Shown piece by piece: positions 1 through 64,000 of a DNA stretch of 64,000 nucleotides (its first letter is position 1; the number at the start of each line of letters is the position of its first letter). A program made the position numbers and the translations under genes. The stretch comes from Corallium rubrum (lineage: Eukaryota; Cnidaria; Anthozoa; Scleralcyonacea; Coralliidae). Under the pieces are notes generated by a model that saw only the letters and a program-made list of their open reading frames with translations, did not search any database and was not told the DNA's origin. The stretch spans positions 9,583,793 through 9,647,792 of the forward strand of contig OZ036007.1 of the NCBI GenBank assembly GCA_964035015.1, given 5' to 3'.

Positions 1-183
1 ATGAGATGGTAGAGAGTACGGTGCTAAGGTTTTTCATGAATTAAAAATAAATAAATAAATGCTTCCACATCGTTAGCTCCGACATTATTTGTCATTCAGA
101 AATGCAGGAAATTGAGCATTTCCAAATTTCCAAATTTTTCGGGGCCCAAAATGCCTCTGCACCCCCTTAGATGGTTCTTGCAG

Positions 184-286
184 CTTCTGTACTTGAATAT
201 CATTACCGAATTCGCCGATGATGGAGTGACTAGTGCCCAAATTATCTCTGGATACGGCACTGATATCGATATCAGTTTTTTCATAG
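184..286 (+). other. possible isolated coding exon
   Basis: An acceptor (TTCTTGCAG) precedes 184 and a donor (ATAG|GTCAGT) follows 286. Only one frame is open (34 codons plus one base, beginning LLYLNIITEF). Its end phase does not join the next exon I can see at 1385, so it either belongs to a gene running in from the left, an intermediate exon is missed, or it is chance. No family recognised. Confidence 0.2.
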
Positions 287-1384
287 GTCAGTGCACTATG
301 AGGCCCGTGAGTTTTATTTAGCCTACAGGACTGGAAACTGGTAATCCAACCACTGGGTTACAGTGAGTGTTAATAATTAACCCTTTCATTCCCATCTGGT
401 CTAATGTATCAGTCAATTCCAATTGTGTCCACCCACTCACCCACCCCCAGCCAACACCTGGACATTAGACATTTTAGAGAAAAATTTGAACATGTCCCCA
501 CCCCAGGGAAAGAAATAGTGTGCCAAAGCCCACCCCTGGGCAACAAATTCATGTCTAAACCCCAAACAAAAACATAGATAAATCACTTTAAATCAACTCA
601 TGAAGCACACAAATAGAAGACAACACATCATGAACTAAAGATAATACTATTTTATTGGAAAGTTTTGTTGGAAGCTCATTTAACATCCAATTTACTTGGA
701 AGCTTATATTTCAAATATATTTCCGTTAAAATGCCTGCATCTAACTACCAGAGATGGTCACTATCTACCAGAGATGGTCACTAGCTACCAGAGATGGTCA
801 CTAGCTGCAAGAGATGGTCACTAGCTACCAGAGATGGTCACTAGCTACCAGAGATGGCCACTAACTACCAGAGATGGTCTCTAGCTACCAGAGATGGTCA
901 CTAGCTACCAGAGATGGTCACTAGCTACAAGAGATGGTCACTAGCTACCAGAGATGGTCACTAGCTACCAGAGATGGTCACTAGCTACAAGAGATGGTCA
1001 CTAGCTACCAGATGGTCACTAGAGATGGTCGCGAATTAGACAAAGTGCAAATGTTCCAAATCCCAACCCCCGGGTTATGTGCTTCTTGCGATAGCCCTAC
1101 CCCTGGCATTAGCAAAAATGGCAAATGCCCAGGGGTGGCCCAGGGGGGGATGGGCACAGCTGGAATTGACTGATACATAATGTCAGACAATTTTACTCAT
1201 CAAGGGAAGACCTCCAGCGATGGTGGAATGAAAGGGTTAAGATGTGGTTGAATCCAATTCCAGACCATCTTTCCCTATGATGCTGTGTGGCCAGAATGGG
1301 TCTCAACTGGTAGCTTACAGAAACTGAAATAGTTGTGACTAGCTATATAATCTTGATAAACATATGTTTTCTTTCACCATTTAG
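287..1384. other. intron or intergenic DNA with a minisatellite
   Basis: No coding signal seen. Apart from the 20-bp tandem array at about 740-1030 this is ordinary AT-rich sequence with C-rich stretches (CCCACCCCTGGG-like, near 430-540 and 1070-1150). Confidence 0.5.
740..1030. repeat. 20-bp minisatellite
   Basis: About 14 head-to-tail copies of a 20-bp unit close to CTAGCTACCAGAGATGGTCA, with scattered single-base variants and a truncated final copy. The units abut with no unique spacers. Confidence 0.95.
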
Positions 1385-4300
1385 GCACCAATGCCAAGTA
1401 ATATAGAGCAACTGCCACAATTAACATATTCCAAAAGGTTTGCAAATATTATACATATATGGAACTATAACTAATTATTATCTCTAACTAGTTACCATAG
1501 AAATTATCCCAAAAGTAGTGCCCCCCCCCCGAGAAAAAGTAGTGGCCCCCGAAAGTAGTGACAAATTTGAGATGTCTACAAAATTTCCGAATGTAGTGGC
1601 CCCCCTGAAAGTATTGGCCCCCTGTAAGTAGCGGCCCCTAAGTCATTGCTTGATTAACTCGAAAGTGTTAAGTTTCAACTATCAATGTACCAAAGTGTAT
1701 AACAGTCAGAGTTGAAATGGAATAAGGAAAAACTAAAGCATATTAAATGTGGTAAATAGGAAGGAACAAAGAAGAATATTCCCACAGTATGTTAACGTAT
1801 TTTACCACCCAAAAGTAGCGGCCCCCAACAGCGGATAAAACTGACAGTAAGGGGGGCCACTACTTTCAGGATTCTACGGTATCTCAAAAACATTGCTATC
1901 TCAAACAAGAGTTGATTCTCCTTCCACATATTTTTTCACTATTTGACATATAATTTACTGTTACATTATTATTTTGTAAATAGCTGTTTTACAGTGTATG
2001 TCAAAACTAAGCTCAGTAGTACTGTAACCTTATTATTTGCAGAAAACTTTCTGGCCCAGAAAAGCCACGTAAAATCCTTCGAACTGGGCAAAGTACTGCT
2101 TATAAAAGACGGAAAGTAGAAGTAAACCACGAGGAAGACCAAGTTGAACAAAGTTTTACTGATGCTCTAGACCTTATTGCTGCAGAAAATGCCAACAGTA
2201 GTACTGTCACCACTAGTTGTGCAGTACCCTTGTACTATGTTGCTGACTCTGGTGAATCCGACCCGACGTTTAACTACCTAGACAAGAAAGCCAATGAATC
2301 TGTTTCAGTGACCACAAAACCTGTCCTTTGTGAACCAGATTTGGAAGTACCAGTATCTGTCACCAATAATCAACCCAAGCTTGAACAAATTGCTTCAAAA
2401 AATGAAAAGCTAGAGATAGAAGTACCTCCACCATCATCTGTCCGGCCTCCAGGTAATGCATCATCAATTGCTTGTTCAATAGCCTGTGTACAGTACCTGC
2501 AGGGGGAGAGCAAGCAGCTGTGCACAGGCTACTTGTTCAATTACTTGTTCTAAAAATATTAATGGTGAAGTAGGCACATGTTGGGTACTCATTCACACTT
2601 CAACCCCAGGTGGAAATAACAATTGCTCTTGCTATAATGCTATCTTGTTGACTTGAGAAAACAGACATCCTTTTTTCCCATACCCCCATGAAAGGTCTCT
2701 CACTGGGGGAGAGGAGCAAGGGTCTTTTGTAGGGGCAAAGTAGTGAAAGATTGTGATTGGGGTGAAAGATTGATGGAGGCAGGGCCGGATTAGAGTTGTG
2801 CAGGGCCTGCAGCATATTTTCAGAGTGGGGCGCCTTGGCCCACCTGAGTCCCAAGCCCTGGCACTCAATGCTTTCTAGAAAGGAAGGGCAAAACGAAAAA
2901 ATGTGCAATCAGAAAGCGTGGGGTCCCCCGAAAGTGTGGGGCTTTCTCAAAGTCCTTTCAAACATTTTTGACTTTTGACCTTTCGACATTTTTGACCTTT
3001 CGGTTTCTCGTTGAAAAGGACTTTTCCCACCTGCAGCGCGCCAAAATTCACCGGTGAATTTTTCGACCGATGACGTAATTCGGGAAGTAATTATATTCAG
3101 GCTAAATTGCTATGCAAGTGCTATCTTTGGAAGTTGGAGTTAAACAGACTCTTGAAAACGTTTTAGTAGGGGTAGAACCACTTTCCATTGCATGTACGAC
3201 AACCCGAAACACGTCAAAACAGGGCGATGTGCATTTCAGCGATTTCCCGCCAGAATATTTAATTAGATTCAAAAACCTGCAGGCGAAACAGGTCCGCCTC
3301 TTTCCTCCCGCTTTTCCGCTCTCCCGCCTTTCCGCTCGCCCCGCAAAAACTAGCGCTAAGAGGCGGACTTGGAGCAAGTCTACATATGCTGCTTTTGGTT
3401 GAGGAATGAAATTAAGATGATTCTGTTTTCTTAGACTATTTAAATGCCTTGTAACCCATCCATTTTTCACATCATAGTTGTTTTGAAACTGTATGAAAGA
3501 TTACCTAGTAAATCAGAGCAGGCTATATATTAGTTAATTTCAGAAATTGCAGCTTGATGTTAGTAATAATTGTCAGTTGTTTGCTGTACAAGCTGTGTTA
3601 TAATATGTGTTATATATGTGTTATAAATACTCAGAAAAACTCCGAGTTCTAAGCAGGACTCGAACCCACAACCTTCTGAATGCTAGCCAGACGCTCTAAC
3701 CATTGAGCCACTAGAACTCAGATGGACAAGTGTGCGAATCGGGTGTTCGGTAAGAATGCTTATGACGTACGCAGATGGACAACTATGCATAAGAACAATA
3801 GATTTCACTATTAATGATCCATCTGCGTACGTCATAAGGCATTGTTACCAAGAAGCCCAAATTTCGCCAAAACAAACTATCCACGGCAAATTTTGAGAGT
3901 TGATAGCGCGAAAACTACGCATCAGATTCTAGTGCTGGGCGATACTGAGTACTTGGTATCGATACCAGCGATACCATGCAAAGCGGTATCGGTATCGATT
4001 ACTAACCACTGACCTGTATATAACTGGACCGCTTGATATATTTAAGCATTAAATGCAGTTAACAGCGAACTTTCCATGTAGCGGAGCAAGGTTAATTAAG
4101 GTACTTATACCTTAGACTGTGCCCAGTCGTCCAGGAACGAGTCTTAACCGCTCGGTTACAAGAACTTGTTGGTCTACAAGTCGCGTTGTAACAGTAAGTT
4201 TCCAGTTTCCAGAAGGTTGTGGGTTCGAGTCCCGCTTAGAGCTCAGTTTTTCTGAGTATTACTAACTAACACAGCTTGTACAGCAAACAACTGACAATTA

Positions 4301-7300
4301 GGCTATATATTACCAAGTTCTTTTATCTCTGCAGACCAGAGTCCCATCACAGAAGAACCGTGTCTTGGCCCAAAGGCTTTTGGCTTGGTCCCAGTCCAGA
4401 ATCCTCCACAGACCTCTAACCCCACATCTCCAACTTCTAAGAGAGACCACAATGGCCAGAGCAAACTTGAGGATAAGATCACAGCTCTAGAACAACAGTT
4501 CACATTGCTTCAAAACAAACACGACATACTTCAGGAGTCGCACGATAAGTTAGCCCAACTGGTTGAAGCTCAGAATCACTTACTAGCCTGCCATACTGCA
4601 CCTCCTCCCACACGAGAAGCGCTGTCCAGTTTCCCCGCAGACGAATCTGAGTTTATCCAATCACCCACGGAAGTAATCTCGCCCATTTCCCAAGCCCCGG
4701 ACTTACCACGAGGCAAACGGTCGCAGGGACCCGTACAACAGTTTAAACTTCCAAGAAAAGTAACCGCGAAGGATATCATTCGTTTATGGGAAGAGGGAAC
4801 TCGATATTTGCCTCCCGTCAAGAACTGGTCACCTGCTCAGAAGATGAAAGTACAAAGTAAGCTTTCTCGCTGGAAGAAGATCATTGATATTTTTAAAGGA
4901 GAATGTAACGGAGACATGGAAAACTTTGAGCAAAAGTACTCGGGGGAGGTTGGGGAACTACTGCCTGTCACCACCATCTTAGCCCTTCACGAGAACCAGT
5001 TATCGTCTGAATTTTTAAGCAGAGGCTTCAGTAATACCAAACTCAACACAATTGAACTCAAGTCGCCTTTGGAGTTCAAGAAAGAGCCCGAAGACGAGGC
5101 TCCCGAATTGAACAACGAGGATTCCACGACCGCCGACGAAGACATTCTCGTGAAAGGCGCGAAATTTGAGAGTGGGGAGACGAACCGTTATGTTCTTCCT
5201 CGAAAGGTTACGGCACGCGATGTGGTCCAGCTGTGGGATAGCGGCTGTGAAGATTTTCCCGCCATTGGAACTTGGACCAAGGCGCAGAAAATCGGCCAAG
5301 AAACGAAGATCTTCCGGTGGCGGAAAATCGTGGATATTTTCAAGAAAGATTGTAATTCCGATTGGGACATGTTCACTGAGAGGTATTCGAACGAAAAAGG
5401 AGAGTTATTGCCATTGGCTACCATTCTAGCGAAACACGAAGCGATTTACGCACAAGATCAAATGATCACCAATAAACAGACTCCAAATAAGTCCGAGGAT
5501 AGTGATGCGGAGAAATCCACGCCATCGGAAGCCGTCAAGAATGAGAAGTCGCCACGTGACCCCAATTGCGTCACCCTCCCGCGCAAAGTCACCGCCTACG
5601 AGGTGGTCCGCTATTGGACCGAGGGCAGCGAGACCTTTGGACCCGTGAAGGACTGGACACGAACCCAGAAGATGGGTCAAGAGACGAAGATAAGTCGTTG
5701 GAAGAAAATCTACGAGATCTTTCGCTACCAGTGCTATAGAGACTGGGACGAGTTCTGCCAGAGGTACACCAACCAGAGAGGTGAATTGTTGCCAATAGCA
5801 ACGATTCTAGCGAAATATGAAGCGGAGAATCCATCCGGTGTGCCGAGCTATCAGCTTCATGGGAAGGAATCTCCGGGAAGGGTGACCCCCGGTGCTGCGT
5901 CTCACGACTCAGCAACAGACGGCGATGATAACCCTGCAGATGGAACCTGGGCTCTAACGGAACGCACCAACATCATGATCTCGGTGAACGATAACGGGGA
6001 GTACATACTGCCGTCCAAGCTGTCGCCGGTGGAAGCGTTGTCCCTCTGGGAGCATGGGACCGAGCAGATACCACCCATCAAGAATTGGACCGACGAACAA
6101 GTCGAACAAGCGGAACAAACGTCACTACTGACAACCATTCGTCATCTTGCGCAGATTTTCGAACGAGAATGCGGCGGTCATTTTAGAAGATTCGTGGAAA
6201 GATTTTCGGACGCCGATGGTGAAATTTTGCCAATCGCTGGTATTATTTACTCCAACCAGTCCCGGAAATATTCGCCGTATTTCACGGAGTTTGAAAAAAG
6301 CATCAAACAGAGTCGGAGCAAAGGAGAGCAATACGAGCTACCGAAGCGAGTTAGTGCTAAAGAAATCGTCTGGTTGTGGGAGCACGGTTGTCGGCAATTC
6401 CCACCCGTCAAGGCATGGTCGTCGGCTCAGAAACTACGATACACCACGAAGCTTTGCCGCTGGCGGAAAATTGTCGAAATCTTTCACCAGAAATGCGACA
6501 GCGACTGGAGAATCTACGAAGAAAAGTACTCGAACGCGAGTGGCGAACTGCTCGCAATTTCAACGGTTATCTCGATGCAAGATGACAGCGATAATGATAG
6601 CTACGCTTCTATGATAAAGAAATCAATTAATTCCCCAGAAACGAACGGGAAAGTATGGTCGCGTTCCAGTACGTCCATGGAATCACAGGCAAACACCTCG
6701 AAGAACAGCGAGGGTGATCTAAGTATCCATGAAGGTGAGACTTTGAGGAATGACTTGTCGAAGGATGACCCATCGAAAGAGTTCCATTTGCCGAGAAAAG
6801 TGAACGCTCTAGACATCATCAATTTCTGGGAATGCGGTTTTGGTGACATGCCTCCGGTCGCACAATGGAGCCCGCTTCAAAAGTTCCGTCAACGAAGTAA
6901 GATTTCACGGTGGAGTAAAGTCTATGATATCTACAAGAACCACTGCAAGGCCAACATAGTAGAATTCGAGAAACTATACTCTGATAAGAACGGACAATTG
7001 TTACCCGCTACCACCATTATCTCCATGTATGAATCACGCGTTGACGGAGACTCGTTCAATGGCAGTTTCGAAGAGGAGGCTGCCGCCCCTACTGGTCCAG
7101 TTGTCCGTAGGTATGTCCTACCCCGGAAAGTCGACGCCAAGGATATTGTCCGACTATGGGATAAAGGGAACAACGACTTCCCAGCGATCGGGTCGTGGAC
7201 AAAAGCTGATAAAATTGGGCAAGAAACGAAAATCTTTCGTTGGAAGAAGATCGTGGATATTTTTAAGAACCACTGCGGTTCTGATTGGACTCTGTTCGAG

Positions 7301-7384
7301 GAACTCTTTGCGAACGAGTACGGTGAACTTTTACCAACAAGTGCAATCATAGCTAAGTATGAAACCACTTGTACGAAAAATTAA
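1385..7384 (+). CDS. seven-module Trp/Lys-rich repeat protein, probably nuclear
   Basis: Three exons join in phase: 1385-1437, 2043-2452 and 4335-7384. All junctions are GT/AG, and the 2452/4335 junction splits codon GAC. First ATG in exon 1 is 1391, giving about 1168 residues; an upstream 5' exon is possible. TTG at 4385 is not the start. Exon 2 carries basic clusters (KPRK, YKRRKVEV) that look like nuclear localisation signals. A coiled coil lies near residues 196-236 (LEDKITALEQQFTLL). Seven modules of about 83 residues start near 289, 438, 565, 709, 819, 969 and 1079. Consensus pieces are LPRKVTAxDIVxLWxxG, then FPxIxxWTxxQK, TKIxRWRKIxDIF, a Cys, and YSNxxGELLPxATI. Module 4 is degenerate; modules 2 and 7 are closest. 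I do not recognise the module. Conserved Trp and basic residues would suit a DNA- or chromatin-binding fold, but that is inference. No frameshifts or stops are seen. Confidence 0.8.
1495..1879. mobile_element. Tc1/mariner-type MITE in an intron
   Basis: The ends form an inverted repeat (CCATAGAA... and ...TTCTACGG, then AAAGTAGTG on each side) and are flanked by TA on both sides (1493-1494, 1880-1881). The interior holds repeated AGTAGTGGCCCCC motifs. No ORF. It lies in the intron between the first two exons of the seven-module gene. Confidence 0.75.
2941..3384 (+). repeat. 445-bp dispersed repeat, copy A
   Basis: Near-identical to 7638-8079 in the same orientation, starting CTTTCTCAAAGTCC and ending GGAGCAAGTCTA. 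It contains short internal inverted repeats (AAGTCCTTT / AAAAGGACTT; GTCCGCCTCTT / AAGAGGCGGAC). Copy A is in intron 2 of the seven-module gene. Probably a non-autonomous mobile element; its class is not clear. Confidence 0.85.
3533..4300. mobile_element. foldback element with tRNA-like arms
   Basis: Flanked by a 12-bp direct repeat GGCTATATATTA (3521-3532 and 4301-4312). The arms pair over a long stretch (TAATTGTCAGTTGTTTGC at 3566 and its complement ending at 4300). The left arm contains a tRNA-like sequence on the - strand (about 3640-3720: D-arm GGCTCAATGGTTAGAGCG, T-arm GGTTCGAGTCC), and the right arm a partial one on + (about 4190-4245). Inside is a second inverted repeat (3758-3779 / 3819-3841) and a GGTATCGATACC-rich patch near 3955-4000. 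Confidence 0.7.
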
Positions 7385-7607
7385 ACTGCGCTTTTCCATA
7401 CATGCTTTTCTAAGACATATTATGCCAAGAACATCGCTCTCGATTTTTTAGATATACATGATTTATTTTATATAGCATATATAGCCCATCGGATGGAGCG
7501 CTGATGTTGCAAATGCATATGTACCAAACTGAGATTTTCAAATGTTTTCTTTTCATTATGAAGGTTTAGGGCAAATATTTAAAGAAAATATGTTGTGTTC
7601 TGTTTCA

Positions 7608-7613
7608 AATAAA
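7608..7613 (+). terminator. polyadenylation signal
   Basis: AATAAA 224 nt after the stop of the seven-module gene, followed by a GT-rich stretch (GGAGTAGGAGTGTTTAT). It is immediately upstream of repeat copy B, which therefore probably lies just outside the transcript. Confidence 0.6.
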
Positions 7614-7637
7614 CGCCGGAGTAGGAGTGTTTATAGA

Positions 7638-8079
7638 CTTTCTCAAAGTCCTTTTCAAACATTTTTGAACTTTCGATATTTTTGACCTTTCGGTTCCTCG
7701 TTGAAAAGGACTTTTCCCACCTGCAGCGCGCCAAAATTCACCGGTGAATTTTTCGACCGGTAACGTAATTCGGGAAGTAATTATATTCAGGCTAAATTGC
7801 TATGCAAGTGCTATCTTGGAAGTTGGAGTGAAACAGACTCTTGAAAACGTTTTAGTAGGGGTATAGAACCACTTTCCATTGCATGTACGACAACCCGAAA
7901 CACGTCAAAACAGGGCGATGTACATTTCAGCGATTTCCCGCCAGAATATTTAATTAGATTCAAAAACCTGTGAAGCGAAACAAGTCCGCCTCTTTCAATT
8001 CCTCCCGCTTTTCCGATCTCCCGCCTTTCCACTCGCCCGCAAAAACTAGCGCTAAGAGGCGGACTTGGAGCAAGTCTAG
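7638..8079 (+). repeat. 445-bp dispersed repeat, copy B
   Basis: Second copy of the repeat at 2941-3384, with small differences (a 5-bp insertion near 7998 and scattered substitutions). It begins just past the polyadenylation signal of the seven-module gene. Confidence 0.85.
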
Positions 8080-8625
8080 AGTATTTAATAAGGTATTTAT
8101 AAAAAATACGAGGCTGGGTGATGGCTGTTTTATCGTTATGCTAAAAATAGTGTACTATTCAGAGGAACTGGCGTCAACCCAGAGACACGCAACGATGTTA
8201 CCTGTGCACTTCAGGACCGTTTCAAACGCCGCTCTTCTCATGCGCCAAACCTAACACAAGCAATAAGTGCGGCAGAAGAGCGACATTTGGATGAATTAAG
8301 AGCGGCAGATTGCATTTGGAGCGGCAAGGCCTGTCGCATTATGCGACGTTGGAGCGACTCTGATTCAAACGTCGCACTTCTCATGTGCCGAAACTAGTGC
8401 ATAAATTATTTTAATGTATTATCGCTCCCACTGATCATGCACAAGGTTTTTGCCGGTTTTTGTATCTGCGCAACGCGTGTGTTAACTTTTTGGTGTAACC
8501 GCTGACCTGTAATGTGTGCAGTAGTGACTTTATATTCCTCGCCATGTTGTATGAACTAAGGAGCGAGACGAAGAACAACATTATTTTCGAAGAAAGTCAA
8601 TTGCAATGCTGTATGATTGGAGTAG

Positions 8626-9345
8626 TTTCCCAAATGGCACAAACCTACAGACGATTGATTTACTTTAAATATGACCGCGTTCGACCGTACGCCAAGTAAA
8701 TAGTGTAATAATGCAATTTGATATTTGCGCTCATCTCAATTCAAATATATTTTTCTCTGTTGCTATTCTAATACGATTTGTTTTAATTCACATATGTTGT
8801 ACAGAATTTAACGCTCTATCTAACCGTGCAAGTTTCCCAAATGACACAAACCTACAGACGATTGATTTACTTTAAATATGACCGCGTTTGACCGTACGCC
8901 AAGTAAATAGCGTAATAATGCCATTTGATATTTGCGCTCATGTCAGTTCAAATAGCCTTTTCTCCGTTGTTATTCTATACCATGTTCTCTAATTCACATA
9001 TGTTGTACAGAATTTAACGCTCTATCTAACCGTACAAGTTTCCCAAATGGCACAAACCTACAGACGATTGATTTACTTTAAATATGACCGCGTTCGACCG
9101 TCCAAGTAAATAGCCGTATAATGCAATTTGATACTTGCGCTCATGCTATTCTATACGATTTGTTTTAATTCACATATGTTGTACAGAATTTAACGCTCTA
9201 TCTAACCGTGCAAGTTTCCCAAATGGCACAAACCTACAGACGATTGATTTACTTTAAATATGACCGTGTTTGACCGTAGGCCAAGTAAATAGCGTAAATA
9301 ATGCAATTTGATATTTGCGCTCATGTCAGTTCAAATAGCCTTTTC
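8626..9345 (+). repeat. about 200-bp tandem repeat, four copies
   Basis: Units begin TTTCCCAAATGGCACAAACC at 8626, 8833, 9039 and 9215 (spacing 207, 206 and 176 bp, the last shortened by an internal deletion). A stub recurs at about 9424. Each unit has ATTGATTTACTTTAAATATG and AACGCTCTATCTAACCG. No conserved reading frame across copies. Confidence 0.9.
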
Positions 9346-9360
9346 TCCGTACCTACTAGT

Positions 9361-9407
9361 CTGCGCCGCAGACGACTATAACAGTGTTATAGTCGTCTGC
9401 GGCGCAG
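9361..9407. repeat. perfect 47-bp palindrome
   Basis: Two 23-nt arms (starting CTGCGCCGCAGACGAC) complement each other exactly around one central G. GC-rich in an AT-rich setting. Could be the fused ends of a small TIR element or a protein-binding site. Confidence 0.9.
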
Positions 9408-10176
9408 GCTACGTACCTACACACATGGCACAAACCTACAGACGATTCAGGGGTATTTAGACCCGCCATTGGGATATATCTTCCAGCAGTTAGCCGTTAA
9501 ATTCTATATTTTCGACAAAGTTTTGCACAAAAACATTTCGGAGACAGGGGATATTGCTGATAAACTGGTTAAGTATTTTTAACGTGACTATAATAAACTT
9601 GTGAGTGTGATCTACCACAGTTTTTGTGAGTCATGATGAGTCATGATAAAAAATTATTAAGGTCAGAGAACGTGTACTTTCTCTTTAATTATCTTATAAG
9701 TCTCGCTAAAATCTTATAAGATCTACGTATAAAAATCTTAAGATTTTTCTTAAGATCTCCAAGATCACACAGGATCTTGACATGATTCTCACAGTGGTGG
9801 GTTTGCGCAGATACATGTACGCATAGCGGACCTTTTGTTAATAGTTTGAGGAATTAGGTCCGAAGAATTAAGTTCAACGTTTGAATCGACGCTGCTCCAG
9901 AGCCGCTACAACGTCGTATCTATTTGTATTAGGTTCAGCGCATGAGAAGAGCGACGTTTCAAACGGCCTTCTTCATATCTGGAACATTCATTACCGCACG
10001 CTTCAAGCGTGAAGACGAGATTTTTACGTAACACGTCAGATTCAGTCCCCTATACGCTGTCTGTTACCTCTTGACCGCGTAGAACAGTTTATAGAAAGAC
10101 TGAAACTGTGAAAGCAAATCTGTTTCTTCCCCAGAATTAGCATTCCATGAGTTATGAAAATTGAGTTCACTGGATG

Positions 10177-10465
10177 CATAGTCAATCGAGATATGGTCTG
10201 GAAACTCAGCTAAAGTCTTTGGTCTATCCTTTTGTTCGCCTTTATGCATTTTTGTGCACGGTCACTGAACACATTGTATTTTAGTATAATGAACGAATTG
10301 TCCAATAGCAACGTTTCAGTTCAATCACTCAACCGTGCTATTTAAATATTAATAAACCTAAAACAAAGGATGTGCACGGTGTAAGATACGGTTCAACAAA
10401 ATCCCAGCTCATTATAGGTGCTTTGAAGTTTGCCGAGTTTCCAGACCATATCTCGATTGACTATG
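10177..10465. repeat. 31-bp inverted repeat pair
   Basis: 10177-10207 (CATAGTCAATCGAGATATGG...) is the reverse complement of 10435-10465, with one or two mismatches. The sequence between is not related to the arms. No gene recognised; two short open frames translating the arms share FPDHISIDYA and come from the repeat. Confidence 0.6.
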
Positions 10466-10679
10466 CTGGATGTTACACAGTGATTCATTTAACAGTGGAA
10501 GAGTTTGCTTTGAACTTTAACCCGTTCACTACTAGACTTCTACTCTCGACGAGTAAAATCGCCTGGCGTTAGCCAGAGTAAAATAGTTCAAGGCCCCAAC
10601 AGCAGTGAAAGGGTTGCAAAGGTTCTTTCAGAGATCGGATATTTCGGGGATCGTCGGAGATGCGTCGAAATCGTCAGCT

Positions 10680-11500
10680 ACTTGTTCTTGTTCTTTCAAC
10701 TTTATTTGGACCAAGAGAGAGAGAGAAAAAAAAGTATAAAATTACAAGTCCAAATTCCGGCGAGCACGAACGAGAAAACTCCCATGCGAGGTGCTCACCG
10801 TAAAATTAAAATAAAATAAAAAGTAATGATATATACATAGATCTATCGAAGATTAAGTTGGACTAGACATATGACAGGAACAATTCCTGCATATGGAATA
10901 GGAACAAGGCGAATCTGGGTCAAAGGTAGTGTTCGTGAGTTCAGTATAAGTTAGGCGTAGTTAAAGAAGAAAATATATCAGATGGTGCATGCTTAAGTAA
11001 ATAGTTCCAGGGTTTAACTATTCTATTAAAGTAAGATCCTTGAAAGGTACTAGTTTTACAATGTGGGGTTTTAAGAAGTGAGGACGAGCCAGATCGGGTG
11101 TTACAATTATGTACAAGAAAGAGTTAAAATAGTCGACGTTTAGATCTATAAGTTTATATTTACATTTGTAGTAAAAGATCAAGTCACGGATTTCACGGTC
11201 GTAGGCTAGTGGCAAAAGGTTTAAGACTTTTAGACGTTCAGAGTACGTCAGTTCTCCTCGTTTCTTCTTCAGAATCCATAACGTAGCTCTCCTTTGAACA
11301 CCTTCCACCCTCTTCATCCAGGTGTTACTTTGAGCTGACCAGATCTCGGAACCATATGAAAGTTGGCTTTTGACAAATGAGAGGTATAATGTCCTCCTAA
11401 CACGAGTATCCGCCAGATAGAAGCAGGATCGTTCCAAGAGGCCAAGCATCTTGTTACTCTTTGCAATGATGTTCATTACGAGCATCTCCGACGACCCCGA
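10680..11500 (-). mobile_element. 5'-truncated CR1/Jockey-like LINE, C-terminal RT region
   Basis: The - strand encodes the segment that follows the reverse transcriptase core in such elements: KSNKMLGLLERSCFYL, VRRTLYLSFVKSQLSYG, GVQRRATLWILKK, ERLKVLNLLPLAYDREI. Similarity begins abruptly near 11500 (5' truncation). A frameshift near 11030 moves the C-terminus (FNRIVKPWNYLLKH) into another frame. The 3' end has AATAAA followed by a GAACAAG tail near 10680. Dead copy. Confidence 0.8.
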
Positions 11501-12988
11501 AACCTCCAATCTCCGAAATTTAACCTCTGCGGAGGCGAGAGCCATTGAGCTACTGGGACTCAGAACATTTAACTCTATTCCCAGACTCCCACTGTTGAGT
11601 CACTGCAAACCGCTCGCGTGGCCCTGGGGTGACGTCATTTCCCTCTGAATAGATAACTTGACGTCAGGATTACGTCATTTCCTGTGAATAGATAACCAAC
11701 TTAATTTTAATAGAAGAAGAAAGCGGCATCAAGATGAACCTTTAGTTGATGAAGATTCCTATAAAAAAATGCGAGATATATCACCAGCCCACTTGATTAA
11801 TAAAGAACAATTTTGCGTGATCTCTATTTCACTTTCACTGAGAACAGTGAACATCAACAAAGAAATTTAAACATGGAAACCGACAAACGAAATTGTCCTA
11901 TTAAAAATCACACAAAACCTAACAATAACTATTCTAAAGCCCGCCGCACTAGAGAAAAATTCCGAAACAAGTCACCGAAACAAGGTTTCAGAAACAAAAG
12001 CTCCAGTATATGTCGAAAAGTTTCTGAAACTTTGTTTCAGAATCAAATTAAAGTTTCCCTGATTAGAACAGAACACTATTTTATTTTTTGAAACAAGTTT
12101 CGGAGACTTTCAGTGTATACGGAACTATCACCGTGGTGATGCTACGACGGCGCTTTATAATTAAAAAGCAACATCATTTCTATAATTGAAAAAAAGTCAC
12201 GGTTAACTATTATATTTGATATTTGAAGTTAGTTTAATGACTTTTAAAACGTCCCAGTACTGCTAAAATGATTGTAGTGTTTGTATTCATGAAGTCATAT
12301 CAAATACAATCTATAATCAGCGTGCACAATTATATAACATTATTTGTACAAAAGTCAATATAGCATGTTATAAATATATTATTTATGTGTTTCTATGGTA
12401 ATATGCGCGTGAAAACTTGATACTTTTTGATAAAAACGCGTAATATTGTTTGCCAAGTTGCCCGAGTTCTGGGATCGCTGTTGTCCGACTTGACTTCAGT
12501 TTTCCTGCCAACTGGGGGGAGGGGGGGTAGAGCCCCCGGCTCGTACGCCTATGGGGACAGTTCTCATCTTTTCAGGACTTCTTAAGGATTTTCCATGTCA
12601 TAAAAACTAGCTAAAATACTACACATTTCTGATCTACTGTTTCGCTTTGTGTCAGAACTAATCAGCATGTTCACTTTCAAATATAATTATTATGGAAAAT
12701 GTTGTGAGGAACTATAAAAAGATTTTTCGTCACCACATACGTCTTCTCAAAATAAAAACTATTTAACTAATACAAAAATTTATCTGTACCTTTGTAACAA
12801 CTGAAACTATTCAACTGACTTGCCTATCCATACACATTTTATCCTGGGGAGGCAAAATCAATTCGTGGGGGCTTCATCTTTTGCCGGAGGCTCGGGGCAT
12901 GACGGCGTTGCACAAAGAACGAGGACGATTACAAATTATTCATTCTCTTTGTTTCACAACTAGAATTCTTTTGTTTGGAGGTTATAAA
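11501..12988. other. non-coding, repeat remnants
   Basis: No supported gene. 11940-12120 has several GTTTCAGAAAC / GAAACAAG motifs. 12160-12280 resembles 59410-59520. 12880-12988 (AAAGAACGAGGACG..., AGAATTCTTTTGTTT) is a degenerate, reverse-oriented copy of the element at 47,697 and 49,684, and was the target of the transposon insertion at 12,995. Confidence 0.5.
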
Positions 12989-12994
12989 GATCCC
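12989..12994. other. target-site duplication GATCCC, left
   Basis: GATCCC directly before the left end of the 10-kb transposon, repeated directly after the right end (22986-22991). Confidence 0.8.
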
Positions 12995-13354
12995 TACGGT
13001 GGCCCGTATGTGCAATGCACAAAACAAAATGTCAGTGCACAAACAAAAGTTCGAATGCACAACAAAATAAAGCGCAATGCACAACGACATAATTTACCGC
13101 TAATGCACGACAAAATTTTCCGCGATGCACGACAAAATTTTCCCCGATACACGACAAAATTTCCCCCGATGCACGACAAAATTTTCCCCAATGCACGACA
13201 AAATTTTCCCCAATGCACGACAAAATGTACGACGATGCACTGAATGCAGAACAAAGTTTACAGCAATGCACAACAAAGTTTAACCCAGTGCACAACAAAA
13301 ATTAAATGAGATGCACAACAAAAAGTTCTCGGTATTTAAAAAATGGGGTCTGGG
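12995..13354 (+). repeat. left terminal inverted repeat
   Basis: After the terminal TACGGTGGCCCGTATG come irregular, then regular, 22-23-bp units built on ATGCACGACAAAATTTTCCC. The repeat ends at about GGGGTCTGGG. The short Cys-rich open frames here are translations of the tandem unit. Subterminal repeats of this type commonly bind the transposase (family knowledge; not shown here). Confidence 0.9.
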
Positions 13355-13492
13355 GGACTATACGTAACAATACAGCATTGATAAGATCGCGACAGTTGGA
13401 AGTGAAATCACTGAAAAACAACCGGATTCATTTGATTTTATTGTCGTTGTAATAGTTTAATAGAGGTAAGTTAAGTAGAACTCAGTACATGA

Positions 13493-14771
13493 ATGTTTTG
13501 TCCTTTTTGTGGTGAAACTGTGCAAGTTACTTTCAAATATTGCCCATTTTGCGGACGTGAGTTACCAGAGTTGAGAAACGATCAAGAAGTTTTACATGGC
13601 AACGTCGATGAAGAGCTAATTGCTGAGGGTGAGAGCTGTGACGAATTGATAACACGTTATTTCAAACAGGGCTTTGCTTATCAGAAAATTCTACTGTTTC
13701 TCTCTAAATATCACGGTATTGAGATTTCCTTACGGACACTTCATACCAAGCTTCGAATAATTGGTCTCCGAAGAAAGAACAACAACTACGACCTAAATGC
13801 CGTTCGTCATAGTGTTCAAGAAGAGCTTGATGGTCCTGGCTGCTCAGGTGGTTACCGAGCTGTTTGGCACACCTTGCAAATGGAGGGGAAGCAAGTCCCT
13901 AGAGAAACCGTCCGAACACTTATAAATGAATTAGATCCTGAAGGTGTACAGGGAAGAAGAGCAAGATGCCTCCGGCGAAGAAGTTATTACACACCAGGGC
14001 CCAATCATTCATGGCATGTAGATGGTTATGATAAGCTGAAGCCATATGGCTTTCCAATACATGGTTGTATTGATGGCTATAGTCGGAAGGTCTTATGGTT
14101 GAAAGTATGCAAGACAAATAATGACCCCACTGTCACAGGTCAACACTTTCTCGATGCAGTTGAAAAGTATGGTGGATGTCCAACATTATTGAGAACAGAT
14201 AATGGGACTGAAAATGTTATTATGGCTGCAATACAGGCTTTTTAGAAGTGGTGGTGAAGACAGTTTTGCTGGAGTCAAGGCACATCGATATGGATCATCA
14301 CCTGCTAATCAACGCATCGAGTGTTGGTGGTCATTTCTACGAAAGAACCGCTCCAACTGGTGGATAAATTTCTTTAAAGACTTAGTTGAAGAAGGACACT
14401 TGAATACTGCAAATGATATGCAAAAGGAATGTCTTTGGTATTGTTTTTCCCAGCTATTGCAACAAGATTTAAATTTTGTAAAACAACACTGGAACTCTCA
14501 TTATATTAGGAAATCAAGATTTGACACTGTTGCTGGAAGACCTGATGAACTGTACTTCCTTCCAGAGTGCACAGGTGCACTAGATCATATTAAACTTGTC
14601 ACTCAAGTTCAATTTCAAGATATGTCTCAATATTGTTATGGCTATGAAAAAGAAAGTATTATCCAAGAATATTTTCAAACAGTTAAAGAAGAGCTTGGTC
14701 TGTTGCAACCTACAAATTGGAGACAAGCTCTTGCTATGTATCACACTCTTAGTGAAATTGCTCAGGGTTGA
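13493..14771 (+). pseudogene. integrase-core (DDE) transposase, one frameshift
   Basis: Residues 1-21 are a zinc ribbon (MFCPFCG... YCPFCG; C3, C6, C17, C20). Next comes a helix-turn-helix-like region (YQKILLFLSKYHGIEIS), then GGYRAVWHTLQMEGKQVP and RRRSYYTPGPNHSWHVDGYD. Catalytic residues: D177 (WHVDGYDKL), D236 (LRTDNGTEN), then Glu at 14319-14321 (NQRIECWWSF), 39-40 residues after the second Asp. The C-terminal domain includes WWINFFKDL, HWNSHYIRKSRFDT and GRPDELYFLPE. The frame breaks at a T5 run near 14235-14240, between D2 and E, so the ORF ends at 14245 and resumes from about 14238. Family: integrase-core DDE proteins common in cnidarian and fish genomes. The ATG at 13493 is chosen because it places the ribbon at the N-terminus, as in the HECT gene of the same element. 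A GTAAGT at 13467 could be a 5' UTR donor. Confidence 0.85.
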
Positions 14772-15821
14772 GTTATATCTTCATTGTTATACTGATGTAA
14801 CTGCTAACACAGCATTTAATTTTAAGTATACTGGATAACCCTATCAGTTATAATTAAACGGTTTACCTTGGGAGTCCAATAAGTAAGGGCTATCCCTTAT
14901 TACCCACAGGAAACTTGACTGTCTATTTGGTAAAATGAAACTGGAAGCAATCTTCTAAGCAAAAAGTAGGTTTAATTTTAATCATGTAACATCATCGAGC
15001 AGAAATTGGGTTGCAGAGGTGAAAAGCATGTGCACTAACCAAGTAACCAACATCCTCAGCTTTCCTGTCCAGGAAATCTACTGGGGGTGTTGGTAGCACA
15101 GTGGTTAGTGCACAAGCACAGTATGAGTACATGTATATACTGCACATATACAAATGATTTCTTAAGATATTAATGTTACTACTCTGAGTTTTATGCATAA
15201 AGCCACTGTTGGGTAATGGATATTAAGCAATATTATAACTATATACATATAGAATGTTATAGAGGCAGACCATAGAAGGCTCCAACTTGGATATGAATGT
15301 TGCTCTTGATGTGATAGTAATATATAATTCAATGTATTTAACAATTAGAATAGACTATGAGCTTGAAATTTCTATGAGTGAATAGTTGATGAAAGTAGAG
15401 CTTGAGTCTTTGAGTCAACTATCATATATATATATACATATATAAGCTTGTTGAAAAAAATTCTGAATAAAACCAATATGTATTTTGTTAAACTGCTGTT
15501 GAAAGAAGCTTTTGTATTGTACAATACAGATAAGATAGTGTCCTAAAGATCTGTTGTATGATGAAAAAAGCTCCATATATATATATATGTAATATATCAT
15601 ACATGAGGAGGAGTGTTTCATCAGGATATCCAAACACCGAGACGTTTGTTGAAAACCGGGACAAAGCCGAGGTTTTTGAACAAAGTTTTCGAAGAGAAAA
15701 TCAAGGTAAAAGTTTGCTTAATTTATGCAATTTCTTCCTCCAACATCCAAACCACAGACATGGTACTACTGATTTCCTTTGTGTTTTCCTCATGAATTAT
15801 TAATGAGTTATTTTAATTATT

Positions 15822-15907
15822 AAGGATTTACATTGCAAGTGATATTTGAAAATTTTGCCAAAATTTCACATAATTTTCAAATATCACAAGTAGTGTAAAT
15901 CTTTAAT
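15822..15907. repeat. small foldback (MITE-like) hairpin
   Basis: Arms of about 35 nt with few mismatches (TTAAGGATTTACATTGC / GTGTAAATCTTTAA; AGTGATATTTGAAAAT / ATTTTCAAATATCAC) around a short loop. Only palindromic arms, no coding capacity. Confidence 0.7.
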
Positions 15908-16286
15908 TGTACGAGCAAAATCATGATTACTCATTTATTATATGCATGACAAAATTACGACACGTACGCTTCATACTCACTCACACCTTGTTTCATTACT
16001 TGACAAGATACATTTTCACTCTGAGTGTTCTCTGTACTCAATTTTTATGGCATTTAATAAATGGAATTTTTATGGAATTTAATAAATGGAATTTTTAGTT
16101 CATAGTGTACCACAAGTCGTTGGAAATGTGAAAACTTTCCATTGCAGAAATTGGCCACCATTTTAAATTTTATTGTCAACCTCATTCCCAGGGCCTTCTC
16201 TATTTGTATTAATTGTACTGCAGTACAATTAATAAAATAATTGTACTCCTCTCAGCCAATCAGAATATAGTAATTAAATTTTGTCA

Positions 16287-16289
16287 TGC

Positions 16290-16348
<59 letters not shown>

Positions 16349-16456
16349 TTTTAAGTAAGAAACAGTCAGTTAAATCCGCTCTGCCTATGTATAGGTATCG
16401 AGCACTCCTCAATCTACTACTAACATTATATTTACTTGGTATATTTATTTACTTGG

Positions 16457-16520
<64 letters not shown>
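16287..16520. repeat. two (TA)n microsatellites
   Basis: Long perfect TA tracts at about 16287-16343 and 16461-16520, separated by about 115 bp of unique DNA. Confidence 0.95.
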
Positions 16521-16523
<3 letters not shown>

Positions 16524-16529
16524 TGTAGC

Positions 16530-19500
16530 TTACAGTTTGCTAAAGACACCTCCATTCATCAGAGCTGTCAGCAAATAATGTCCAATATTTCCTTCCACTG
16601 TATTCTTATTGACATACAGGTATAACATATTTGAGCAGGTCTGGGCACACGGTATATTTTTGGCATCATCGTGGACAAAGGAAATTATGGGTTTGGGTTC
16701 AAAACCGACTGAAGGAACATCTGTAGCCCCAGTGGCAAACATAAGAATATGGCTTGGGGTCACAAGAGGGATAAAATTCTTTTCTTTTTCAGTGAGTTGT
16801 ATACCATCATCTTCTAATTCTTGCTTCAGTGTTCCATCTGCAATCAGAGTACACAGGAAAATAGCATCTTAAGTTAGTTGCACTATCAGGCCACATGTAC
16901 TGATTTACACAGTTACTGTACTTCGAAGTGGAGTCACTGTACCTTCAGTAGACTTCAAGAAAGCAATGAATTTAGCCATCACAATTTCTTGTGCCTGTCT
17001 GCGATTGTGTCCCTGTGGTGCGAAATCTGGTTTAAGAATTTTGATTACTTGTTTGGTATCCAGTTTGTTATCTGGGACATACTTGAAGAGGTGTTCGGCC
17101 ATTCCTTTATTAGCCCGGATGAAATCCAACATCTAAAAGCAATTAAGAAAAACAAACTAAGATGTAATCGTCAAGGTAACAAATGATGCTCTTCATAAAA
17201 CTGACTCTACTAACACACATGCATTTTCCTTACATCATAATACTTTAAACCATCAAGTAATTGCTGCAACATTGATTGGCACTTTATGATAACGAAGTAT
17301 TTTGTCACTTCTTCGATGAAAGTTTGTTTTTTCTCTAGTGATATAGTTGCAGATAGACCATCAATGTCGTATTTCCAATCACTATCGGCCATAAATGCAT
17401 TTATGTCATCTTGCGTTGTGGCCTCTTTCAACTGTAAAAAAAAAATACAATGAATACTTTAAAATATTATTGATAACAACGCTAATAAGTTCCAAAAAAT
17501 ACCCGGAATGATTATATTAAAACAATTGAAGATAATATGATAACTATACGTCAATGTGCGTATGTATTTCTATCCGTCTATCGGCCATGTCATATTCAAC
17601 GATTTGCTTTTAAGCTCAGTTTACGCTTTGAAGTAGGCTTGCGTCGCGTGAAGCGTCTTGAGTGAAGATGATACAGTATGTGTGCGTCTTTACATACACA
17701 ATTACATTATTTCCATCGTGCGCGGGTTTGCGCGACACATGTCTTTCAAGCGTAAATTTATCTTTATTCTAGTTTAATACATATTGAAATTATTTTAACA
17801 TACTGTAGTTAAGTATAGTTCTGCGACACGACCAAACGAAGTTCTCGTTTTCTCTTTTTGATAATGAACTGCTTAGTGAAGCTAGATTAAATAGTAATAT
17901 CACAGTGGGGTTTATCAGTTATGGGTTCATCTGATCGCTATCGGCCTGAGAGAACTGCATAGAAAGACTGGATGTCACGATAACAAATGAAACAATACAA
18001 CGATCATAATATTTCATTTTTGTATACCTTGTAAAGTGAATTCCTGACGTTTCGGTCCGACACCTCGTCAATTTCTGGCTTGGAATTCGCAAACCCAGCT
18101 TCAATGTATTGGCACATGGCACCGGTTAGTAGGCGTGGCAGCTCTCCGCCTTGTATGATGATGGTAGCCAACATTGCACCAACAGTCAAGAATGTGTCGG
18201 TTTGTAACGCTCTTACATTACACCTTACAACATGTCCCTTGGGTGTGTCTATAGTATATGAAATAAAATTTATACAATATAAATAAGTTTTGTGGAAACA
18301 CCACGTGAGTCAACAGGCCGAAAGATTAGCAAAGAAATATTTTGCGTGGTGTTTCCACAAAACTGATTTATATTACATTATCGCCATGAAAACTTTCAAA
18401 GAAAATTTATACAATCAATATTTATAAATGAAAATGAAACAACACAACAATAGTTTTGTTCAACGAAGCACAAAGGAAATGCAGCTTAATCCTACCATTT
18501 ATGACGAAATCTAATCTTTGTGACTTTTGGAAAATAGCAAAATTTAGTTTCTGCAGTAACTAATTGTCAGAAATTAATTTCTACTCACGTAATATATTTC
18601 GGTCAGTATATATTTCCTTAAACTGGAGAACAACTGGGTTATACCGCAGTAATTTTGGTGAAGGAAAATTTCGAGTGTAGAATATATACATTATAAGACC
18701 AAACTGGGACCAGTTGTGAAAAATGCAACATCAAGGCCTTCCGGCCAGGAATTGAACCCACGACCTTGCGATACTAGTGCAGTGCTCTGACTCTAGTCTC
18801 TCTAATATTACTTGTAATATACCCAATTCTACTCCAGGCATTACCACATTATATATACAGAACTCGTGGCCAAGCTCTTGGCAACGGTTTCCGTAGCTCA
18901 GTGGTCAGAGCACTGCACTAGTATCGCAGGGTCGTGGGTTCAATTCAGAGGCGTAGCCAGGATTTTTTGTCAAGGGGGGCCAGGAAAAACCTAGGGGGGC
19001 CCAGCTTAACTGAGGCATATGAAGCCAAATTTTCCCAGGGGGGCAGTACTTTTGCCAGAGGGGGCCGGGGCCCCTTCTGGCTCCGCCTCTGGTTCAATTC
19101 CTAGTCGGAAGGCCTTGATGTTGCATTTTTGAAACTGGTCCCGGTTTGGTCTTATAATGTATATATTCTACACTCGAAATGTTCCTTCACAAAAATTACC
19201 TAGAACATCCAGTTTAATCGAGTGAAATGCCTAATATTACTTGGGTTATACCTCAGCTGTTTTTCAGTTTAAGCAAGAAAAAAACCCTGTTATATCTTAA
19301 AGTACGTGACCTATATCAGTTCAATTTCGTGTCGCCTAACTTTACACACGTTATATTCCCGGTGATAATAATTTAATTACCGTTTTTCCCTTAGACTATT
19401 TGACAATGTGTTCTTGTTGAATTCGGTACGCTACTTTTTGTGTCACCAAAAGTGGTTTGTTTTCCACTTGTTTTCTTATTTCTCAGATATTCTAAGACTT

Positions 19501-20626
19501 TTTACTTAAGCGCTGAATTATGTTGTATCACAGGAGGTCCAGAAGCGCGTGTGTAAGGGGAGCCTGGCCTTCCTGTGGCAAAAACATTTGCAAAAGTGCA
19601 AAATACATAGTTTCCCAAATTGCTATGTTTATGTGTTGCAATAAACAGTAGCTTTAAGACTCTTAAAGTTGCAAGGTTTGCATCAAATTTTGTGGCAACA
19701 CATTTTTATCCTATTGCTTCTCCACCCATTTCCCAATTCTTATGCCTTTTTTTAAAAAATTGGGAAACCCAAAGAAATATGTCATTCAAGCTTTATATAT
19801 CAAGGAGCGAAGAAATATATAATAATTTTACTCACTGACTAATGAACCACTGTCCTTTGAAATGGCTCCTAGAAGTAAATGGAAGAATTCTCGTCTAGGA
19901 CCACCAAGGTCAACAGCATCCTCCTCACTTTCAAAAGTTGCAAAGGTTACTTGCAACATACCAGATCCCTTTAAGAACCCCCTGCGCTTGAAGTATGGCT
20001 GTGCAGTTTGCCAAATGCTTAAGCGGCTGATCACTATACTTCGATGTTCTCCCTGCACTTTATTTGCAGCGTGTTGTTTAATTAACGTCATAAAGTTTTC
20101 GCTTGACACAGCAACTGGATCCTCCTCCTCAACAGGTTCTTCTGAATGCTCGTGTTTATTCAAACTATTCTGTATGGCTTGTTGCACGGCGTCAGTTTCA
20201 TCGATTCCGATTGGTCTGTGGTAAACATAAATTATGTTTAGGTTTTAAAGATGGATAATTTTGCGTAATAGTATATAGACCCTTTTAGTAAGTATCGAAT
20301 ACGTAATTTTCACTCTATGACGTCAAGTTCTTTTCAATTTTTCTTTTGTTTTCTTTTCAATTTCGTTTATTGTCTTAGCTTTTGTATATTTTCAATAGAA
20401 TTCAAAAGGCTGAAAATGACGACAAGGGTGGAAAATGACATATTCCGCACTTATTAAAAGGGTCTATATCCTAACGGTTTATCTAACTTCTAGATTCTAA
20501 CATTCACATTTCTAACATATATTTGTAACCAACTCTGTCAGTTGAGTAACGTACACAGTTTGTAAATATTTATTAGTATTATCTAGGGTAAATAAAGTTT
20601 ACCATATGGTCTTCCATGCCGTGTCG

Positions 20627-20675
<49 letters not shown>

Positions 20676-21516
20676 CAGTGTTATATCCAAGCATTACTTA
20701 CAGGAAATCAGTGACAGTGTAAGGTACTAATCCAGCATCTTCAATCTCTCGATCACTGAAATTAAATTCACCTTCCATTTCCAAGTCTTCGTTGAAGAAA
20801 TAGTCTTCTATTTTTGGCTCTTCTTCTTCTTCCTCCTTTACACCAAGCAAATCTATGATTGGCACTGTGCCTTTCCCACCTTTTCCCTTCTTTTCCGAGA
20901 CAGGACAAAGAAATAGCGTTATTCTAGAATAGGCTTTTCCAAGCCCTTCCTTGTATTTCGCCAGGGTGAAGGCCTCTGAGGATCCGGGTATGGTGCGTGC
21001 TGATCTGGCGTCCGGATAGACTAGCACATATCCACGCTTACGAGCAAAAGTACGATCATAGTCCTCCCACTTCTTCAGGGACCTTTCTAACACCTCGTCG
21101 TAGTTCATATTCTTCAGTACTTTCACGGGGAAAGTCTTACCACGAAGTGGTTTTGCCTCACCCGCCTCGTACTCCATCAGGCCAATACTGATCAGCACTT
21201 CTTCGTTCTTTTCTGTCGCACGTATCTTTTTTCTTTTCGGTTCGAAATGCGACCTTCGCTCACTTTCTTTTTCTTTCATGTAAGACGCTAAACTGCCAAC
21301 AGAAAGAGAAGATTTTGTCGAAGTAGGCTCAATTCTAGTTGTTTCCGTTCGCGCAGAGCGGGGATCGCGATGTCCGCTTGAAGTGGAAGTTGAAGCTGCG
21401 TTGGCAGTTGAAGCAACGTTATCATCCGCTCCGGCTCGATCAGTCTTTTTCTTTCCACAGGCTGGGCAGTAGGCAAAAGTTGCCTCCATGTTGCATCCGC
21501 AAAAACAGCAAAACAT
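16530..21516 (-). CDS. HECT-type E3 ubiquitin ligase with N-terminal zinc ribbon (transposon cargo)
   Basis: Six coding exons, complement of 16530-16837, 16943-17132, 17234-17431, 18028-18248, 19836-20215 and 20702-21516: 2,112 nt, 703 residues. Every junction is GT/AG and in phase, with no stops. Residues 1-21 are a zinc ribbon (MFCCFCG... YCPACG; C3, C6, C17, C20) that aligns without gaps with that of the transposase at 13493. A low-complexity Ser/Thr linker, a conserved middle region (LRGKTFPVKVLKN, RKRGYVLVYPDARSART) and an acidic stretch follow. The HECT domain begins near residue 330 (FESEEDAVDLGGPRREFFHL). Catalytic Cys is about C669 (CAQTCSNMLYL), in the C-lobe. Architecture resembles the G2/M-phase-specific E3 ligase-like (G2E3-like) proteins amplified in cnidarians and fish. 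HECT enzymes pass ubiquitin from E2 to substrate through that Cys. Being complete while the transposase is broken, it may be retained by selection. Confidence 0.88.
18278..18370. repeat. short hairpin in HECT intron
   Basis: Arms AAATAAGTTTTGTGGAAACA... and its complement TGTTTCCACAAAACTGATTT pair over about 27 nt around a loop of roughly 38 nt. Looks like a tiny palindromic element just inside the intron between HECT exons 2 and 3. Confidence 0.65.
18649..19257. mobile_element. foldback element with tRNA-like arms, interrupted
   Basis: The left arm (GTGAAGGAAAATTTCGAGTG, then TATACATTATAAGACC) is the reverse complement of the right arm (to about 19200); the right terminal sequence runs to AATATTACTT near 19250. 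Each arm carries a tRNA-like stretch (18890-18946: CGTAGCTCAGTGGTCAGAGC, GGTCGTGGGTTCAATTC). Same family as 39588-39888. The right arm is split by the element at 18947-19090. Lies in the HECT intron. Confidence 0.75.
18947..19090. mobile_element. 144-bp MITE nested in the foldback element
   Basis: Ends AGAGGCGTAGCCAG and CTGGCTCCGCCTCT are inverted repeats. Flanked by a 10-bp direct repeat GGTTCAATTC (18937-18946 and 19091-19100), which is the T-arm of the tRNA-like sequence. The interior is G-rich on + (GGGGGGCC motifs). A 9-10-bp duplication suits Mutator-like or related families (inference). Confidence 0.8.
20626..20675. repeat. (GTT)n microsatellite
   Basis: About 16 GTT repeats in the first intron of the HECT gene, 27 bp beyond its exon-1 donor. 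Confidence 0.95.
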
Positions 21517-21726
21517 TTCTCACAAACCTTTCGCCTGGTTTCAGATGGTTAAAAGGAGCACTGAAGCTAGATGAAAGACTATTTAACGTTATGCGGATTT
21601 TTCCGCGATAAATGACTGTGCCGAGGTTCTTGCCTTTTTGGTTCGGTAGTTCTCTCAAACTTCGTTAAATATATTCCAAGTGCGCTTATATCTTGACGTA
21701 ACTGTGGTTAGAGTTACTCAGCAGAT

Positions 21727-22195
21727 TTATTTCTCTTGCGCAAACAAACGTGATTGTTGTGAGATATTTCTCTTGCGTAAATTAATAAATGCGCAGTCAC
21801 GGTTGATAACGTATTTCTCTTGCGTAAACAAATGCGCATACAATGATGGTTGTTATGAAATTTGTATTTCTCTTGCGTAAATGCGCAGTCACGGTTGATA
21901 ACGTATTTCTCTTGCGTAAACAAATGCGCATGCAGTGATGGTTGTTATGAAATTTGTATTTCTCTTGCGTAAATTAATAAATGCGCAGTCACGGTTGATA
22001 ACGTATTTCTCTTGCGTAAACAAATGCGCATGCAGTGATGGTTGTTATAAAATTTGTATTTCTCTTGCGTAAGCAAACGCGCAGTCTGATTGTTGTTGTG
22101 AAATATGTTTTTCTCTTGCGTAAACAAATGCGCAGTCATGGTTGTTGTGAAATATGTATTTCTCTTGCGTAAGCAAACGCGCAGTCCGCATGGTT
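21727..22195. repeat. tandem array upstream of the HECT gene
   Basis: Ten copies of a unit starting TATTTCTCTTGCGTAAACAA and containing ATGCGCA, spaced about 40-53 bp, with two alternating tail types (GTCACGGTTGATAACG and GATGGTTGTTATGAAATTTG). It lies 211 bp upstream of the HECT ATG, read on the - strand, where the unit contains TGTTTACGCAAGAG (FOX- and C/EBP-like in look). May be a promoter/enhancer array or transposase-binding subterminal repeats. Confidence 0.85.
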
Positions 22196-22603
22196 ATTTG
22201 TAATATGGCTATAATAATAATTTATTTCATCACAAGATAATATACATTGTACTAATTGATATGAGAAAAAGATTTTTACAGTTATAACGAAGCACTGTCA
22301 TGTAATCAGTTTATTCAGTTAGGAAATTGGATACTATATTTTCCAGTGTTAGTGTGCCAATAAAAGTCTAACTTTGTGATCTATCTTCTTGGCGTCATAG
22401 CATGTTTAGTCGCTGCTACTACAGCAATACGTCACTTTTGGTTTTTCAATGCTATATCCTTAATGGCTATTGAGTGATGCTTCATATCATACTAGACACG
22501 TTCCAATATGCTGGAACGCTGAACGCACGGCGTCGCCTTCGCCGTTCTATTTATTACAAATGCGAGAATCTGCGTAGTGTTCAGTTGTGCTGTTGTTGTC
22601 CTA

Positions 22604-22985
22604 CCCAAACCCCATTTTTTAAATACCGAGAACTCTTTGTTGTGCATCTCGTTTAATTTTTGTTGTGCACTGGGTTAAACTTTGTTGTGCATTGGTGTAA
22701 ATTTTGTTCTGCATTCAGTGCATCGTCGTACATTTTGTCGTGCATTGGGGAAAATTTTGTCGTGCATTGGGGAAAATTTTGTCGTGCATTGGGGAAAATT
22801 TTGTCGTGCATCGGGGGAAATTTTGTCGTGTATCGGGGAAAATTTTGTCGTGCATCGCGGAAAATTTTGTCGTGCATTAGCGGTAAATTATGTCGTTGTG
22901 CATTGCGCTTTATTTTGTTGTGCATTCGAACTTTTGTTTGTGCACTGACATTTTGTTTTGTGCATTGCACATACGGGCCACCGTA
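22604..22985 (-). repeat. right terminal inverted repeat
   Basis: Reverse complement of 12995-13354 with one additional 22-bp unit and about five substitutions. The unit TTTTGTCGTGCATTGGGGAA recurs. Ends GGGCCACCGTA, followed by GATCCC (22986-22991). Confidence 0.9.
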
Positions 22986-23145
22986 GATCCCCCCTAAATA
23001 ATTGGTTATGACGTATTTGGTAGCCGAATTACCGGTGGACGTCACGCACAAGTCACAATTAAACAATGAATAACTAATTAATTATTGAAAGTCACTTTAA
23101 TACGATCAGACTGATTCATCATCTGCGAAGGAGACTGGATTCATC

Positions 23146-24718
23146 ATGGTTTTCAACCGTTCTTGGATTTTCTTGTGTATTTTATCATCCTTTTTTGCCG
23201 TCAGCGTGACAGAATTTAATTTTGACGTCTGTTCACCAAGGATAGGGGAAGATCTTAAAGTCACTTTCGGAACTTTGAATATCAATTGTGGTTCGCCGTA
23301 TCCTCTGGACACATTCACGTCCGCTCCAACTATAACGTTTGCCAAGGCAGATAAGGTAACTAAACTGCTATTATTATCCGAACTATTATCACACGAGCGC
23401 CAAGCAGGTCACCATTTGACGATAGACAGGTCACCGTTGTATAAGACCCCAAACAGTCGAAAATAAATACGGTTGTCATTCTGGCATATGCGATTTTGTG
23501 TGAAAGGCAATCCTTGTTTCTGATTGGATGGTGAATGTTGCAAAACGCCTTTTACACGCTTTTCAGTAGATTACATACATGAAGATGACAATCGCCTCCA
23601 TGCAAGGCAAATACTGTACTGTAAGAAATACTGTTGTATACTGCAGATGTTTCAACATTTAATATTGAAAATTCAGGTTGTTAGCAAAGACGTTTTGTCA
23701 TTAGTGGTATCTAAATATTTGTCTATATAATTACACTGCTTTACCGATCTGTGGCTGGAATACATGACACATATTTTCTTTTTAATTTCAGACAAAACTT
23801 TATGAAGTTTTGATGGTTGATCCTGATGCACCTTCAAAATCCAATCCCACATGTAGATCATGGATTCACTTGGTGTTGTCAGATGTCCCGGTAACATTGT
23901 TTTACTCCATTAAGTGTTTGTTTTTTTAGGGTCAGGGACAATCTCACAATTTTAAAATCTTTACAAGTCTCAAACTATTTGCAAAAATGTCAGAAAATCA
24001 CCAAAAATTTTCAAAAAAATTCTACAAAAATATCTAAAAAATATCTCAAAAATTCCCCAATAGGGGAGCTTCAGGGTGTTGCGCACACATCATTTTTCAA
24101 AAAACCTGGCGAGCTCCCCTCAAAGTAAACATACTGTTTAAAATCAACAAAGTATAGATACAGTTTCTGGATATTTACCACTGTTATTCTGCTGTTGTTG
24201 GCTCGCTAGCAAGTCTGTTTGCCATTGCTTACTTTGTAGAGAGCCCACCAATTCCTTTGCAAAACGATGCGCACGCAACACCCTGAAACTCTCCTATTAG
24301 TCCCCCATTGAATAATTATTTTTGTTTATTTTAGGGGAGTGATCTTTTGAAAGGTGTGTCTGTCAAAAACACAGTTCCAGCTGTAACAGGTACCTGAATT
24401 TACTTAAGTCACAAGATTAGCAGAGGGCCACACATTTTCTGTCTGGAAAATCATTAACCACAACTGAGGTTCTAGTGCTGTTTCAGAAAATTTTAAAAAT
24501 AATCTAATATGCATTTTCTTACAGACTACAACCCACCAACTCCTCCACAGGGAACAGGCGACCACCGATATTTTTTTGTTCTATTCAGCCACACAGGAAA
24601 ACTTAATTTGGATAAAATATCTGATCGATGTCAGTTTGATGTTGAAAAGTTTGCAAGAGACCACAATCTGTCTGAGATCCCAGATGCAGCAAACATGTTC
24701 AAGACCAAACAACCATAA
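23146..24718 (+). CDS. secreted phosphatidylethanolamine-binding protein (PEBP) family member
   Basis: Four coding exons in phase, 23146-23355, 23792-23890, 24335-24389 and 24525-24718: 558 nt, 185 residues. Residues 1-21 (MVFNRSWIFLCILSSFFAVS) form a signal peptide, so the mature protein is probably secreted or luminal, unlike cytosolic PEBP1. Family signatures: the ligand-pocket motif MVDPDAPS (about residues 78-85) with RSWIHLVLSDVP, and GDHRYFFVLF. A Cys pair (CSPR, NINCGSP) lies in the N-terminal part. PEBPs bind phospholipid head groups and act as kinase or protease regulators; which applies here cannot be read from sequence. Start chosen for the signal peptide. It begins 155 bp past the transposon's right target duplication. 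Intron 2 carries a MITE. Confidence 0.88.
24061..24296. mobile_element. MITE in PEBP intron 2
   Basis: Inverted ends TAGGGGAGCTTCAGGGTGTT and its near-complement ending ACTCTCCTA, with TA at the borders. 236 bp, no ORF. Confidence 0.7.
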
Positions 24719-26500
24719 TCCATGCCAGAACACTAACTTAGCTTGTTTATTATAATTATACAGTAAATATTATAACCTGATAATACAATGTTGCATAATT
24801 TGACAATATAGATCATATATACCATATATGGTGTTACATTAGTGCAACCTCGTACCCAGGGTCTCATAGCTGGGGGCAGGGGAGTGGAAATAAGACCCTG
24901 GGTATGAGGTTGGTATTATTGTTGTATTGGGTCATTCCAAAAAAGATCCATACCTCCCCCACAGAGGAAATTTGTGCCATCCAGGGAGGAGAGGGGGGTA
25001 AATCTACTTCTGATAATAGTAAAATGTACTAGGACATCCGAAGGGAGGAGGGGGTCAACTTCACATTTCCCCCATGGGGGGTGGGGATGTTTTCTGGAAT
25101 GATCCATTTATATGTACATGTAGATACATTTGTAGATATTAGTATAGTTAAAGTTGACTACAGTATCAAGATTAAAATTCTAGTACAGTAATGATTTGAA
25201 TAAGCAGCCTCCTTCCAATAAGCACCTCCCATCCACTGCATTTTTTAAATAAGTGCCCCCCTCAACATGCTATTACCCAATCACGCGAACATGACCCTTT
25301 TGACAGAATCAGAGTTGGACACTGAGGATGCTGCACCCAACAATCTTGTTGTTGACGAAAGTGACTGTGACGATGAACTTGTCATTGATTGAGAACAATT
25401 AGCTAGATAGAATACAAGTTATATTTATAATGTACTGGAGCAGAGAACTAGGGTTTCAGGTTTTTTTTAAATCCTCATTATTGTTCTTGTTAAGATTATA
25501 ATTAAAGTTCAGCTGCATTTTTGTGGAATCAGATTGCGATCGATGTTTGCTAAAAAATTAAATAAGCGTCCCCTCCCAAATAAGCACCCCCTTGACCTCC
25601 TAAAATAAATAAGTGCCCTGGGTGCTTATTCGAATTATTACGGTAAATGGAAATGTTTCCTGGAGTTATTACCATAATAATTCATTTGGTGCTTGCCTCA
25701 AGTGGCTTTGATTGTCCAATTAATTTCTACCCTAGCTTCTTGTTCGAGTAATAATATTTATAGTTCTGTACCAGCTGCAGAGCTAGAATATCCACCAAAA
25801 TGTCCACCTTGATGAGAGGTGTGACAATTTGATAACATTCAACATTTTCAGAGCACATGCACAGGACTACCTAATGTATACATGCATATACAAAATTTCC
25901 TCAAATAATAAGAGCACCTTGAGAATTAATGCTTCCCGAAAATAAGCCCAGAAAAGAGTTGTTGAACCCACTGACATTTGACTTTGAGGGATCTCATTCG
26001 ACACATTAAAATTGTCTGGAGTTAAATATAGGCAGAGTAAAATGTAAACAGGGCCTGGCCATCTCAGCAGGGCCATTAAGAGGAGGGGCTTAGCCCCAAC
26101 TTGAAAATGGACCCCTAAAATTTTTGAGATTTGAGTTTTTGACATAAGAAAATATGAGGCCCAGAAAGCGTAAAGAGCAGTAACACTAACTTCATTTTTA
26201 GCCAACTCAGGGGGCCAATTGAGAACACATAGACACGACCCTATGGTGTGTGACATCAGAGACCCCCAAATTGACCAATGTGATGCCATCAGGGGCCCAA
26301 AATCGATAATTTGGCCCAGGCCGCACAATTTCTCTCAGCAACCCTGCATCTCAGCTGTCAATGGGTTAAACAATTAGATATTAATAATCAAGAGTTATCA
26401 TTTAAAGTTTGTAGTGTGCCTTCAATTATCGTAATTAATTTAAAGGCACTCTGCAGCGTATATGTGACAATCCACTACCCAAAAATGTGGGTGCAGAAGT
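24719..26500. other. intergenic between PEBP and RNF103-like genes
   Basis: No supported gene apart from the TIR element at 25186-25643. 24850-24910 has a short inverted repeat (CCTCGTACCCAGGGTCT / AGACCCTGGGTATGAGG), and 24930-25100 has C/G-rich tracts in another inverted arrangement (CATTCCAAAAAAGATCC / TCTGGAATGATCC). Confidence 0.5.
25186..25643. mobile_element. pogo/Tc1-type element remnant
   Basis: Ends CAGTAATGATTTGAATAAGC and GCTTATTCGAATTATTACGG are inverted and flanked by TA (25184-25185, 25644-25645). AATAAGCACCCCC motifs recur at both ends. A short internal frame (about 25298-25391) reads SELDTEDAAPN... and ends in an acidic tail, like the C-terminus of a Tigger-type transposase, so this is probably a deletion derivative. 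Confidence 0.7.
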
Positions 26501-26528
26501 TCGATTAGTGTAATTTCTGGGGATGTTT

Positions 26529-26590
26529 CAGAAAATTCAGAAGAGAACGAAGCACTGGATGATGATAGTCTTATAGAAGAGGTATTTTAG
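26529..26590 (+). other. possible short terminal exon
   Basis: After an acceptor-like TGTTTCAG at 26530, a frame reads ENSEENEALDDDSLIEEVF and stops at 26590. Acidic and coding-like, but too short to assign and no partner exon is found. Chance is quite possible. Confidence 0.15.
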
Positions 26591-26738
26591 TTCTATATTT
26601 TTGGTAACTACCCTTGGATTGGCATAGACGAGCACGTCTAGGATGTGGATGTCATGTTTTGCTTTGAAAAAAATCATGATTTTTTTCAAGTCATTGGATA
26701 TATAGTCACATGGTACACCACAGAGAGCTTTAAATATT

Positions 26739-28634
26739 TCATGAGTTTTGTAATATTTCTGATTGTGATATATCGTGGATTTGTGACCTTGGCTTGTATG
26801 CTGGCCATCTGCAAACTGGGCAGTTGAGATTTCGGCAGTGGTTTCCTGAATTAAACCATTTCTCCAAACAATGTTGATGAAATACATGGAGGCACGGTAG
26901 AGCCACCATTATGCAGTCTTTGATGTACAACTCAAGACAGATGACGCACTCTTTTCCCAATATGATATTGACTGGCTTGTTGCAGTTCTGACAAACATTT
27001 GGATCACAGATCTGAAGTGCCTTTTCTTCTAATTTTCCAACTTTTGCAGACTGGTTTTGCATCAATGGTTCACAGTCACAATTTTTCCATAACGGAAGGT
27101 CTTTTACAAAGTCTGTTGGTAGCAGTGGATGAAGCCATAAATCAGGAATAGCCAGTCTTTGAATAAGTACATCAAATCTTTCTTCGAAACCTCTCATATT
27201 AGGAGATGGACTTCCAATTGTCCGAAATGAGGAGAAAAATCTCTGGAAATATGCAATATCTTGGTAAAACCAATCAGGTGTTTCCTCATCCTCTTCATCT
27301 GACCACATGCAACACTTAAATCGTTTCTTTAACTTGTTTACACACAATCCGTATACACAAAAACCCATAAGGAACCACATGGGACTTTGTGAATAAGTCA
27401 GGAAATTATACCTCACAAGTGATGCAAGATCACTACCCATAATAAATCGAGAGATTTTGAGTCCAATGTTCAGGACTGGCTGAATAAATGCCAACTTAAA
27501 CACGCCCATCAATGGAAGCCAACTTATAATCACAGCTGTATTGGCAACACCAATCAGAAGAAAGAATTTCACAGATTTTCTTAAAACACCACCAGGAGTC
27601 AAAAAGAGTTCCAAAAAACAAGCTTGGTTGACAAGTATTATTGCTAGTAAAAATAAATCATTCACTTCTGGATGTATGTTGGTCAGAAATAGTTCCATTG
27701 CTTTGTAATGAAGCACTTCCCCTTTCCGTAAACCGTAATAAAATTCCTTTTCTGGTGTCACAACCAAAATTTTGGTTTGGATGCCAGCTTTTTCTTGCAC
27801 CTCATGAATATTGTGTTCTGTAATTTTAAAATATCCAAACTTTACCCTGCCTGTGAATTTTATAGACAGAGATGACAACAGTGCAGGTGGGTCATCTAAT
27901 CGCCCAAAAAGGACAACTTTGGTCTGGCCAAATCTCTTATCTTCGTGCAAAAAATGCAAGTATTCTCTGTGTGTATGGAGTTTCTTCACTTTCTTTGCTA
28001 AGATAGAGTTCATCCATGAAAACACACGCTCTACCGATGGTTTAGAATTGTAAACATTGATCATAACATGGCCTTTGGGTTTATTACTTTGGGGTGATGA
28101 CAAAATTAAACACTTTTCCTCCCATCCGTTTCTTGAACAAAGAAATGGATCTAGGTTACAGTCGAATACTCCAGTTCGTATTCCAAAACGAGAGACCTTT
28201 TTGGACAATTGTTGCCATTGTTTCTGCCGCAGAAGGGGTCTTTTGTAATGAGGTATAACTAAGACAAGCCAACCGCTTGCCTTCGTGTCCTCTACGTCTT
28301 CGTAAAGGTGCGAAGAACTTGTAAAATGAGTGATTTCCCCATCACCTTCGCTCTCCTGTCGATCGTTTTCAAGATTCGGACAATTCTCCTCCGAGTTAAA
28401 ACTACCAGATTCTTTGACAAGTTGTGCTAACTCCCTTTTGTCGACCACACCAGCATAACTAACTCCCCTTTCGTCCAGTAAACTCTTTAATTTTTTTACG
28501 CTTAGGGCAAACGGATTGAACAAAGGCGATGCCACACAGCTAAGCTCGAGCCAGCTCGATGAAATGTCGAGTACTTTTGCTGCTACGAAGACTAACAGCA
28601 AATAAATTAACACCAAAACCACCTTAGCCAACAT
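26739..28634 (-). CDS. RNF103: RNF103-like ER membrane RING-H2 E3 ubiquitin ligase
   Basis: One uninterrupted exon of 631 residues (vertebrate RNF103 is about 685). The N-terminal hydrophobic segment (VVLVLIYLLLVFVAA) targets the ER. A luminal region with thioredoxin-like flavour follows (residues about 100-290). Hydrophobic segments sit near 320-345, 355-385 and 410-435 (FLLAIILVNQACFLEL, LLIGVANTAVIISW, MWFLMGFCVYGLCV). A cytosolic acidic stretch (SDEEDEETPDW) precedes a C-terminal RING-H2 (CVICLELYIKDC, ALPCLHVFHQHCLEKW, CPVCRWP; about residues 560-608). The long WF/PDLWLHPLLP region and the position of the RING support RNF103 over other RING proteins. It would ubiquitinate ER-associated substrates with an E2. 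ATG at 28634 starts the signal-anchor. Confidence 0.9.
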   Translation of the reverse strand: MLAKVVLVLIYLLLVFVAAKVLDISSSWLELSCVASPLFNPFALSVKKLKSLLDERGVSYAGVVDKRELAQLVKESGSFNSEENCPNLENDRQESEGDGEITHFTSSSHLYEDVEDTKASGWLVLVIPHYKRPLLRQKQWQQLSKKVSRFGIRTGVFDCNLDPFLCSRNGWEEKCLILSSPQSNKPKGHVMINVYNSKPSVERVFSWMNSILAKKVKKLHTHREYLHFLHEDKRFGQTKVVLFGRLDDPPALLSSLSIKFTGRVKFGYFKITEHNIHEVQEKAGIQTKILVVTPEKEFYYGLRKGEVLHYKAMELFLTNIHPEVNDLFLLAIILVNQACFLELFLTPGGVLRKSVKFFLLIGVANTAVIISWLPLMGVFKLAFIQPVLNIGLKISRFIMGSDLASLVRYNFLTYSQSPMWFLMGFCVYGLCVNKLKKRFKCCMWSDEEDEETPDWFYQDIAYFQRFFSSFRTIGSPSPNMRGFEERFDVLIQRLAIPDLWLHPLLPTDFVKDLPLWKNCDCEPLMQNQSAKVGKLEEKALQICDPNVCQNCNKPVNIILGKECVICLELYIKDCIMVALPCLHVFHQHCLEKWFNSGNHCRNLNCPVCRWPAYKPRSQIHDISQSEILQNS

Positions 28635-28670
28635 ACTTTGGCCTTCGATGTTTACATCGCAAACTCAACA

Positions 28671-28690
28671 AAATATGGCGGTTAATGGCG
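28671..28690. promoter_or_regulatory. YY1-like sites at RNF103 5' end
   Basis: AATATGGCGG followed by TAATGGCGGG, 37-56 bp upstream of the RNF103-like ATG. ATGGCGG cores are typical of YY1 sites near TATA-less housekeeping start sites; no TATA box is seen. Binding is inference. Confidence 0.4.
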
Positions 28691-29034
28691 GGTGTTCGTG
28701 AGATGACTAGACGTTACGTGATTGGTGGATATTTTCGAGGCCTATTAATAGAAAACATGTCGCAATTTTGCTTGGTGATTTTCAGTATATCACAGTGATT
28801 ATTGATTTTCGACACACGAATTAAATTTGTCTGAGTCAGACGAATAATGCGACGATAATGCGTGTTCGAGTTATATGTACGACGAATTATCGTCGCGTCG
28901 AATGTAACTAAAACGATCTAGATATCTCCCGTTTTGTTACTTTTTCTTCTATCCGCTCGTCTCGCACTCGTTCAAGTCAAAACAACTTGCTTCAAGCCAA
29001 TCTTTGTAGGACTTCTCTTTTTAGAAATTCTTTT

Positions 29035-29445
29035 TTCAACAGAAATGAATTGTCTTTCTCTGGAACAATCTCTCTCCGATGGTACTTCTGTTTCCATTTT
29101 TAAACATGAACTTTATATTCACTATTCTTCTAAGTTAGACTCCAATTTCGATGTTAATAGACTGCGCACCTGGAAAAGTTTCTGTTCTAAATGTCGTTCT
29201 TTCAATCCAAGTTGTTGCTCTTAAATCTTTATGTAATTTGTGTATTAATTTTTTTGGGGTTTTTTTATCGTGTGTTTACTTAACGTTTATTATGTAATTT
29301 TTTTGTTGGGTTGGTCTTCACATGGGACTCGTGTCCTGTTGATCATTCCTTCAATCATGTTCAAGTATTGCATTCTTTATTTACTGTATATTTGCATTCT
29401 TGCATGGTTATAAAGTTAATAAATAAATAAATAAATACTAATAAA
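29035..29445 (+). mobile_element. LINE 3' end fragment (CR1-like)
   Basis: Frame reads TSVSIFKHELYIHYSSKL and LRTWKSFCSKCRSFN before a stop at 29224, matching the extreme C-terminus of CR1-like ORF2 proteins (FKxxL...W...C..C). A T-rich 3' UTR follows and ends in an (AAAT)n tail at about 29419-29440, the usual terminus of such a LINE. Confidence 0.6.
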
Positions 29446-29468
29446 TGTTTCTCTTCTGTCTGTGACAA

Positions 29469-29715
29469 TTGACCGTACCGAAAAGATGGCGACTTGTACA
29501 TTTAACCACAATCCTTTGCGTGCAATAAATGTTGTTTCTTTGCAGATTATTGGAAGATATGTTTTCAAAACGGTCAACTTCTGGTAGGAATGAAGTTCTT
29601 GCTTACTTAATCGATCTTAGCATGATAAACAATGTTTAGTTGTTATTTGAGCTGATTTGAGGTTGCAAAGCATTGTGGTTAAATGTACCGCCGCCATCTT
29701 TTTCGGTACCGTCAA
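29469..29715. mobile_element. 247-bp MITE with ATGGCG-containing ends
   Basis: TIRs of about 50 bp: TTGACCGTACCGAAAAGATG at left and the complement of GGTACCGTCAA at right. Both ends hold AAGATGGCG and ACATTTAACCACAAT. No ORF. Located 0.8 kb upstream of RNF103. Confidence 0.75.
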
Positions 29716-32054
29716 TTCGGAAATATTTTCAAGGAATCGTGTTCAGGATGAAATTTCTAGATTATGAAAGAGTTCATTGAAAGATTAGGGAAGAAAACCG
29801 CACAATTGAACTGGCTTTAGCCACCCTTCCCGCAAAAAATTTAAGTACTAGCTGTACCCACCCCCTAAGGGTAGTCTTTAATTCAAAACTTTTGACGTAC
29901 CATGGCAAACCGTTTTTCTTTTGCCTTAAAATGGAACAGCATTTGATACTCAGTGAGAAACAGTATCCAAAGGCAATTTTTTATATTAAGTATCTTGCTT
30001 TTGAAGTCGGATCTATTTAACGATGAAATATAACTTTCTTTTCGAGACATAATGGATACTCGCTTCGCCATTGGTATTCGGGCTGGAATCGGGACTAGTG
30101 AGGTCCAAGACTCCGAGTTAATCCATGGAGACTTTCAGCCCGGTTAGAAAAACTGAGATTTATATTTAAGTGTCCACAGCGAAGCTCGATACTGGCGTAG
30201 AGCGCGCGCAATGGTTGATGGGAATGCCACGCTTGGGCCCCACTGATGGGCCCACTGTTGCCCCCCCCCCCCCCCTCAAATTTACTCAATGTCGGATATT
30301 GTCAAGAAATGTCATTTTAAGACGAGCGTGGTCAGAGACATTTAATTAATTCATTTCCAAAAACGTGATAAAACACGGAACTCAAAGCAGAAGGCACTGT
30401 GAGTGTGTCTTTGATTTCATCCCATCTTTCAAAACGAAACCCGGTCAGACCAGCCAAAAAAGGGATTATTTTGTTGGTTTTAACCAATTACACAGGAATG
30501 AAGCGAATTCGAATTCGATCTCGATCCGTAAGTGCCTTTGTTTTGATTGCTGCTTTTTCAAGTCGTGCTGAGCTTGTCATTCAAGATTTGACACCCCAAT
30601 GCGATTTTCACAATTCAAGGTTTCAGTCCAATCAGTTTTCGACATCACAACGTGTGAGATTTTGAAACAATACTAAGAAGAAATTAGACGTGGGAACGTA
30701 TGGCCCAGGAACAGAATCCGAGCATTCACCATCCAATGTCATAACCACTCTGCAAAATAGAGCATTACTAGTCGACTAGACGCACTTTGCTTTGCTTTAC
30801 ATAAGCAAGACAACAGAAATTCTAGACAATTTCTAAGCCGGTGGCAGAGTAAACACTGCATATTTGAAATAACACAAATAGACCATAGTAATTAAGAATG
30901 TCAAGCGAGTGTCCAATCAGCGACGGGAAACAGATGAAATTCCAAAGGCCATTAGAGAGAAGTGTTATCTAAAAGATCTTGGCATATAATAAATATTCGC
31001 CAACAAATGTGTTAATTGAAGCCACGCTAAATTGAGGCAGCCTTCTTCGATGTACGGTAATAAGACGGTTTTGTCCGGTGGTTTGAAAGAAGAAAATCTT
31101 GGATTTCGTGCCAACAGACTGGACGAACACGGAACGTATATAGGAGAAACGAGGAACGACTACAAAAACCCTTTTGTCAAGTGGCTCAAGCTCGTTGCAC
31201 TAATATGTTGTGGAAGGGTCAGCCAGCAGGGCGCCGGTAATCGCTTGAAAAATTTTGATGACGTGTCGGATATCATGCTAGATTAGAGAAGGACAATGCG
31301 GTTTCTTTCGACATTCCGTACAGCAATATTATTTTCGACAAAACTATGGGCAAAGGGATGTATTTTACACAATCGGTAGCCAGCCACAGAACACAAGTAC
31401 ATGAAAACGTTTCCACTAACCAGAGCTACTCGTTCAGAATAGTTACATACAGTACATGGCTTTTAGAAAACGAAAATTCTTACTTCCCCGATGGGCAAGA
31501 AAAATCGTAGTGGGCAAATGGGTTAGTTACATTTTTCCAGTGGAGGTTAGAAAATATCGCAAGAAAAAGCCCTTGGAATTAAGTCATTAAAGGAATCAGA
31601 GGAAAATTGTTAACTAAAATTGTTATTTTCTCTTTCGCGAAACAAAAAATAATACAGAAGGATTTTACACCTCGTCATTTTGAAATCAAAATATACTATA
31701 AATTATTGACAAACGAAGGAAACGGCACGGCCGCGCCTTCGCTTGGTTATTTGTCATTCCCGAATCAACAGGATGATCAACCATGCTATCGTGTTCGTTT
31801 TCTCTTCTTCCCATACGCTACACTTATCGAATATAACGCAGGTTATCTATGCTATTTACAAAGTTTAGGACCAGCCTTAAATGTTTTTTTTCTCTCTTAA
31901 CTATTTAAATATCGTACAAACGTGTTTTCTTGATTTTCGTAAATGTTCAGTGTTATATAAGTACTACATATTTTAGCGCCAGCGCTGATTTAAAGGCAAA
32001 AAGTCTTAAAAATGTTTTTGGTAGTGGTGGTATTCTTCGTTGGACGCCACGGAT
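29716..32054. other. intergenic and EGR 3' flank
   Basis: No recognised gene. A poly-C tract lies at about 30261-30276. Open stretches at 31032-31286 and about 31289-31510 (second one reading DIPYSNIIFDKTMGKGMYF) are in different frames, separated by a stop, and look like a decayed coding fragment, but I cannot name a family. A 55-codon frame at 30499 begins with a signal-like MKRIRIRSRSVSAFVLIAAF; unsupported. Confidence 0.4.
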
Positions 32055-33629
32055 TCAGGCGGACAAAGGTCTTGCAATCGGCGAAAGCGAAGGGACTTGG
32101 AATTGTGGTGAAGGAACGGTGGAAAGGTTAAGGTGACTTTGGGCAGCCAACGCCTTCTTTGCTTCTTCCTCCTTCTTTGCGGCCTCTCGAAGGTGGATCT
32201 TCATGTGGCGTCTTCGTTCGTCCGAGCGAGCGAAACGACGACCACAGGTATCACAAGCGAACGGCTTCTCTCCAGTGTGGGTACGAATGTGAGTGGTGAG
32301 GTGGTCTGAACGCGAGAAGTTTCGCATACAGATGCGACACTGGAATGGTTTCTGGCCGGTATGGGTTCTCATATGACGAGTGAGTTCATCGGAGCGAGAG
32401 AACCGTCTCGAGCAGGTTTCGACAGGACAACCGTATGGCCGTTCGCTTGGTGGTGTCTTGGATCTCTTTGACAGTTGGTCGTCTCGTTTCACTTTCAAGA
32501 TCCCATTGCCAGTCTTGATGGGTCGGTGGTTTATAATAGGCTTGTTCATCTTGCCGAGGTTGTTGTTGTTGAGGAAGTCGTTTGGTGTGGCGTTCAAGAG
32601 TTTGTCGATGCTGGCATCGAGTTTCATGTTCGGCGAGAACTGGTTGGGGTCGCTGATGAGTGGCCATTTCATGTTTACGGTGGCAGTGGCCTGAAGGTAG
32701 GGAAGGGAAGACAAGGATTGGGTCTTTGGGTAAGAAGGGAACGAAGGCGCCTGTTGGAGTTTCTGGTACGTCTCGAAGTACTGCTGTTGTTGTTGTTGAA
32801 GCTTCTGAAGAATGCCAGCTGGTTGCGGTTGAACGTTGTTTTGGATTCCACACGACTGTTGGGGCAGGGAAGCTTGAGTTGGGAGAGTGTTGGACATGGT
32901 AGAGCTTATCGGGTTAGCGTTGCTTACCAGCGATGTGAGGACAGTGCTGCCGGGGTTCCAGAGACTGTGCAGGGGAGAATTGTATGGCGAGGTTTGTGAA
33001 GTCGGTGGCGGTGTCGTGGCGGTGGATGAAAACACGTCGCAGAGAGAATGCGTCTTAAACTGGTTCAAACTTTGCGCGAACTTATTCAGTTGGTTGATAT
33101 CTGGTTTGATGTCGGGTTTTACGTCTTTCAAGTCGGGCACCGTTGCCTCAAAGTCGAAGTCTCCTGTTAAGAAAAAAAAAAGCGAGAAAAGGTTAATTAC
33201 CCGAAGACGAAGCCGGGGAAGACATACACTCTAAACAAACTAATGATTATTCGCAAACTGCACGTAACAACAAAAAAAGTAACTACAATTAACGTTCTTA
33301 TAAAGCCTACATAGGAAGTACAACTTGTTTCGGCAATACTACACATAAAATTCAGAAAGACGTGGGCGAACCCCCGAAGACGAAGGCTTCTTCCCCCGAA
33401 ACGATAAAAGACAACAAATCGGTCAGCTACCTGGTACGGTCTGTTCGTTTAAATCGACATTGAACATATTGGTTGGGTCTTCTGCAGCAACCTGTACCAG
33501 TGAGAGCTCGTCAAGACAAGTTGGATGTTGGCGGTACAGTTGTGGAGTAAGGAAGCCATTCGGATCGAAGCCGAAGAGATGGTCGGTTGCTACTTGAGCG
33601 AGGCTTTCTAACGCATCCATGGTCAACAT
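32055..33629 (-). CDS. EGR: EGR-family zinc-finger transcription factor
   Basis: Two coding exons, complement of 32055-33163 and 33431-33629: 1,308 nt, 435 residues. The split codon at the junction is GGA. Exon 1 encodes [20 protein letters not shown]. The middle is Ser/Thr/Pro/Gln-rich (trans-regulatory), including a Q run (KLQQQQQQY). Three C2H2 fingers lie near residues 306-390 with TGQKP and TGEKP linkers. The recognition helices RSDELTR, RSDHLTT and RSDERRR match the Zif268/EGR1 set, so the expected site is GCGTGGGCG-like. A 45-residue tail contains [11 protein letters not shown] genes are immediate-early regulators induced by growth or stress signals. The ATG at 33629 is the first; an alternative Met is three codons on. 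Orthology within EGR1-4 cannot be set, as those arose in vertebrates. Confidence 0.93.
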
Positions 33630-33819
33630 TGTTAATGTGTTTCGGTAAACGTCGGGTGTTAAAAAGAAAAAAGATGTCTTGGTAGACTAAAACTTGTACT
33701 GATCAACAGTAAGTTATTGGCCAGCAATAACTTTCAAAAAGATTTTTTGGTTCGGACTAGCCGAAGTTCACTCTTGTACTTTCTTGGTCGGTTTGATTTG
33801 TATTCGCGTGAGGCCTTCG

Positions 33820-34242
33820 CTTATATGCATATCTCGTCTCACTTCAATTTCCCATCGCAGCCAATCAGCGTCGAGTTATTTTGAGGGTAGGGTGACGTTT
33901 CACAGACGATTGACGTACATGCAAATTAAATGTTATCGGATCGAGTCGAGATTAACATTCCGCAAAGTAATTACGAAAGACGAACGTCGATAAAGATTCT
34001 CTTTTGAATTTTTCATGCCAATCAAGTTTAGCCGCACTATTAGTGGTGAGACTATAAGCAAGAACGATCTTGGCCGAATAAGAACTCCACGAGAACAGCA
34101 GGGGTATCTCGGCCGGATACCGAACTATTAAACGATATTACGACAGATGATTGATCCTGACAGCTTCAAGATATTCAAAAACTGGGTGTTGCTTTGTTTC
34201 GTTGCTAGGACACCAAACAAAAGGGTTCATGGCCTGACGTCA
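33820..34242 (-). promoter_or_regulatory. EGR upstream region: TATA-like, octamer, CRE
   Basis: On the - strand, CATATAAGC (33820-33827) is a TATA-like box about 190 bp from the ATG. CCAAT lies at 33861. ATGCAAAT (octamer, 33919-33926) directly follows TGACGTAC (33911-33918). A full palindromic CRE TGACGTCA sits at 34235-34242, and TGACGTTT near 33892. CRE control suits an immediate-early gene. No CArG box was seen by eye. Confidence 0.5.
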
Positions 34243-35227
34243 AGTTAGGCGGAACATGAATATATTGGCACAGACCTTCGTTGACCGTACTTCGCTTCGC
34301 TGGACACTTTTCCAAAACAAATTTTCAACAACAATGGCCGACTACTCTAAGGCACAACTAAGGAGGCTCGAAATCGACTTCTTGGGTCGTATATGATTCG
34401 TTTGAAGTATATACACGCGCGTGATAATTAATGCAGCTTTTTTTCAGTATTAATAATGCATCGCAGTTTTTGCCACCTGCCCGGGTGAAAGCAAACCATA
34501 TTAAATCGCTTGAAAAGAAATAATTTGTCAATATCTATACAGGATCCAAATATAGAAACACTCTATGCAGTGTACATTAATTTGAGCTAAAAATACGCAC
34601 CAGCTGTCAACGAATACGAGATTGGAAACAAAATAAAATCGAGAGAGAAAAAAAAATAAATAAAAATAACTCGTCCCGATGCGAGATAACGAAATGGCCA
34701 AATGCACCGGTAAAGTAATACGAGTTATTTTAACAAAATAATTACCGCCAATACAACCCTTACTCGGAAGATCTAATCTAGACCGAGCTAACCAAAAACC
34801 CGAAAAATAAAATATGACTAGAGATGATGAATTTTAAATAACGAAATTACTTTGAACGGTACTCCATATAGTGCTACTGCAGTGCTCTACACTATTGGCT
34901 TATTTGGAAAAACGTAGGAGGAGGAATATACAAGCATGCAGACGTAAACATATTGAGGACTCTAGGCTTGTTTTCTGAGGTATATTTTCTAAACAAACGC
35001 TGTACAGAAATGAGCGCCGAGAAACATATTTTGCCGCCATCTTGATTTATTAATTCGATGCATAGCAAAAATTGTCCAAGCGCAGATCGAAATAGTGGAA
35101 GTCTTGTCAACGTTGATCCGAGGAGAAGTGTATTCTGACGTGTGAACAACCCGCGGAAAATTGGGGATACAGTACTATATACAATGTACACGAGCATGCT
35201 TCGGCTGTATAACTATAACTATAACTA

Positions 35228-35232
<5 letters not shown>

Positions 35233-35293
<61 letters not shown>
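35233..35293. repeat. (TA)n microsatellite
   Basis: About 30 TA units preceded by four TATAAC-like hexamers. Confidence 0.95.
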
Positions 35294-35295
<2 letters not shown>

Positions 35296-36606
35296 CTCGG
35301 CTTTATAACTGGCGTAACTCGTGTCACAAAATTCAATCCTCAGCTGCAGTAGAAGATAGCATCTATAAATCAAACCAATCCTTCTTTGCAAAGTTAGTTT
35401 ATGCCAGTCTGAAAACCACAGTATATGATCGCGATCAAACTTGTCAGTCCTGACCAATTCGCCTCGTGTATAACCGGTATTAAAACGAAATGCTTATGGG
35501 TTCAAATTTTGTGAACGCAGGCTAAAATTTTATAGGTCTTGCTTGGTTCGCACGCGAAATAAACCACCATCTAAATTATTTAAAGGGACCGAAGGATTGG
35601 CGGCTTTGAAACGAAGCGATTAGGAGCCATAAACACCTGCTCCATGTGAGCTTGTTGCGATAAGAAAAACCCCTGAGAGCCGCGTTTTAATAGACAAGGA
35701 ATTCCATGTACTGTATACAGAAAAACTCAGAGCCAATCATGGTCGTAATTTGCACAAAAGATTACCAGAAATGATGCGCTTATAGTTGGAAGATCAGCTA
35801 TATTGCCCACACAGTGTTATATCAGGCCAGTTGCATGGTTTTAGACATAAGTAATATGGTGCTTAAACATAAGTAAAGGAGTATTTACATGAGGCTGGCC
35901 TAAACTCGAACCGGACTGAATTTTGCATTTCGGGTTTTAGTTCACATTAGCCGGGCTTGAAATTACATTGGTTTGGTTCCCCTGTTACTTCGAGATTCGT
36001 GCCGATGCGGTGAATTGCCTTGCAGCCCATGACCGCCAGAGAAGCATTATTTCACGTGGATTTGACCGCCAATCTCACTGAAAACAACGTATTGACTTAA
36101 AAAGCTTTTTTACGTGGCCCGAATCAGTTCGAATTAAACTTAGATTCTGTTTACATGGAAAGTCAAGCCTAGTTTACACGGGCAATTTTTCTTTGGCAAT
36201 TTTCAACTGGACAAGTTTTTTTTGCCTTAAGTTCTAATCTCAGGTCCACCTGCTAGACAGAACTAGGGGCTTTAAGATTCACGGCAACGGACTACGGTAG
36301 AAAGTTTAACAGTGATATTAAATGGTGGGTACATTAAAAGCAATATTTGGCATTTCACACGAGACAGAACAGCTTTGAGCTAAGAAAAACTGACTTTCAT
36401 AAGAAATATACTTTGCCGAAATTGAATTTTGATAAATATAATTATATATACATATACAGATTATTATTTAATGCAAGCGATACAAATCCTTTGCTAAAAA
36501 CACGACCACTCGTTATTATTTTGCGATAAAAGTTATGATGTGTATGTTATGTACACAATTTATATATATATATATATATATATACATATACAGTATATTA
36601 TATGTA

Positions 36607-36830
36607 CAGCCTGACGCGAGAGACCAAAGTGATTGTAAGACATTTTTCAATGCAGCACGCGACCATTTCATGCAACTTATGTAAAACAACTGAGTGAAAG
36701 AAAATATATACAGCCTCGCTTTTCAGCAGGATTGAATATAGCGAGAGACCAAAGAGTTGAATGTAAGACATTTGACAGTGCATCATGCGACCATGTCATG
36801 TAAACAACAGTGATAGAAAACAGAAATAGA
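36607..36830 (+). repeat. imperfect tandem duplication of about 128 bp
   Basis: GCGAGAGACCAAAG...GTAAGACATTT...GCGACCAT...CATG occurs at about 36615-36700 and again at 36738-36825, with indels. Confidence 0.75.
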
Positions 36831-37123
36831 AATTCTAATAAATATAGATAAAGATTATAATAAATAGTGAAGTACGATAACAATGTTGATGGATTTCGAC
36901 GAATATACGACGAGTGTGGAATGTGGACAATCACGCAAAGTTTCCTTAAAGGTCACGCGAACCGAACACAGCCGTTCATATATTCATTTTTCATAGGTAG
37001 ACAGTTATTTGGATTGCATCTGATCTATTGTTACACAAAGTGATACAAGGACAAATGTTCTGAATGAAAACGTCAAAATTGTCTGCAAAATATTTCTTAC
37101 TCGGTTGAATAGAACAGCGTGAC

Positions 37124-37214
37124 ACCATGGAATGGCTTATTGTGACCGAAACAATAGATGAGCATTATCATAACGCTCATTTATTGTTTCGGTCACAATA
37201 AGCGATTGCATGGT
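37124..37214. ncRNA. 91-nt near-perfect hairpin, pre-miRNA-shaped
   Basis: Two 40-nt arms (left GCTTATTGTGACCGAAACAA core, right its complement) pair with three single mismatches around an 11-nt loop (ATTATCATAAC). Length, loop size and spaced mismatches suit a miRNA precursor; strand unknown. A very short palindromic MITE would look similar. Confidence 0.35.
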
Positions 37215-37359
37215 CGTTATGTACATACAGGCATGCAATCCACACAAATCACGACATTCAATTTCACTCCATTTATTGAACTCTTTCTAGACTATTCACC
37301 ACTTTTAATTATGGCCTTATTACTGATATTGTAAATGTTCTTCGACTTGTGTCCTGAGT

Positions 37360-37620
37360 TCCCTAGAGAGACTCGAACAGACAAGTCACAACCTTCTGCT
37401 GGATCACCGGTGAGACGCTCTAACCATTGAGCTACTGGGACTCCGAACGTAGGTTGGGTTCGATGTATGACATTATGTGTTGCTATATGTGCAAGTATGA
37501 TGATATATATGCTAATGTTCTGAATTCTCAGTCAAGCAGGACTCGAGCCTACAACCTTCGATGTGATCTACAGTGAGACTATAGGCTACGGTGAGACGCT
37601 CTAACCTGTACCTTTACCAT
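37360..37620 (-). repeat. two tRNA-like SINE heads
   Basis: 37372-37443: on - AGCTCAATGGTTAGAGCG (A box) and a B-box-like GTTCGAGTC. 37530-37610: a second, more decayed one (GGACTCGAGCCTACAACCTT on +). Acceptor stems do not pair well, so these are not functional tRNA genes. Confidence 0.6.
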
Positions 37621-38249
37621 GCAGTAACATACCTCAAGCAACACCTACACTCAATTCTCACATCCGAGCTAATAACATGCATCTCTTTTTTTAAATCTTA
37701 TATGCATGTATACTTTACTCTGGCCAATGCCAGGTGATTTTCCTCGTCACAGCCACAAGCAAGAATTCCAATAGACCTCTCGCTGAGAAAGAATTTTAAT
37801 TGCAACTTTAAGTACCATGGCCTAGCTTGCTAGAACAAAGCAAGCAACAAACCGCAGCAAATCAAAATATCTTATCTTTAGCCAGTATGTGTAATAAAGA
37901 ACTTATTCTTAGTCTAGAAGACTGTAGCCACGCTGTCTTTTGTAGTTTGATATGTCTGGTATTCGAAAGAATAAACTGAGGAGCTTGCAATAAGTGCTAG
38001 AATTTTGGTCAATGTACAAGTGATCGACATGGAGGTATAGGAGAGAAAGATAGCTCACATAGGAGCTCACAAATTTTAAGAAGTGGAAGGAACGATTTTA
38101 CGAGCAGGCCGGAATACATTATATGCAAATGTTTAATAGAGAAATATGTTATTGTCACAAATATTACATAACAAAGAAGAATTGCAGTTTGTTGTTGCTG
38201 CGAAATTATGTTACACTATATGCATACTATGATGTACACTATGTGAAGC

Positions 38250-38450
38250 CTGTGTGCATTTGCATGCTGTATCGACTATATGCTTGATGCTATATATGCA
38301 TTCTATGTGCTATCTATGCTATATGCCATGTGCTATATGCGATATGTGTTATATATGCCAAATATTAGACTGTCAGTGGTATATACACAAAGTGCTATGT
38401 ATTGTATACGCTATTACGTATGCCATATATGTCTATTTATTGTTTTAAGG
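38250..38450. repeat. ATGC-TATA simple-sequence region
   Basis: Irregular alternation of TATGC, CTATATGC and TGTGCTAT motifs over about 200 bp. Followed at 38456-38570 by TTAAGACAAAATATCTTG-like imperfect palindromic repeats. No gene. Confidence 0.6.
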
Positions 38451-39587
38451 TATTTAATCTTGTTTTAAGACAAAATATCTTGTCAAGAAAACCCAGCAAG
38501 ATTATTATCTTGCAGACGGGACAAGAAAATCTTAAAACAAGATTTTTTTTCTTAAAACACATTTTTAGGGATTTGCAGTTGTACATGTGCTATATGACTA
38601 TATCCCACACATGCTATGTACTATAATACGATATGTTATGTCATATATCACTGGGGCTATAAATGCAGTTGCTACAACTATTCGCTGCTAAGATACCGTG
38701 TCAAACGCAACGGGAGACATCACTATGAGAATACGGTAATTTAACTCCATATTGCCATAGTGATACCGACTACCAACATTAGGGACCTTAACTTAAGCAA
38801 GCTTAACTGCGCCATTTGATTTTAGTTTTGTGGCCAAGTTGTTCGCATTTGTGATAGTAAAAGACGATATTTAGGAAGAGCTAAAGTTGTAATTTACTAT
38901 CTAATAGAAACCACGTCCAATAGCGCGCACAACTACGATAACAACGATGTCGAACGCAAATGTTGTGCCTTCGATTTGCCGCGGCGCGCAACCTAAATCT
39001 GCTCAAATACCCGATTCCCGGTCACAAGAAAACAACTCTCATCAACAAGCAAAACATATAATGGTTCTTCTAAATGTACTGCCTTCAGTGATGGAAACGG
39101 GAACTTCCAACGCACAAAAAAAACCGAAAACGTTGCTCTTTGTACCCGATCTGTCCTACTTTCTTCATTAATTTCCATGGGGATATCTCCCGGTGCGTTT
39201 GATGCCCAAGATATGGATTAAGTCAGGCAACAATGCCAACAAAACTCGGACAATTAATACACTATTCACATTGCCATAGAAACGCATGTGTATTGTAATG
39301 TGCCATATTCTGCATGTTATGTTATATATAAACACTTGTGCATGCTGCCTATAGGTGGTGTGCAACCAATCCCTTGAGATTAAGATATTTTCGCCATGTT
39401 GGATGATAATACAATTGCAACATGGCGGCAATGACGTAACATACACACCAAGCAATATATGATCGTATTTAAAATAAATTTTTTCGAAATAACGAGTTTT
39501 GCAATATGATATTACAAACTTGTCCAAAAATAACTTGGATAGAGCAAAGTGAAAAGGTGGTAAACAGCCAATATCTATAGTATGTCA

Positions 39588-39888
39588 TAAGGATTTTGGG
39601 TGAAGGAAAATTCGAGTGTAGAATATATACATTATAAGACCAAACCGGGACCAGTTGCGAAAAATGCGACTACACAGGCCTTCCGGCAGGAATTGAACCC
39701 ACGACCTTGCGATACTAGTGCAATGATCTGACCACTAAGCCAGGTCAGAGCATTGAACTAGAATCGCAAGGTCGTGGGTTCAATTCCTGCCGGAAGGCCC
39801 GTGTAGTTGCATTTTTCGCAACTGGTCCCGGTTTGGTCTTAAAATGTATATATTCTACACTCGAATTTTCCTTCACCCAAAATCCTTA
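39588..39888. mobile_element. intact foldback element with two tRNA-like arms
   Basis: Nearly the whole 300 bp is one palindrome: AAGGATTTTGGGTGAAGG at left pairs with CCTTCACCCAAAATCC at right. At the centre, - and + tRNA-like sequences sit head to head (GGTCGTGGGTTCAATTCC in each arm). Same family as 18649-19257; a one-arm remnant lies at 44117-44210. Confidence 0.8.
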
Positions 39889-41997
39889 GAACATGCTATG
39901 TAATCGAGTGAAATGCCCAATATTACTTATAAGATATCTAAAGTACTTCGTTACTAAAAATCTCAATCTTACACTTTAGCTCAATCCAAAAACACTTCCT
40001 ACGCCAGCACTTTTTTTACACTCTCCGATAATAACTTAATTAAGTATTTATTAGTAGTAAATCCAAGTGCTTGCAAGAGGATTAAAAAAAAGAAAGTTCG
40101 ATATAACATTTTATAGTCAGTATCAGCTTGCTTTTGTCATTTGTTGGAAGGTTGGGAACTAAGTACAGAGGTTCATTGTGAAGTTCGAATTTAATAAGCT
40201 TTTGAATTGAATTCCTTTGGCGAAATCATGGAGTAAGAAGATTATTTGTCGTATAGAGTTTGGTGGAAATGAAGAATAGACACCTGGTTAATTAAACAGA
40301 AAGTTCTGAACATTGCAACGTAAGTTTGGAATGTTCATTTCAATTATACGTTTCGGATTTTACTGACTGTAATGATGGAATTTCGATTGTTGCATTGTCA
40401 TGATAAATTTTCCTTATCAAATCAATCATTGATTTCCACACCCTATATGAGATTACATAAATGATGAAAGGCGTATTAGTACTTAATCTGGTAATTCAAT
40501 AAACCATTCATATGTCGTTGACTACACAAGGAATATTGTGTAATGGTATAACCTTGACGACATGATCACAAACGTGACTAAACAAAATACGTTCAAAGAC
40601 CTTATCCATATTTATAAATTAAAAATTCTTCAGTATTTACATAAATTGGTTCATCCGATCTCGTTTTCGAGTAAAACTTTAACACTATTTTTTTTGAATC
40701 TCGTATATGAAAAAAAAGAAGACGGAGTAAGTATTAACGAGGCGGAGCTAACTTAACTCCTTAAATTGAAATCAAAAGAGAAATCGACCGATTCTGTAAT
40801 AAGTATATTAGTCGGACTCCCACATGGCAATCTTGTAAAACAGTATAATTGATATTTTAACTTTGAATTTGTTGTATTTTTTATTGTACATTCTTATTTG
40901 TAATCAGTATACTGGAGATTTCACGGTGATTAAATAATTTACGATGATGATTTTAGGTCAGTGATTAGGAGAGGATAGCTCACTTATTGACACGATGATA
41001 TAGCGACGGTGGATTGGACACATAACTACAAAGTTAACACTTTGAAGCCTGAAGACGAGTCTTTAGTATTTTGTTCTGACTAACGCCAGACGATTTTATT
41101 CAGCACAGGGAGAGGTCCAGGCGACAGTTTGCTGAAAGACATGCTGCGATCAAAAAGCAAAATGGAGGGATTGCCCGAATTGGGCGAGAGGAAGAAAATG
41201 TATACCATAAACAGGCATATTGAATTACGTATACAGGACGGTAGACTGCGTTTAGACGCTTGTTGTTCACTTCCTATGCTTAATAAGGACGGCAGACATA
41301 TCATGGGAACAGAAAAGTCGAGTACAGGAAAGAGTCTATCACAGGATAAAGAATCTTAGCAATTAATTTTGCCGACGGAAAAGCGTTATCACTAAAAGCT
41401 CAAAATTCTTATCAAAAAGGCAAGTCAAAATCTTTTTAAAATAACCATGTTTTCTATCGTTTCGTTGCCTGAATTTAACATATGGTAAAGAGTTAAAATA
41501 TATAACTGGCATAAACTATCTCCGTGAAACGAACCTTCCCAATAGACGGACCATATACCACACACGTGGAAACGACTTCAGAGGAGACGATTTATATCGT
41601 ACATATAAAGAAGTATTTAATCTGGCGCTTATTTATAAGTAAGGTCTATAGCCGAACCTTCAACAGATTAAAGCGATCTGGGCAATATTACGTTTCGAAG
41701 AATTGCCATTCCAGTAGATCCAATCGCCTGGCGCGATTTAGGCCCGCTTGTTTCTCTTTGTTGCGTTTACATTGAAACTTTTCGATCTGATCAAAACAAA
41801 TGGCTGAATGAAGTCAATCCACGAAGTTGTGCATGGATTGGCTTGAAATTCAGGCAAGAATCGGCTTGAATGTTTCCAATGTAATTCATGTAAGCAACGG
41901 TTTGAATTTGAATTTACTAAATTTGCCACTTAACGTGTGGCAGGAGAGAGGAACAGAACTTTCGTCCCAATTGACACCAAACTCCTATGTGTAGATA
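39889..41997. other. intergenic, no gene seen
   Basis: A motif found in several dispersed repeats (ACGCCAGACGATTTTATTC) occurs at 41082. Short open frames here have no recognisable features. Confidence 0.4.
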
Positions 41998-42224
41998 ACT
42001 AAGACATAGGTGTTGATTTTACGAAGGGAGGAAAACCGGAGAACCTGGCGAAAAACCCTCGGAGCACAGGAGAGACCAACTAAACTCTACTCACATAAGT
42101 CCCAAGCTGGCGGAGTACGGGGTTATTCCCAAACGGTCACCCATCCAAGTACTAACCCCGTCCGACCGGGCTTAACTATTGGTGAGAGGCAGCGCCCTAA
42201 CAGCACACGCCACCCGTGCTCCCT
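41998..42224 (-). mobile_element. 5S rRNA-derived SINE, copy 1
   Basis: On -, 42224-42123 resembles the internal part of 5S rRNA: GTTAAGCCCGGTCGG, GTTAGTACTTGGATGGGTGA, GTTTGGGAATA, i.e. the 5S pol III promoter region. A shared non-5S tail follows (GTAGAGTTTAGTTGG, GGTTTTCCTCCCT, AAAATCAACACCT). Not a 5S gene: 5' and 3' stem sequences are replaced. Confidence 0.8.
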
Positions 42225-42739
42225 GATAAACATGCGTGACATTGGTGCGTGTTGTATGTTGTACAAGATGGACACGCACATAAAAGTGTTCCAAAACCGA
42301 AAATAGTGTTCCAAACAGATGGGATTCTCCATGTAAACATCTGCCCGATGACTAAACTGACGTTTTTCGGATCCGATTCCACTGTGAATCCGCTTCATGT
42401 AAAGTAAAACAGGGCCTTATTACAGTTAGGAATTAGGAATTGCTTAATATTATCACCAGGAAATTTCATCATGATATACAGGTCATAATAATTGTCTGGG
42501 CTATAATATTCTTAACAAGATTACGTTTTTCGTGTGGTATACATCGATTTACTTATTAATTTTACATCGGATGTATGAATCAGCGTTACCGATTAAATAC
42601 AGATACAGATAGATGACGACTTGACTGAGTGATATACTATATAGATAATCGAATTATGTCCGGTTTGTGTCACGGGTGTGGTTCCGAGAGTGGAATTAAT
42701 CCGGATTTTTGTATCAAAATACACAGACAATCGCCAATA

Positions 42740-42849
42740 ACCCATTCCCCCATTCCCCGTTCCCCCATTCCCCGTTCCCCCATTCCCCCATTCCCCGTTC
42801 CCCCATTCCCCCATTCCCCGTTCCCCATTCCCCCATTCCCCGTTCCCCC
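42740..42849. repeat. C-rich minisatellite
   Basis: Alternating CCCATTCCCC and CCGTTCCCC units, about 12 copies. Strong strand asymmetry (C/T on +). Confidence 0.95.
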
Positions 42850-42917
42850 TTTTAAAGATAGCCACCCTAAGGGGATACGATCGATATCGAATTAACCTGC
42901 TCTCCCACTATTAACCA

Positions 42918-43175
42918 TGCACGGGGAGCACGTGTGGCGTGTGTTGTTTGTGCGCTGCCTATCACCAAAAAGTTAAGCCTGGTTAGACGGGGTTAGTACT
43001 TGGATGCATGGGTGACCACTTGGAATGGCCCCGTTGTCGAGCTTGGAACTCATGTGAGTAGAGTTGTAGTTGATCTAGCCTGCGTGCAGACTCATGAGGC
43101 TGCATGCAGGCTGGATTCTTCGCCAGGTTCTCCGGTTTTCCTTCCTCCGTAAAATCAACACCTGCATCTTAGCTG
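42918..43175 (+). mobile_element. 5S rRNA-derived SINE, copy 2
   Basis: Same structure as copy 1: GTTAAGCCTGGTTAGACGG, GTTAGTACTTGGATGCATGG, GTGACC, then the common tail (GTGAGTAGAGTTG, CAGGTTCTCCGGTTTTCC, AAAATCAACACCTGCATC). Contains a short internal insertion with a palindrome (GCCTGCGTGCAGAC / GCTGCATGCAGGC). Confidence 0.8.
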
Positions 43176-43434
43176 TGATCCGTGGTCTGAACTCTGTCGT
43201 ATGGCGGCTGTGTGGAGTGCCTCGCGCTAAACAGAACCCAACTTAGAAAACATTCCGTACGTTTAATGACAGCTCCCAAAGTCATCACACAATATTTTGA
43301 AATTATAGTTCCTACAAGTTTTTGGGAGAACAATTTCGTCCAAAATTCGAAATCACCTTCTGAATCAAGCGAAGACGTCAACAGGAAAAATTAGATGGCC
43401 ATTAGTATAATAAGATATTCAAATAGATTGCTTT

Positions 43435-43570
43435 TCATCATGGAACAAGCTTGGACACATCTCCTTGGACACGTCTCCTTTATCTTCAAAACTACGTCAT
43501 ACGAGAGTTCCTGTTTACATAGCTGAGTTGTTTTTCAAGTCTGCGGTAAACGCACGTGATTAGCGCCACA
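43435..43570 (+). repeat. fragment of the foldback family at 44412
   Basis: TGGAACAAGCTTGGACA, TCTCCTTTATCTTCAAAACT and GCGGTAAACGCACG match the arms of the element at 44412-44865. Confidence 0.6.
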
Positions 43571-44116
43571 TCTACGTGTGTGGACCATTGTTTTGACCAA
43601 TTCTACACGGATATTGTAGATTCTAATCCTACTCTGAAAAGGATGAGTTGCGAAGGACGCAGATCGATGTAGCATGAGTCAAATGCATATCAAATACACT
43701 CCTGACAGCCACCATACGTCCCATGTTAGGGAGTACAGGCTCAGCAACTACAAAGTGCTATTAGTATACAGCACAACTGTTTCCTTTGGAGATACTATAT
43801 AAAACTGAATATACGCTTCGGACAATCCTCTTTTGCCTTGATGATGACTTAATATATAGTCGAAGCTCCCTCTTTTAATAAACCTTCTTAGCCTTGTATG
43901 TGTATATGTAAAAAAAGACAACGAATGAATTTTTAGTTCCGAGTCCCAAAGCAACCTCAGTACTATCTTTAAGTCTGGTTTTCATATATCGCCGATCGTC
44001 GGCGATTTGTGATTTAGATGCATGTTAAAACGGGAAGTGCAGAAGCATGTTAAGCAATAAAGAACACTGCAGAAAAGCAGTGCTTTTATTCTTTTACTTA
44101 ACACTTTGACTTGATA

Positions 44117-44210
44117 TTCAAATGTATATATTCTACACTCGAATCTTCCTTCACCTAAAATCCCTAGAACATGCTATGTAATCGAGTGAAATGCCCAATA
44201 TTACTTCTAA
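44117..44210 (+). repeat. one-arm remnant of the tRNA-like foldback family
   Basis: ATATTCTACACTCGAATCTT through TAATCGAGTGAAATGCCCAA matches the right end of 39588-39900 and 19150-19257. Confidence 0.75.
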
Positions 44211-44411
44211 TAAACTTTATTCAGTATACCTCGGCATGGGAAAAAGCTCGGGGAAATCTCTCTGTATATAAGAACCCTATTATCGAAGCTCGGTATTCTC
44301 AAAGTAAAGTCCACGGTTTGTTATTGTCCGATTGAGCAACAGTTTCGATTTCGAAACGATCACATGCTGAGAAGTGACTGGACTGGTGGCTGTTGCCGAC
44401 AGAGGGGTTTG

Positions 44412-44865
44412 ACTAAACAGAGAGTCAATATCGGAGAGTTAAATCGGAGAGTTAAGATTCGGAAAGTTAACTTTGAGCCACGCCCACGTAATAAGATAAT
44501 CAAATAGCTTGCTTTTCGCCACGGAATAAGCTTGGACAAGTCTCCTTTATCTTCAAAACTACGTCCACACACGTAGGATATAGCGTATAAGCGTCATCTG
44601 CACGGAATTTTTTTTGTTCAAAGAATAATTAAACAGAGGAAAATTCAGGTCGCGTGCGTTTACCGCAGGCTTGAAAAACAACTCAGATATGTAAACAGGA
44701 ACTCTCGTATGACGTTGGTTTTGAAGATAAAGGAGACTTGTCACTTGTCCGAGCTTGTTCCGTGGTGAAAAGCTATCTATTTGAATATCTTATTACTCAA
44801 AGTTAACTTTCCGAAATCTTAACTCTCCGATTTAACAACTCTCCGATATTAACTCTCTGTGTTTA
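44412..44865. mobile_element. foldback element, 454 bp
   Basis: Arms of roughly 150 bp: left starts CTAAACAGAGAGTCAATATC and right ends ACTCTCTGTGTTTAG, with matching inner segments (CGGAGAGTTAA / TTAACTCTCCG, TCTCCTTTATCTTC / GAAGATAAAGGAGA). No ORF. Confidence 0.75.
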
Positions 44866-44945
44866 GCCGTTCCCCCGACAGAGGAAGGCAATCTGGATAA
44901 ACATTCCAGGAAAATAATACACATTTTCTTGTTTACTCAGAGTGG

Positions 44946-45140
44946 TGTTTGCTGTTAGCGCGTTTCCTCTCACCGCTGGGGATCAAAGCTAAGCCCGAAT
45001 GGGCAGGGTCTAGCTTGAGACTCATGTGAGTATAGACTTATTGTAGTTGGTCTCTCCTGTGCCGGGTTTTCCGGATTTCCTCCCTCCATACAATCAACAC
45101 CTGTCGGTCGTATGGCTTCTACCAGGAGCGTCTTCGGTAC
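44946..45140 (+). mobile_element. 5S-derived SINE, copy 3 (truncated)
   Basis: Retains the front (GCGCGTTTCCTCTCACCG, GCTAAGCCCGAATGGGCAGG) but lacks the TACTTGGATGGGTGACC block, then has the family tail (CTTGAGACTCATGTGAGTA, GTTGGTCTCTCCTGTG, ATACAATCAACACCTG). A poly-G tract follows at 45147-45162. Confidence 0.65.
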
Positions 45141-45393
45141 GCCTAGGGGGGGGGGGGGGGGGAGGGGACGTGGGTGCATGTGCCAGGTCCTTACACAATG
45201 TCACAATGTATATAAAAGACACGTAGAGGGTTTGCACCGGAAGTTATAGTCTGAAGAAAAACAAGTTCGGAAAATGTACTAAATAAATAAAAGCTTTTTT
45301 TTTTGTCTTTTGAACCAATTTGTTGACCATAGTTCTATAAGCTAAAGTTTCATTTGCTGTATATAAAGTTTCATTTGTTAAATTCAGAAAAAT

Positions 45394-45463
45394 CTAGACG
45401 GGAATCGAACCCACAACCTTCCGAGTGCGAGCTGGACGCTCTAACCATTGAGCCACTGAAACT
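45394..45463 (-). repeat. tRNA-derived SINE head
   Basis: On -: GTGGCTCAATGGTTAGAGCG (A box), variable anticodon arm, GGTTGTGGGTTCGATTCCC (B box), then TTTTTCTGAAT. Acceptor stem does not close. Same family as 3640-3720 and 54303-54380. Confidence 0.7.
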
Positions 45464-46249
45464 TTTTAGCTGAAACACGTCACTTTACTAGAAAATCATT
45501 TAATTTACAAGAGTTTGACTTATTCTGACACTCCCATGAAGAAATGCGGTATCATGTATCGCTATAAAGAATAAAATCGTCATCTTGTGACTTGATATTC
45601 AAGTTAAAAACAAGATAAGACAAAATGAGAGGTAATATTTCGACTCTTTTTCAAAGTCATTATCAAACCAATAATTTATGTTTCATTATTCTTTATTTTT
45701 TTAAATTGTCGGCTGGTTATGGTTTATGTATCGCTATATACATACAGACAGTCCAGAATATATCATATTACACCGACACGAAGGTGTGTCTCTCGGAACA
45801 GGTCGCCCACTACAACACGGATATCCAGGATAAAATATGAGAATACTATAAAAGGGAAGTTTGTAACTGTTTATGAAACAGCATTGAGATCCGTTTTCAA
45901 GCGATCCGGAAAAATCATGCTGATTGCAGACACGATACCATGATCTTTGCCGACAGCTGTCAAGTGGACGATGGGAAACGGACTTGTATATAAAAGTACT
46001 ATGAGTATCCTATAACTAAATAATCAAATTCTTATATATACTACGCCCACGATTTGTAATAAGCGGCATATGTATAATTGTCTAACCTGCTGTGAAACTT
46101 TTTTTTTTTCGAGATTCAGTAAGCCTTATCTATCCGAGGATTTTCCGGCTTGTGACGGATAAAATCGTCTGGAGTTAGCCAGGCTAAAATACGTAAAACT
46201 AAAAAATCTGATATGGCCTAGAAAGAGTTAAACTGACAAAATTTTCGGG

Positions 46250-46650
46250 ACTTCGCTAAATGAGAGTTCTTAATACTGCGACAAGTGTGGTCTACTTGGT
46301 CTCTAAATTCGACCATATCACTCCCGCTCTGAGTAGATTACACTGGCTTCCTGTTCCATATCGTGTGACGTTTAAGATATTACTGCTGGTGTACAAGGCC
46401 GTGCATGCGAAAGTACCACCTTACATCTCTGACCTTTTGATGGCCAAGCTTGCCGGTCGGTACAGCCTGCGTTCCGATGGCCAAGATATGCTTGTGGTCC
46501 CCAAGACAATGTCGAAAACTTTTGGGGATAGAGCCTTTGGCCTGTTGACATTCGCAGGGCGTCATCAATAGAAACTTTTAAAAGCCAATTTAAGACGTTC
46601 CTTTTTAGGAAAGCCGATTTCATGTTTAAACGTTTTTAACTTTTTAATCA
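46250..46650 (+). mobile_element. CR1/L2-like LINE fragment
   Basis: Frame reads KFDHITPALSRLHWLPVPYR, VTFKILLLVYKAVHAKVPPY and SKTFGDRAFGLLTFAG, the typical post-RT region; it then stops at 46569. The final segment SSIETFKSQFKTFLFRK is in another frame (an internal deletion has removed the WNxLP segment). Dead copy, 5' truncated. Confidence 0.85.
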
Positions 46651-46947
46651 CACTATTGACCTATATATAGATATTTTATTTTTATATTATTTTTACATAT
46701 TGACTTATAGTAGCAGCGCTTTAGAATATTTATAGTTTTAGAGCTTTATAAATGTAAAAATGTATAAATGTATGATCGTCTAATAGAAGGACAGGGGACA
46801 GGGTGACTACTTAATACGGTGCCGCTTGGACTGTACTTCGCATGTTGTTGCTATACTCTTGAATGTTGTCGATAACCAAAGTTATCTGTACCGCACTCAT
46901 TCGAAATGAATAGAACAGCCAATAAAACAGTAGAGTGATGCGTAGGC

Positions 46948-47110
46948 ATGTGGAAGCACGGGTGGCGTGTGCTGTTAAGGCGCTGCCTCTCACCGATGTA
47001 GTTAAGCCCAGTTGGACAGGGTTAATACTTGGATGGGTGACCGTCTGGGAATAACCCCCGTTCTCTTTCGCAGGGTTCTGTGGTTTTCCTCCCTCTGTAA
47101 GACGTTAAAT
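46948..47110 (+). mobile_element. 5S-derived SINE, copy 4
   Basis: GGTGGCGTGTGCTGTTAAGG, GTTAAGCCCAGTTGGACAGG, TACTTGGATGGGTGACCGTC, TGGGAATAACC, then a shortened tail (GGTTTTCCTCCCTCTGTAA). Best-preserved 5S-like segment of the four. Confidence 0.8.
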
Positions 47111-47696
47111 AAATCATTACTCAGTGTTTTGGATGAAGCAAAGTGAAAAGATGGTAAACTGCCAAGATATTTAGCAACGAAATACTGACGTGTCGAGCAA
47201 AGCCTTTCATCAGAGTAAAATATGAAAACGTTTCGACAGAAACAACACACCAAGATTACACAAACGGGAAGTCCGAAGCAAACGTAAAACAAAAATCGCC
47301 AGTGTCATTGCATACAAAACAACTCTTTTCTAAGCTAACCAGTCACCTTCATCCACCTCCGCCTGTAAGGGTCGCTAAGGCACGAACCATACAACCCACG
47401 CGGTTGCTAGGAAACCCGAGGGACTTTCCCTGGGTGAGACTTGGCGTGAAAGAGAGGGGGAGGGGGTGTGCCCATATACATGTAGGCGTTACAGCTGTTT
47501 AAATAACAACAAGGCAACAAACGGACAAATGCCCGATTAAGGAACGTTTCTAATGTAATCAAATTAATTGCGTAGCGACACCAACTCGGAAACAAAAAAC
47601 CTAAACATGTTTTAATCGCGATACGCCCCTTATTGTTACAACAGAAACCCCAATCCAACTGATTTATATTGTGTAATAAAAGTAGCGTGCTGCGTA

Positions 47697-48306
47697 CAGG
47701 GGTTTCATTAGAAGCCGGCAACCGGCGAACTCCGGCGGCTACTTTCCAAATCATCGCCGGCTACTTTCGTAATCATTGTTTTAAATTTTAATTGTAAATA
47801 CCGTATACGTGTTCACTTTGAGCCGTTCCATTTTCTCTTGAAAGCGTAAATGAACTTGAATATGAAGAAAGCTGGTTTCTGTGGAAATTTGTAATTTCTT
47901 GCTTGATAATTTTCTGTATTAAATCTGTATTAGGGACCTTAAGATCTAAGACGGCAACCTCAACGACGACGTCATTTAAACAAAAGAATTATATTTGCAA
48001 AACAACGAGAATGAATAATTTTTACTCCCTAGAGTAATCCCAACACCGTCCCCGTTCTTTATACAACGCCACTTAGAGCATTTTCACGTCTTCAGGACAA
48101 CGTCAACGGCTAAAAGATGAGAACTGTTGCTTAAGATTGATTTCAAATCTTCAATAGACACTACAATAATTTTAGCAAAGTGCTGGAAATGGTGTTTCCG
48201 AGGTTCTAGACTTCATAAATTTCCCGGGTGCGCCACCCCAACAAACATGTTCAGCCGCCTACTTTCTAAAATGAGCCTGCTACTTTCAAAATTAATGAAA
48301 CCCCTG
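47697..48306. mobile_element. 610-bp TIR element (CAGGGGTTTCATTA family), copy 1
   Basis: Ends CAGGGGTTTCATTAGAAGCC and TTAATGAAACCCCTG are inverted. TGCGTA occurs on both sides (47691-47696, 48307-48312), and removing the element restores CTGCGTAGGCAG, a motif recurring at 48559, 54471 and 60643. CAGGG ends are hAT-like, but the visible duplication is 6 bp, so the class is open. No ORF. Confidence 0.85.
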
Positions 48307-48322
48307 TGCGTAGGCAGTGTAG

Positions 48323-48491
48323 AAACAACAATCGAAATATACTAAGGTTAAATATACTGCCGAAACAGAGAACGTAGGAGTCTAACGTTTCGAGCGAAGG
48401 CCCTTCGACAGAGCCTTCGCTGGAAACGTTAGACTCCTGCGTTCTCTGTTTCGACAGTATATTTAACCTTACTATATTTCGATTGTTGTTT
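48323..48491. repeat. 169-bp near-perfect hairpin
   Basis: 78-nt arms (AAACAACAATCGAAATATAC... and complement) with about four mismatches and a short loop. Arms contain GAAACAGAGAACGTAGGAGT and CTAACGTTTCGAGCGAAGG. Confidence 0.85.
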
Positions 48492-49089
48492 ATATTAGAG
48501 AGTGTGAAAAGCTGACTACTACGTTCTGTGTTTCGGCAGTGTGAAAAACTAGAGTGCTGCGTAGGCAGCGTTTTGGGTAGAGTAAAGTAAAAAAATGGCA
48601 AACTGTTGAGATTTTTGGTAACGAAATACAAACGTTTGGAGATAAAACCCACGCTAATAATGCAGGAGTTGTTCCTATGGTGTGTTTCGAATGGTAGTAA
48701 CACACACGACACGATGACCTATCGAAACTATGCCTACGATATTACCTTAAAAAGATAATAGGATGAAATGATCCTGGCAGATCTAACCGCACTTCCGACA
48801 TACGATGAGTCTGAGAGAGGTCATTCAAAAGGTTGAAGGAGGTGGAGGGCAACGCCCTAAATCTAAAAGCCATTCTTGATATTGTATACCAGTAAAATGA
48901 GTGGGCAACAGGGCAAGGCCACCTAGCGCAGTGATTCAAGATAAGCCGCCTGACCTTCCGCATTGTCTCTTTTTACATTCACCAAAAGGATGATAAAAAT
49001 CCTGTACTATATCATGAGTAATCTCCTTGTGTAATTTCCGCATTTGTATGACAGGTACTTCTTCCTCATATCTGTTGACTATCATAATG

Positions 49090-49542
49090 CAGGCCTGCAA
49101 ATAACAGCCGGTCATCGGGCATTGTCCGGCATGATTGCGCGTTATTGTCCGCCCAAACATCATTATGGCCGGTCATTTTGACCGGTCAATTCAAGCTTAC
49201 CGAGTTAATAGTTATTGTCTTTAAGATGTTTTGTCCAATGTAATACTCGCTAGTAAAATAATTACAGTAAGAGATAGTTCATTTTCGTGTCAATCCTTAT
49301 TCCTATACTATAGATTGTTTAAAATGGACCATGATGCATTATGTAGTACTAGTTTACTGACATTAATTTTCGAGATAAAAAATCTATTCTGATTCCTCGT
49401 GTATGCCATCATGATAAATGGATGCATTTATAAAAAGTAGGGAAACCCTTAGTCCGTCCGGCCAGAATTTCTACATGTCCGACCACTTTCTGGTCTGGCC
49501 TGACATTTGTCCTTGTATGTCAAAACATTATTTGCAGGCCTG
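49090..49542. mobile_element. hAT-like MITE, 453 bp
   Basis: Ends CAGGCCTGCAAATAA and TTATTTGCAGGCCTG are perfect inverted repeats. Interior has CCGGTCATTTTGACCGG and GTCCGGCC-type motifs. No ORF. An 8-bp duplication is not clear. Confidence 0.75.
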
Positions 49543-49683
49543 TAATGGCATTAAACTTGTAACGTTGATTCAAAATGAGATCAAAGTGATTGACTAGACA
49601 ACCGTATACTTAAGTAGAGAGAGGTTGGCCAGAGAAAAGTTTGTTTAAATATACAGAGGTTGCGTTTGACTCGACTAGTAAAG

Positions 49684-50294
49684 CAGGGGTTTCATTAGAA
49701 GCCGGCAACCGGCGAACTCCGGCGGTTACTTTCCAAATCATCGCCGGCTACTTTCATAATCATTGTTTTAAATTTTAATAGTAAATACCGTATACGTGTT
49801 CACTTTGAGCCGTTCCATTTTCTCTTGAAAGCGTAAATGAACGTGAAGAAAGCTGATTTCTGTGGAAATTTGTAATTTCTTGCTTGATAATTTAATTTCT
49901 GTATTAAATCTGTATTAGGGACCTTAAGATCTAAGACGGCAACCTCAACGACGACGTCATTTAAACAAAAGAATTATATTTGCAAAACAACTAGAATGAA
50001 TAATTTTTACTCCCTAGAGTAATCCCAACACCGTCCCCGTTCTTTATACAACGCCACTTAGAGCATTTTCACGTCTTCAGGACGACGTCAACGGCTAAAT
50101 GATGAGAACTGTTGCTTAAGATTGACTTCAAATCTTCAATACAGACACTACAATAAGGTGTTTCCGAGGTTCTAGACTTCAAAAATTTCCCGGGTGCGCC
50201 ACCCCAACAAATGCGGTCCTAAATTGCTACCTCCATATTCAGCCGCCTACTTTCTAAAATGAGCCTGCTACTTTCAAAATTAATGAAACCCCTG
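49684..50294. mobile_element. 611-bp TIR element, copy 2
   Basis: Close copy of 47697-48306 in the same orientation. Flanked by AGTAAAG on both sides (49677-49683, 50295-50301). Lies at the left edge of the element at 50300. Confidence 0.85.
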
Positions 50295-50299
50295 AGTAA

Positions 50300-51117
50300 A
50301 GGGGTGTTTACACGAGGATTTGTCATAAAACAACGTATTAAGTTTGAGAGGTGAAAGTGTATGCTTATTACGTAGGTTAAAAACTTTTTTTTCGTGACCC
50401 GAATCGGTCCGAATTGACGTAGATTCTGTTTACATGGAAAGCCGGCCTGGAGTTAGGCCGGCTTCAAAATTTCAATTCGGTGAGTAGCAGGCGAACCGGA
50501 GATTAGGCTGGCGTGAACTGAATCTCAAGTCGGACTAATCAAAACGCAGAGTTGGAGAAAGTATTCAACCTTCCTCCGGATGGGTGTTTAAGTTTAGATA
50601 ACCTCAAAATATATAGCGAGAATTTAGTGTTTTGCAACGTTCATAAATACTGCGTGACTTTTACAGTACCTTGGTTTTCTAGGTTTTCCTATATAGGTAA
50701 GCTTTGGCATACTACAATAGCTACTAATAACTGACCGCTGCTGACTGACAGCCTACCAACTACCCTCGACTGCTGCGAAGATACAGACATCACAGCAGAC
50801 ATCAGCGTACATGTCTCACACATGTAACTGCTGCCACTGCCAGTGCTGCATAATTGTTGGTTAGCCAATGTTTTGCTGCAAATCGCTTTTCTTCTCGACA
50901 CCTTGCTCGGTCAGTTGTAACTTTTTCAAATTACCGAATGTGTTGTTTCACGTGTTTTCACTTTAAACCTTCCTCACTAAAGTAAACCTTCCTCCGGGTG
51001 GTACCCACATACCCGCAGCTTTTTTCCAACTCTGTGAAAACGATGTACAGTAAAAACACTACAACCGACCTAAAGTCAGTCCACCCGAGTTCGGGTCGAA
51101 CTCGTGTGAACACCCCC
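50300..51117. mobile_element. Harbinger-like non-autonomous element, 818 bp
   Basis: Ends AGGGGTGTTTACACGAG and CTCGTGTGAACACCCCC are inverted and flanked by TAA (50297-50299, 51118-51120). 3-bp TWA duplications suit PIF/Harbinger. The interior has GAATCGGTCCGAATTGACG. No transposase frame. Confidence 0.7.
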
Positions 51118-51514
51118 TAAGTCTCATACATACAGCCTTTCAGGCCCTTCCAATACTACGTTCTATAAGCTAGCCTTTATCATGAGTGATTTCTTGCTAT
51201 CAGTTATTTTGACTTGATTGACATTTTACTGTTCCATCTCTAGCAATTGTATATACAGTGAAACTTTGCAAGAAAGCGGAGAAACTAATGCACTTGACGA
51301 TAGAAGAACCGGAACAGACATTTACAATGAGATGTACACGTTAAAAAGTGATCTCAACACGCACCAGAATTGCTGGAAAACGTTATGAGAATTATGGCGC
51401 ACGTTTAAAGAATGGTAGCGCACGTTATGAAAACGGTGATACACGTTAAGAAAACAGTGGCGCACGTTGAAATAATAGTAGCATACGCTAAGAGAACTAA
51501 CAGTGCGCTGATGG

Positions 51515-51865
51515 CGCACGTTGACTGAATGGTGGCGCACGTTGACCGGGGGATGGTGGCGCACATTGATCGAGTGGCGCACGTTGATCGAATAGTGGCG
51601 CACGTTGATCGAATGGTGGCGCACGTTGACCGAATGGTGGCGCACGTTGATCGAATGGTGGCGCACGTTGACCGAATGGTGGCGCACGTTGATCGAATGG
51701 TGGCGCACGTTGACCGAATGGTGGCGAACGTTGATCGAATGGTGGCGCACGTTGATCGAATGGTCGCGCACGTTGACCGAATGGTGGCGCACGTTGATCG
51801 AATGGTGGCGCACGTTGAAATAATAGTAGCACACACGTTGACGAAACTATTCGCTAATGGCGCAC
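51515..51865. repeat. 21-bp minisatellite
   Basis: About 15 copies of GGTGGCGCACGTTGATCGAA+T, alternating GATCGAAT and GACCGAAT versions. Open frames on both strands are translations of the repeat. The alternation suggests growth by 42-bp dimers. Confidence 0.95.
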
Positions 51866-52005
51866 GTTGACCGAATGCTGGAGTACGTGGAATAAAGCTC
51901 GATTTAAAACACGAGTAGCAACATCTAGAATTACAGTTGGAAAACTAATTCTGACCACCCCAGCCAATAAATCGTTTTTAAATATCACTTGTTGGTGTTT
52001 CTTAC

Positions 52006-52065
52006 CGTTTGTGGTTGGTTGAAAAGCTGCCAGAGTGCTTGTATCCAGAAATGAACGCCGCAAAC
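52006..52065 (-). other. candidate 60-bp internal exon
   Basis: On -: acceptor CTTTTTCAG, 60 bp, donor GGTAAGAA. One frame reads LRRSFLDTSTLAAFQPTTN with phase 1 at both ends, the same phase as the candidate first exon at 58868-58910. A 6.8-kb intron would separate them. No family recognised. Confidence 0.3.
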
Positions 52066-52199
52066 CTGAAAAAGAATTACAGGACAAATATATTAATTTC
52101 TGATCAATCCTGCACGAGCAGTTAAGTATCACACTCACAGACAATATTTGTATAAATTGTTACAGAACGCAACCTTGCTGTTCTAGCTTAATGAGCAAT

Positions 52200-52680
<481 letters not shown>

Positions 52681-52699
52681 ATCATCATCAATATCAACA

Positions 52700-54300
52700 A
52701 TAACTTTAATACTGTAGTGTAGCAGTAGCATTGCTACCCTAGTTCAGTTTGTATATACGCTGAATATCACGAAGATAAACAAGGTCGTCGAGATGGCGTG
52801 ATAGTGTCGTTGAGAGAGAGACAATTGTGATCTAGCCTGGTACCCTGGCCCAATTTCAAAAGAAATATGGGCCAGGTAACCACTAATCTCATTCTCGCGT
52901 CATCAGGGCTAAATTCACTTATGACGATTGCAGTTTTACTCATAACCACTAAAAACGCGCGAAATTTCAACCAATAGGAAAGCAGAAATCTTTAGTGGTT
53001 ACCTGGCCCACTGGAGGATTAGCTTATCTGTTTTTATACCATTGTTTAACTATTAAATATACCTTTAAAAGCGTGTTGTTGTCCCACGTTAATTACCATA
53101 AATTAATAGATTAACCAAACACAAGACTTTGACACCAATACGGTAAAAAGCGAATCAGAAATAGAATAACTATACATACTAGAGTTGATCAGGAAAATTG
53201 ACTTCATATTTTCACATGTTGCAATAGTTCGTGCAACTTAGTCACTCTCGCAACTATTACGCCAACCGTGTTGGCGTTTCATAACTAGTAAACTTTCATG
53301 AAAAATAACACCGAGGGTCCCCGGGAAATTTTGAAATCTAGAGTCTCTGAAATGCCATTTCCTGCATTTAAGGACAAGGCTTTACAGAATTCTAAAGGTC
53401 CAAAAACGTCATAAAATACTCAAAAGACAACACTTTTCCGGACATTGAATATCTGCATTCAAATTTCTTTATTATGTCTTTATTCAAAGTCGTGGGTTAG
53501 CTAGGGTTAGTGTATTGTGTTTGGTCAGGCTTACAAGAGGTACATTTAAAAACAGAATTCAATGTATAAAATATATGGTATGTATAAAAATTGTTTTGTT
53601 GATTTTGTTAATCATAACTTTAATACTGGCCTTGTTAAAAAGTGGGGGGCCCAAACATATTCTGCCCCCCCCCCCCCCCCGAACGTCCACCGAACGTCTA
53701 TTACATTACACCAAGCTCGCAAACGTACCACATGCACGACATGTCACTTTAAATGTGGTTAAATATAGGATATATTTAAGCGAAGTTAACTGCTGATGTA
53801 GTTGGCCTGCGGTTCCCCTTATTAGGGGAGTCCCTTACGTCACTTACGTTGAGGGGTTTCCCGCGCATTCGAGATTCATTGAGCGTCTGTTGCTTTGCTG
53901 CAAGTAGCGTCTTTGCTCAGCTTGTGCTCCCCCTTCGCCCTTACCACACTCGTGTTAGATACGAAGTATAGAATCCTATAGATCGTATATGTGACTGGTG
54001 CCGGTGGTCTGCCTTGGCAGAGTTGTCATGGCAAACGCCTATTGCTTCTCTGATTACCCTAATTGCTATTGCTTAGTTTGCTGGCTAGTTGCTCATGGCC
54101 CAATTGCTTACAGTTACTTTGCTTGCTAACAAGGCTAGATTGCTGACTAGCCTGGGCTAGATTGCTGACTAGCCTGGTCACAAACGTCACCTACCTCCAA
54201 ACAACGCATATTCTGCTGTTAACAGCAACATCTCATATGCAAACGCTACCACTTAGGAGCACATATGACCATGAATTTGCAACCGCTTAGCTCTTCATCT
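52700..54300. other. intergenic, no gene seen
   Basis: Short inverted repeat CTGGCCCATATTTC / ACCTGGCCCACTGG near 52850-53010. Poly-C at 53665-53680. The 20-bp sequence CGAACGTCCACCGAACGTCT occurs here (53681) and again near 54407. Confidence 0.45.
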
Positions 54301-54302
54301 GA

Positions 54303-54380
54303 GCGTCAGTGGTTCAATGGTTAGAGCGTCTAACCAGTCATTAGAAGGTTGCAGGTTCGAACCCTGTCTGGGGTCTCAGA
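54303..54380 (+). repeat. tRNA-derived SINE head
   Basis: GTGGTTCAATGGTTAGAGCG, anticodon-arm-like TCTAACCAGTCATTAGA, GGTTGCAGGTTCGAACCC, then TTTTCTGAAT. Acceptor stem does not pair. Same family as the - strand copies at 3640 and 45394. Confidence 0.7.
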
Positions 54381-55380
54381 AATCTTTTCTGAATAATTGA
54401 GCTTGACGAACGTCCACCGAACGTCTGTCTTGAGATAAGAGTAACTTATATAATGATAACAGAAGAATACTGCGTAGGCAGGGAACAAAAAACTTAACGT
54501 GATAAAGAACCAAGATTTTAGATAACTGACGGAAGACAGACGTTCGCCAAGCTCAAACACTCAGAAAATATTTCCGAGCTCCAGATACAGATCGAACCAG
54601 ACGCAGATCAACACCTACATCTTAATAACTATTTCGTGTATTGTAAAGCTATTTATCTATTCTGTTGTACACTGTAATGCGCATTCGATCATTACGTCAC
54701 GAAGAATGAGCAATATAAATCACTAATTATCACTAATGACCAGTTAGACGTTTAACATGCATGCATTGAGCTATTGAGTTCGTTTCTTCGTGCTGAAGCA
54801 ATAGGCACGGCAACGCCCTGTAGGACTGGGTTCGGTTAGTATATATCATGTACAGTTCGTGCGTGCATGCATGTTATAAGACGTACATTGGCGTCAGCAG
54901 GATTATCAACCAGAACTGATTGTATCTGCGTGACGTGTTAACATTAATATGGCTCCGCCTCAGAGCTGCTTGCCTGCGGCGACCGGGGATTGACTCAAGA
55001 AACGTTTTCAAGAAAAGAGAAGATTTATATACATTTCAATTACAATATAAAATACTGTTCGATTGCTCTGTTAATTCATAAAATTAAGAGTTTCGAACAT
55101 TTATCATTTGTGATATACTCTGGAGATCGATGCATGGTTTAAAACTTGCAGCTATGATTTCAATGATTGGAAGAGAAGACTGCATGATTGCATGAGGCGA
55201 GTTGAGACCAGCTAACCTGCATTAAAACTCGCATGAACTATAAATTTGTAGAATTGGTTTAGTTTAGATGTAAACGAATCCTACGATGATTCACATCTTC
55301 TCTTGCGGCGAAGGAAAGAATTTCGTGACACGAGCTAGCCCCGTTAGCCGAAACAGCCCGGGCTCACGTTAATAGCTAGC

Positions 55381-55385
<5 letters not shown>

Positions 55386-55455
<70 letters not shown>
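55386..55455. repeat. (TA)n microsatellite
   Basis: About 33 TA units. Confidence 0.95.
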
Positions 55456-55460
<5 letters not shown>

Positions 55461-55468
55461 CCATGTAG

Positions 55469-55594
55469 GTTTTGAACAATCAACTTCATTTAGTAAAATA
55501 TTAACAGAGCAATTAACAAAGCTATTTGGCCAGGGTCCATGTGTCTATAAGCACTCTTCACTAAACAATCTTCGCGATTTCACTATGTTTATGA
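55469..55594 (+). other. candidate 126-bp internal exon
   Basis: Acceptor ACCATGTAG, donor ATGA|GTGAGTA. The single open frame (42 codons, phase 1 to 1) reads GFEQSTSFSKILTEQLTKLF and then GQGPCVYKHSSL. Amino-acid composition is protein-like. No flanking exon found, no family recognised. Confidence 0.3.
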
Positions 55595-56767
55595 GTGAGT
55601 ATATCGTGACAAATTTAGCTTTTTAATACGTTTTTTTACAATCCTTAGGCAGATTATGCCATTTGTGTATAAATAAATTGTAACCTTTCACACATTTGTT
55701 GAACTGTACAAGAGCAATGAACCAATTCACGTACAATTCCATATTAGAACTATAATTTCAGAAACAGTGATTTAGTTAGACACTGAGTGTTTGAGGAGTA
55801 AACATGAGCGAGAACTTAAACAATTACATATAACCTCGGATTTAACCGTTGTCGACTACAACACTGCAAAACCAAAGCAAATAATTAATTGTTGATTATA
55901 TAGTCCGTATTTTCACAACTCATCTAAGCGTTTCTGCAATCGCTCTAAATCGGTTCGATGTCGTAACGAAGAGTGATAGAAAAAAAGAGCGCATAAAACT
56001 ATAGCTAGGTTCACAAAAGATATATATATATATATATATATATAAATTATCGTTTAAGAGAATGGTGTTAGAAATACATGGTGAATTTTTGAACAGGAAT
56101 GGCCATGTTTATACGACATAGAGAATAATATTACACAAAGCGATCGAGAATTTGTGGTAACATCACGTTTATTATTGTTTATTGCTAAGTTTTCGACCTG
56201 TTTACCCTATTTGACCTTTATTCTGGTCAAAGAGAGAGATGCAATGTGAATGACTTATCGTTTATGAAATAAAAAGGTCTCAGGGTAACTTGATTTCTTT
56301 CACAAGAAGACAATACAAATTATACAAAAATCTTAAATATGACTGCAAAAGAGTTCTTTGACTATAAAAATTTGGCTTTAAATTAAAATCGAGTCTGAAA
56401 CGGTGTTCCGATGTTAAGAATCCGCGCAATCATTTATGAAAAGACTATCGAGTTAGTTTGTCAGTTGTTAAAAACAAACGACAACACTGAACGAAAAAAA
56501 GGCATTGTGATTTTTGTCATATCGTGGGCCATTACCACGAGCTCACCATTAAAACTGCAAAGAGGGAGTACGTAATTTTCAAATAAAGGACAATGTTGAG
56601 ATAAAAGTAAAATAAAACATTCAAGTAAAGGAAACAAAACGTGCCCACAAAAAAAACTTTCCGACGTGATAACCGTTTCCGCGCAATCTATCTTTTATCT
56701 TCATTTGTAACTTTACATTATTTTTCAAATTTTATAGCCTACCTTAGCCAATACCACTCTTAGGGGG

Positions 56768-56960
56768 TGTTTATAAGATTACGATAAGCAGGCTGGCTCG
56801 CTTACCGAGATCTCGCCTCACACTTATTCCCCAACTAAAATTTTTTGTTCATATGAGAAACCAGGCTGGCCCGCTTGCCGAGATCTCGCCTCACACTTAT
56901 TTCCCTATTAAAATTTCGTTTTGTTCATATGGGAAACCGGACTGGCTTGCTTACTGAGAA
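56768..56960 (+). repeat. about 75-bp tandem repeat, 2.5 copies
   Basis: CAGGCTGGCTCGCTTACCGA, GATCTCGCCTCACACTTATT and TTTTGTTCATATGAGAAACC recur at 56790, 56862 and (partly) 56936. Begins with AGGGGGTGTTTATAAG, like the end of the 50300 element. Confidence 0.75.
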
Positions 56961-57199
56961 CTCGGCAGCGCATGCCGAGATCTTGGTATAGGCGGGTGAA
57001 ATTTTCCCCTATCAACACATCGTACGACTATTTGAGAAAGGCAGAATGAGATTGGCTTCGTTTTTCTGTAAGCCTAACACACATGATATTCTAATTCTTT
57101 TTTGCGGTCGTAGAAAGATTTTCGTGACATAAAATCGGCTAGCCCGCTTCATATATGAAGAGCCAGCCCCTTTGCCCATCTCAATTAGTATTTTCAGCA

Positions 57200-58860
57200 A
57201 TTAATACTTTCATTATTACAGTCGTCCTTTGTTATAAATATTTTAGATACTCTGCCCAACACAGACGATTTTACTCGTCAAATGGAGAAATTGAGCAGTG
57301 AAAGAGTGTTTAAAGAACAAAAAGCATTTCGAACCAAAGCATTTCGTCAGAGTAATTACGATTTATTTATATTAAAAGCCTTTGGCTTGAATTGTCAGTG
57401 TTTCGTTTCCTATAGAATCGCCGCCGTCCACAACTTTTAAGATTTCCTATACTTCACCACGACTTTCCAAAGCACTACCTACGCACCACTCTACTTATAT
57501 GTTACTTCATTTTCGCTTGTTTTTTTCTTGTTTCATGTCAAAACTACTCGAATAATATTGGACGTCTTGAAAAGAAGCGATGGACCTTGAAATGATTGAA
57601 AGAACACTAGACTTTGCCAGTAATCCAATTGAAACCAAAAACTAATAACAACTTGCTTAATACGCAGTATATACGTGTTAGTCTACTGTGATTAGTCTTA
57701 TGTGCAAAGTTGCCGCATATCGATGGTGCATTTTCGATTATGACATAAATAAATACTTAATTATATCTTTCGTCAACTAAGAGCGACTGAATAGTGTCTT
57801 GTTATTTGACTACACCATTCTGGTCAATATAGATAATCCAACTATAGCGTTCTCGGAATAACAGCATTACGCAAGGATTAAGATGATCCCCAGAATAATA
57901 AGTACGGATAAAACTGCAGGCGACAGTGAAGTTCGAGGATATCAAATCCATCGGAATGTGTCAACCGGACGACGCTTAGCGAGAATACTTCGTTTAACAA
58001 TGGACACAAAACTTCCTAAATACCACAAGATCGTGTAACTCTCACGAAAAACCCATCGGAGACACCGAAGGGGGAAAACCCGGCGGGGTTTCGCCTCGGG
58101 TTTTAGTGTATAATATAGTGTATAGAGTAAGTAAGGATAAAACAGCGCATTCAGGCTGGGATTCTTGGTCAGAAATACTGGATCATTAAGTCATTTGGCA
58201 TGCATGATTGGACAGTGACAATAACGCTCGGAAGACGAGTGCCATGCTATTAACATAAATATATGGACTATGAAAGAAGGCTTTCGCAATATACAAGACA
58301 GCAAACGTGAGTAAAATAGGCAAGTTATACACCGCGAACAGCGTTAGCCAAAGAATTCCTTATAAACATCTGATCAAAAATCATTAGGGTTCCTAATTGG
58401 TGTCGCGGAATACCAACACAAAATCCTGTATCATAATATCGACCAGTTAAATGTATAAAAGATCCACTATGAGTCAACGATTGAACATATAATAAATAGC
58501 TCGGAAACGCCGAAGAAAGGTTTTAAACCCGACGATTTCCCAAAGATTTTCTAACTTGTCTATATATAACGGTGCCGAAGTTTACCCTGTCAGCGTTATA
58601 TATATATCCCTCTAACTAATACATGTGATATTACGAAGCAATTGCCCTCGCATCAGTCTCAATACCGCCTGCCAATTGACACAATCACACACAAAAAAAA
58701 TACCAACACCAAAACCTAGCGATCAGCATAAACACTTCATACATGCCCCCAAATAAGTTTTCTCAAATAATTTCCCAAAACAGTGCTCATTTGCCCACTA
58801 CCCACTTGCTCTGACCGAATGCCTCGTGAGTTCAAAAAAAAATTATAACCTTTAGACGTT
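57200..58860. other. no gene seen
   Basis: AT-rich. If the - strand first exon at 58868 is real, this is the start of its intron. The G/C-rich palindromic patch CCCGGCGGGGTTTCGCC lies at 58080. Confidence 0.4.
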
Positions 58861-58867
58861 CGCTTAC

Positions 58868-58910
58868 CTTGGATTTGACGAAGGCGTATGTTTGACGTTA
58901 CATTGGACAT
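58868..58910 (-). CDS. candidate first coding exon (partial gene)
   Basis: ATG at 58910 gives MSNVTSNIRLRQIQ, then donor AAG|GTAAGCG at 58867. Exon is 43 nt, phase 1. It lies 45 bp downstream of a TATA box with octamer and CRE sites behind it, the arrangement of a real regulated promoter. The next exon is uncertain (52006-52065 is phase-compatible). Gene not identified. Confidence 0.4.
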
Positions 58911-58954
58911 GATTGTCACGGGGTAAATTCGTTAGAACAGTGATTAGATAGATC

Positions 58955-59124
58955 TTTATAAGCGGCCTTGCCGATACAGAGCGCCAAGTTGTAGTCAGGG
59001 AACGTAAAGCGGGTTGTCTGAGTGCACCTTGGATTTGTTGGGGGTTACTATTTGCGTAGCCAGTTGTTGCGTGGGCTAATTATGCAAATAATTATCACGC
59101 CCACGACGCCCACACTTGACGTCA
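58955..59124 (-). promoter_or_regulatory. candidate promoter: TATA, octamer, CRE
   Basis: On -: GCTTATAAAGATC (TATA box at 58955-58960), ATTTGCAT octamer (ATGCAAAT on + at 59082-59089, inside AATTATGCAAATAATTA) and a full CRE TGACGTCA (59117-59124). The combination resembles the EGR upstream region at 33.8-34.2 kb. Confidence 0.45.
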
Positions 59125-59334
59125 TCTTCGGGTAATAGCTCCGAGCGCTTGGCGACTGATTAAGAAGACACTTGGCGTTCCCTTATCGAAAGCACTCTCG
59201 ATGTTAGTGGGGGATATTCGGTTCTCTCGTGTATGGCGACATTCTCCGAGCTATCTCCCGAGATAACGACAGCAGGTCGACGCCAGCTTTCGCGCGTACA
59301 TCGTCCGAAGAATGACAGTAGGGACTTTATTTAA

Positions 59335-59411
59335 GAGCAAAAGTATCCGGATTCACATTGTTTTTCATCCTCATGGAATAAAAAGCAATGTGAATCCGGA
59401 TACTTTTGCTC
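59335..59411. repeat. 77-nt perfect hairpin
   Basis: 26-nt perfect arms (GAGCAAAAGTATCCGGATTC... and complement), extended by T/A-rich pairing, loop near 59367-59380. Followed at 59412-59700 by sequence related to 12160-12280 and to the interior of the 47697 element (reverse orientation). Confidence 0.85.
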
Positions 59412-60543
59412 CAGTTAAAGAAGTCACGGTTAACTGACAATATTTTCTATTTGCAGCTAGTTTAATGACTTTCAAAACGCCCAGCATTGCTAAAATGATT
59501 GTAGTGTCTGTATTGAAGTCAATCTCAAGCAACAGTTCTGGCATCTTTTGACGAATTGACGTCGTCCTGAAGACGTGAAAATGCCCTAAGTGGCGTTGTA
59601 TAAAGAACGAGGACGGTGTTGGGATTATTCTAAGCCTATTCACGTTATTTTTCAAAAAGAATTATTTTGTTTGAAGGAGGTCGTCGAAGATCTTGAACTC
59701 CCTTAATAATTATACACAGAAATGACTAGATGTATTTGTCAGTATTTAAACGTTACGAGTTACTGCACATATTGCTAAACAACCAGGCTTGTTATGATTT
59801 GTATATAATTATACAGTGAAACAATATTGCAAAATTACGTTCTAATTTGTGACAGTGATAGCAGCAATGAAACATGCCAAGGAAAATTCTAGATTTCTAA
59901 GAAAATATGAAGTTTAAGTGCTCTCGACTATTAACCAGAAACTGTCAGAGCGATGATGCAACGCCGATTGAATTCATAACACGCTGGAAATGATACTGAG
60001 TATTTTAAGATACTAGGGTTAGAATTATTTAACAGTTGTACAGACAGTACGGTACATGATGGCGCATATATACTATATATATATAATATATAATCCGGGG
60101 ATAAGAACCAGAAAGGTTGCAATGTTGGCGTGAAAATAAAGAGCGCTCAATGTCACCAATGGCAGGGCGAATATAGAAATAAAACAGACAAAATTTGCCG
60201 TCGCTGCTCTGAGTTTCACGCGCTTAGGCGATCATCAGGCAACTGACAGATTATTTAATTATTCACATTTATACAAGCTCATAGGTGGTGTTGAGTTACA
60301 TGTCGGTATTTACTGAAGAGTTCAGATCGTTTATTTAAAATGTTCTTTTTCCGTCCTTTCAAAATGAGTAGCTTTTCTTCAAGGCATAAGCGGCATTTTG
60401 TACGACGGAATTCGCTTAATAATTTCCCATTTGATTGTGTATTTTCGTTTGTTGTCCTTTAGTTGCCAGATGTGTTTGGAAAGTTCAGTTTCGTTATGGT
60501 ATTTCTTGTTGTTAATTGATTTACTGTGGTTACGGTATCTTGT

Positions 60544-60545
<2 letters not shown>

Positions 60546-60606
<61 letters not shown>
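60546..60606. repeat. (TA)n microsatellite
   Basis: About 29 TA units; a related CTGCGTAGGCAG repeat fragment follows at 60643. A shorter tract (about 15 units) is at 62504-62533. Confidence 0.95.
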
Positions 60607-60612
<6 letters not shown>

Positions 60613-60659
60613 ACATATATTGTGTAAAAAAGTATAGTACTGCGTAGGCAGCGAAAAGG

Positions 60660-62503
60660 CGTGGGGTAAATTAGGCTGCCCAGATTATTGACGTTTCGAA
60701 GGGAAAGTTCTGTTGTGTTCGTAAAACTAAACGAGAAAATCTTATAACTATGGTACACCGCTTATTTACGTACTCTGCATTTGAAAACTTATGTTGAATT
60801 TGCGCGGTATAAATTAATAATTAATTAATAAAAGTAGTATACTTATTTTCCTCCTCCACATGACAACGTTCCGTGTTGCGGTTAAACCGTTAGGAATGTT
60901 GACGAACGGATACCGCGTTATTGCTCTTTAACCTTTCAGTTCCATCCTTTTGGCATTTTTGACTTTTGTTCAGACTTACTCAGTCTAATACCAGACTATT
61001 AATTATCCAACTCCAGACGATTTCACTATGACTAATGATATTGTTCACTATGTATAAATATAATGCTGCTCAGACTATTGTACGCTCACGCCAGACTAAT
61101 TTACTCGTGAAGGCTAGACCCCGTGACGTATGGTGTGAGTGAAACTGGTTAATGTCATAATAAACGGAAATCAGTAACATCAAATATCTACCATAAACCT
61201 GATTTTAACAATAGTCTTAAAATACACTTAGATATCGGTTATCAAAATACAGAATAAAAAATATATACCAAAAATTGTCATCTCATGACTTAGTATTCAA
61301 GTTAAAAAAACAACAGACAAGACAAAATGCGAAGGGTATAATATTCTGACTCTGTTTCAAAGTCGTTATCAAACCAATAAATTACAAAGACTAATTTCAA
61401 AATATCATATCATGGTTTTAAACCCAAACAGAAAATTTTATCGTATCTAGTTGTTGTTTTCTCAACCTGAATGGGTTTTTTCGTAAAGTGTCGACTAGAT
61501 ATGGGTTTTTTTTACATCGGTTACGTCTTCTGGCATAACTATCATGCATGAAATAGCCTCAAGCCTCAAGACAAATTTCAAAGAGCACTTCAGAGTTCAG
61601 AAATGCCAAACGTCTGTACTCATTTGCCACCTTAACCCATAAAATTATCTGGCATAAATACTAAAGATTAATTCGGGTAAGAAATAGTTTGACTTAGACT
61701 CCGCGTAGTCCTGCGCCGAGATCGGACGAATTCAAGACCGTGTTGACATTTGCTCGATTCCTTCTTATGTTTATATAACAAGAGAAACACTCCGTTACGC
61801 TTCGCTTCCGCGACCGTTAAGACAGGGTCGCAACCAAATGGAAACCGGACTTTAACAGAAAGAACCGGTGTGATTCCGAATTCGTCCGATAGAGCGTGAA
61901 CATGGTCTTAAGAAAGTTTTTCAGTAGCCACAACGGGACAACAAGGCAGAGTTTCTTCGCTTTATGCATGGACTTGAACATGTCCATCACGCCAACCGTG
62001 CGCCAACCTATCGAGAAGTCAATTTATCCTTGTTCTGGGATTACAGACCCGTTCACTCGTGCGATCTTTGACGCGATAAATATCGCAAACTCCTGGTTTA
62101 GGTGCATGTTAAGCAATTACAAACGAGCAGAAAAGCGAGGAAGATGAAACACGGCACAATCCACTAACTGTTGTTCTATACGTAACATGCATCTAAATTA
62201 GATATTGGCGATATTTATCGCTCATCAAAACGGGTCTTTCTCAGTTTCATGTTTGCAGGAATTGGGGATATATTCTCATGCCAAATGAGTAATCAATCTT
62301 TTATCCAGAAATTTCTTGTTAAACCAAAGCTGGTGTGGGCGGTTGATGCCCAATAATGAACAAAGCTGTTGCAATTGCTTAAGAAGATCGCTAGTCAAGA
62401 AATCGTGTCTTAATTTCTGTGTACAGCTGCTCCCCAATAACAAAGCAAGCTGGACGCAACGGAATACTTCAAAGCTTAAATGTAATCAACGTAAACGAAT
62501 TCA

Positions 62504-62537
<34 letters not shown>

Positions 62538-64000
62538 CAATCTACAAACACGTGTTTCGCTGTACTACAGCTATATATAAATTGTGTACATAATATACAT
62601 ATCATAACTCTTATAACTTTTATCGCAAGAAAATTTTGATTATCATAGGATCGACATTAAAGTTGGGGAATCCTTAGATTTAACAAAACTGGATTATTCC
62701 TCATTTTTGGCAACGCTCCAAAAGGTAAAAATATTGACCAAAGACCTCTTTCCATGGAAATTTTTTTGTACATTTGATATTCTGAAAGATGTTTGCAAGT
62801 TGCGAATTCTAATTTTAGCTCTTGAGAGCTAGGACAAGCTGGATAAACATTACTTAGAGATCTTTTTTCAGACCACGTAGCTAAGTGATGATGATAATGA
62901 TAATGATGCCGACGTCATACGAATGTACACTGCCCACGTAATATATCCACAATTATCTCGGCTCAGCGATGGCTACGCACGTCAAAAGCCGAGACAATTA
63001 CGAACGCATCCTTGAAACAAGCATCCTTATGGTACTTCAGTCGGGCACGTCAGAAGCCAAACCTTTAATTTCTCTTTCTCTTTGTGTTTTATTAAGTGAA
63101 ACTTGCTTGTAAGACGAAATAAAAACTCTTAATTCAATACCGAAAGGCCAGAGTAAAGCTACGGAATACCCAATGGTTTTGTTTGGGGTTGAACATTCGT
63201 GTTCACTGTCCAACGTTTAGTTTATCCGACGATCGAGAAACAGGCGACGCTTTCCGATGAGATGCGAGGAAATGTTCAGGAGTACACCAGTCCCCCTCGT
63301 AATCGAACTTGCTGGACGCGTCGTGTGTCTTAAAATAGCCGCGGCTAAAGACAATCACATGTACAAATATCTCAATGACTTATACGGCCACGGCGTGGGC
63401 TTTGAAACAACGGATTATATAGACTAAGAATAAACAATGTCTGTGAATGCTGAAGTACTTTTGACGTTTCTAAGACTACATTATGCCTGCTGTACATACT
63501 CCGAATGTCAGAGAAATGCTCAAAGGGATTTCTACCAGGCGTAAAATATCACTGAGCCACTTGACATTTGTCTTTTGTCTTGTAAACTAAATTTTCATAA
63601 CTGCAACGCTAATTCCAAGGCAGAAAGTGATGTCAGCTAGATTACGTTGCTTTTAGCCTCCTTACAAACTGTTCCTTACGCAGTCAAAAGGTAACAGACG
63701 GACGTAAAGCCGATTTTCCGCTTCGCGCGAATCGAATTTTTCTTTTGTCTTATGAGCTCTCGACTGGAACTAATTAGAAATCTATTCAATATTTACAATA
63801 GAAATGTCGATTCGTGAAAAAAAAAAATCCAAAGTGGATAACCGGCTTAAGGGACTGAATCGGATGTGATATAGGAAAATCCTGACTTTACTTTTGAAAA
63901 GCCAGACAATTTTATTCACAAGTGTATCTTCACTATGATGTTTCCAAATTCATTCCAGGGTTCACAGGTTCATTTTGAACTACGCATTTTGAAACACTTT
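60660..64000. other. no supported gene
   Basis: AT-rich intergenic sequence. A motif family (CCAGACTAATTTACTCGTGA and relatives, near 60950-61110) is shared with 10550, 41082 and 46155. An open frame at 61902-62147 (81 codons, beginning MVLRKFFSSHNGTTRQ) has no recognised features and no splice context; left unassigned. Confidence 0.4.

Follow-up and report, generated by a model that had tools for sequence, protein, structure and literature searches.

A two-gene, IS3EU-like DNA transposon is the reading that best explains the element found at positions 12995-22985 of the window (the whole 64,000-nucleotide stretch of the Corallium rubrum genome that was analyzed). According to this reading, to which a probability of roughly 0.6 is given, a predicted HECT ubiquitin ligase has stayed and diverged together with the transposase and is likely brought to the ends of its own element, or to the transposase, by means of a similar N-terminal zinc ribbon.

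The element comprises 9,991 bp and is bordered by terminal inverted repeats (TIRs) of 360 and 382 bp with TACGG..CCGTA ends (Table 1). The two TIRs differ by one 22-bp unit and five substitutions, and within the window the 18-mer TACGGTGGCCCGTATGTG of the termini is confined to the two element ends, also with up to three mismatches tolerated (0.01 expected). A sequence-only reading of this DNA had described the TIRs, the 6-bp duplication GATCCC and an inward-reading transposase and six-exon HECT gene, all of which could be re-found.

Table 1. Features of the element and its borders, in window coordinates.
Feature	Position	Strand	Remarks
Target-site duplication GATCCC, left	12989..12994		directly outside left end
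Left TIR, 360 nt	12995..13354	+	start TACGGTGGCCCG; ~22-bp ATGCACRACAAA units
Transposase, first open frame	13493..14245	+	zinc ribbon (residues 1-25); rva_4/rve integrase core, first part
Transposase, second open frame (other frame)	14193..14771	+	rest of core (NQRIECWW motif)
HECT exon 6	16530..16837	-	HECT domain end, TCSN motif (TCFN in aligned known ligases), stop
HECT exon 5	16943..17132	-	
HECT exon 4	17234..17431	-	
HECT exon 3	18028..18248	-	
HECT exon 2	19836..20215	-	HECT domain start, GGPRREFF
HECT exon 1	20702..21516	-	zinc ribbon at residues 1-25; ubiquitin-like beta-grasp domain predicted at about 103-207
Imperfect tandem repeat, unit about 100 bp	21728..22191		between HECT start and right TIR
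Right TIR, 382 nt	22604..22985	-	
Target-site duplication GATCCC, right	22986..22991		directly outside right end; perfect match to left

The two genes are convergent, the transposase reading inward from the left and the HECT gene from the right. The DDE transposase proposed at the left was borne out in its integrase core, as the Pfam family rva_4 matches both frames (E 4e-19 and 1.7e-11). Since this core is split over two frames, the window copy is not intact: a frameshift near 14240 interrupts the catalytic core. The whole protein of 426 aa is represented by P0002, which is 98% identical to the window transposase.

The HECT gene consists of six exons with 703 codons, and GT-AG borders are present at all five introns. 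Pfam HECT (PF00632) matches its product above the curated cut-off, with E 1.1e-11, and an alignment of the HECT relative from the compact element L047 with RSP5 places TCSN over TCFN, whose cysteine we take to be the catalytic cysteine of HECT ligases. On this basis of sequence, the second gene is predicted to encode a HECT ubiquitin ligase. The ribbon at its N-terminus was modelled by AlphaFold with a pLDDT of 86, and modelling also predicts the ubiquitin-like domain behind it. Among four intronless HECT relatives scanned, a CUE domain was recognised in two, with E-values of 3.4e-8 and 1.4e-4. G2E3 has PHD-type fingers before its HECT domain; Pfam gave no PHD match for the window HECT protein (E up to 1) or for four of its relatives (E up to 0.01), which leaves the earlier label "G2E3-like" without support.

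The window HECT protein can be aligned, except for the ribbon, with P0001 from the soft coral Dendronephthya gigantea, an uncharacterised protein without the ribbon that shares 56% identity with it (89% of the query covered). This match by itself would make an octocoral or relative the likely host. A 454-aa frame on a contig of 1,647 bp (P0139) spans exons 1-3 continuously and without introns, which suggests that it derives from a spliced transcript. The upstream extension of a further protein, P0138, back-translates to two ATGCACAACAAA units with a spacing of exactly 22 nt (two sites were obtained in 2 of 2000 shuffles), a hint that a TIR may adjoin HECT in another source. The tandem repeat upstream of the HECT gene is a possible promoter region. 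HECT intron 2 contains inverted 74-nt arms (92%) at window 18649-19199; the stretch looks tRNA-like by eye, and no tRNA gene was found there by ARAGORN.

Outside the element, a likely host reading frame runs from window 23146 onward, about 160 bp past the right end. Long minus-strand frames are located at window 26739-28634 and 32055-33140, one of which presumably ends RING-like and the other presumably contains three C2H2 fingers of the EGR type. Furthermore, an open frame of 999 aa with repeated modules lies at window 4385-7384, and a frame of tandem NVRHHSI-type repeats at 51322-51834 is probably a translated simple repeat.

The host assembly (474 Mb, 312 contigs) was searched with the left TIR, resulting in at least 54 matches (40 of 135 candidates scored), part of which were examined. 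Nine distinct long TIR-bounded sites were picked by the TIR search alone, and all nine contain both genes or parts of both: the window, C34, C39, C8:27976642, C13, C15:1008448, C28:11683247, C281 and C82:1083727, the last examined in its two outer 10 kb. A copy on C14 (362-kb contig; L029, L020) has reverse-complement flanks in common with the C13 copy (L018-L019) and carries extra insertions; because of these flanks, it is probably the other allele of the C13 copy.

Both ends were examined at 14 distinct sites, including the compact elements L044 and L047, which were added since both genes were already known there. TACGG..CCGTA termini were found at all 14. The 6-bp duplications are identical at 12 sites (GATCCC, TATATA, GAGAAA, AAAATC, CCTTTT, CAGAAC, CCTTAG, TGTTTT, GTAATT, CATTAG, TCTTTC and CTTATG) and match in five of six positions at two (C15:1008448 and L047), with C34 and L047 being less informative due to their location in TA repeats. 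Other TIR pairs of the assembly, divergent families included, do enclose HECT and transposase genes together with 6-bp duplications, and this supports the earlier proposal of the ligase as cargo or accessory factor of the element.

The copies most similar to the window element (family 1) are blockwise colinear with it, with insertions. In C34 and C39, neither gene is interrupted, and the transposase can be read through over 426 codons. The HECT frame has neither an inner stop nor an indel in the window, C34 and C39, i.e., at three of six family-1 sites, and differs from the window by two silent and one replacement change in C34 and by three silent and one replacement change in C39. For the family-1 transposase, comparison with C34 and C39 results in dN/dS values of 0.66-0.80, the differences being too few to show constraint.

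For a genome-wide view, both proteins were used as queries, yielding at least 98 matches for the transposase (98 of 1352 candidates scored) and at least 85 for HECT (63 of 787 candidates scored). Grouping of matches on the same strand with gaps below 8 kb led to 40 HECT and 97 transposase loci among the matches listed. A scored transposase lies no more than 15 kb away from 28 of these 40 listed HECT loci (0.26 expected; C161 is entered twice, and C13 and C14 are both included), and the orientation is convergent in all 28 pairs. Two of the remaining 12 HECT loci sit in examined elements (C14:198565 and C28:11685237). Seen from the transposase side, a HECT match is present at 27 or more of the 97 scored loci, which is a lower bound. 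In addition, four more transposases (the 7th, 8th, 11th and 12th listed among the transposase matches) were picked before the HECT matches were known; 3′ of each lies a convergent HECT gene, complete or partial, and one of these genes is absent from the HECT matches listed later. In this genome, the transposase gene is regularly accompanied by a gene for a predicted HECT ligase. A broken relative of the rva_4-type transposase was also seen in a sponge-symbiont bacterial MAG contig (L002; 49% in the best segment), probably due to host contamination.

The convergent layout of transposase and HECT, with paired TIRs and 6-bp duplications, occurs in three TIR families of this one genome. The family of C28:11683247 (family 2) has the same six-exon HECT layout as the window, at an identity to family 1 of 47.1% for HECT (667 codons, pN 0.354 vs. 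pS 0.854) and 56.0% for the transposase (364 codons, pN 0.289 vs. pS 0.840). The same layout at these identities indicates that the gene pair has been together through a long divergence, and replacement differences between the HECT genes are fewer than silent ones. HECT is intronless in five compact elements, which were selected because their gene pairs were already known; four of them have frames of 708-822 aa, and the frame of L043 (594 aa) is interrupted. As HECT has been kept with the transposase across families, an accessory factor is indicated rather than chance cargo.

Both window proteins start with MFC..CG, followed by Y/F and CP.CG at equal spacing. Zinc ribbons are common. Among the proteins listed, the pattern is present in 47 of 120 transposases and 14 of 20 HECT relatives, several of the non-matching models starting late; Pfam (E up to 0.01) gave no match to the ribbon of the L044 transposase. 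In L047, the TIR (51-716 and 6815-7459, 95% identical) holds both start codons, the 119 nt after both ATGs are identical, and the first 40 residues of the transposase are those of HECT. Pairing was analyzed in six lineages with both starts in the fetched DNA and a CxxC..CxxC ribbon on both proteins, family 2 and L046 being left out. The mean ribbon match was 0.52 within elements and 0.33 between elements, and the true pairing was the best of 720 possible ones (the best of 120 when L047 is left out, and likewise for C255). In family 2 and L046, HECT carries the ribbon and the transposase lacks it, so a ribbon on both proteins is not always needed. A recent duplication of the ribbon within family 1 was considered and rejected; HECT ribbons agree with family-1 transposase ribbons at 4.61 of 15 free positions, a small margin over the 3.76 of 15 with others, and the pairing analysis above is the stronger comparison.

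In the proposed mechanism, the element would move by cut and paste, and the ribbon would read the element ends or let transposase and HECT pair, by which the ligase would come to act at the transposition complex. Its substrate is the least certain part; the transposase complex itself is preferred, where the ligase would affect activity or clear the complex once strand transfer is complete, and a host protein of silencing or repair is ranked behind it. A true element ligase could instead mark host silencing proteins for degradation away from the complex, with the ribbon as a generic binder. Such an anti-silencing factor has precedents in fungal IS3EU and other fungal transposons, whose TET/JBP genes are thought to counter methylation silencing (PMC12730594), and would agree with the predicted ubiquitin-like domain of the ligase and the CUE domain of two relatives. 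We consider it rather unlikely, since in six elements the ribbon is closer to that of the own transposase than to those of other elements, which is unexpected for a common host target.

Even less probable is that an ancestor captured a host HECT gene, which now hitch-hikes without aiding transposition. Parts of HECT are indeed lost in some copies: no exon 1 was seen in C13/C14, C8 and C15 contain indels, and C281 has only a broken exon 1. Neither gene was found at three short two-ended sites (C37, 1.8 kb; C51, 2.2 kb; C12:11132415, 1.65 kb), at C1:9200114 (2.9 kb, ends unclear) or within the 10 kb examined inside the single TIR end C8:13607174. The TIRs and 6-bp duplications kept by the short copies of 1.65-2.2 kb indicate that some elements were mobilised by proteins acting in trans. 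A mere hitch-hiker is argued against by the recurrence of this convergent gene order at many loci and across three TIR families, by the constraint at 47% identity and by the HECT frame remaining intact at half of the family-1 sites. That a host HECT gene came to lie between two TIRs by accident or through an assembly artefact is refuted by the copies at separate insertion sites on different contigs, each with its own duplication. A lone copy would not have sufficed for this, and nothing in favour of such nesting was seen.

With the two-gene transposon as the preferred reading, a broader generalization is offered tentatively and with somewhat less than even confidence. Animal IS3EU elements may form a two-protein, ubiquitin-dependent system, in which one ribbon addresses the transposase and the HECT protein (with its ubiquitin-like and in some cases CUE domain) to the same ends, the extreme case being a ribbon encoded by the TIR and kept identical. 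Many stray cnidarian HECT genes would then largely be transposon genes, and expanded sets of HECT genes in cnidarians may consist of transposon copies. A ribbon common to both proteins via the inverted repeat would be a simple way of addressing two proteins to one place.

Among known systems, RAG-like transposons have a transposase and a partner that are unrelated to those of the coral element, and RAG1 contains a RING ligase domain. They resemble the coral element in their two convergent genes (PMC7204232). Kolobok elements are likewise DDD/E transposons with lineage-specific accessory proteins, which are nucleases, a RecQ helicase or KolX in place of a ligase (PMC9587614).

The IS3EU superfamily is characterized by TA..TA ends (TAYGG..CCRTA in fungi), usually 6-bp duplications and a DDD/E transposase (PMC10045372, PMC12730594). 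The coral element resembles it in its TACGG..CCGTA ends, 6-bp duplications and DDE transposase, and the assignment rests on these three features, the Pfam matches of the transposase being to the integrase core only (PF24764/PF00665). IS3EU is further described as having no HHCC motif upstream of the core; a CCCC zinc ribbon is seen in many of the transposases analyzed here. In fungal TET+ IS3EU families, an alpha-kinase gene is placed opposite to the transposase (PMC12730594, PMC10045372). The coral element differs in that its second gene is a HECT ligase and that, in several elements, both proteins carry a zinc ribbon. No HECT gene in IS3EU was found in the literature searched, Repbase and most subscription papers being beyond its reach. 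While the ends, 6-bp duplications and multi-gene fungal members of IS3EU have already been published (PMC10045372, PMC12730594, PMC10853768, PMC3520738), it is new here that ribbons, where both proteins have them, match better within than between elements, and that the L047 TIR encodes both.

The IS3EU-related Styx of Zymoseptoria is also a multi-gene element with a 6-bp duplication (CATAAG); its four ORFs encode the transposase, GATA and CCHC proteins and a DUF3577 protein, and copies with a degenerate transposase are still mobile (PMC10853768). The coral element carries a HECT gene, whereas none is named in the consulted part of that report (PMC10853768).

Ginger1 of Hydra, like the coral element, is a cnidarian integrase-type transposon with a ubiquitin-system enzyme, and its authors propose a role of the ubiquitin pathway in transposition (PMC2836005). 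Its ubiquitin- or SUMO-removing enzyme, an OTU or Ulp1 protease, is a domain of the transposase, in contrast to the separate ligase gene of the coral element (PMC2836005), and its duplications are 4 bp long (PMC10045372) instead of 6 bp. No OTU or Ulp1 domain was found in Pfam scans of the coral-element transposases, which sets them apart from Ginger1. Ginger1, with its removing proteases, would find its counterpart in a DNA transposon that brings its own ubiquitin ligase, and the old idea of a ubiquitin pathway in transposition would become directly testable.
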